Part shown: positions 1-37,575 of the stretch, piece by piece
How the letters are laid out: each line of letters opens with the position of its first letter
Numbering within the stretch: the stretch's first letter is position 1
Origin: Bacteroidota bacterium
Lineage (GTDB): Bacteria > Bacteroidota > Bacteroidia > AKYH767-A > OLB10
Reading direction: 5' to 3'
Assembly: GCA_025352785.1 (NCBI GenBank)
Contig: JANXSD010000012.1
Span: forward strand, 1-37,575
DNA: 37,575 nucleotides
Notes under the pieces: model-generated
Seen by the model: only the letters and a program-made list of their open reading frames with translations
What the model was told of the DNA's origin: nothing
Database searches by the model: none
Program-made: the position numbers and the translations under genes

Positions 1-836
1 TGCACAAAACATTCATGCTATTCGCTGTTTTATTTATAACCATAAATGCTTCTTTTGCACAAAGAAAACCAAGTGATCCGAAACACGAAAATCATTATGC
101 AGTAAAAGCAATCGTAAATGATGATTATGCAATTGAATTTGTTGATGCCCAATCGCAGCAAGAATTCTCCTTGGTAAAAATTACAATTACCAATAAAACT
201 GTTGATTATCTTTATTTCAAAGGCACTGATTCAAAATTTATTTATGATTTTGGAACAGTAAGTCCTACTGGTGGATTACTAAATAGAATTGATTTTTTTA
301 TTAAGCCTAACGATCATGAAACGAAAACTTTAAAAGTAACAGGTGGCAAAAATTTTCATGTTGATAAATTAAAATTAGACCTGAATTGCCTTTATAAAGT
401 TGCTATTAATGGTAAGAAATTAAAAACACCTGATTTTCAATTGCCCGCTTCTAAAAACACTTTTACAACAGGAGATTTTCATGTCTCTCTAGAGAAATCA
501 AAACAAACGACCAAAGAAACATCTGCTGAATTTAAATGTACTTACACTGGAAAAGAAATCGGTTTAGTAAATCCAGCACAACTATCAGTGAAGTTAAAAG
601 ATGGACAAGAGTTTGCAAATAATGGTAGTAAAGATAAAATCGAAATTCTTCGTCCTGGTGATGACTGTAAATTTTATGCAGTATTTAATATTCCCAGAAA
701 AATCGCTGACATGCAATTCACCGTTTTAACTATTAATTGGAATGATACATTTGGTGAATCCGCATTGAAACTATTAAAAGTTCCTTCATCAGAACTAACA
801 TTAGATGAAAGCTTAACATTATTAAAAAACAAATAA
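1..836 (+). CDS. Secreted protein of unknown function (5' edge)
   Basis: Exported protein I cannot assign to a family. An in-frame ATG lies at 15, but the frame is open to the window edge and reads (A)TG CAC AAA ACA TTC ATG. The natural start is therefore probably the ATG whose A is one base before the window, giving MHKTF plus a hydrophobic run and an ASFA-Q type signal-peptidase site. The mature part (about 250 residues) is rich in beta-type sequence with alternating polar and hydrophobic residues and has no visible catalytic motif. It stops 61 bp before the halogenase-like gene on the same strand, so the two may be co-transcribed and share the terminator at 2199-2230. Function unknown. Confidence 0.7.
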   Translation, partial: HKTFMLFAVLFITINASFAQRKPSDPKHENHYAVKAIVNDDYAIEFVDAQSQQEFSLVKITITNKTVDYLYFKGTDSKFIYDFGTVSPTGGLLNRIDFFIKPNDHETKTLKVTGGKNFHVDKLKLDLNCLYKVAINGKKLKTPDFQLPASKNTFTTGDFHVSLEKSKQTTKETSAEFKCTYTGKEIGLVNPAQLSVKLKDGQEFANNGSKDKIEILRPGDDCKFYAVFNIPRKIADMQFTVLTINWNDTFGESALKLLKVPSSELTLDESLTLLKNK

Positions 837-897
837 ATTAATTCCAATATTTCAATCTAATAATAAATTAAAGATTAATTTTTAACCTATTTCGAAA

Positions 898-2169
898 ATG
901 AAAAGAGAGCAAGTAGATGTGTTGGTAATAGGTGCGGGACCATCAGGAACTGTGGCTGCATCCATCATTAAGAAAGGTGGCTTTAATGTGAAGATCGTTG
1001 AGAAATTAAAGTTCCCTCGATTCGTAATTGGTGAAAGTCTTTTGCCAAGATGTATGGAGCCATTAGAAGAAGCTGGATTTTTACCCGCATTAAAAGCAAA
1101 AGGATTTCAGGAAAAATTCGGTGCTAAGTTTGTGAAAGATGGAAAAATTTGCGACTTCAATTTCTCGAATAAATTTTCTGAAGGATGGTCGTGGACATGG
1201 CAAGTTCCTCGTGCTGAATTTGATCAGATATTGTGCAACGAAGTTGAGAAAATGGGAATTCCAATAGACTTCGAAACAGGTGTGACGGATATAAAATTCA
1301 ATGGTTCCGATTCAGTGACAACCGTTGAAAATAGTGTTGGAGAGAAAAGTGAAATCGCTGCGACATTTATCATCGATGCAAGTGGATACGGAAGAGTAAT
1401 ACCAAAACTATTTAACCTTGATAAACCCTCCAACTTAGCTCCACGAAAAACACTTTTCGCACATATAAAAGATGTAAATCGTGCTAACTATGACGAACCA
1501 AACCGCATCACTATTGTAATTCACAAAAGAGATGTTTGGATTTGGATCATTCCTTTCTCCAATGGAAATACTTCTGTTGGATTTGTTGGTAGTCCTGAGT
1601 TTTTTGAAAAGATGGAAGGTAACACGACAGAAAAGTTAAAAGCTTTCATCGAAACAGAACCTGAATTAAATGTTCGATTTAAAGATTGTGAATTCATCTT
1701 CGAGGCTAAGACGATTGAAGGATGGTCAACTTCAACGAATAAATTCTTTGGTGATGGTTTTGTACTCACAGGAAATGTTACTGAATTTCTTGATCCTGTA
1801 TTTTCTTCAGGTGTTACTTTGGCAACTGTTTCCGGACATAAAGCAGCTAAGTTAGTTTGCCAACAATTAAATGGAGAAACTGTAAATTGGCAAAAAGATT
1901 ATACCGATTACATGATGCAAGGAGTAAACACATTTCGCTCGTATGTGATGGGATGGTACGATGGTCATCTTCAAGATATTTTCTTTGCTAAAAATCCGAA
2001 CGAACAAATACAGCGTCAGATATGCTCTGTTTTAGCTGGATATGTTTGGGACACCACTAATCCAGTAATAAAAAATCATGACAGAATATTAAAAACCATA
2101 GCTCAAGTTATAAAGATTGAAGAAGCTGAGGCAAATAAAAATATGGCTGAAGGATTGAATAGAAATTAG
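898..2169 (+). CDS. Flavin-dependent halogenase-like oxidoreductase
   Basis: A 423-residue FAD enzyme of the tryptophan/phenol halogenase superfamily. Visible: dinucleotide-binding GAGPSG at residues 12-17, GESLLPR after the first Rossmann unit (45-51), QVPRAEFD near 102-109, DASG at 160-163, and WIWIIP at 214-219, which fits the WxWxIP signature that separates halogenases from monooxygenases. Lysines at 73 and 77 (EKFGAK) lie where the family has its catalytic chloramine-forming lysine. Halogenases of this type need free reduced FAD from a separate reductase; none is visible nearby. Flexirubins are chlorinated in some species, so chlorination of the pigment's phenol is the natural guess given the flexirubin locus 2 kb downstream. 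That link is inferred; a hydroxylase role is the alternative. Confidence 0.8.
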   Translation: MKREQVDVLVIGAGPSGTVAASIIKKGGFNVKIVEKLKFPRFVIGESLLPRCMEPLEEAGFLPALKAKGFQEKFGAKFVKDGKICDFNFSNKFSEGWSWTWQVPRAEFDQILCNEVEKMGIPIDFETGVTDIKFNGSDSVTTVENSVGEKSEIAATFIIDASGYGRVIPKLFNLDKPSNLAPRKTLFAHIKDVNRANYDEPNRITIVIHKRDVWIWIIPFSNGNTSVGFVGSPEFFEKMEGNTTEKLKAFIETEPELNVRFKDCEFIFEAKTIEGWSTSTNKFFGDGFVLTGNVTEFLDPVFSSGVTLATVSGHKAAKLVCQQLNGETVNWQKDYTDYMMQGVNTFRSYVMGWYDGHLQDIFFAKNPNEQIQRQICSVLAGYVWDTTNPVIKNHDRILKTIAQVIKIEEAEANKNMAEGLNRN

Positions 2170-2198
2170 CTCAATTAGATTAAAAATTATAGTTTTAG

Positions 2199-2232
2199 AA
2201 GAGGCTTTCCAATTGGGATCGCCTCTTTTCTT
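2199..2232 (+). terminator. Intrinsic terminator after halogenase-like gene
   Basis: AAGAGGC (2199-2205) pairs with GCCTCTT (2221-2227). An inner TTCC/GGGA pairing around an AATT loop strengthens the stem, and a T-rich tail follows. It lies 30 bases after the halogenase stop codon and separates that unit from the Fic region. Confidence 0.7.
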
Positions 2233-2441
2233 AAAAGATTTTGTTTTTTCTTCCAAACATTTATTTGCTTTTTTTTCGCAATTCCTACTCTAATGGACAA
2301 TTTAAGTTAAGAAAAAATTTGTAATCAAATTATTAGTTTTCAATATAATTTTAACAAAAATTTGGATAGATGGTAATGAAATAAAAGTTTCTAGTAATTC
2401 TTAGTTCATTTCAGGTGATTTATATTTTAGTTTTAATCAAA

Positions 2442-3872
2442 TTATTTTAAAGGTTCAATTTTTTCTTTTATTCTTCCCAATATAATACTTCCTATTATAT
2501 TGGAAATATGTTTTATTTCAGTTTCAGTAATTACATCATTGTATAGTTTTTCAATTAATAATTCTTGGGGGTTTTCAAAATAAATTTTATAATTAAATTC
2601 TGAAAACTCCAAAATAATATTTGCATTACTATTAAATGTATTCACTCCTTCATTTAAATAACCATTCAAATAGTAATTTAATTTTATTTGATAAATTTCC
2701 GGATAATCCAATTCTTTTGTAGGTCTATTTTCCGTATATATTATGCCTGGTAGATATCCATATAATTTGGGTTTATTATAATCAAAGAATATTTGTTGCC
2801 TAATGTAATCAAGTGCTTTCCCTGGTGCTTTAATAATAGTAGATTCAATTGCATTTTGCACGTATATTGAAATTTCCTTTTCAAAAAAAAGTTTTTCAAA
2901 TTTTAAAATATGATTTTCAATTTCAACTAATAATTTCTCAAGAGACTCTTGATATAGCTTTTGGATTACTTCACGTGATTTTTTTAATTGAACCTTGTTA
3001 TTTTTTTGTCCCGATCGACTTAAAAGCGCAATCTCTTTGTCAAGATCATTTTCATCGTCAATTGTTTTTCCTTCTGCAGCTGTTATTGATTTACTTAAAG
3101 ACCATATTAACTGTTCACCAATATATTCTACAAAAGATTCCAAATTACCTATATCTGCTTTATTTATTGCGGCTAAATATTTTTTCTTCTCTTCATCTTT
3201 AATTATCACAGGAGGAAAATTGTATTTAAGCAATACATAATTCATAAGTAACCTTGCAACGCGACCATTGCCATCATCAAAAGGATGTATTCGAACAAAT
3301 TTATAATGTAACATTGCAGCTAGCCAAAGTGGGTGTTTTTCGGTACTCTTATCATGCACTTTATAAAATTCTATTAAATCATGCATCTGTGAGGGTGTTG
3401 CTTCTGGTGAAGAAAACCGAAAGATTTCTCCATTTTGAAGTTTAACATTATTAGGAGAATTTTTATATTCTCCGGGAATAATTTCTTTTTGGCTTGTTTT
3501 TCCATCTAAGGTTACGCTTTCCTTCCAAAAAGATCGAACAAGAATTATTTGATTTAACTGCCTGATAAAACTTTCTGATAAATCGCGTTCTACATTCTGT
3601 GATAATTCTACAACCATTTTTATCGCAACATCATGCGCCTTCATTTCTTCAATCTCACGACCTGTATAATCAGCCGCAACTTGATCAAAAAATAATAAAA
3701 GCTCTGTATGGCCATACGTAAGAGTATTACCTTCCATATGGTTTGAATTATAATTCCATTCAAGTCTGAATTTTTTCCATATACGTTCTTCGTCTTCAAC
3801 TTTTAGAGGTTGCAAATTTTTTAATTGCTCATTTAGAGTATCAATCCTTTTATAAAGTTCCTGAGGTGTCAT
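2442..3872 (-). CDS. Fic-domain protein (probable AMPylator, class II inhibited)
   Basis: A 476-residue Fic family protein. Fic enzymes transfer AMP (or another nucleotide phosphate) from a nucleotide to a hydroxyl side chain of a target protein. The active-site motif HPFDDGNGRVAR is complete at residues 196-207 and matches HxFx(D/E)GNGRxxR, with the catalytic His at 196. Near the N-terminus, SNHMEG (43-48) fits the class II inhibitory motif (S/T)xxxE(G/N), so the enzyme should be self-inhibited in cis. Residues about 260-476 form a long C-terminal extension I do not recognise. The gene runs opposite to both neighbours and splits the halogenase-like gene from the flexirubin locus. Whether it is a toxin or a housekeeping regulator cannot be told from sequence. 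Confidence 0.88.
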   Translation of the reverse strand: MTPQELYKRIDTLNEQLKNLQPLKVEDEERIWKKFRLEWNYNSNHMEGNTLTYGHTELLLFFDQVAADYTGREIEEMKAHDVAIKMVVELSQNVERDLSESFIRQLNQIILVRSFWKESVTLDGKTSQKEIIPGEYKNSPNNVKLQNGEIFRFSSPEATPSQMHDLIEFYKVHDKSTEKHPLWLAAMLHYKFVRIHPFDDGNGRVARLLMNYVLLKYNFPPVIIKDEEKKKYLAAINKADIGNLESFVEYIGEQLIWSLSKSITAAEGKTIDDENDLDKEIALLSRSGQKNNKVQLKKSREVIQKLYQESLEKLLVEIENHILKFEKLFFEKEISIYVQNAIESTIIKAPGKALDYIRQQIFFDYNKPKLYGYLPGIIYTENRPTKELDYPEIYQIKLNYYLNGYLNEGVNTFNSNANIILEFSEFNYKIYFENPQELLIEKLYNDVITETEIKHISNIIGSIILGRIKEKIEPLK

Positions 3873-3889
3873 TAAATCTGATTACTTTT

Positions 3890-4273
3890 TTATAATTTAA
3901 AATACATAGTGAGGAGGTTCTCGAAATGGTCATCTGTTTTCTGTTCTAATTCTCGTTTATAAATCTCAACTTATATCATTGCAATATCAGCAGTTTCTCT
4001 TTCACCTTTTTTAAACTTTTCACAAAACGATTATTTTTCAAATATACTTTTTCTTTAACCTCATAACTTATAAAGTGCTAAAATTGCTTCCTACGTTTAA
4101 ATTTAATCTTCTTTAAAATCAATACAACCCAACTTCAGATGAAAGCCTCTCAATCTATAAATCGCGAATTCTGCTTCAATATTCCTCCAAATAAATCTCC
4201 AAAATTCACTCCCATGAATAGTTTGTGAAGCAATAATAATTACGCTACTTTTGAGCTCTACAAAAAAGAGCAT
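3890..4273 (-). pseudogene. Possible decayed coding remnant upstream of fic
   Basis: On the minus strand, two stretches look protein-like but are broken. One frame from ATG 4273 to a stop at 4103 gives 56 residues containing FWRFIWRNIEAEFAIYRLRG. Further on, another frame gives ETADIAMI, a stop, then VEIYKRELEQKTDDHFENLL and a stop at 3890-3892. The residue composition suggests eroded coding DNA, but I recognise no family. The upstream end overlaps the promoter and hairpin of the flexirubin operon, so this may be chance. Apart from this and the promoter I see nothing in 3873-4221. Confidence 0.22.
4222..4253 (+). promoter_or_regulatory. Bacteroidetes-type promoter of the flexirubin operon
   Basis: TTTG at 4222-4225, a 20-base spacer, and TACTTTTG at 4246-4253 match the Bacteroidetes housekeeping consensus TTTG-N19-21-TAnnTTTG exactly. 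Transcription would begin near 4260, about 60 bases before the ATG chosen for the ammonia-lyase. The open frame upstream of that ATG begins with the TTG inside the -7 element, so the upstream extension is not coding. Confidence 0.65.
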
Positions 4274-4292
4274 TTCGTCGATGCTCTTTTTT
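4262..4292 (+). terminator. Terminator-like hairpin at the 5' end of the flexirubin transcript
   Basis: A perfect 12-bp inverted repeat: AAAAAAGAGCAT at 4262-4273, a 7-base loop, and ATGCTCTTTTTT at 4281-4292. With A-runs and T-runs on both sides it has the form of a bidirectional intrinsic terminator. On the plus strand it would be the first thing transcribed from the promoter at 4222-4253, which makes it an attenuator or a 5' stabilising stem. On the minus strand it would stop nothing obvious. Confidence 0.65.
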
Positions 4293-4322
4293 AAATTAAA
4301 TCAAAACGCTATATTTTTTGAT

Positions 4323-5867
4323 ATGATCCCAATAGGTGACAAACCATTGACTTTAAATGATATGCACGCTGTTCTTTATGAGAATCAGAAGGTGAAGTTA
4401 TCAGAAAAGGCATTGAAAAAGGTAAACGAAAGCTATGTTTTCCTAAATGAATTCTCGAAGGGAAAACTCATTTATGGGATTAATACGGGTTTCGGGCCAA
4501 TGGCTCAATACAAAATTAAGGACAAAGATCTTAAACAATTACAATTTAATCTTATCCGAAGTCATTGTTCGGGCTCCGGCAATTTATTATCGACAGTGGA
4601 TACGAAATCCTTGATGATTGTGCGTTTGTCATCACTCATGCAAGGCTACTCTGGCGTGAATAAGGAGTTGGTTCAAATTATTAAGGAGCTTATCAACAAG
4701 GAGATTTATCCATGTATTTATGAGCATGGTGGCGTTGGTGCAAGTGGTGATTTGGTTCAGCTAGCTCATCTCGCCCTGACTTTGATTGGTGAAGGTGAAG
4801 TTTGGTATAACGGGAAAATTTGCGACACCGCAAGTGTGTATAAGAAGGAAAAAATTAAAGCGCTATCTATCCATAAACGGGAAGGTATTGCTGTATTAAA
4901 TGGTACGGCGGCAATGACAGGTATCGCAGCCATAAATTTACTTTATTCTAAAAAATTAGTGAATTGGTCAGTCATTTTTTCGACTATGATCAATGAACTT
5001 GTTGAAGCTTTTGACGATCATTTTTCAACAGAACTTAACAATGTAAAACCGCATACAGGTCAGCGACGCGTTGCAGCAGCCATGCAAAAAATTTCGGCAA
5101 AGAGTAAGTTGATCAAAAAACGCTCTGACATCTTATATCAAAGTGTAAACATAGAAACGCAAGATATTCTAACAGAAAAAGTGCAAGAGTATTATTCGTT
5201 GAGATGTGTTCCACAAATTCTAGGTCCTATTTTCGATTCCATTGAGTACGCAGAAATGGTAGTAATGAACGAAGTTAATTCGGTAAATGACAATCCTATT
5301 ATCGATGTGAAGAATAAAGATGTTTATCATGGCGGAAATTTTCATGGTGATTATGTAGCCTTAGAAATGGACAAGCTTAAAATTGCAATTACCAAGTTAA
5401 CAATGCTTTCCGAACGTCAATTGAACTATTTATTAAATGATAAATTAAATCAAAAATTACCAGCTTTTCTAAATCTTGGCACCTTAGGATTGAATTACGG
5501 AATGCAGGGAATGCAGTTTACGGCTACGTCAACTGTTGCCGAATGTCAAACGCTTTCAATGCCCGCTTATGTTCATAGTATCCCAAATAATAATGACAAT
5601 CAAGATGTAGTGAGCATGGGAACGAATGCTGCTTTGATCACCAGAAAGGTAATTGAGAATGCTTTCGAAGTACTTTCTATACATGCTATTGCAGTTATTC
5701 AAGCTGTTGATGGAATCGATTGTTCCGATCGCCTCTCTCCTTTCTCCAAAAAGATTTATAAGAAGCTAAGGGATATTTGTCCAATAATTTCCTCCGACCG
5801 TCCGATGTATAAAAACATGAAGTCGGTACGAGAATTCTTAAAGCAAGAGAATAACGATATACTATAA
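4323..5867 (+). CDS. Tyrosine ammonia-lyase (HAL/PAL/TAL family)
   Basis: Removes ammonia from L-tyrosine to give 4-coumarate, the aryl starter of flexirubin. The MIO cofactor is formed from Ala-Ser-Gly at residues 140-142 in GGVGASGDLVQ. The catalytic Tyr lies in YGINTGFGPMAQY (from residue 51), and the SIPNNNDNQD active-site block is present. The selectivity site reads RSHC with His at 81, as in TAL or HAL rather than the Phe of PAL. The sequence strongly resembles the tyrosine-specific enzyme of the Flavobacterium johnsoniae flexirubin locus, from memory. I chose ATG 4323 (514 residues, normal family length, beginning MIPIGDKPLTL); the open frame back to 4251 runs through a promoter element and a hairpin. 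First gene of the pigment operon. Confidence 0.88.
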   Translation: MIPIGDKPLTLNDMHAVLYENQKVKLSEKALKKVNESYVFLNEFSKGKLIYGINTGFGPMAQYKIKDKDLKQLQFNLIRSHCSGSGNLLSTVDTKSLMIVRLSSLMQGYSGVNKELVQIIKELINKEIYPCIYEHGGVGASGDLVQLAHLALTLIGEGEVWYNGKICDTASVYKKEKIKALSIHKREGIAVLNGTAAMTGIAAINLLYSKKLVNWSVIFSTMINELVEAFDDHFSTELNNVKPHTGQRRVAAAMQKISAKSKLIKKRSDILYQSVNIETQDILTEKVQEYYSLRCVPQILGPIFDSIEYAEMVVMNEVNSVNDNPIIDVKNKDVYHGGNFHGDYVALEMDKLKIAITKLTMLSERQLNYLLNDKLNQKLPAFLNLGTLGLNYGMQGMQFTATSTVAECQTLSMPAYVHSIPNNNDNQDVVSMGTNAALITRKVIENAFEVLSIHAIAVIQAVDGIDCSDRLSPFSKKIYKKLRDICPIISSDRPMYKNMKSVREFLKQENNDIL

Positions 5868-5877
5868 AATTTAATTA

Positions 5878-6612
5878 TTGACTGTGAAATACGCATTAAT
5901 AACAGGAGGATCAAGAGGCATCGGACGAGCGGTTAGTTACAAGCTTGCGCAGATGAATTACAACATCTTGTTAAATTATAAGAGCAACGATATAGAAGCT
6001 CAAATCGCCAAAGAATTGATTGAATCGGCTGGTGTTAATTGTACGTTGTTAAAATTTGATGTCTCTAATAAAGAAGAAGTTGATGAAATCCTTTTAGGCT
6101 GGATCGAAAAAAATCCAGAGAATATTATTGAAGTGCTTGTAAATAATGCTGGTGTTAGAGAGGATAATCTATTGATGTGGATGACAGAAGCGCAATGGAA
6201 AAATGTTATTTCAACGAGCCTCGATTCTTTCTATTATGTAACACGCCATGTGATTAACCAAATGCTGGTTAAGAAATTTGGAAGAGTAATAAATATGGTT
6301 TCCTTATCTGGATTAAAAGGATTGCCAGGGCAAACAAATTATTCGGCTGCTAAAGCTGGATTAATAGGTGCTACAAAGGCACTCGCTCAAGAGGTTGCTC
6401 GAAGAGGTATTACAGTAAATGCCATCGCACCAGGATTTATTCAAACAGAAATGACAGCTGGATTGGATGAGAAAACCTTGAGTGCGATGATTCCCATGAA
6501 ACGATTTGGGAAAGTAGAAGAAGTAGCTGAAGCTGTTGCCTTTTTCGCATCGCCTGGATCATCTTACATTACGGGAGAAGTATTGAATATTAATGGAGGA
6601 CTTTACTCCTAA
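5878..6612 (+). CDS. 3-oxoacyl-ACP reductase, FabG-like (SDR)
   Basis: An NADPH-dependent reductase that turns the 3-oxoacyl-ACP made by the ketosynthases into 3-hydroxyacyl-ACP during polyene extension (ApeQ-like role). Classical SDR features: TGGSRGIG nucleotide-binding motif at residues 9-16, NNAG at 89-92, and a catalytic triad Ser142, Tyr155, Lys159 in NYSAAKAG. At 244 residues it has normal FabG length. No ATG is available: the frame opens with TTG at 5878, and GTG at 5884 (giving MKYALITGG) is an equally good start. It sits 10 bp after the ammonia-lyase in the same operon. The dedicated setting suggests pigment synthesis rather than housekeeping fatty-acid synthesis. Confidence 0.9.
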   Translation: MTVKYALITGGSRGIGRAVSYKLAQMNYNILLNYKSNDIEAQIAKELIESAGVNCTLLKFDVSNKEEVDEILLGWIEKNPENIIEVLVNNAGVREDNLLMWMTEAQWKNVISTSLDSFYYVTRHVINQMLVKKFGRVINMVSLSGLKGLPGQTNYSAAKAGLIGATKALAQEVARRGITVNAIAPGFIQTEMTAGLDEKTLSAMIPMKRFGKVEEVAEAVAFFASPGSSYITGEVLNINGGLYS

Positions 6613-6646
6613 TTGGAAAAATTACAGATGACCTATATTTCTTGAA

Positions 6647-7873
6647 ATGAAGAGAGTTGTTATTACAGGTATTGGAATTTATTCTTGCATTGGCCATAAT
6701 ATTGAGGATGTAAGAAACTCTCTTTATACAGGCAAATCAGGAATTGTACTAGACCTTGAGCGGAAAGATTTTGGTTATCGATCAGGCTTAACAGGATCTG
6801 TTCCACGACCTTATTTAAAAGAATTACTTGATAGAAGAGCGCGTATCATGCTTCCTGAACAAGGTGAATTTGCATACATCGCAACTCTAGAAGCTTTAAA
6901 AATGGCGGGTCTCGATTTAGATTTTCTCGACAATAACGAAGTTGGAATCATCTATGGAAATGATAGTTCAGCAAAACCTGTGATGGAAGCTGTTGACATT
7001 ATTCGCTTAAAAAAAGATACTTTACTCGTAGGATCAGGGTCGGTTTTTCAAACGATGAATTCTACAGTGACGATGAACCTCTCTACCATTTTTAAGTTGA
7101 AAGGCATTAATTATACAATAAGTGCAGCTTGCGCGAGTGGTTCACATGCCATCGGAACAGGCTACCACTTTATCCGTACAGGTATGCAGGATATGATCGT
7201 TTGCGGAGGTGCTCAGGAGGTAAATATTTACTCGATGGGGAATTTTGATGCGCTATCAGCATTCTCCATTCGTGAACATGAACCTACGAAAGCGTCACGC
7301 CCGTTCGATCGTGATAGAGATGGACTAGTACCGAGTGGTGGTGCGGCTACAGTGATTTTAGAAAGCTTAGATTGTGCCCTTGCAAGAGGAGCAACCATTC
7401 TTGGCGAAGTGATCGGTTATGGATTTTCTTCTAATGGTGGACACATTTCAAATCCAACAGTAGATGGTCCTGCGAAAGCAATCACTATGTCGTTAAAAGA
7501 TTCTGGAATTAAAGCTTCCGATGTAGATTATATTAATGCGCATGCCACTTCTACTCCTGTTGGAGATGCGAAAGAAGCAAAAGCTATCGATTCCGTTTTT
7601 GGTGAATCTCGACCACCAGTAAGTTCAACAAAATCAATGACGGGACATGAATGTTGGATGTCGGGAGCCAGTGAAATTGTTTATTCAATTTTGATGATGA
7701 GAGATGGTTTTATTGCTCCAAATATTAACTTTGAAAATCCTGATGAGGATTCCGCAAAACTAAATATCGCGGATAAAACTATCGATAAAAATATAGATAT
7801 CTTCCTCTCCAACTCCTTTGGATTTGGCGGAACGAATTCATCACTGATAATTAAAAAAAGTATCAATAAGTAA
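6647..7873 (+). CDS. Beta-ketoacyl-ACP synthase (KS, FabF-like)
   Basis: Condenses an acyl starter or chain with malonyl-ACP. At 408 residues it is a full-length KASI/II-type enzyme with its active site intact: Cys162 in AACASGSHAIG, His299 in NAHATSTPVGD, Lys329 in STKSMTGHE and His334. DRDRDGLVPSGGAA (221-234) and the C-terminal SNSFGFGGTNSS block are typical. It lies between the FabG-like reductase and an ACP gene (10 bp further on), matching the ApeR-type KS of aryl polyene loci. Its exact place in the chain (starter or elongation) cannot be read from sequence. Confidence 0.92.
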   Translation: MKRVVITGIGIYSCIGHNIEDVRNSLYTGKSGIVLDLERKDFGYRSGLTGSVPRPYLKELLDRRARIMLPEQGEFAYIATLEALKMAGLDLDFLDNNEVGIIYGNDSSAKPVMEAVDIIRLKKDTLLVGSGSVFQTMNSTVTMNLSTIFKLKGINYTISAACASGSHAIGTGYHFIRTGMQDMIVCGGAQEVNIYSMGNFDALSAFSIREHEPTKASRPFDRDRDGLVPSGGAATVILESLDCALARGATILGEVIGYGFSSNGGHISNPTVDGPAKAITMSLKDSGIKASDVDYINAHATSTPVGDAKEAKAIDSVFGESRPPVSSTKSMTGHECWMSGASEIVYSILMMRDGFIAPNINFENPDEDSAKLNIADKTIDKNIDIFLSNSFGFGGTNSSLIIKKSINK

Positions 7874-7883
7874 ATAGTACAAA

Positions 7884-8132
7884 ATGGAAACTGCAGAAAT
7901 AGTTAGTAAGATTAATCATTTTTTAGTCGAAGAGTTTGAAGTAGATGCTGAAAAAATTGTACCCGAAGCAAATCTTCGAGAGACACTTCAATTAGATAGC
8001 CTTGATTATATCGACTTGGTTGTTGTGATTGAAAGTAATTTCGGTTTTAAAGTGAAAGCCGAAGACTTTACAGATATCGCTACCTTCCAAAGTTTCTACG
8101 ATTATGTAGAAAATAAGTTAGCAATAAAATAA
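7884..8132 (+). CDS. Acyl carrier protein 1
   Basis: An 82-residue acidic acyl carrier protein. The phosphopantetheine attachment serine is Ser39 in LRETLQLDSLDYIDLV, with the usual DSL motif. It would carry the growing polyene or the aryl starter for the neighbouring ketosynthase and reductase. Its stop overlaps the start of the next gene (TAATG), which indicates translational coupling. A second, different ACP lies at 21152. Confidence 0.92.
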   Translation: METAEIVSKINHFLVEEFEVDAEKIVPEANLRETLQLDSLDYIDLVVVIESNFGFKVKAEDFTDIATFQSFYDYVENKLAIK

Positions 8133-9010
8133 TGCCGCAGTGGCAGGGTAAGTCAAAAGGCACTACTAATGGACACAAATTTTTTGTATTCATTATTAAA
8201 AGATTTGGAATAGAATTCTCTTATTTTATTTTACGATTTGTAGCTGCTTATTATTTACTTTTTTCTGATAAAACATCAAAACCAATTCTTGATTTTTATC
8301 GCCACACGCTAAAGTTTTCACGGCTTAAGTCATTCATTAAACTTTATAAAAACTATAGGATCTTAGGCCAAACACTCATCGACAAAACAGCAATGATGGC
8401 TGGAGTTCCAATCAATTTTACGTTTAACTTTGACGGAGAAGAAGCACTTAGAGAGATGATTTCGTTAAACAAAGGAGGTCTATTGTTAAGTGGTCACGTT
8501 GGAAATTGGGAAGCTGCTGGTCATCTTTTAAAACGGCTAAATACACGTATCAATATTGTTATGTATGATGGCGAAGATGAACAGCTAAAAAATTTTATGG
8601 ATGAAATTACAGGCGAAAAAACATTCAATATAATTTATGTTAACAAAGATTTATCGCATATCTATAAAATTATTCAAGCATTAAATCAAAATGAAATAGT
8701 ATGCATTCATGCGGATAGATTTTTACCCGATAATAAAACCGTTACCTGCGATTTCTTTAACAGACCTGCTAAATTTCCAGAAGGTCCCTTTTTGATTGCG
8801 CTTAAATTAAAAGTACCCATCACGTATGTTTATGCATTCAAAGAAAGTTCAACGCATTATCATTTTTTCTCCACAGACATAAAATATTTCGATTCAAAAA
8901 AAGGCGATTCGGTGCAAAGTATATCTAATGATTTTGCATATAGTTTACAAGAAATGGTGAAGAGATATCCCGAACAATGGTTTAATTATTATGATTTCTG
9001 GAAACAATAA
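8132..9010 (+). CDS. LpxL/HtrB-like acyltransferase
   Basis: A 292-residue member of the lipid A lauroyl/myristoyl acyltransferase family, which moves an acyl chain from ACP onto a hydroxyl acceptor at the inner membrane. The HX4E catalytic motif is HVGNWE at residues 122-127. The next conserved block, ADRF followed by FFNRPAKFPEGPF, is also present. A hydrophobic stretch near residues 28-46 could anchor it to the membrane. Translationally coupled to ACP 1, so the donor is probably an acyl-ACP of this pathway. It is one of two candidates for the enzyme that joins polyene acid to dialkylresorcinol (the other is the BtrH-like protein at 16114); that role is inferred. Confidence 0.85.
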   Translation: MPQWQGKSKGTTNGHKFFVFIIKRFGIEFSYFILRFVAAYYLLFSDKTSKPILDFYRHTLKFSRLKSFIKLYKNYRILGQTLIDKTAMMAGVPINFTFNFDGEEALREMISLNKGGLLLSGHVGNWEAAGHLLKRLNTRINIVMYDGEDEQLKNFMDEITGEKTFNIIYVNKDLSHIYKIIQALNQNEIVCIHADRFLPDNKTVTCDFFNRPAKFPEGPFLIALKLKVPITYVYAFKESSTHYHFFSTDIKYFDSKKGDSVQSISNDFAYSLQEMVKRYPEQWFNYYDFWKQ

Positions 9011-9012
9011 TT

Positions 9013-9438
9013 ATGTTAGCAAGCGGAATTGAAGTGCATGAATTTATTCCACAACGCCCTCCCGTTGTGATGATCAATAAACTCCTATTTTCAGATACTG
9101 TGAAAGTGATATCTGGATTTACGGTTTTAAGTGATTGCATCTTTTGTGAGGATGATGAATTATCCGCAAGTGGAATGGTGGAGAACATTGCACAAACTGC
9201 TGCTGCAGGTGTTGGTTATGTTTGTAAGTTGGAAAACAAACCAGTTCCCATTGGATTCATCGCTTCTATTAAAGATTTAAAAATATACAACTATCCTCCT
9301 ATTGGCGCTGAATTAATGACAGAAATAAATATAACCAATCAAATAATGGATATAACAATTGTTAAAGGTACAATTACGCTAAACAATATAATAGTAGCTG
9401 AATGTGAAATGAGGATTTACGTAAAACCAAATGTCTAA
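9013..9438 (+). CDS. ApeP-like 3-hydroxyacyl-ACP dehydratase (hotdog fold)
   Basis: A 141-residue single-hotdog protein. FIPQRPPVVMINKL (11-24) corresponds to the FabZ LPHRYPFLLVD block, and VENIAQTAAA (56-65) to the FabZ/FabA helix ExxAQ. The FabZ catalytic His in GHFPxxPxxPG has no counterpart; the region reads DDELSASGMVENIAQ, as I recall for the ApeP group in aryl polyene loci. It should remove water from 3-hydroxyacyl-ACP to give the conjugated double bonds, alone or with a partner. No second dehydratase (ApeI type) is seen in the window. It starts 2 bp after the acyltransferase stop and overlaps the next gene by 8 bp. Confidence 0.8.
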   Translation: MLASGIEVHEFIPQRPPVVMINKLLFSDTVKVISGFTVLSDCIFCEDDELSASGMVENIAQTAAAGVGYVCKLENKPVPIGFIASIKDLKIYNYPPIGAELMTEINITNQIMDITIVKGTITLNNIIVAECEMRIYVKPNV

Positions 9439-10105
9439 ATTTAATAGTATGAATAAAATATTTTCCAAAAAATTGATGCTTTTATTATTGAGCATTTCAA
9501 CTACCTCCTATTCATTAAGTGCACAAACAAGAGCGGAAGCATTCTCATCACAAACACCAATAACGTGGCTTGGTATTGATTTTTCTGAAGCGAAATATTT
9601 TGGTGATCCAGGTACAGTAAGTCAGGAGCAAATGAAAACAATGACGATTAATATTAATTTTCTTTTAATTAATGAAACTGAAAAATATGATTTCCATAAA
9701 ACTTTTGATAAGGATTCTATAATAAACGACCTTAAAGTAATTTCTGACCTCAATAATTCAATTGATGCAACAAAAATCATGTCTTTTAATAAGGAAGATT
9801 ATACTCGATTTAATCCTGCTTCGATTCAATCAATGGTAAGCAAATATAACCTCGAACAAAACAAAGGGATCGGATTAGTGTTTGTGATGGAAGGGTTGAA
9901 TAAAACAATTGAAGAAGGAGCATTCTGGGTAACATACATTAACATGAATGATAAATCAGTGCTATTTACGGAACGTGTTACGGGAAAAAGTTTTGGATTT
10001 GGCTTTCGAAATCATTGGGCTGGTTCAATATATAACGGAATGAAAGATATCAAAGGTTCCCGATATAAAAAATGGAAAATAGGGTCATCACCTAAAGGAA
10101 AATAA
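9431..10105 (+). CDS. Exported protein of unknown function in the pigment operon
   Basis: A 224-residue protein I do not recognise. The N-terminus has lysines, a hydrophobic run (LMLLLLSISTTSYSLSA) and an AQ cleavage site, so it is exported to the periplasm or beyond. The mature part contains TWLGIDFSEAKYFGD and an acidic/aromatic C-terminal half with no obvious catalytic motif. The start at 9431 overlaps the dehydratase stop (ATGTCTAA); ATG at 9449 (MNKIF) is the alternative. It lies in tight series between dehydratase and thioesterase genes, so a role in trafficking or placing the pigment in the envelope is plausible but not shown. Confidence 0.75.
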   Translation: MSKFNSMNKIFSKKLMLLLLSISTTSYSLSAQTRAEAFSSQTPITWLGIDFSEAKYFGDPGTVSQEQMKTMTININFLLINETEKYDFHKTFDKDSIINDLKVISDLNNSIDATKIMSFNKEDYTRFNPASIQSMVSKYNLEQNKGIGLVFVMEGLNKTIEEGAFWVTYINMNDKSVLFTERVTGKSFGFGFRNHWAGSIYNGMKDIKGSRYKKWKIGSSPKGK

Positions 10106-10106
10106 T

Positions 10107-10526
10107 ATGCTAACTGCAATAACTGAAATTAAAGTTCGATTTAATGAAGTGGATCCATTAGGAATTACATGGCACGGGCATTATATTACTTATTTTGAAC
10201 TTGGAAGAGAAGCTTTTGGTGAAAAATTCAATTTGTCCTATATGGAAATTTACCGCCACGGTTATGTTGCTCCCATAGTAAATATTAACTGCGATTATAA
10301 GCGATCGTTAAAATATGGTAACAAGGCAATAGTTGAAACAACATTCATTGATCATCCTGCTGCAAAAATAGTATTCAACTATAAAATTTATTTCCCAGTA
10401 ACGAACGAAATCATAGCATCCGGATCATCTATTCAAGTATTTTTAGATGGGACAAATCGTCAACTACAAATTGTTCGTCCAGAATTTTTTGAAGTATGGA
10501 GAAAACAACAGCAACTTTCTACCTAA
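10107..10526 (+). CDS. 4HBT-type acyl thioesterase
   Basis: A 139-residue hotdog thioesterase of the YbgC/4-hydroxybenzoyl-CoA thioesterase type. RFNEVDPLGITWHGHYITYFELGREAF (11-37) fits the family signature, with the catalytic Asp at 16 and histidines at 23 and 25. It would release or edit acyl chains on ACP, either freeing the finished polyene acid or clearing stalled chains. It starts 1 bp after the preceding stop and ends 6 bp before the next ketosynthase, so it is in the operon. Confidence 0.88.
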   Translation: MLTAITEIKVRFNEVDPLGITWHGHYITYFELGREAFGEKFNLSYMEIYRHGYVAPIVNINCDYKRSLKYGNKAIVETTFIDHPAAKIVFNYKIYFPVTNEIIASGSSIQVFLDGTNRQLQIVRPEFFEVWRKQQQLST

Positions 10527-10532
10527 ATTACA

Positions 10533-11684
10533 ATGCAAAACGTTTTTGTTGAATCAAATAATATTATTTCTGCTCTTGGAAATTCTACGTCTGAAAATTT
10601 CCAAAACATGATATTGGGTAAATCAGGAATTCAACAACATATTAATCCCGAAATAAATGACGACCCATTTTGGGCATCGTTAGTTAGCAAGCAACAACTG
10701 AATACTTTCGAGACAGAAATTAACAATGCCGAGCGATTTACTCGTTACGAAAAAATTATTATTGCCTCTATAAAAGATGCACAAAAATTATCTTCGATAG
10801 ATTTTTCAAGTACGGAAACAGTCTTTATTTTTTCAACAACAAAAGGTAATATTTCATTACTTGAAGAAAACAAAACCTTAGAAGAATTATATGCGCGTTT
10901 GAGTTTGATGCACTCCGCAAAAATAATTTGTTCCTTATTTAAAAATGAAAACGAGCCCATCGTAATTTCCAATGCATGTATTTCTGGAGTGGTGGCATTA
11001 CTTTATGCAAGAAGAATTTTAGAATCAGGAAAATATAAAAATGCAATCGTTATTGGAGCTGATACAATCAGTAAGTTTGTTTTTTCTGGGTTTTTATCGT
11101 TTCAAGCATTGAGTAAAAAAACATGTCAGCCATTTTCAATCAATAGAGACGGGATTAATCTTGGTGAAGCGGCAGCAACCGTAGTGTTAACAACACAAGA
11201 GATTAAAGAATCCAATTCCATCCAAATTTTAAATGGAGCTATCACGAATGATTCCAACCACATTTCTGGACCATCACGAACTGGAGAAGAACTAAGTTAT
11301 GCGATCAATAATTCACTTCAATTATCATCATTAAAACCCGATGATATTGGATTTATTTCTGCACATGGAACAGGAACTTTATTTAACGACGAAATGGAAG
11401 CCAAGGCATTTACATTATCTGGATTAGCTAATACTCCAACCAATAGTATGAAAGGCTATTTCGGACATACTCTGGGAGCAGCAGGAATAGTAGAATCGAT
11501 TATCTGTTTTTTATCGTTACAAAATGACCTGATCATTCCTACTTTAGGATTCTCAGAAATCGGTGTAACAACTCCAATAAATGTTTGCAGTACTATCACA
11601 AAAAAAGCATTAAATTACTGCTTAAAATCTGCTTCAGGATTTGGTGGTTGCAACGCAACATTACTTTTTTCATTAAAGAATTAA
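10533..11684 (+). CDS. Beta-ketoacyl-ACP synthase (second KS)
   Basis: A 383-residue ketosynthase, somewhat short for the KASI/II class but with a complete active site: Cys149 in SNACISGVVALL, His278 in SAHGTGTLFND, Lys307 and His312 in SMKGYFGHTLGAAG. NRDGINLGEAAATVVL (204-219) and a C-terminal SASGFGGCNATLLF block follow the family. The N-terminus (QNVFVESNNIISALG) is divergent. It is probably an elongation KS of the polyene or of the resorcinol alkyl branch; the sequence does not decide which. Confidence 0.88.
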   Translation: MQNVFVESNNIISALGNSTSENFQNMILGKSGIQQHINPEINDDPFWASLVSKQQLNTFETEINNAERFTRYEKIIIASIKDAQKLSSIDFSSTETVFIFSTTKGNISLLEENKTLEELYARLSLMHSAKIICSLFKNENEPIVISNACISGVVALLYARRILESGKYKNAIVIGADTISKFVFSGFLSFQALSKKTCQPFSINRDGINLGEAAATVVLTTQEIKESNSIQILNGAITNDSNHISGPSRTGEELSYAINNSLQLSSLKPDDIGFISAHGTGTLFNDEMEAKAFTLSGLANTPTNSMKGYFGHTLGAAGIVESIICFLSLQNDLIIPTLGFSEIGVTTPINVCSTITKKALNYCLKSASGFGGCNATLLFSLKN

Positions 11685-11693
11685 TCTTTTCAG

Positions 11694-13295
11694 ATGAAAA
11701 ACCTATATGATACTAAGCTTAAAAACTCCTTTTATGATGCCATCATCATTGGATCAGGAATGGGTGGTCTCACAACAGCGGTATTATTAGCGAAGGCTGG
11801 AAAAAAAGTTTTAGTCCTCGAAAAGCACTACGTGATTGGCGGATTTACACATACTTTCAGACGTAAAAATTTTGTTTGGGATGTAGGTGTCCATTACGTC
11901 GGGCAAGTAAATTTAAAAGATGCACTCTTAAAAAAAGCGTTCGATTATGTTTCTGAAGGAAAATTAAAGTGGGCGGATATGGGGGATGTTTATGATCAAG
12001 CAATCATAGAAGGCGTAACCTATAATTTCAAAAAAGGATACGACAATCAAATTGCACAAATGATTGAATATTTTCCAGACGACGAAAATGCCATTCGTCA
12101 ATATTATAAATTATTAAAAAGTATTGCCGGAAGGTCAATTATGTTTTTCTCGGAAAAGACAATGCCCAATTGGTTAAGCAAATCAATAGGACATTTTTTA
12201 AGAAAGGGGTTTTACAAATATTCCAATCAAACAACATACGCAGTTCTTAGCAGATTAACAACTAATGAAAAGCTGATAGCAGTACTTTGTGCGCAATGTG
12301 GCAACTACGGATTACCTCCTAAAAAAAGTAGTTTTGCAATTCATGCAATGATCGTTGAACATTTTTTAGAGGGAGGAAATTATCCCATTGGTGGTGCGTT
12401 AAGTATTCACAAGAGCTTATCTAATGTTATTGAAAATAATGGTGGAAAAATTGCAATCAAAGCATCAGTAAAAAATATCCTTTTCGATAAGAATAAAGCT
12501 GTAGGAGTAGAAATGGAAAATGGGGATAAAATTTTTGGTGAAAAAATTATCAGTAATGCAGGAGCTTCCAACACATTTAATCGTCTCATTATTGATAAAG
12601 ATAAAAAAAACGAAAACACGAAGGAGCTAAATAAAATTGATCCATCTGTTGCGCATGTATGTTTGTATGTTGGATTAAACGCCTCTGATAAAGAATTAAA
12701 TTTACCAAAACACAATATATGGCACTACAACACCTATAAACTAGATGATAAATACGATCTTCATTTAGCAGATAAAAAATACACATCGTTAATTTCATAT
12801 TTTTCATTTCCATCTGCAAAAGATCCTGACTGGCAAAAAAATCTTCCTGACAAAGCAACAATTCAGGTTGTTGACTCTTGTCGTTATAGTCATCTAGAAA
12901 AATGGGCGGACAAACCATGGCAAAAGCGGGGTGAAGAATATGAATCTGTAAAATTAGAAATTCAAAATTCATTACTTGAAAAACTTTACGAAGTATTACC
13001 ACAAGTAAAGGGAAGAATAGAAGTATGTGAATTATCAACGCCGCTTTCAACAGCACATTTTAGCAATTATGCGCATGGAGAAATTTATGGTTTAGAGCAT
13101 TCACCGAAACGCTTTCATCTTAAACAATTACGTCCTCGTACCAATTACAAAAATTTATATCTTACAGGTCAAGATGTGGTTTGTGTTGGTGTTGGTGCGG
13201 CACTATTTTCGGGAATTATTACAGCTGTTTCGATTTTAAACCGAAATTTGCTTTGGAAAATAATTCGTTATAAAGTTCCTGAAACGACCGAATGA
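11694..13295 (+). CDS. Phytoene-desaturase-like FAD oxidoreductase
   Basis: A 533-residue flavoprotein of the CrtI / carotenoid isomerase / retinol saturase type. The FAD-binding GSGMGG is at residues 20-25, followed by VLEKHYVIGGFTHTF and GVHYVGQ. The C-terminal flavin-binding block LYLTGQDVVCVGVGAALFSG is complete. Proteins of this kind act on long conjugated chains. Here the gene directly precedes darA (9 bp gap), so it may oxidise the DarA/DarB cyclohexanedione to the aromatic resorcinol, or adjust the polyene. Both roles are inference; the redox reaction is the only safe statement. Confidence 0.85.
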   Translation: MKNLYDTKLKNSFYDAIIIGSGMGGLTTAVLLAKAGKKVLVLEKHYVIGGFTHTFRRKNFVWDVGVHYVGQVNLKDALLKKAFDYVSEGKLKWADMGDVYDQAIIEGVTYNFKKGYDNQIAQMIEYFPDDENAIRQYYKLLKSIAGRSIMFFSEKTMPNWLSKSIGHFLRKGFYKYSNQTTYAVLSRLTTNEKLIAVLCAQCGNYGLPPKKSSFAIHAMIVEHFLEGGNYPIGGALSIHKSLSNVIENNGGKIAIKASVKNILFDKNKAVGVEMENGDKIFGEKIISNAGASNTFNRLIIDKDKKNENTKELNKIDPSVAHVCLYVGLNASDKELNLPKHNIWHYNTYKLDDKYDLHLADKKYTSLISYFSFPSAKDPDWQKNLPDKATIQVVDSCRYSHLEKWADKPWQKRGEEYESVKLEIQNSLLEKLYEVLPQVKGRIEVCELSTPLSTAHFSNYAHGEIYGLEHSPKRFHLKQLRPRTNYKNLYLTGQDVVCVGVGAALFSGIITAVSILNRNLLWKIIRYKVPETTE

Positions 13296-13304
13296 AAAAC
13301 GCTT

Positions 13305-14228
13305 ATGAAAAATATTCTTGTCATCTATTTCACACAATCAGGTCAGCTAAATAAAGCAATAGAAGCTACGTTACAAAACCTGCAAAACGATGCTGACGTT
13401 AACATTCAATACGAGCAGATTCAACCACAAATACCATTTCCATTTCCATGGACTTACATGCAATTTTTTGATGCTTTTCCAGAAACGGTACTAGGTATTC
13501 CTTGTTCATTAAAGCCATTTTCATTTAATCCCGATGCACCATACGACCTTATAATCATCGCTTATCAGCCATGGTTTTTATCAATAAGTCAACCAATAAA
13601 TTCTTTTTTACAATCTACCGAGGCTAAAAAGTTACTAAGAAATAAGCCTGTAATTACCATTTTAGCCTGTCGCAATATGTGGTTAAATGCGCAAGAAAAG
13701 ATGAAAATGCATTTAAAAATGTTAGGCGCTAATCTTGTTGGCAACATCACTTTCGTAGATAAATCGGCGAATTTGGTGAGTCTAATTACTGTTTTCGCCT
13801 TTGCATTAGGCGGTGTTCAGGATAAATTTCTAGGTGTATTTCCTAAATATGGCGTCTCTGACGATGATTTGAAAGTAAATGCTTGGAAATTTGGAGATAT
13901 TATTCTTTATCACCTCAAAAAAGGAGATTATACTGGTCAACAAGAAGTACTTATCGCTAATGGAGCAATAAATATTAAATCTAATTTAATGTTGTTAGAA
14001 GGAAGAGGTAAAGTATTTTTCCCTCTATATGCCAATTATATCTCGAAAAAAGGCACGGCAATCAGTCAGGAACGCCAAACAAGAGTAAGGATTTTTGGTA
14101 TTGTTTTACCAACAGCAATCCTAATTCTTTCTCCCATTATCACCGTAATATCTCGACTAGCTCCACTACTTTTCCCAAAAAAAATCAGAAAAGAAATTAA
14201 TTATTTCTCAAATAATACTTTACGATAA
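13305..14228 (+). CDS. darA: DarA, dialkylresorcinol condensing enzyme
   Basis: A 307-residue protein of the DarA family, which acts with the ketosynthase DarB to condense and cyclise two acyl chains into the dialkylresorcinol (or cyclohexanedione) part of flexirubin. The N-terminus MKNILVIYFTQSGQ resembles a flavodoxin phosphate-binding loop (Thr10-Gln-Ser-Gly13). PDAPYDLIIIAYQPWF and the block around VITILACRNMW are typical. Near the C-terminus a hydrophobic segment (about 264-288), bounded by RR/KK-rich sequence, suggests a membrane anchor. It ends the first transcription block; 210 bp separate it from darB. Confidence 0.88.
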   Translation: MKNILVIYFTQSGQLNKAIEATLQNLQNDADVNIQYEQIQPQIPFPFPWTYMQFFDAFPETVLGIPCSLKPFSFNPDAPYDLIIIAYQPWFLSISQPINSFLQSTEAKKLLRNKPVITILACRNMWLNAQEKMKMHLKMLGANLVGNITFVDKSANLVSLITVFAFALGGVQDKFLGVFPKYGVSDDDLKVNAWKFGDIILYHLKKGDYTGQQEVLIANGAINIKSNLMLLEGRGKVFFPLYANYISKKGTAISQERQTRVRIFGIVLPTAILILSPIITVISRLAPLLFPKKIRKEINYFSNNTLR

Positions 14229-14301
14229 TTTATCAATAATTTTTCAAATAAAAAGTGAGTTTCAAGATCGTATTTAGCAGACAATTATGCTCTATTTTTA
14301 A

Positions 14302-14309
14302 TATCTTTG
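14302..14309 (+). promoter_or_regulatory. Candidate -7 element upstream of darB
   Basis: TATCTTTG matches TAnnTTTG exactly and lies about 130 bases before darB, in the largest gap inside the locus. I find no clear TTTG at the required 19-21 base distance upstream, so this is a half-promoter match only. Confidence 0.3.
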
Positions 14310-14438
14310 TCTTTCTCTTCAATTTGTGAAAAACGGAGTAAAATAATTAGATTTATGCATATTGATATCTTCCTATATTCGGTGCTTACATTCCCAAAGC
14401 ATCATACATTTGATTAACTAACATAAAGAATTGTAAAA

Positions 14439-15590
14439 TTGTCGTCAAATAATAATTCAGTTTACATAAATAAAATTGCAAAGTTTCTTCCTGGTGAAGT
14501 TGTTCTTAATGATGAAATGGAACAGTATCTTGGATATGTTGGTGGAGATTTAAAATCAAAATCAAAACCATTAATTTTAAGAAACAATAAAATTGCAAAA
14601 CGGTATTATGCGTTGGATAAACAAGGCAATAGTACTCATAGTAATATTCAATTAACTGTCGAGGCAATTAAAGGACTGGTAAGTAAAGATTTTCAACTAG
14701 ACAAAATTGAACTTTTAACATCAGGAACAACTACACCTGATCAATTATTACCTGCTCATGCAACTATGGTTCACGGTGAGTTAAAAGGACTTCCTATAGA
14801 AGCAATCACTTTCGCTGGATCGTGTTGTGCTGGTATGAATGCACTAAAATATGCATATATGTCGGTGCTAACTGGTAATACAAAAAATGCCGTTACCACA
14901 GGCTCAGAAAAATTTTCACAATGGATGATTGCGAATAATTTCATAGAAGAAGCTGTGAAAATAAAAGCAATAGAAGAAAAACCAATTTTAGCTTTTGAAA
15001 AAGATTTTCTTCGTTGGATGCTTTCTGATGGTGCTGCTGCTGTTTTACTTAGCAATTCACCCTCGATGGACACTTTAAATTTAAAAATAGAGTGGATTGA
15101 AATCAGTTCTTACGCCAATGAATTAGAAACTTGTATGTATTCAGGTGGAGAAAAACAAGACGATGGAAGCATCAAAGGATGGGCAACTTACGAACAAAAA
15201 GACTGGTTAACAAAATCACTATTTTCATTACGCCAGGATACAAAATTATTAGATAACAACATTGCTCGTTTGGGAACCATCTCTTATCTAGAAGCATTCA
15301 AAAAACACAAAACAGATCCACTTAGTGTAGATTGGTTTTTACCACATATATCCTCTGAATATTTTCGTTCTAAAGTACATGATGAAATGGTAAAATATGG
15401 AATTCAATTACCACAAGAAAAATGGTTTGTTAACTTAACAGAAATAGGGAACATTGGATCTGCATCCATATTTCTTGCATTAGAAGAATTGATGAACTCT
15501 GGCAAACTGATTAAAGGTCAAAAGATAGTTATCACTGTTCCTGAGAGTGCGCGATTCTCCTACGCGAATGCGCTACTTACAGTTTGTTAA
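14439..15590 (+). CDS. darB: DarB, KAS III-type ketosynthase of dialkylresorcinol synthesis
   Basis: A 383-residue KAS III (FabH-fold) enzyme of the DarB type. It joins two acyl units in a head-to-head condensation, after which DarA completes the ring. Catalytic residues: Cys130 in AGSCCAGMNALKYA, His303 in WFLPHISSEYFRS and Asn338 in TEIGNIGSASIFLA, the Cys-His-Asn triad of the class. The N-terminus VYINKIAKFLPGEVV is characteristic. No ATG is available; an in-frame TAA at 14424-14426 limits the frame, and TTG 14439 (MSSNNNSVY) is the best start. Confidence 0.9.
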   Translation: MSSNNNSVYINKIAKFLPGEVVLNDEMEQYLGYVGGDLKSKSKPLILRNNKIAKRYYALDKQGNSTHSNIQLTVEAIKGLVSKDFQLDKIELLTSGTTTPDQLLPAHATMVHGELKGLPIEAITFAGSCCAGMNALKYAYMSVLTGNTKNAVTTGSEKFSQWMIANNFIEEAVKIKAIEEKPILAFEKDFLRWMLSDGAAAVLLSNSPSMDTLNLKIEWIEISSYANELETCMYSGGEKQDDGSIKGWATYEQKDWLTKSLFSLRQDTKLLDNNIARLGTISYLEAFKKHKTDPLSVDWFLPHISSEYFRSKVHDEMVKYGIQLPQEKWFVNLTEIGNIGSASIFLALEELMNSGKLIKGQKIVITVPESARFSYANALLTVC

Positions 15591-15647
15591 ACAAAAGATC
15601 GAAATAATTATTTGTGGAAACAATAATATTTTCCCAGCAGTAAAAAA

Positions 15648-16058
15648 ATGGAAAAAGACAAAGTACCACAAGAAGACAGTAACATACTCGAAGGCAAAGT
15701 AAAGATGCTAAAGTATGCTGTTGATGAAAATGGTAATTATACAAAAGTTTCAAGTGTTGGTTGGGAACCTGAAACAATTGTACTTTCATTAGCATGGGAT
15801 GAAATCCATGAAAAAATTGAGGCAGTAAGAATACGTGTTTTGGCGAATGAAATAAGTCCTATTGCTTATTACATAGAAAAGGAAATGCTAGATATAAAGC
15901 TTCTTTCTCAATACGTTGGTTATTTTTCATTTCAAGTTAAACGGCATTTGAAACCAAGTATTTTCAAAAAGTTATCACAAAAGCAATTAGAAAAATATGC
16001 AAAAGCATTTCAAATTACTACAGAACAACTTCTCGATATAACACTCGAAAATAAATAA
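15648..16058 (+). CDS. Small protein of unknown function downstream of darB
   Basis: A 136-residue soluble protein with no signal peptide or membrane segment. VSSVGWEPETIVLSLAWDEI (residues 35-54) followed by a mostly helical half (EAVRIRVLANEISPIAYYIE and a Lys-rich tail) are its main features. I recall similar small proteins beside darB in other Bacteroidetes flexirubin loci, but no function. The all-helical C-terminal part (LSQKQLEKYAKAFQITTEQL) could be a protein-binding or helix-turn-helix-like module. Its position suggests an accessory or regulatory partner for the resorcinol branch. Confidence 0.78.
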   Translation: MEKDKVPQEDSNILEGKVKMLKYAVDENGNYTKVSSVGWEPETIVLSLAWDEIHEKIEAVRIRVLANEISPIAYYIEKEMLDIKLLSQYVGYFSFQVKRHLKPSIFKKLSQKQLEKYAKAFQITTEQLLDITLENK

Positions 16059-16113
16059 ATTTCTCTATCAATAATTAACTATCTATCAGCTAAAATTTTT
16101 AATTCTTTAAGAT

Positions 16114-17115
16114 TTGCAAATTAATTTCGAACATAATCAATCAGCACATTGTGAAAGTGGAACAGCATCCAATCTGCTTCGACATCATGGGCTAATATTA
16201 AGTGAACCAATGATCTTTGGAATAGGTTCAGGATTATTTTTCGGACATTTTCCATTCTTAAAAGTAAACGGAATTCCCGGTACTACTTACAGAATATTTC
16301 CTGGCCTTATTTTTAGCAGAACATGCAAACGATTAGGCATTAAAATGAAAAAGCAAACGTTTCGAAGTGAAACGAAAGCGATGGAGGAACTTGATCGCAT
16401 TTTAGAAAAAGGAATGCCCGTAGGACTTCTTACTAGCGTTTATTACTTACCCTATTTACCTGCAGCACTTAGATTTCATTTCAATGCCCACAACATCGTT
16501 GTTTATGGCAAAAGGGATGGTAATTATTTAGTAAGTGACCCAGTAATGGAAACAATAACTGAAATTGCTCCTGAAGATTTACAGCGAGCTCGATTTGCAA
16601 AAGGTGCTTTAGCACCACGAGGTAAAATGTATTACCCCATATTTGTTCCCAAAGAAATTAATTTAAAGCAATCCATTGTTGACGGAATACGAAGAACTGC
16701 TGTTGATATGACCTCCATTCCTGTTCCTCTAATTGGCGTAAGAGGAATACGATTCCTTGCAAAAAGAATAGCAGCATACCCAGAAAAATTATCGGTAAGA
16801 AAATCATCGCTTTACTTAGGAAATATTGTTAGAATGCAAGAAGAAATTGGAACTGGCGGTGCTGGTTTTCGTTTTTTATTTGCTGCATTTCTACAAGAGT
16901 CATCGTCAATATTAAACCAAAATTGGTTAATGGATCTTTCAAAAGAAGTTACTGAAACAGGTGATAAATGGAGAGACTTTGCGTATGATGCAGCAAGAAT
17001 ATGCAAAGACCGCGCAACAACTGGTGAGAGTTACGAAAAACTTTCTTCCATGATGTTAGAGTGTGCAAATCGCGAAGAAAAAATTTTTACTAAGCTCAAA
17101 AAAATTTCTTTGTAA
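16114..17115 (+). CDS. BtrH-like acyltransferase (with DUF4872-like C-terminus)
   Basis: A 333-residue protein with an N-terminal BtrH domain. BtrH of butirosin synthesis moves an acyl group from an acyl carrier protein onto an amine of the antibiotic through a papain-like Cys. Here Cys13 in NQSAHCESGTASNLLRHHG is the expected nucleophile. His in HFNAHNIVVYGKRDGNYLVSDPV is a candidate for the general base. The C-terminal half (from about 190) looks like the companion domain often fused to BtrH. The only start is TTG at 16114. It overlaps the ABC ATPase gene by one base (TAATG). A role in linking polyene acyl-ACP to the resorcinol hydroxyl is attractive but inferred. Confidence 0.8.
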   Translation: MQINFEHNQSAHCESGTASNLLRHHGLILSEPMIFGIGSGLFFGHFPFLKVNGIPGTTYRIFPGLIFSRTCKRLGIKMKKQTFRSETKAMEELDRILEKGMPVGLLTSVYYLPYLPAALRFHFNAHNIVVYGKRDGNYLVSDPVMETITEIAPEDLQRARFAKGALAPRGKMYYPIFVPKEINLKQSIVDGIRRTAVDMTSIPVPLIGVRGIRFLAKRIAAYPEKLSVRKSSLYLGNIVRMQEEIGTGGAGFRFLFAAFLQESSSILNQNWLMDLSKEVTETGDKWRDFAYDAARICKDRATTGESYEKLSSMMLECANREEKIFTKLKKISL

Positions 17116-17864
17116 TGCTTAATCATGAGGCCATTCAGGTATCGCAATTAATAAAAAAATATAAAGATAGCAGTACTCCAGCTGTTAATGACATTTCCTT
17201 TACGATAAAACCTGGAACGATTTGGGGATTACTTGGTCCCAATGGCGCTGGAAAAACAACAGTGATATCCATCTTATGTGGATTGTTAAAAAAAACATCT
17301 GGTGATGTCTCCATTTATGGTTTAAACTATCAAGAAAATAGAGAAGAAATAAAACAATTAATAGGCGTCGTTCCTCAAGACATTGCGATTTACCCTACAC
17401 TCACAGCGTATGAAAATTTAAAATACATTGGGAATATGTATGGGTTAAAAGGTCAAGAATTAAAAGAACGTATCTCGCATTGCCTATCGACATTTGAATT
17501 AGATCACGTTTCAAACAAGAGAATTGAATCTTTTTCTGGCGGAATGAAACGGCGAATCAATTTAATTGCTGGAATTTTAAACAAGCCTAAAATTCTTTTT
17601 TTAGATGAACCCACCATAGGTGTTGATGTTCAGTCGCGCAATATTATTATTGAATATTTGAATAAGTTGAATTCGGAAGGTGCGACAATAATTTATACTT
17701 CACATCTTATGGAAGAAGCGGAAAATCTATGCTCTTACATTTCCATTATTGATCATGGAAAAATTATTTCTGATGGAAGTCCTACTGAACTATTAAGGCA
17801 ACATTCATCCAGTAATCTCGAACAACTTTTTCTAAAATTAACAGGTCGAAAATTAAGAGATTGA
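17115..17864 (+). CDS. ABC transporter ATP-binding protein
   Basis: A 249-residue ATPase of an ABC-2 type exporter. Walker A GPNGAGKTT (41-49), Q-loop Gln88 in GVVPQDIAIYP, signature SGGMKRR (141-147), Walker B ILFLDEP (160-166) and the switch His in YTSHLMEEAE are all present. It overlaps the permease gene (TGATG at 17862-17866), so the pair is translationally coupled. Its place in the locus suggests export or membrane flipping of pigment or a precursor. Confidence 0.93.
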   Translation: MLNHEAIQVSQLIKKYKDSSTPAVNDISFTIKPGTIWGLLGPNGAGKTTVISILCGLLKKTSGDVSIYGLNYQENREEIKQLIGVVPQDIAIYPTLTAYENLKYIGNMYGLKGQELKERISHCLSTFELDHVSNKRIESFSGGMKRRINLIAGILNKPKILFLDEPTIGVDVQSRNIIIEYLNKLNSEGATIIYTSHLMEEAENLCSYISIIDHGKIISDGSPTELLRQHSSSNLEQLFLKLTGRKLRD

Positions 17865-19141
17865 TGCTACGACTTTTTGCTACAGTAAAAAAAGAATTAC
17901 TAATTCTCCTACGCGACAGAAGTGGATTAGCAATCCTGTTTCTTATGCCCATGGCTTTGGTAACTATTATGGCTTTAATTCAAGATGCACCATTTAGAGA
18001 TTACCAAGAACTACGAATACCTGTGCTCGTTATCAATCATGATAAAGGGAATTTGGGGAAGAAGATTATTGATGGGTTAACCAATTCAAAAGTTTTTCAA
18101 GTAACATTATTTACGGAATCAGAAATAGAAGCTAAAAAGAAAGTTGCTAAAAGTGATTACGAAATTGGTATTTCAATTCCAGAAGATGCTTCAGAACAAT
18201 TAAATTTACGTATTCAAAAATTTGTAACAATTACATTAAACGAGGTAGGAATTGTTGATACCCGTGTGAAAGAACAAACGCAATCAACTAAGGACACAAC
18301 AATATCCGTTTATTTTGCGCCGAATATAAAAAAATCTTTTCGCAATTCTGTACTTAGCTCTATCAAGCAAGTGTCCTCAAAACTTGAAACACAAAGCATG
18401 CTTGATAATTTTAAGAAAGCATTAAATCAAGATGACGATAGCACACAAAATACAAATCAAGCAATTGACGATTTCATTAATTTTAAAGAAGAAGCAGTAA
18501 TTGAAAATCAATATGCCATTCTTGAATTAAATTCTGTTCAACACAATGTTCCTGCATGGACAATGTTTGGAATGTTTTTCATTGTAATAACACTTTCAGG
18601 AAGCATCATTAAAGAGCGAGAAGATGGAAGTTATCTTCGCATTAAAACTATGCCTGGCTCCTACTTTACTGTAATGGCTGGAAAAATTGTTACATTCTTA
18701 TTTGTTTGCCTTACACAATGTTTTTTAATGTTGCTAGTTGGAATCTATCTATTACCACATTTAGGATTGCCACAATTAATAATTGGAACTAGTAAAGCAG
18801 CAATTGCACTTGTTGCAATAAGTAGTGGATTAGCCGCAACTGGTTATGGTGTTTTAGTGGGTACACTATTTAGCACACACCAACAATCCTCAACTTTTGG
18901 TGCTGTCTCCGTGGTGATTCTTGCTGCATTAGGAGGTATTTGGGTTCCTGTCTACGTAATGCCCGAAGCGGTTAAGTTCTTAGCAGAATTTTCACCATTA
19001 TTTTGGGGATTATCTGCCTTTCAAAATATTTTCCTTAGTCATGGTGATGTATTAAGTGTGCAAATTTATATTTACAAATTACTATTGTTCTTTGGATTTT
19101 GCATCGGAATATCTTACATCATAAATGAAGTTCGACAATAA
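17864..19141 (+). CDS. ABC-2 type transporter permease
   Basis: A 425-residue integral membrane partner of the preceding ATPase. One N-terminal membrane segment (LAILFLMPMALVTIMALI, about 20-38) is followed by a large soluble domain (about 40-235) and then five or six membrane segments, the layout of YhiH/DrrB-like ABC-2 permeases. I use ATG 17864, which overlaps the ATPase stop, rather than the TTG one codon earlier. Substrate unknown; a flexirubin intermediate is the contextual guess. Confidence 0.9.
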   Translation: MLRLFATVKKELLILLRDRSGLAILFLMPMALVTIMALIQDAPFRDYQELRIPVLVINHDKGNLGKKIIDGLTNSKVFQVTLFTESEIEAKKKVAKSDYEIGISIPEDASEQLNLRIQKFVTITLNEVGIVDTRVKEQTQSTKDTTISVYFAPNIKKSFRNSVLSSIKQVSSKLETQSMLDNFKKALNQDDDSTQNTNQAIDDFINFKEEAVIENQYAILELNSVQHNVPAWTMFGMFFIVITLSGSIIKEREDGSYLRIKTMPGSYFTVMAGKIVTFLFVCLTQCFLMLLVGIYLLPHLGLPQLIIGTSKAAIALVAISSGLAATGYGVLVGTLFSTHQQSSTFGAVSVVILAALGGIWVPVYVMPEAVKFLAEFSPLFWGLSAFQNIFLSHGDVLSVQIYIYKLLLFFGFCIGISYIINEVRQ

Positions 19142-19196
19142 TAAATTATCCTTAATTGTTTTATAAAAAATAAAAATTCACTAATATCACTTACAA

Positions 19197-19868
19197 TTGA
19201 ACCATAAATTTTACATCCATGCATTTACATCATTCAGCATATTTTTTCTGCTAGTGGTATTTTGTTCGTGTAACTTTTCAAAAAAAACATGTCAAAAATA
19301 TTTTAACAAATCGAAGAATGAAAGTTTTGATATGGTAATAGTACCGGGTGTTCCTTTATTCAATGAAAAATGGGATTACACAATGAAAGGAAGAATTCTT
19401 TGGTCGAAATTTTTGTATGATGCAGGAATAGCAAAAAACATTATGTACTCAGGTTCAGCAGTATATTCCCCATATTATGAGGGTGAAGTTATGGCACTTT
19501 ATGCGGAAGCGTTAGGAATACCTAAAGAACACATCTACACAGAAACAAAAGCGGAACATAGTACAGAAAATATATACTACTCTTACAAGAAAGCAAAGCA
19601 ACTAAACTTTGAAAAGATCGCATTAGCATCTGATCCCTTTCAAACCAAATTACTTCGAAGATTTGCGAAAAAAAAAGTGAGCGCTGATTTGCGTTTATTA
19701 CCCATGGTAATAGATTCATTAAAAAAAGTTAATACTTTTAATAGTGATCCAAAAATAAATTATCAAAAGGCTTTTGTAAGCGATTTCAAATCACTTCCAG
19801 AACGACAAGGATTTTGGAAACGATTCAAAGGAACACGTGGTCTCAATATCGATAAAAATGCATATTAA
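19197..19868 (+). CDS. YdcF/SanA-like (DUF218) lipoprotein
   Basis: A 223-residue protein with a hydrophobic N-terminus ending in VVFCSC, which fits a loose Bacteroidetes lipobox, so it is probably a lipoprotein. The rest matches the DUF218 (YdcF/SanA/ElyC) family: FDMVIVPGVPLFNEKW, IMYSGSAVYSPYYEGEVMA, then ETKAEHSTENIYYS and ALASDPFQTK. Members act in envelope integrity and some have nucleotide-like ligand pockets. The start codon is TTG 19197. Its gene lies 55 bp after the permease, so it probably belongs to the locus and serves pigment placement in the envelope; this role is inferred. Confidence 0.8.
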   Translation: MNHKFYIHAFTSFSIFFLLVVFCSCNFSKKTCQKYFNKSKNESFDMVIVPGVPLFNEKWDYTMKGRILWSKFLYDAGIAKNIMYSGSAVYSPYYEGEVMALYAEALGIPKEHIYTETKAEHSTENIYYSYKKAKQLNFEKIALASDPFQTKLLRRFAKKKVSADLRLLPMVIDSLKKVNTFNSDPKINYQKAFVSDFKSLPERQGFWKRFKGTRGLNIDKNAY

Positions 19869-19977
19869 TAAAAATAAAAAAGTTTGGAAAATGATAGTAG
19901 AAACTATTGAAACAACTATTTATTTCATTTCATAATCAGTAAATATCAAATAATAATTAATCGTTTCCTTTAAACAG

Positions 19978-19985
19978 TATATTTG
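19978..19985 (+). promoter_or_regulatory. -7 element of a promoter for the methyltransferase gene
   Basis: TATATTTG matches TAnnTTTG exactly. Transcription would begin about 10 bases before ATG 20004. The TTG that could be read as an earlier start (19983) is part of this element, which argues for ATG 20004. No good -33 element is visible. Confidence 0.4.
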
Positions 19986-20003
19986 CTTCACAATATTATA
20001 AAA

Positions 20004-21083
20004 ATGGATTTTTTTAAAAAAGATACAAGGACAGCACTTCAAGCGAAAGAATATGCCCAATGGATTGCATTTGCACCTATGGTTTTTCAAGCTTCAAGAG
20101 CCTTACGCAATCTGAATATATTAGCAGAAGTTCACGAATCCCGTAAAGTGGGAGTTACCATTGAAGAAGTTTGTAAGAAATTAGATCTTTCAAATTATGG
20201 CGCCAGAGTACTTATGGAAGCAGGATTAGGAATAGGATTGTTATTAGTTAATAATGATAGATACACTTTAACAAAAGCAGGATACTTAATTTTAAATGAC
20301 CCACTCACAAAAGTAAATTTTGATTTCTCAAACGATGTTTGCTATGAAGGATTATTTTCACTCACTGAATCTATTAAATCTGGAAAGCCTGAAGGACTAA
20401 AAGTATTTGGCAATTGGAAAACTGTTTACGATGCGTTGGCTCACCTTCAACCCAACATACAAAAATCATGGTTTGCTTTTGATCACTATTATTCAGATGA
20501 TTCCTTTCCAGAAGTTTTAGAATATGTTTATAAAACAAAACCAAAAACACTTTTAGATATCGGTGGCAACACTGGCAAATGGGCGATCTCAAGTGTTAAT
20601 TTCGACACTGATGTTCATGTTACAATTATGGACTTACCAGGCCAGGCAGAAATGGCGAAAAAGAATATTGATAAATTAGGTTTATCAAATAGAGTATCCT
20701 TTTATCAAACAAATATTTTGGATGAATCAATTCCATTTCCAAAACATTTTGATGTAATATGGATGAGCCAATTTCTAGATTGTTTTTCAGATGATGAAAT
20801 AATTTCAATTCTTTCGAGATGCAGAAACTCCCTAAATGACGATGGGGCAGTTTATATCTTAGAACCATTTTGGGATAATCAACGATTCGAAGCTGCTGCA
20901 TTTAGTTTACAAATGACATCCATCTATTTTACAGCTATCGCAAATGGAAATAGTCAAATGTATAACTCAACAATATTTATTAAACTTATTGAGAAGGCAG
21001 GTTTCGTAGTTGAGGAAACAACTAATGATATTGGCATTTCAAATACATTAATTAAATGCATCAAAAAATTTGAAAAAAATTGA
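20004..21083 (+). CDS. SAM-dependent methyltransferase
   Basis: A 359-residue class I methyltransferase with the layout of plant-type O-methyltransferases. An N-terminal winged-helix dimerisation part (residues about 1-110, with LGIGLLLVNNDRYTLTKAGYLI) precedes the SAM-binding core. Motif I is LDIGGNTG at 184-191; acidic motif MDLPGQAEMA follows, then FDVIWMSQFLDCF. I start at ATG 20004 because the upstream TTG lies in a promoter element. It may methylate the aryl end or ring of the flexirubin; both C- and O-methyl pigments are known, and the sequence does not decide. Confidence 0.85.
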   Translation: MDFFKKDTRTALQAKEYAQWIAFAPMVFQASRALRNLNILAEVHESRKVGVTIEEVCKKLDLSNYGARVLMEAGLGIGLLLVNNDRYTLTKAGYLILNDPLTKVNFDFSNDVCYEGLFSLTESIKSGKPEGLKVFGNWKTVYDALAHLQPNIQKSWFAFDHYYSDDSFPEVLEYVYKTKPKTLLDIGGNTGKWAISSVNFDTDVHVTIMDLPGQAEMAKKNIDKLGLSNRVSFYQTNILDESIPFPKHFDVIWMSQFLDCFSDDEIISILSRCRNSLNDDGAVYILEPFWDNQRFEAAAFSLQMTSIYFTAIANGNSQMYNSTIFIKLIEKAGFVVEETTNDIGISNTLIKCIKKFEKN

Positions 21084-21151
21084 AATATTATTTATGCATA
21101 CTATAATTATTAATATAAAATCTATCTTTTAATTCTCAACAAAAAATCATC

Positions 21152-21406
21152 ATGGAGGAAATAATTGAACAATTAAAAAATGAAATTATTCAGCAGTTAA
21201 ATTTAGTAGATATTAAGAAGGAAGATATCACAGCTGATACTCCCCTCTTCGGTGATGGTCTTGGATTAGACTCCATTGATTCATTAGAACTTATTGTGCT
21301 ACTCGATAGAAAATATCAAATTAAAATAACAAATCCTCAAGAAGGAAAGAAAGTATTTCAAACGCTAAGAACGATGGCGGAATATATTCAAGAACATAAG
21401 AAATAA
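21152..21406 (+). CDS. Acyl carrier protein 2
   Basis: An 84-residue acyl carrier protein with the phosphopantetheine serine at 41 in FGDGLGLDSIDSLELIVLLD. It differs clearly from ACP 1 (7884): it has the GLDSIDSLEL pattern typical of ACPs paired with the KS/chain-length-factor dimer that follows 14 bp later. It probably carries the polyene chain. A weak -7-like TATCTTTT lies at 21123-21130. Confidence 0.92.
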   Translation: MEEIIEQLKNEIIQQLNLVDIKKEDITADTPLFGDGLGLDSIDSLELIVLLDRKYQIKITNPQEGKKVFQTLRTMAEYIQEHKK

Positions 21407-21419
21407 GCGCTTTTTTATT

Positions 21420-22622
21420 ATGAGCAAAAAGATTTATGTTACTGGTCTAGGAATGATTTCTGCAATAGGAATTAACATTGAAGAAACCTTGCAATCTGTT
21501 ACTCAACTAAAATCGGGAATAGGTAAATTAAATTATATTGAATCGCGTCATAAAGAAAGGGTTTCAGTAGGTGAAGTGAAATTTTCAAATATTGATTTAA
21601 AAAATATAGCTAGTCTTTCTTATCCAATTAGGTTTACGCGTACAGCCCTCTTGGGAATAATTGCTGCGAAGGAGGCGATACGCTCAGCAAATATTACCGA
21701 TATTAATTCGTTTAAAACAGGAATTATTTCAGCTACTAGTGTTGGTGGAATGGCAGTAGCAGAAAACCATTATTTAGACAGCTTAAACATTGAAAAAAAG
21801 GGGGATTTTCTCAATTATATCAATACATTAGATTGTAGTGATAGCACCGAAAGAATTGCAGACTCATTAGGCATTAAGGAATTTTTATCAACCATCAGCA
21901 CTGCCTGTTCCTCCTCAGCAAATGCAATCATGTTGGGGGCACGATTAATAAAGCATGGTATATTAGAACGCGTTGTCGTTGGTGGTACTGATTCGCTCTC
22001 ACGCTTCACAATAAATGGTTTCTTAACATTAAAAATTTTAGATGAAACACAATGCAGACCATTCGATGCCACTCGCAATGGCTTAAACCTTGGAGAAGGA
22101 GCTGGATTCATCGTATTGGAATCAGAAAAGGCAGTAAAAGGAAAAATGATTTTAGCACAGCTAACTGGATATGCTAATTCAAATGATGCCTATCATCAAA
22201 CATCTTCCTCACCCAATGGAGAGGGAGCTTTTATTGCGATGAAAAAATCATTAGAAATGAGTGGATTGCGAATTTCAAGTATCGATTACATCAATGCACA
22301 CGGAACAGGAACGAAGTTAAACGATTTATCAGAAGGAATAGCGATCGAAAGATTATTTGGAAATGCAATACCACCAATTAGTTCAACGAAATCATTTACG
22401 GGTCACACATTAGCAGCAGCAGGAGGAATAGAGGCCGTATTATCCATACTCGCAATTCAAAATAATTTTATTTATCCGAATTTATTTTTTGAAAATGCGA
22501 TGCCAGAATTACACTTCAAACCGGAAACGCAACTCGTCAATACCAAAGAAATAAACCATGTGCTTTCAAATTCATTTGGATTTGGTGGAAATACTTCATC
22601 ATTAATCTTCTCGAGAAATTAA
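21420..22622 (+). CDS. Beta-ketoacyl-ACP synthase (KS alpha of a KS/CLF pair)
   Basis: A 400-residue ketosynthase with an intact active site: Cys163 in STACSSSANAIMLGAR, His294 in NAHGTGTKLND, Lys324 and His329 in STKSFTGHTLAAAGG. One base separates it from the next gene, which encodes an inactive KS fold. This KS/CLF arrangement is known from aryl polyene loci (ApeO with ApeC) and type II polyketide synthases, where the pair forms a heterodimer and sets chain length. It is therefore the most likely polyene elongation KS. Confidence 0.92.
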   Translation: MSKKIYVTGLGMISAIGINIEETLQSVTQLKSGIGKLNYIESRHKERVSVGEVKFSNIDLKNIASLSYPIRFTRTALLGIIAAKEAIRSANITDINSFKTGIISATSVGGMAVAENHYLDSLNIEKKGDFLNYINTLDCSDSTERIADSLGIKEFLSTISTACSSSANAIMLGARLIKHGILERVVVGGTDSLSRFTINGFLTLKILDETQCRPFDATRNGLNLGEGAGFIVLESEKAVKGKMILAQLTGYANSNDAYHQTSSSPNGEGAFIAMKKSLEMSGLRISSIDYINAHGTGTKLNDLSEGIAIERLFGNAIPPISSTKSFTGHTLAAAGGIEAVLSILAIQNNFIYPNLFFENAMPELHFKPETQLVNTKEINHVLSNSFGFGGNTSSLIFSRN

Positions 22623-22623
22623 A

Positions 22624-23688
22624 ATGCAAGCATTCATCAATGGAGTGGGACTTATATCTCCTCAGCATACTTCAAACTTCCATGATTTTATTTCTGAGAC
22701 AGTTACTTCAGAAAATAATTTATTGAAATGCATTGAACCTTCTTATTCGGAATATTTAAATCCCATTATGTCGCGTAGAATGGGAAGAATTGTTAAGATG
22801 GGAATGGTAGCAGCATTACAAAGTTTAAACGATGCAAATATAAAAATACCAGATGCAATTATTACAGGCACTGCATTAGGATGTTTGGGTGACACAGAAA
22901 AATTTTTGACAGCATTAATTACTGATAATGAATTATACCTTACTCCTATTCCGTTTATTCAGTCGATTCAAAATACAGTAAGTGCACAAATTGCGTTGCA
23001 TTTAAAATGTACAAATCATAATTTTACACATTCCCATAAAGGATTTTCTTTTGAAAGTGCGGCATTAGACGCATTAATGCTTTTAGATGACGGTGAAGCA
23101 AATGATGTTTTAATAGGAGGATTAGATGAAATGACGAATAACAATTTCTTGTTATTTAACCGTATAAATCGTTGGAAAAAAGAATTCGTGTTCAATACCG
23201 ATTTATTAAAAGCAAAAACAGAAGGTACGATTGCTGGTGAAGGAGCTGCATTTTTTGTGTTTAGCAACGATGAAATCGAAAACAGTTACGCCATTGTAAA
23301 AGGCCTGAGAATACTTTACAAGCCAGAAAATGATAGTATTGTTTTTGGAAAAATTCAAGAATTACTAAATGAAAATAATCTTACGTACAATGAAATTGAT
23401 TTAGTGATTTATGGCATCAATGGCGACATACGTTTTGATCAGATTCACTTCACTTTAAAAGAATCTCTTTTCCCAAATAGTACATCTGCCTATTTCAAAC
23501 ATTTGTGTGGTGAATATCAAACTTCAAGTGGCGTTGCTATGTGGTTGGCGGCAATGATTTTAAAAAATCAACTAATTCCAAATTCAATTATTTTAGAGAA
23601 CAAAAATCATAAATCAATTACTAATATTCTAATTTACAATAATTACGAATTAGAAAATCAAACTGTAATCTTGATGTCGAAGATTTAG
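22624..23688 (+). CDS. Chain-length factor (inactive KS, KS beta)
   Basis: A 354-residue ketosynthase-fold protein that has lost the catalytic residues. The Cys position falls in HKGFSFESAALDAL, where Ser142 stands in its place; the HGTGT block reads YGINGD (263-268); and the KxxxGH block reads KHLCGEYQTSSG (292-303), with Glu for His. This is the pattern of chain-length factors. It is paired with the active KS one base upstream and should form a heterodimer with it. It closes the flexirubin locus. Confidence 0.88.
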   Translation: MQAFINGVGLISPQHTSNFHDFISETVTSENNLLKCIEPSYSEYLNPIMSRRMGRIVKMGMVAALQSLNDANIKIPDAIITGTALGCLGDTEKFLTALITDNELYLTPIPFIQSIQNTVSAQIALHLKCTNHNFTHSHKGFSFESAALDALMLLDDGEANDVLIGGLDEMTNNNFLLFNRINRWKKEFVFNTDLLKAKTEGTIAGEGAAFFVFSNDEIENSYAIVKGLRILYKPENDSIVFGKIQELLNENNLTYNEIDLVIYGINGDIRFDQIHFTLKESLFPNSTSAYFKHLCGEYQTSSGVAMWLAAMILKNQLIPNSIILENKNHKSITNILIYNNYELENQTVILMSKI

Positions 23689-23864
23689 TGTTCTAGGGAT
23701 TTAATTTGGGATAATTAATCAACTAGCGATAGAATATCAAATCAAAATTTTCTTTGAAACCACTTGCTGCATTAATTTTTTTTGGCTAATTGCCTAATTA
23801 GCGCATTCTTATCCTTCTATTGCTTCAATTCATTACTTCTATTTGTAAATATACCTACCTACAG

Positions 23865-23879
23865 TTCACTTTAAGTGAA
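23865..23879. promoter_or_regulatory. 15-bp palindrome upstream of the S1/P1 nuclease gene
   Basis: TTCACTT-T-AAGTGAA is a perfect odd palindrome in the 260-bp gap before the nuclease gene. It lies just upstream of TAATTTTA (23886-23893), one mismatch from TAnnTTTG, so it could be an operator. The rest of the gap shows a GCTAATT/AATTAGC stem at 23785-23802 without a downstream T-run and nothing else. Confidence 0.25.
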
Positions 23880-23948
23880 AATCACTAATTTTACGCTGCA
23901 AATTATCCTTTTACAAATAATTACAATTATTTACCGAATTACCAATCT

Positions 23949-24722
23949 ATGAAAAACAAACTGCTAATACTTATTTCGGCAATTCTGCTACTTGCTACCC
24001 CAAAATATTCATTTGGGTGGGGAAAAAAAGGTCATGAATTAGTTGCTGAAGTAGCATACCACTATTTAGATGAAAGTACGAGAGCAAAAGTTCAAGGATA
24101 CTTGAAAAATATTAGTTTCAAAGATGCTGCCAACTGGATGGACGAAATGCGCTCCAATGATTATTATACTTACATGAAAACATGGCATTATCTAGATGTA
24201 GAGAAAGGTGAACGATATACTCCACTTGCAACCGATCGTAATATTATTATCATTTTAAATTCCGCAATTGCTGAATTGCAACACAGAGATAACATCAAAA
24301 ATAAACAAATTAAAAATGATCTTTTACTGCTATTTCATTTAATGGGTGATCTTCATCAACCTTTGCATGTCGGATATCCTGGTGATAAAGGTGGAAATAC
24401 AATTAATGTTACTTTGATTAAAACAAATACGAATCTTCACAGCGCATGGGATACCGGCATTATTGAATCAAAAAATATTACGCTTGAAGATTGCTTAAAA
24501 CAATACGACACCTATTCACCTGAAGAAATTGCAAGTTTCAAGCAACTACATGTGATGCAATGGATGGATCAATCGCGTTCACTACTTGATACTGTTTATA
24601 ATTTTAAAGATGATTTATTAGATCAAAATTATGTTGATGCTAATAGTGTAATCATTGAAAAACAAATTTTAAAAGCTGGGATTCGATTGGCGAGTGTCCT
24701 AACTGAAGCATTTAAAAATTAA
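23949..24722 (+). CDS. Secreted S1/P1-type nuclease
   Basis: A 257-residue zinc-dependent single-strand nuclease/3'-nucleotidase, exported. The signal peptide ends at SFG, so the mature protein starts with Trp24, whose amino group and carbonyl bind zinc in this family. The remaining ligands are in order with correct spacing: His29 (WGKKGHE), Asp65 (NWMDEM), His80 (TWHYLD), His130 and Asp134 (FHLMGD), His140 (HQPLHVG), His164 and Asp168 (NLHSAWD). All three zinc sites appear complete. It is probably a phosphate- or nucleoside-scavenging enzyme, unrelated to the pigment locus. Convergent with the next lipoprotein gene across a shared terminator. Confidence 0.92.
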   Translation: MKNKLLILISAILLLATPKYSFGWGKKGHELVAEVAYHYLDESTRAKVQGYLKNISFKDAANWMDEMRSNDYYTYMKTWHYLDVEKGERYTPLATDRNIIIILNSAIAELQHRDNIKNKQIKNDLLLLFHLMGDLHQPLHVGYPGDKGGNTINVTLIKTNTNLHSAWDTGIIESKNITLEDCLKQYDTYSPEEIASFKQLHVMQWMDQSRSLLDTVYNFKDDLLDQNYVDANSVIIEKQILKAGIRLASVLTEAFKN

Positions 24723-24758
24723 TGTTTATACCTAATTAAATAAAATTTCTTTAATATT

Positions 24759-24793
24759 AAAAAGGACGTCAACAAAAAAATGACGCCCTTTTT
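24759..24793. terminator. Bidirectional terminator between convergent genes
   Basis: AAAAAGGACGTCA (24759-24771), a 9-base loop, and TGACGCCCTTTTT (24781-24793) pair with one A-C mismatch. A-runs and T-runs on both sides make it usable for the nuclease gene (plus) and the lipoprotein gene at 24810 (minus). Confidence 0.8.
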
Positions 24794-24809
24794 AATTTGA
24801 ACAAACTTA

Positions 24810-25298
24810 TTATTTTGTAATTTTCGTAACAATCATGTGGCCTTCTGTAATTGTTTTTGTTGTTGATCCAGAATACGGATATTCTTTACCTACAAAATTA
24901 AAATCACCTTCTAGTTTATTTCCTATCGTATCACACATCGTAACATTTAATGATCCTGATTGTGAATCAAAACTATTTATTGGTGTTGCCAAGTAAGTTA
25001 AATATGCACCTGAACCCAATATTGTTCCAGCAGTTTTCATTCCTGTAGTTGGATCAAAATGAAATTCAAGAATTTCTACACCACCTTTATAGGCATATAC
25101 ATCAATCAACCGGATTCCACCTGTTGTATAAATTTGAGCATTCGCAGAATCGATAGTTAGCGAAGATCCACCATCTACTTTAAATCTGAATCCAGTAGTA
25201 CTTGGTTGAGGATCACTTGAACTATCCTTTTTACAAGATGACATTGCGATTGCAATAACGAGGCAGAATACTGCCATTATTTTGAATGAGCTGTTCAT
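24810..25298 (-). CDS. Lipoprotein of unknown function
   Basis: A 162-residue lipoprotein. The signal peptide ends in AIAMSSC, with the acylated Cys at 22. It is followed by KKDSSSD, a charged tether typical of Bacteroidetes surface or periplasmic lipoproteins. The mature part is beta-rich and ends GDFNFVGKEYPYSG...ITEGHMIVTKI, a pattern I associate with DUF6252-like small lipoproteins. No function can be assigned. The next lipoprotein gene lies 33 bp upstream on the same strand, so the two probably form one operon. Confidence 0.8.
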   Translation of the reverse strand: MNSSFKIMAVFCLVIAIAMSSCKKDSSSDPQPSTTGFRFKVDGGSSLTIDSANAQIYTTGGIRLIDVYAYKGGVEILEFHFDPTTGMKTAGTILGSGAYLTYLATPINSFDSQSGSLNVTMCDTIGNKLEGDFNFVGKEYPYSGSTTKTITEGHMIVTKITK

Positions 25299-25331
25299 AG
25301 TTTTTAAATTATAAATTAATTTTGAAAAAGA

Positions 25332-26105
25332 TTACTGAATGTTGATACTTTTAACATTAGCCTGCTCTTTAACAAAAGCATAATTCTTACCACTAAATAA
25401 TTGTAAGTTTATCGAATAAGGAATCACTTCAATTAAAGCAGAATTATCAGTAACAACAGGAAGACTTGTAAGCGCGCTCGAAGGAATTACTGCAGAAAGT
25501 GCGGATCCAGAGAAAGTACGAGTAATGGACACGTTTCCTTTGGTGATGAAAACGATTACACTATCAGCATCATTCACATCCGACCCGAGTGAAATAGTTA
25601 AACTATTCGCACGATTGATACTTGAAGGAATAACTCCAGTAAAACTAGGAAAATTACTAGTATGATTATAGGTGATGGCAGGTACTGCTCCGGCGCCAGA
25701 TACAATCCAATTACTACTTTGAGAACTAAAATTAAGTGAAGCTGGTGTTTGTCCTACTGTTGCAGATTTAACATAGCTATTATTCGATTGCTTGTCTAAT
25801 GAATAGGTGTTAACGCTAACAGTTCCTGCATTGATAAAGGCACTGTTGTTTCCTGTTGTAGCGAAGAAGGTAGCAACACCCGTTTCAGTAGTAATGGTAA
25901 ATGGAAATCCGCCAGCAGTAGTAGTTACATTAGTCTCTAAACTCACAAGCGCACCATCTACATTTCCAACTTGCGGTGAAGGTGTAGAACCATTAGATCC
26001 TGAAGTTGAAGGACTAGCAGAACTATCATCTTTTTTACAAGAATTTAATGAAACAATCAGTGCAATCATTAAGATTGATGGGAGAAATTTGTAATGTTTT
26101 ATCAT
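25332..26105 (-). CDS. Serine/threonine-rich lipoprotein of unknown function
   Basis: A 257-residue lipoprotein with a signal peptide ending in VSLNSC (Cys23), followed by KKDDSS and a low-complexity Ser/Gly/Pro/Thr linker (about 28-47). The mature part is beta-rich (ETNVTTTAGGFPFTITTETG and similar) without catalytic motifs. It resembles surface-exposed lipoproteins that bind ligands or neighbouring proteins. First gene of a two-gene lipoprotein unit; a pair of direct repeats lies about 80 bp upstream of its start. Confidence 0.8.
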   Translation of the reverse strand: MIKHYKFLPSILMIALIVSLNSCKKDDSSASPSTSGSNGSTPSPQVGNVDGALVSLETNVTTTAGGFPFTITTETGVATFFATTGNNSAFINAGTVSVNTYSLDKQSNNSYVKSATVGQTPASLNFSSQSSNWIVSGAGAVPAITYNHTSNFPSFTGVIPSSINRANSLTISLGSDVNDADSVIVFITKGNVSITRTFSGSALSAVIPSSALTSLPVVTDNSALIEVIPYSINLQLFSGKNYAFVKEQANVKSINIQ

Positions 26106-26181
26106 TTTTTTTATGTTAAAATATGTGAATTGTTGTGGTGCAAGATATTCAACACAAAACAGAAATGATATACCAAGTAAA

Positions 26182-26213
26182 GGGTATTTTGATAAGTATT
26201 AGTGGGTATTTTG
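26182..26213. promoter_or_regulatory. Tandem direct repeats between divergent genes
   Basis: GGGTATTTTG occurs at 26182-26191 and again at 26204-26213, a 22-bp period, or two helix turns. They lie between the lipoprotein unit (minus) and the sugar transporter (plus). Paired sites on one face of DNA are typical of dimeric or LytTR-type regulators. No regulator is identified. Confidence 0.35.
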
Positions 26214-26324
26214 TAATCAGAAATATTGAAAATTAAAATATGATTTATTGTTAATAAATAAAAATAACAGGTGAACTAAAGGCATAGATTTCATTCTAAT
26301 TTGGTAAAAAAATCAGCCACTCTT

Positions 26325-27590
26325 ATGGAAGAAAAAAACAATAGTATCATTCCAGTAATCATTCTCGGTTGCTTCTTCTTTATCTTCGGATTCGTAACAT
26401 GGCTCAATGGAACACTCATCCCCTACTTAAAAATCGCTTGTGAACTCAATACGCAGCAATCTCTTTTAGTTGCCTTTGCATTTTACATTTCCTATTTTGT
26501 AATGGCATTGCCTTCATCGTGGGTACTTCAAAAAATTGGATTTAAAAAAGGAATGATGCTAGGACTTTTTGTAATGGCTGCTGGTGCATTGATTTTTATT
26601 CCCGCAGCTCAATCACGCACTTATGAATTATTTCTTACAGGATTATTTGTTATTGGTACCGGACTATCACTTTTACAGACGGCCTCTAATCCTTATATCA
26701 CCATTGTAGGACCGATTGAGAGCGCTGCAAAACGTATTAGTGTTATGGGCATTTGTAGTAAAATAGCCGGTGTTCTAGCGCCTATCATTCTTGGTGCAAT
26801 TATTCTTTCGGATGCTGATATACTTACTTCAAAATTAGCTAACATGAATCATGCAGATCGAATTATTCAATTGAATGAACTTTCTTCTAGAGTAATACAA
26901 CCATACACCTTCATGGCAATTGCATTAGCCGTTCTAGCACTACTGGTCAACTTTTCTCCATTACCAGAAATTGAAGCTAAAGAAGAATCCATCTCTCTAG
27001 ATAGGAATGAAAAGCGAACTTCCGTTTTTCAATTTCCCAACTTAGTATTTGGTGCTATCGGTATATTTGTTTGCGTAGGTGTGGAAGTTATTTCTGGAGA
27101 TACAATTGGCATCTACGGACAATCACAAGGCATCCCATTAAGTGAAGCAAAAATTTATACATCGTTCACTTTATCAGCAATGGTAATCGGTTATATTATT
27201 GGCATCTTAACGATACCTAAATTTTTATCGCAACAAAAAGCATTAGCCTATTCAGCAATATCCGGTGTATTATTTTCTGCGCTTATCTTGTTTACAAAAG
27301 GATATACTTCTGTGTTTTTTGTTGCATTATTGGGATTATCCAATGCTTTGATGTGGCCCGCTATCTGGCCTCTAGGCATTGATGGTCTAGGAAAATTTAC
27401 AAAAACTGCTTCTGCGATTTTAATTATGGGAATTGCAGGAGGAGCCTTTCTTCCGCAATTGTATGGCAAATTAGCGGATAGCTCACTCGGTCATCAATGG
27501 GCTTATGTTATTTTATTCCCCTGTTACTTTTATATTTTGTGGTATGCTACTAAAGGATTTCAAATCAGAACATGGCAAAAAAATGAATAA
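26325..27590 (+). CDS. Sugar:proton symporter, FucP/GluP family (MFS)
   Basis: A 421-residue major facilitator protein of the fucose/glucose-galactose symporter family in the inner membrane. About twelve hydrophobic segments are visible, beginning IIPVIILGCFFFIFGFVTWLNGTLIPYLK, the family's first segment. LLQTASNPYITIVGP and the AAKRIS block are typical, as is WPAIWPLGIDGLG in the C-terminal half. I prefer ATG 26325 to TTG 26301, which would add eight residues. No sugar-utilisation gene is adjacent, so the substrate is not fixed by context. Confidence 0.92.
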   Translation: MEEKNNSIIPVIILGCFFFIFGFVTWLNGTLIPYLKIACELNTQQSLLVAFAFYISYFVMALPSSWVLQKIGFKKGMMLGLFVMAAGALIFIPAAQSRTYELFLTGLFVIGTGLSLLQTASNPYITIVGPIESAAKRISVMGICSKIAGVLAPIILGAIILSDADILTSKLANMNHADRIIQLNELSSRVIQPYTFMAIALAVLALLVNFSPLPEIEAKEESISLDRNEKRTSVFQFPNLVFGAIGIFVCVGVEVISGDTIGIYGQSQGIPLSEAKIYTSFTLSAMVIGYIIGILTIPKFLSQQKALAYSAISGVLFSALILFTKGYTSVFFVALLGLSNALMWPAIWPLGIDGLGKFTKTASAILIMGIAGGAFLPQLYGKLADSSLGHQWAYVILFPCYFYILWYATKGFQIRTWQKNE

Positions 27591-27644
27591 AACACTTAAT
27601 GAACCTTCTAAAGTGGAATTAAATTCCTTGATGATTTCCTGAAA

Positions 27645-28179
27645 TTATCTAATGAGTGCAATTCTTCCAGTCTTTTGACGAGCAATATTATTTACATCTC
27701 TGTAAGAGACTTTATAAATATAAATTCCTAATGGACAATCTTTGTTTTGAAATTTTCCATTCCATGACAAGCCGTTTTGTGTTTCAAATAAAGTATAACT
27801 CCATCGGTTTGATATACTAAATTCTAATATAGAAACATTGTATGATATCGGGCCAATATTATCATTAATTCCATCGTCGTTTGATGTAAATGCATTGGGT
27901 ATATAAAAACCATAAACCTTATCAATTGGGCATTCACCTACAAACACACTATCACTATATAATGTACCGCATCTTAATCTACTTTCCAGCCACTATTCAC
28001 CTTTCTTCTTTATTGTAATTTGCGATGCAGTCGATCCTGTATTCCAAAGATAGTTAGGTAATGAGATTGGTGAGGAAAGGACAATAGGAATATTTATTCC
28101 TTTATTACAAATTGTTGTATTTAGGTAATTATATGGTGCCACACTATATAACTCATCGAATACAAATAGTAATCCTTTT
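27645..28179 (-). pseudogene. Broken CHU_C / T9SS type B sorting-domain protein, 3' remnant
   Basis: The C-terminal piece of a gliding-motility-associated (CHU_C) secreted protein. The T9SS type B sorting domain is recognisable: GFYIPNAFTSNDDGIND, SNRWSYTLFETQNG, and YIYKVSYRDVNN ending in TGRIALIR. Upstream in the same frame lies NYLWNTGSTASQITIKKKGE. A single in-frame TAG at 27993-27995 interrupts it exactly where WLESRLRCGTLYSD continues, so a Tyr codon (GEYW) has probably mutated to stop. Upstream of about 28180 the reading frame is lost and plus-strand coding sequence begins, so the 5' part of the gene is missing. Confidence 0.72.
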
Positions 28180-29306
28180 ATGGGCTCTTTATTTTCAATT
28201 GATACTTTAACCAATAATTTTACAATTAAACATTTATTCGACCCCTTTAATCTCCCCGACGGGAAAAATCCTAATGGAAATTTAGTGGAATGGAGTAATG
28301 GAAAACTGTATGGGACAACAAGGAATGGAGGTTTTAATGATATTGGACCTAGCACGGGAGGTGTAATTTTTCAACTTGATCCAATCACCAATTCATACAT
28401 TAAAAAAATTGATCTTGATAGTACAACGGGATCTTATCCTTACGAGTTAATTAAAGCCAATAATAATAAACTTTATGGCTTAGCAGGAAGTGGTGGCTTA
28501 GATGATTACGGAAACCATTTCGGAACATTATTCGAATATGACCCTGCAACTAATACTATTATAAATAAACATAATTTTGGTTTTCACGGTGTATCTCAAC
28601 CATACTTTACAGGCAATGGTCTTACTGGTTATTTACTACAAGCAAGCAATGGAAAATTGTATGGAACAAATCAATATGGAATGTTTGAATACGATTACAT
28701 CTTGGATTCAATGAAAGTAACATTTGCCTTTTCAATTGATATTAATATTTCTAACGCAGGACAAAGTATAATTGAAATTTGCCGTAAACCTTCATACCGA
28801 CATTTAATTATTGATACATTGATGTTGTGCAAGAATGGAAGTTTTAATTTTATTGTACAAAGCACTAATGCGAATTTCTATCAATGGAATAAATATGGTA
28901 CTCCAATTCAAAATCAAATAGACAGTATGATTAGTATTAGTAGTATTCAATTAAGCGATTCAGGTATCTATACATGTACAATGGTGAATCAGTGTGGTGT
29001 TACTGAATCGAAGAACCTAATTATTAAGGTTAAAGACTGTACTGGTATTGATATAGAATTTGGAATTGCAAATGCAATAGTTATTACACCAAATCCGATA
29101 AGTGGGGAATTTCAATTGCTTATTTCCAAAAGCTCTGAAATAATAATCAAAAAAGTAACAATAAGAAATTTGCTTGGGCAAGTGCTTTATACAGATAATT
29201 CAAATAATTAAATTATTGATATGAAATATGATCCAATGGGAATTTATTTAGTTGAAGTAGAAACAAACAAAGGTTTATGGTAGGAAAACTAGATAAAAGA
29301 CTGTAG
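28180..29306 (+). pseudogene. 5'-truncated GloVer-repeat T9SS cargo with stops and a frameshift
   Basis: Open from ATG 28180 to a TAA at 29209-29211 (343 residues). It contains beta-propeller-like GloVer repeats (GSLFSIDTLTNNF, NGKLYGTTRNGG, NNKLYGLAGSGG, NGKLYGTNQYG), an Ig-like part (LSDSGIYTCTMVNQCG) and the start of a T9SS type A sorting domain (VITPNPISGEFQLLIS). The domain continues in frame beyond the TAA as MKYDPMGIYLVEVETNKG. A second stop at 29281-29283 follows; shifting one base gives VGKLDKRL and a stop at 29304-29306. No signal peptide is present: the 5' end is cut off at about 28180. Two nonsense changes plus a frameshift mark it as dead. Confidence 0.7.
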
Positions 29307-29637
29307 AAATTAGTTTTAATAAGAAATAAAAATTAAGATTTAAAAAAAATGGAAACATAGTTATTCGGCAAAGAAAAAAAATATCAAACTTTATAGGTGT
29401 ACAAAGCATAACAAGTGAAGGAATTGTTTGCATCTAATATTACTGAGTTAGATTGGGCTCAAAATAAGTTTGAAAGAATTACAGTTGGTGTTTTTAAGCA
29501 AATGCCAATAACTAAAGATATTATTTATTATATATGCGTTTATTGGAGGAGATTATTCACTCTAATAATAAACAAGAATGTAAAGAATTAGAAAAGTTTT
29601 AAATTAAATCCAGTCCTCAGTTATAAACAGAATCTAA

Positions 29638-29897
29638 GATTTAAAATACGTCTTTGGATTTGATAGCTTTAATCTTTCAAATTTTTATGCTGCCGAAACC
29701 GCACTCGAATTTGACATGTTCGCTTAAAATCTAATTGCTTTTTTGAACATTTGTCTTGCCCCAGAAAACGCAAAAAAATATCTACACTACGTTATAGAAC
29801 CTTTTAAATCGATGCATATTTAAAAAAGCAAAAGACAAACTTTTTTTTCAAAATAGCATTTTAAAAAAAAGGGTGGACTTGGGTTAATGAGCTTTAG
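29638..29897 (+). pseudogene. IS1380-family transposase remnant
   Basis: The C-terminal part of an IS1380-type DDE transposase in two frames. The first frame reads DLKYVFGFDSFNLSNFYAAE and continues TALEFDMFA, a stop, then NLIAFLNICL; this matches the family block FGFDxFNxxxFxATEAALxFxMxAYNLxxLF. The second, shifted frame (from 29781) reads STLRYRTF, a stop, IDAYLKKQKTNFFFKIAF, a stop and KKGWTWVNEL; this matches TLRYKTFAIGAY...KIALxxKxRxWF. At least one frameshift and three stops show it is dead. I could not find terminal inverted repeats. Confidence 0.72.
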
Positions 29898-30497
29898 AAT
29901 TACTCTAAACTCTTTGGGTTCCCTTTTAAAATTCTCTAACGTCTAATCTAGCGTTAAATAAGTTTTGGAAAAAGGAATAAGGAGGTATATAAATCATAAA
30001 ACTAAACCGCTTTAATAACTAAACTCAACAAAAATAGATTGATTATTATTTGAAAATGTGTTACCATTTTTATTATCACTAAATTATATTTTGAGGAGAC
30101 GATTCAACTAATTTTTCCTAAAAGGAAATTACAAACCTTTATAGTCAATTGCTCCCATTTTAATCAGTTTTTTTATGTAAATTTGGGCATGGTGGGATAC
30201 GTAGTATCCCCAAGAATTGTATTTTATTTTTACTGAAAATAATTTTAGCACTTCTGTCTTTCACAATTTCGAAATTTACAATCAAAGATTCAACGAATAA
30301 ATTTTTGCTTTGAATTATATCAAAATTTACCAATTCAAAAATTTAATAGACTAACCATTTTAAAAAAGATACAATTTATAAAAGTATTTTATGGATTAAA
30401 AAATGTTGTCTCCATTATATTTTCAAAAAGAGTTTTAGAAGACAACAACCAATTCTTTAAATTAAATAAGTAATAAGTAAGTATACAACAATGTATA
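29898..30497. other. Gene-free stretch, probably decayed DNA
   Basis: No convincing reading frame on either strand. It holds one tight hairpin (GGGATAC / GTATCCC with a 3-base loop at 30194-30210) and a loose TGTTGTCT / AGACAACA pairing (30404-30411 with 30440-30447). Upstream of the transposase remnant, a GTG-started 58-residue frame at 29415-29591 (LFASNITELDWAQNKFERIT) looks protein-like but has no recognisable family. The whole 29.3-30.5 kb stretch reads as eroded mobile-element DNA. Confidence 0.4.
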
Positions 30498-30529
30498 AAA
30501 AAAGCCTTGCAATTTTGCAAGGCTTTTTT
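30498..30529 (-). terminator. Strong terminator of the DUF4331 gene
   Basis: AAAAAAGCCTTGCAA (30498-30512) and TTGCAAGGCTTTTTT (30515-30529) form a perfect 15-bp inverted repeat with a two-base loop (effectively a tetraloop after opening one pair). It lies 20 bases after the stop of the minus-strand gene. Confidence 0.85.
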
Positions 30530-30549
30530 AGTAAAATTAATATGTGTTT

Positions 30550-32625
30550 TTATTTTGCAACAGTAAATTTATTCGACTGAATTATTTGATTGCTATTTTC
30601 AATGACAGCAAAATAAACACCAGGCTTAAGTTTAGTTACATTGTAACTTAATTCATGAGTTCCACTTTCTACCGATTCATTGTTTACCAATGTTTCGATA
30701 AGTTTTCCCGATTCGTCAAGAACTTTAACAGTAACTACGGTTTTATCTTGTAAACGATATTTGAAAGTTGTTAACGTCGTTGCAGGGTTTGGATAGTTAG
30801 TCATGAAGATTCCAGGAGTTCCTAGTTTCAAGCTTTCTTCTTGATCAGGGTATAATCTGTTGCTACTACTTGTTAATGCACCACCACAATTACCGAAACC
30901 GCTTGAAGGATTAGCTAAATAAGGAAACTTAGATTTGAATGGTCGATCGTTGCTTTCCACACCTGTTGAATAAGATAAAACGCCAACAAGATTTGTTGTA
31001 ACAGGATTTGCAGTACCTGCTATGTAATCATCATAAAATAAACCAACCGCCGCAAGTACAACTCCACTAACTGCTTGTAATTCGATGCGTGTAACATCAT
31101 CTTCTAATCTACGACCATTTGGGAATCCATCCATATTCGGAATAAATTGCAATGTAGTTGTTGTGTTATAAGCAGGATCAGTTAATCCAAGTACTGCTGC
31201 ATTGATAAGTCCAAGTGAACTAAATGCAGGATCGTTACGTTGTGTAACAGGCACTGCCATGTTTAAGCGTAACATATCTCCAAACGTAGGAAGGAAATTG
31301 TTGATGAATGGTTTTCCGGCCGCTAAAGGATTTCCATTTTTACCTGTTGCTAATTGATAAGGGGCGAGATTGGGAACCCCTGTCAAAAATATTGGAAGTA
31401 AATCTACCGAACGTGGTTGACCGGGACGTAATAAATATTTACCGAATAACGTAGTATCAAATGCAGTTCCTGCTGTTGCTGGATTTCCTAATAAACTAGC
31501 AAGTCCATCATGCGTGTTTCCAAAATCATAAGCTTGTAATGAATTACGTTGAATACGCAAAGCAGACAATGCTGGAACAGCTGTACCAAACTGGCTATCG
31601 TCCATGTAAAGAGCTAATTCAGGATTTGTAAAATATTTTTCCAAAGACTTATCTTCATTATAGGGTTGAAGTGAATTCCAATAATCCTTTTTACCAATTG
31701 GCATAATTACTTCGTTTGTCAATGGCATTCCCAAACGAGAAATCTGAACCCATTGTCCAATGTTAAAAGGCTTTTCGCCATGTAAACTACGAACAGTAAT
31801 TAATTTACGGCTAGCTGTTGCGTAAAGGCCAATGATGTAATCTGAATCAAGAATGTTTGCTGCTTGAGAAACATCTTTACCATCTTTTTGCAAAGTAGCA
31901 ATAGGTGCCTTGATGCAAATTGAATGAATATTTTTGCAACTTAATCCGTCACGTGCTCCACCCGTACCACGAGTTTGTCCTAAGTCAAAAACACCACCTA
32001 GGTCAACGAAGAATGGATCATCGGATGGTCCACAAAAAATTGTTTCTCCTGTTGATGCTGTTGCAATAGCATTGGTGCGAAGTGTATTATAATTAGTTGC
32101 ACCTAATCCAACTGTGCTTTGAATAGAGCGTGGTCCAATGTTGTTTGGCGGAACAATTCCATTGCTAACAATCGTTTGAAAAGAATGTCCTTGATCAATA
32201 CTACGGTAGCAATTGTAGGTAGTTTTTAAATTTTGCTGACCTAATCGAATGTTAAAAAATGTTGTCGGATCTTCATTGGTTTGTTTAAATTCAAAACGAT
32301 AAATAATATCATCACCCGATGTGGAAGGATTATTTTTTACGTGAATTTCATAGCGCACATCCTCGCCAAAAGAATAATAATTTGGACCTCCCTGAGGAAG
32401 TTCAGCAGGAATGTAATTGGCAATAATAGTCACTGTATTTTGATCGTCCGGACTTCGGAATGCATACAGGTCAGTGTTATCTGCCAACGGATCGCTAGCG
32501 ATAAGTGGTGCTTCTCGGTGACTGGAAGCATCGATTTTAGAATTGGAAACCAAAATTGCGGAGGCTGCTACTACAACCACCGCAAGTGAAATCCAGAACG
32601 ATTTTTTTGTTGATGTTTTTTTCAT
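30550..32625 (-). CDS. DUF4331 protein with T9SS type A sorting domain
   Basis: A 691-residue secreted protein. The N-terminus has KKSFWISLAVVVVAASAILV as signal peptide or anchor, followed directly by ASSHREAPLIASDPLADNTD and YAFRSPD, the hallmark of DUF4331. This domain covers most of the protein; its biochemical function is unknown. The last 85 or so residues form a T9SS type A sorting domain (NYPNPATTLTTFKYRL, KLKPGVYFAVIENSNQIIQS), so the protein should cross the outer membrane by the type IX system and be processed at the surface. It stands alone with its own terminator. Confidence 0.88.
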   Translation of the reverse strand: MKKTSTKKSFWISLAVVVVAASAILVSNSKIDASSHREAPLIASDPLADNTDLYAFRSPDDQNTVTIIANYIPAELPQGGPNYYSFGEDVRYEIHVKNNPSTSGDDIIYRFEFKQTNEDPTTFFNIRLGQQNLKTTYNCYRSIDQGHSFQTIVSNGIVPPNNIGPRSIQSTVGLGATNYNTLRTNAIATASTGETIFCGPSDDPFFVDLGGVFDLGQTRGTGGARDGLSCKNIHSICIKAPIATLQKDGKDVSQAANILDSDYIIGLYATASRKLITVRSLHGEKPFNIGQWVQISRLGMPLTNEVIMPIGKKDYWNSLQPYNEDKSLEKYFTNPELALYMDDSQFGTAVPALSALRIQRNSLQAYDFGNTHDGLASLLGNPATAGTAFDTTLFGKYLLRPGQPRSVDLLPIFLTGVPNLAPYQLATGKNGNPLAAGKPFINNFLPTFGDMLRLNMAVPVTQRNDPAFSSLGLINAAVLGLTDPAYNTTTTLQFIPNMDGFPNGRRLEDDVTRIELQAVSGVVLAAVGLFYDDYIAGTANPVTTNLVGVLSYSTGVESNDRPFKSKFPYLANPSSGFGNCGGALTSSSNRLYPDQEESLKLGTPGIFMTNYPNPATTLTTFKYRLQDKTVVTVKVLDESGKLIETLVNNESVESGTHELSYNVTKLKPGVYFAVIENSNQIIQSNKFTVAK

Positions 32626-33233
32626 TTTAAATTGATTTTAGATTATTAATAAATAAGGTTTTTAGGAAGTGGGCAATATATTTTATTTCGATAATTTAGG
32701 ACGATCTTGAAGAGTACCTACGCAAAAAATGAAAGCATGGATTTGTGATAAAGGAATTATTTAAAAAGATTTTTTAAAAATTAGATGACTAATAGAGGTT
32801 TGGATAATCGACACTGGCTACTATACATAGAGAATGAGTAAAATTCTCTACAAAATCTAATATTTAGGTTGAAGAGGTAAATAATGAGTTGGTTGGATTG
32901 CAACTGTGTAGTTGTAACTGGATTTAATTTATATTTTAAATTAAGATTTAAAATGATAAAATATGTGTTTTATTTACTCTTTGAAATCCATTATATAAAA
33001 AGGTCGCTGCGAAAAATTGTTTCATTTTTTTTTCGTAATAGTATCAAAATATCATTTTATCATTTGATCAACTAGATAATTAATGATAACAATATAGATT
33101 AACTATGAAGAGAATAAAAGCGGAAAACTTTGCATAATGCAAGGCGAATAGCAGATAAATTAGTTTACCAACTAAAATGCAAAAACTTCCCGTCTATTCG
33201 CATTTTCATTTGGGTCGAAGTATGCAGTGTTAA
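32626..33233. other. 608-bp stretch without a supported gene
   Basis: I find no credible gene. A 63-residue frame at 32884-33075 (plus) starts with ATG but has a random-looking composition rich in Phe, Lys and Tyr. Small features are a TAGAGAAT / ATTCTCTA stem with a 7-base loop (32828-32850) and a 13-bp palindrome TTGCAT-A-ATGCAA (33130-33142). The left part must contain the promoter of the DUF4331 gene, but no consensus match stands out. Confidence 0.4.
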
Positions 33234-34181
33234 TTATAAAGAGAGACTGACGAATCGCTCGTCTATTAATTTTTTATATCTCTCTTTCTTTTCATCATCC
33301 AAAAAACTGATATCAATAAATGCAAACCATTTTCCCCTTGATTTCAACATTTTATTAAAAATATTTTCTTGCTGCTTCATATCTAAGCCAACTGAATTAA
33401 ACGCTGCGGTAAAATCAGAACGTTTTATTCTTTTCTTTTTACCATTCAACGTAAGTGCTAATTCTTCGTCGTCCGCAGGATTTACAATTGCAGTTGCGAC
33501 TAAGTCGTAAGCAGGAGAAAAAACAGGTCCTGTTGCAGGAAGATAAATCAATGAAAAGTTCTTTAGATGCATGTCAGCATTACCAGTCAGAAATGAGAAC
33601 AGCACCAATTCGCAGAAGTTCACAACATCCAACCCGGGATTATTTGAGTATTTTATTATTGCCTTTGCTACCTGCTCGTGTGACCCACGGTATTTATCCT
33701 CTGTGAGTCGTTCAGTTAGCTGACACATATCTTCCATGTGCAGTTTATCTTTCTTAACTCTATCGATTCGCTTGGTGATATAAGCAAGATTACCCGATAC
33801 TAACCTAATCAAACTATGAGGAACAATATTAATTTTAGCAATAGAAGCCAGGTGCATTGTCAGATCTTCAACTTCCGGCAATTGCGAATAATGAGGTGTT
33901 GGCGGTTTTAAAATATACCCACCCCACATCCCTACAATCGTGAATCTTTTAGCGTGATTAGGTTGTGCTGCTGATGCTAAATGCAAGGATATTTTTGGCT
34001 GAACTCCCGTAACTGCTGTTTGTGTGTTCACCAGTTGAGCAGCTAGCTCAGACATATTAGCCTCAGAATATTCCAAAACCGGAGGAACAGTTACTCCAAA
34101 CATTTTTTTGCTGCAAACTGAATGGAAATCAGTTTCAGTTTCATTCAGAAGTTGGTAACAGTATAGACATCGCTGCTTCAT
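33234..34181 (-). CDS. hipT: HipT-like Ser/Thr kinase toxin (HipA C-terminal fold)
   Basis: A 315-residue HipA-type kinase that lacks the N-subdomain 1 of classical HipA, as in the HipT toxin of HipBST systems; that toxin phosphorylates an aminoacyl-tRNA synthetase (TrpS in E. coli O127). An N-terminal CLYC/CSKK cluster may bind zinc. The Gly-rich loop is TGVQPKISLHL, the ATP lysine is Lys92 (YILKPP), the catalytic Asp203 lies in GNADMHLKN and the metal-binding Asp226 in SPAYDLV. The loop position that carries Ser-x-Ser in E. coli HipT reads Ala56-Val-Thr58 here. It overlaps the hipS-like gene by 4 bases (ATGA). The kinase looks active; its target is unknown. Confidence 0.85.
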   Translation of the reverse strand: MKQRCLYCYQLLNETETDFHSVCSKKMFGVTVPPVLEYSEANMSELAAQLVNTQTAVTGVQPKISLHLASAAQPNHAKRFTIVGMWGGYILKPPTPHYSQLPEVEDLTMHLASIAKINIVPHSLIRLVSGNLAYITKRIDRVKKDKLHMEDMCQLTERLTEDKYRGSHEQVAKAIIKYSNNPGLDVVNFCELVLFSFLTGNADMHLKNFSLIYLPATGPVFSPAYDLVATAIVNPADDEELALTLNGKKKRIKRSDFTAAFNSVGLDMKQQENIFNKMLKSRGKWFAFIDISFLDDEKKERYKKLIDERFVSLSL

Positions 34182-34507
34182 GCTTCATCTCCTTTTACAG
34201 CGTGAACACTTACTGCACCAATACAATCTTTACAACAGGCGAGCAGTAATCCCATACGATCTCTCGGATTGAGTTTCCAGTTTTTTTCTGCTATTTCCAA
34301 TAACCAGCCCTCAGGTATTAATCCATCAAAAAAAGCGAACAATACATTACTGGTAAATACTTTTTCCTGTAACGGCAATGTGAGGCTGATAGGTTTTGGA
34401 TCCACCTTTTGAAGGTATTCCGCAGCATATTGAAAATGATATCCATTTTCGTCTTGACTAAGCCAACCGGCCAATTCACTGTGCATTTTAATTTCAGCTC
34501 TTCGCAT
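34178..34507 (-). CDS. hipS: HipS-like antitoxin (HipA N-subdomain 1)
   Basis: A 109-residue protein equal to the N-terminal subdomain of HipA: FQYAAEYLQKVDPKPISLTL, LFAFFDGLIPEGWLL, then DRMGLLLACCKDCIGAVSVH. In HipBST systems this separate piece, HipS, neutralises the kinase HipT, while HipB mainly boosts and represses. It overlaps both neighbours (14 bases with hipB, 4 with hipT), so the three proteins are made from one transcript by coupled translation. A split of a former HipA gene is the alternative reading; the clean overlaps and intact ends favour a real three-gene system. Confidence 0.83.
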   Translation of the reverse strand: MRRAEIKMHSELAGWLSQDENGYHFQYAAEYLQKVDPKPISLTLPLQEKVFTSNVLFAFFDGLIPEGWLLEIAEKNWKLNPRDRMGLLLACCKDCIGAVSVHAVKGDEA

Positions 34508-34724
34508 CTTTACGGTGATTGGCAGTTTTTTGATCTGATTTGAGAGGTCCCATTTCGTATCCGAACAGATTCAACACCTGATTCACTTTATCAAGTCTCA
34601 GTGTTTCCTTTCCTTGTTCCAATTCTCTAATAAACCTCAAGCCGACGCCTGCCTTTTCTGCAAGCTCGGGTTGTGTGAGACCGGAAACACTTCGTTTTTG
34701 CTTTATGAAGGTTGATAAGTTCAT
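34494..34724 (-). CDS. hipB: HipB-like XRE-family antitoxin/repressor
   Basis: A 76-residue protein with a Cro/C1-type helix-turn-helix: SGLTQPELAEKAGVGLRFIR followed by ELEQGK and LRLDKVNQVLNLFGYEMGP. It is the first gene of the hipBST-like unit. HipB proteins bind the operators of their own operon and cooperate with the kinase-antitoxin complex. Three inverted repeats lie directly upstream (34729-34827), as expected for self-repression. The tail after residue 60 is short and charged. Confidence 0.88.
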   Translation of the reverse strand: MNLSTFIKQKRSVSGLTQPELAEKAGVGLRFIRELEQGKETLRLDKVNQVLNLFGYEMGPLKSDQKTANHRKDAKS

Positions 34725-34728
34725 TTTT

Positions 34729-34746
34729 TATACCTTTTCGGGTGTA
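34729..34746. promoter_or_regulatory. hip operator O1
   Basis: TATACC-N6-GGTGTA, a one-mismatch inverted repeat ending 5 bases from the hipB start codon. Shares its half-sites with O2 and O3; centre at 34737.5. Confidence 0.6.
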
Positions 34747-34768
34747 AATATAATACATTTTAATTATT

Positions 34769-34786
34769 TATACCATATAGGGTATA
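34769..34786. promoter_or_regulatory. hip operator O2
   Basis: TATACC-N6-GGTATA, a perfect inverted repeat; centre at 34777.5, 40 bp from O1. On the minus strand a TATATTTA (near 34746-34753), one mismatch from TAnnTTTG, lies between O1 and O2, so O2 would cover the upstream promoter region. Confidence 0.65.
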
Positions 34787-34809
34787 ATACTTTGTGTTTT
34801 TCATATATT

Positions 34810-34827
34810 CATACCCTTTAGGGTATA
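34810..34827. promoter_or_regulatory. hip operator O3
   Basis: CATACC-N6-GGTATA, one mismatch from a perfect repeat; centre at 34818.5, 41 bp from O2. Confidence 0.6.
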
Positions 34828-34903
34828 GGATAGAAGCTTAAAAAAGACCTTTTTTTAGTAGTAATTGAGCGTAATGCCGATAAAAATGAGGAGAATACGG
34901 CTT

Positions 34904-34930
34904 TAATCACCGCAAAACTTGCGGTGATTA
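34904..34930. repeat. 12-bp perfect hairpin
   Basis: TAATCACCGCAA (34904-34915), loop AAC, TTGCGGTGATTA (34919-34930). No T-run follows on either strand, so it is not a normal terminator. It lies between the hip operators and the 33-bp repeat array. The rest of 34828-35012 shows nothing I can name. Confidence 0.5.
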
Positions 34931-35012
34931 GCAGGTAAATCCGTTTGCCAAATCACTTAGAAACTGGTCATAATAATCATCACACTCTTCAATATCGGTA
35001 GGTAAAAATTGT

Positions 35013-35101
35013 ATTTACCCCCTTTCTGTTACAAAAAATAGGAAAATTTACCCCCTTTCTGTTACAAAATATCACAAAATTTACCCCATTTCTGTTACAA
35101 A
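35013..35101 (+). repeat. Three 23-bp direct repeats, 33-bp period
   Basis: Copies at 35013-35035, 35046-35068 and 35079-35101. Each reads ATTTACCCC, one variable base (C, C, A), then TTTCTGTTACAAA; the first two are identical and the third differs at one base. The period is exactly 33 bp both times, three helix turns, with 10-base spacers of differing sequence. The array ends 27 bases before the ATG of the ATPase gene. It looks like an operator array on one face of the helix; the spacers are too short for CRISPR. Confidence 0.8.
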
Positions 35102-35116
35102 TCAATAATTTTATCA

Positions 35117-35124
35117 TAAATTTG
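35117..35124 (+). promoter_or_regulatory. Candidate -7 element of the ATPase gene
   Basis: TAAATTTG matches TAnnTTTG exactly, 4 bases before the ATG at 35129. The expected -33 position falls inside the third direct repeat. If used, the transcript would have almost no leader, so this match is uncertain. Confidence 0.3.
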
Positions 35125-35128
35125 ATTC

Positions 35129-36508
35129 ATGTTTATACGATCAATAATACAGGAACTGGAAAAATGGGCAGCTCAGTCAACTCGTAAACCATTGGTTATA
35201 AGAGGTGCCAGACAAGTTGGGAAAACAACAGTTGTAAATCAGTTTGCCGACCAATTCGAACAATACATTTACCTGAACCTTGAGTTATCAGAAGATAGGG
35301 AGCCTTTTGAAAATTTCACAACAATTGAAGCATTGATTCAGTCCCTTTTCTTTATCAAAAATAAAACACTCAATTTAAAAAACAAGACCCTGATCTTTAT
35401 TGATGAAATACAAGAAGTGCCTGAAGCTCTCAATACACTCTGGTACTTTTATGAATCGGAACCGGGCATTGCAGTGATTGCTGCCGGAAGTATGTTGGAA
35501 ACATTATTCAATAAAAATATCAGCTTTCCGGTAGGGCGTGTTGAATATAAAATACTGCGGCCTGTTTCGTTTCCGGAATTTTTAGCTGCACTCGGAGAAA
35601 CGAAAGCACTGGAAGAAATGCAAAAAGTTCCATTATCCACTTTTGCTCACAATAAATTATTATCGCTATTTCATTCGTATGCACTGATTGGAGGTATGCC
35701 TGAAATTGTGAATCAATATATTCAACATAAAGATTTGTCATCATTAGCATCTTTATATGATTCGCTCATCACCTCCTATCTCGTTGATGTAGAAAAATAC
35801 GCATCAAATTTCTCACAGATTAATCATCTTCGTCATGCAATACGTTCCTCCTACCCGCAAGCCGGTAAAAGAATAAAATTTGAAGGATTCGGCAATTCAA
35901 CTTATCGTTCACGTGAAATGGGAGAATCATTACGCACTTTAGAAAATGCTTTACTACTACAGTTAATATATCCAACTACATCAACCATCTTACCAGTCGT
36001 ACCCGATATCAAAAAGTCACCACGGTTACAGGTATTAGATACCGGTATGCTAAATTTCTTTATAGGAATCCAAAAAGAAATAATGGGCACTCCCGATTTA
36101 AATAGTGTTTATCAGGGAACCATGATCGAACATTTAGTAGGTCAAGAACTACTCGCATTTAAATACAATGCATTAAGCAATTTGAATTTCTGGGTAAGAG
36201 AAAGAAAAAATTCATCAGCTGAAGTAGATTTCATTTATATGTATGAAGGGAAACTGATTCCAATAGAAGTAAAATCAGGAGCTGAGGGAAAATTAAAATC
36301 ATTACATCTTTTCATGGAAGAAGCTCCGCATAATTTAGCCATCAGGTTTTATGCAGGTGAATTAAGTATTACTGAATCCACATCTCCATCCGGCAAAAAA
36401 TTTCATTTATTAAACCTCCCCTATTACTTAGTTTCACAAATTGAAAATTATTTAATATGGTTTGAAAAAGAAATAAAAAAGCAAACTAAAACAGCAGCCA
36501 GAAAATAA
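35129..36508 (+). CDS. AAA-type ATPase with DUF4143 C-terminal domain
   Basis: A 459-residue ATP-binding protein. N-terminal P-loop domain: Walker A GARQVGKT (26-33), Walker B LIFIDEI (88-94), and AAGSMLE (118-124) as sensor region. The C-terminal DUF4143 part ends in a PD-(D/E)XK-like signature: Glu365-Val-Asp367 in NSSAEVDFIYMYEG, then Glu380-Val-Lys382 in PIEVKSG, which may be an active or a relic nuclease site. Proteins of this kind are common and variable in prokaryotes and their role is not known; mobile-element or defence links have been suggested. The upstream repeat array probably controls it. A small gene follows 30 bp later. Confidence 0.88.
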   Translation: MFIRSIIQELEKWAAQSTRKPLVIRGARQVGKTTVVNQFADQFEQYIYLNLELSEDREPFENFTTIEALIQSLFFIKNKTLNLKNKTLIFIDEIQEVPEALNTLWYFYESEPGIAVIAAGSMLETLFNKNISFPVGRVEYKILRPVSFPEFLAALGETKALEEMQKVPLSTFAHNKLLSLFHSYALIGGMPEIVNQYIQHKDLSSLASLYDSLITSYLVDVEKYASNFSQINHLRHAIRSSYPQAGKRIKFEGFGNSTYRSREMGESLRTLENALLLQLIYPTTSTILPVVPDIKKSPRLQVLDTGMLNFFIGIQKEIMGTPDLNSVYQGTMIEHLVGQELLAFKYNALSNLNFWVRERKNSSAEVDFIYMYEGKLIPIEVKSGAEGKLKSLHLFMEEAPHNLAIRFYAGELSITESTSPSGKKFHLLNLPYYLVSQIENYLIWFEKEIKKQTKTAARK

Positions 36509-36538
36509 CATCTAAATAATATTGTGGAAGACTCATCA

Positions 36539-36832
36539 ATGAAAAAAAATAAAGATCAGCTTTTCGAAGGAATCAAAGATTTAGTAAATAATTTCAATAA
36601 AATAATTGAAGTTCAGCTACCTGAATTAAAAATGGAAATCAATGGACTTATAAAATCCATGTGTACCGATGAACACAAGATTGAAAATACATTAGACAAT
36701 CTGCTTTCAATAACAATGTTTGGAAAAGGAAATGATTTATTTATTCAACTAATTGAATATTACAAAACAGTCGATCCGGAAGGTGCAGCATTTTATTGGA
36801 ACGAATACATTAAACAACAGGAAGAAGAATAA
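36539..36832 (+). CDS. Small protein of unknown function
   Basis: A 97-residue, largely helical, charged protein (MKKNKDQLFEGIKDLVNNFN, ending EAAFYWNEYI-like and KQQEEE). I do not recognise it. ATG 36539 is preferred; a GTG at 36524 would add five residues. It sits between the ATPase gene and the truncated metallophosphoesterase, in the same direction and closely spaced, so the three probably formed one operon. Confidence 0.65.
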   Translation: MKKNKDQLFEGIKDLVNNFNKIIEVQLPELKMEINGLIKSMCTDEHKIENTLDNLLSITMFGKGNDLFIQLIEYYKTVDPEGAAFYWNEYIKQQEEE

Positions 36833-36865
36833 TTTTTTTTTGAAACAAATAAAATGAACTAAGAT

Positions 36866-37054
36866 TTGAAAACACCTATTATACAATATTGCTCTGATTT
36901 ACACTTAGAGTTTTATGAAAAAGCTGATCATCTTCAAGCATTTCCGATTAAGCCGTTTGGTGATATTCTTATACTTGCAGGAGATATAGTTTTATTAAAA
37001 TTAATAAATAAATACGATGATTTTTTTAATTATAATACTATTGTCGGAGAATAA
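36866..37054 (+). pseudogene. Truncated metallophosphoesterase, 5' fragment
   Basis: Only the first 60 or so residues of a calcineurin-like metallophosphoesterase remain. The first metal motif SDLHLEF (Asp11, His13) and the second, ILAGDIV (Asp40), are intact, but the GNHE block and the later histidines are missing. The homologous part ends near NKYDDFFNY (about 37040), followed by a few unrelated residues and a stop. The start is TTG 36866, 33 bp after the preceding gene. Beyond the break lies the 3' end of an opposite-strand gene, so the truncation is due to a DNA junction rather than a point mutation. Confidence 0.65.
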
Positions 37055-37575
37055 TTATTTTGCTTTACTAATTCCAAATTTGTCTCAGATAATTTGCCAA
37101 CCGCCTCACTTTCGTATATATTCATAAACGTTGGAAAAATTGGGTCAGAATTCAGTAGGTCACTATTCGAAAGCAACTTTTTATACAAATAATATCGTGA
37201 GGCACTTATTGCTTCGTCAGTATAAACCAATGGTGAAAGAGAATCTAATGCAACAAGCTTTTCAAATATTGCATCAATAGGGTAAGTATCCGAATGTGTT
37301 CTTTGCGTACAAATAGGAGTGCCAGAACTGTTACAATCTAATTCTGGACCTAAAAGATGAGCAAACCAATGATTTGCATCATTAATAGGATCGATATACG
37401 GATAATATTCTCCTCCACCTGGAGTAGTAGCCACACCTTCCTGTACCGTAGCATCAATATCAAATTCGGATAAATACTCGAAAAAGTAATTATAATTTAT
37501 AGCTCCATAAGGTCCAATATAATTTTTGAAAATATTCCCATTATGAATTTGTTGGCCAATTACTGTATTGTAAGG
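37030..37575 (-). CDS. Probable secreted protein, C-terminal part (runs off the window)
   Basis: The frame is open from the right edge to a stop at 37030-37032, 181 residues; the gene's start lies outside the window, so the in-frame GTG at 37434 is not the real start. It contains NGNIFKNYIGPYGAINYNYF, EYYPYIDPINDANHWFAHLL, CNSSGTPICTQ and SRYYLYKKLLSNSDLLNSDP, which recall C-terminal parts of large T9SS-secreted Bacteroidetes surface proteins, from memory. No sorting domain follows; the frame ends soon after the junction with the metallophosphoesterase fragment, so its 3' end is probably cut off as well. Confidence 0.5.
   Translation of the reverse strand, partial: PYNTVIGQQIHNGNIFKNYIGPYGAINYNYFFEYLSEFDIDATVQEGVATTPGGGEYYPYIDPINDANHWFAHLLGPELDCNSSGTPICTQRTHSDTYPIDAIFEKLVALDSLSPLVYTDEAISASRYYLYKKLLSNSDLLNSDPIFPTFMNIYESEAVGKLSETNLELVKQNNYSPTIVL

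Follow-up and report, generated by a model that had tools for sequence, protein, structure and literature searches.

The stretch of DNA that we analysed (the window, 37,575 nucleotides) contains a gene for an AAA_14-DUF4143 ATPase, a directly repeated DNA element in front of it and, divergent from it, a split toxin module on the minus strand (33234-34724; HipB-like, HipA N-terminal and HipA C-terminal). The features are listed in Table 1. The three copies of the repeat, referred to below as cores, share the 23-bp consensus ATTTACCCC(C/A)TTTCTGTTACAAA and follow one another at start-to-start steps of 33 and 33 bp, separated by 10-bp spacers that are mutually unlike. A pattern scan with 3 mismatches allowed returned 3 matches in the window against 0.01 expected, and the self-match score at lag 33 was 43.5 compared to a maximum of 12 in 100 shuffles. 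The initial annotation of this DNA had described near-identical 23-bp repeats at exact 33-bp intervals that end 27 bp before the ATG (35129) and had placed the last of them over the expected -33 region. The coordinates, the unlike spacers and the shuffle test agree with the described repeat, the 27-bp gap between copy 3 and the ATG is confirmed, and copy 3 does lie over the expected -33 region, its position relative to the promoter being inferred.

Table 1 Features of the locus. Positions are those of the window. Column Basis denotes the evidence used.
Feature	Position	Strand	Basis
HipA C-terminal	33234-34181	-	
HipA N-terminal	34178-34507	-	
HipB-like	34494-34724	-	
Three dyad sites, TATACC-N6-GGGTATA type, 40-41 bp spacing, before the hipB-like gene; probable HipB operators of the hipBA module	34718-34827		
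Inverted repeat between hipB and the array, 12-bp arms that match perfectly, 3-nt loop (TAATCACCGCAA/TTGCGGTGATTA)	34904-34930		
Operator core copy 1 (ATTTACCCCCTTTCTGTTACAAA), operator role inferred	35013-35035	+	repeat analysis, pattern scan
Operator core copy 2, identical to copy 1 over 23 bp, 33 bp downstream	35046-35068	+	
Operator core copy 3, one mismatch, 33 bp downstream	35079-35101	+	
Putative Bacteroidota -7 box TAAATTTG, ending 4 nt before the ATG	35117-35124	+	consensus TAnnTTTG
AAA_14-DUF4143 ATPase, 459 aa, PDC-S01 family	35129-36508	+	profiles, alignment, AlphaFold2 model

Both the Pfam AAA_14 and the DUF4143 profile score above cut-off on the window ATPase, in which Walker A reads GARQVGKT and Walker B reads FIDEIQ. 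Residues 1-446 align to positions 1-445 of the 448 positions of the PADLOC profile PDLC04788 (PDC-S01) with an E value of 3.8e-184. In an alignment of 16 distant sequences G26-T33, D92, E93, E365, D367, E380 and K382 are invariant, and E365, D367, E380 and K382 correspond to the conserved residues of a PD-(D/E)XK-like end. Judged by these profile and alignment matches, the protein is a full-length member of the PDC-S01/AAA_14-DUF4143 family, for which an anti-phage role is only predicted. A survey of archaeal immunity describes PDC-S01 as a single-gene candidate for phage defence in which an ATPase is joined to a domain of the PD-(D/E)XK superfamily, and ranks it fourth in frequency among defences across prokaryotes, while most PDCs still await experimental validation (PMC12988326).

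A sequence search of solved structures gave no match to the ATPase. We built an AlphaFold2 model from the window protein and its viral relatives (mean pLDDT 85.5). Residues 1-313 of the model resemble the archaeal STAND-like (Walker-type) ATPases 2qen and 2fna, CED-4 and plant NLR modules with Z values of about 14-16 (16.3 for 2qen across 267 residues, 15.2 for CED-4 and about 14 for the NLRs), and Orc1/Cdc6 structures rank lower among the Foldseek matches to the model. The predicted structure fits a STAND-like fold, that is, an AAA module and then a winged helix as in the archaeal STAND-like ATPases and CED-4; this applies to the fold only, and function is not shown by it. The segment at about 228-302 looks winged-helix-like, as inferred from the secondary structure of the model, in which confidence is low at 244-256. 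DNA binding is not universal among the winged helices of STAND proteins.

In the whole 3.46-Mb assembly the sole other relative of the core is one site with 3 mismatches on contig C194. This site is the first copy of a second array (TTACCCTCACTCTGTTACA, 33-bp steps) that stands directly before a 71%-identical paralogue of the ATPase gene, and both long-type paralogues of the genome own an array, each with its own core. Since the remaining genomic relative belongs to the paralogue's own array, the repeat is not dispersed, and we rejected a dispersed or REP-like element, of which the 3 copies here and the one 3-mismatch match would be the only representatives in the genome. No sites outside arrays were found in the three genomes that were scanned (the bacterium's own genome, G248 and G006). 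The case that the initial annotation had named as its own refutation, random occurrence of the repeat genome-wide, was looked for in this way and is excluded, since all sites in these genomes are confined to the arrays. A match to the exact core in a Woesearchaeota sequence, obtained in a scan of a genome collection, lies within coding sequence and was put down to chance.

The initial annotation had also proposed the upstream regions of homologous ATPases as a check. Homologues were gathered from whole genomes, plasmids, phages and viral contigs; for the viral contigs, scans with a single protein gave no relatives and a scan with an alignment gave 19. The 330 bp before each start codon were then tested for self-similarity at lags 20-59, and a region was called significant if it scored above all 100 shuffles. 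The upstream region was significantly periodic in 80 of 122 long-type genes. The best lag was 33 in 60 of these and 32 in a further 17, such that 77 of the 80 significant regions have a lag of 32 or 33; of the 3 genes whose best lag differs, two (L058 and L142) also contain units at 32 or 33 bp. Many of the 42 genes without a significant array have weak 32/33 pairs, for example in genus g226. Related genes in the 122-gene set are not independent, and the set covers many families. Six bacterial phyla are represented (Bacteroidota, Actinomycetota, Chlamydiota, Pseudomonadota, Bacillota and Fusobacteriota), with arrays outside Bacteroidota in Collinsella (3 x 33), Criblamydia (32), Acinetobacter (2 x 32), Agathobacter (5 x 33) and Fusobacterium (2 x 32).

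As a control, 122 upstream regions of other ORFs from the same DNA gave 11 matches, about half of which are the same arrays seen from the divergent neighbour, the rest having other lags. Between neighbouring copies, identity is 84% in the core compared to 44% in the spacer. The value for the core is inflated by how cores are chosen; the lag statistic is not so affected. Copy number reaches 7-9 in some arrays. On the protein tree the spacing class (32 or 33) is somewhat clustered (6 of 500 shuffles as low) with 11 changes, so that the pitch switches easily between the two values.

We also analysed a short DUF4143 subfamily (376 aa) that has little sequence similarity to the window gene. Significant arrays precede 21 of its 30 members, with a lag of exactly 32 in 20 of the 21 and 33 in one, and the two subfamilies thus share pitch and not sequence. 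The third DUF4143 gene of the genome, on contig C196, is of this short type; we considered it as an array-free control and dropped it, since its subfamily carries 32-bp arrays. Against its ATG stands a single palindrome, TTTTGGTGAATACATTCACCAAAA; its perfect palindrome core GGTGAATACATTCACC (G000:C196:19609-19632) has no other exact copy in the genome. Palindromy of the cores is in weak excess only (4/30 and 8/103), and dyad symmetry is therefore not claimed as general.

The -7 box of Bacteroidota promoters has the consensus TAnnTTTG. This motif occurs within the last 45 bp in 45 of 96 Bacteroidota homologues, compared to 3.8 expected from shuffles, and its position in the Bacteroidota members peaks 4 nt before the start codon; the start of the window ATPase is probably leaderless. 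A sigma-70-type promoter was discarded, the scan being near chance level. In close homologues the -7 box itself falls within the last core; over the 122-gene set the gap between the last core and the start codon varies from -3 to 80 bp. Where a core lies over the expected -33 region or the -7 box, the geometry speaks for the bound protein repressing the gene and for leaderless transcripts, the effect on expression being inferred. As other core-start distances exist, parking of the protein may matter as much as repression, and a single simple mode of repression may not suit all members.

Some phages keep the proposed operator without the gene. We searched viral contigs with a degenerate pattern of two clade cores 15-19 bp apart (pitch 31-35 allowed) and obtained 59 contigs (L176-L234, IMG/VR) with exactly two close cores and no ATPase. 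The pitch is 33 in 58 of them and 32 in one, and a control search for the same core pair with 20-50 bp in between returned zero matches. The contigs form 8 groups without shared DNA, one of which has 45 members, and comprise 35 distinct sequences. The ATPase is absent from all 59 loci, for which the stretch around the pair was examined, and from 20 of 20 whole records (7-47 kb, possibly fragments); a repeat on five with positive controls agreed. In 48 of the 59 contigs a 20-mer from at least one core recurs unchanged in a core of a host array, a figure that is raised by the choice of contigs via the degenerate host core. Where the gene content was examined, it marks the contigs as phage: a head-morphogenesis gene directly follows the pair in L190, and a DNA polymerase gene is present in L176. 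The orphan pairs are intergenic, some against a start codon and others facing away. The named phage collection contained no match to the orphan pair. In a further phage record (L235, IMG/VR 3300028797_000063) three copies of a different core type, AAAAAGTCAGTCGAAAAAGTGTAT, stand at 32 bp on the minus strand at about 9870-9960, and no PDC-S01 gene was found in this 34-kb record.

Cores vary from gene to gene, for example ACCCTAACTTTGTGACA, ACCCTTATTTTGTTACA, TTAACCCTGTAAATGATACA, ATTGCCTTTGATTAAT and CACATTTTCCGATGGAAA, and the distances between cores correlate with those between the proteins (Mantel 0.63, compared to a best value of 0.16 in 500 permutations; n=68). This co-divergence is not decisive because linked inheritance alone could yield such a correlation. 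A partial Mantel test for the winged-helix region was weak (0.24-0.28), and a sliding-window Mantel analysis for a specificity domain gave a signal too weak for use. The flanks of the arrays contain no conserved partner gene, the largest flank cluster covering 6 of 124 loci. Being the sole constant companion of the array, the ATPase is, by inference, its simplest reader.

We consider it likely that the array is a three-site operator that is read by the ATPase encoded downstream and serves autorepression, where both the binding and the effect on expression are inferred. The invariant pitch, the changing sequence, the local sites and the lack of an RNA-structure signal support the view of the initial annotation that the repeats are an array of protein binding sites. 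Its suggestion that the ATPase itself may bind remains the best-fitting reading, in view of the co-divergence and of the absence of another conserved gene, although binding is inferred. The main guess made there is thus supported and extended from one gene to the family. Each copy of the ATPase would bind one core via the winged-helix part of its STAND-like AAA module, and neighbouring copies, about three helical turns from one another, would line up head to tail along roughly the same face of the DNA. Such an oligomer would, once bound, keep the ATPase gene down; we propose autorepression because the last core lies over the -33 region here and over the -7 box in close homologues. The bound state may also hold the nuclease-like protein parked and inactive, and infection or DNA damage might release it through a changed nucleotide state or by removal from the array.

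The array could instead be read by a different host regulator, such as a conserved chromosomal repressor. Many bacterial operators are read in trans, and phages also hold pairs of the same core. However, cores differ even between the two paralogues of one genome and differ completely across the family and phyla while the pitch stays constant, and one trans regulator would be unable to read all of them. With no conserved neighbour gene and no further sites in the genomes tested, we regard such a regulator as unlikely. It is also rather unlikely, in our view, that the array mainly serves to dock or park the ATPase-nuclease, or to switch it allosterically, instead of acting as a transcriptional operator. 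This would agree with the STAND-like fold and the conserved nuclease-like residues, with the up to 7-9 copies in some arrays, the variable distance to the start codon and the status of PDC-S01 as a defence candidate, as well as with the phage orphan pairs that do not always stand before a gene start; yet the array stands directly before the gene and the -7 box is enriched beside it, as would be predicted for an autoregulatory operator.

The homogeneity of the copies within one array is as would be seen under recombination, and a functionless product of slippage or recombination (tandem-duplication noise or the remnant of a mobile element) could be envisaged on this ground. We find it hardly credible, as the spacers are not duplicated (44% identity compared to 84% in cores) and the same period recurs in unrelated arrays and in two subfamilies, whereas other genes lack it. 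A structured cis-regulatory RNA was rejected, the folding of the array being at chance (z 0.16) with no Rfam match at the gathering threshold. A coding repeat is excluded because 32 and 33 mix within single arrays. A CRISPR array was rejected on its spacers, which would have to be about 25-40 bp and are 10 bp here. CRISPR arrays are likewise regularly spaced repeats near a defence-candidate gene; the ATPase arrays differ from them in the 10-bp spacers, in having 2-9 copies, in the promoter position and in showing no RNA-structure signal.

Operator arrays as such are already known. MalT and other STAND transcription regulators have a nucleotide-controlled STAND-type ATPase module and bind cooperatively to several phased sites. 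The autorepression reading, in which binding by the ATPase is inferred, shares the module type and the several phased sites; MalT, however, activates other genes via a LuxR-type domain, whereas here the sites stand before the gene for the ATPase itself, whose C-terminus resembles a nuclease. In Orc1/Cdc6 with origin-recognition boxes and in plasmid iterons, a protein with AAA+ and winged helix is combined with clustered direct repeats beside its own gene. Orc1/Cdc6 has the same AAA+/winged helix plan with repeats beside its own gene, and ORC/Cdc6 structures appeared in the fold search. Unlike Orc1/Cdc6 and iterons, the ATPase arrays keep the 32/33 pitch as a family constant with the sequence free, and their genes occur in many genomic contexts. 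To our knowledge, neither a constant pitch with sequence turnover across six phyla and two subfamilies nor orphan operator pairs in phages were known before. The passages on PDC-S01 that we consulted do not mention upstream repeat arrays. We found no report of arrays upstream of DUF4143, COG1373 or PDC-S01 genes in 5.39 million open papers, a body that leaves out preprints altogether as well as the greater part of the subscription literature, and priority is therefore uncertain. Arrays of 32/33-bp pitch before the genes of this family seem to be an undescribed rule.

A DNA element before most of the surveyed members offers a mechanistic handle on the PDC-S01 family. The array shows which DNA each protein probably targets, leads one to expect an oligomer with a pitch of 32/33 bp and makes simple tests possible (footprint, core swap and operator deletion). 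The orphan pairs would be explained by a decoy or latch for the host ATPase, or by the host ATPase acting as a regulator of phage genes. Only as a tentative proposal, about which we are more doubtful than confident, PDC-S01 ATPases may be operator-bound, nuclease-like defence switches, and phages may have taken up two-site versions of the operators that decoy or latch the host ATPase. The proposal draws on the fixed pitch of the orphan pairs and their occurrence in 8 groups, on the absence of the ATPase from the loci and records examined, on the 20-mers shared with host cores and on the second core type in L235. Were this true, the orphan pairs would act as a counter-defence device consisting of nothing but DNA, and the cores, which turn over rapidly, would record an arms race; the pairs, if decoys, would also support a defence role of the PDC-S01 family.

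With regard to the toxin module of the window, HipA-type genes also adjoin PDC-S01 ATPases on Bacteroides and Parabacteroides plasmids (L078 and L143), and a HipA-type gene lies near a PDC-S01 ATPase on an Acinetobacter plasmid (L077).
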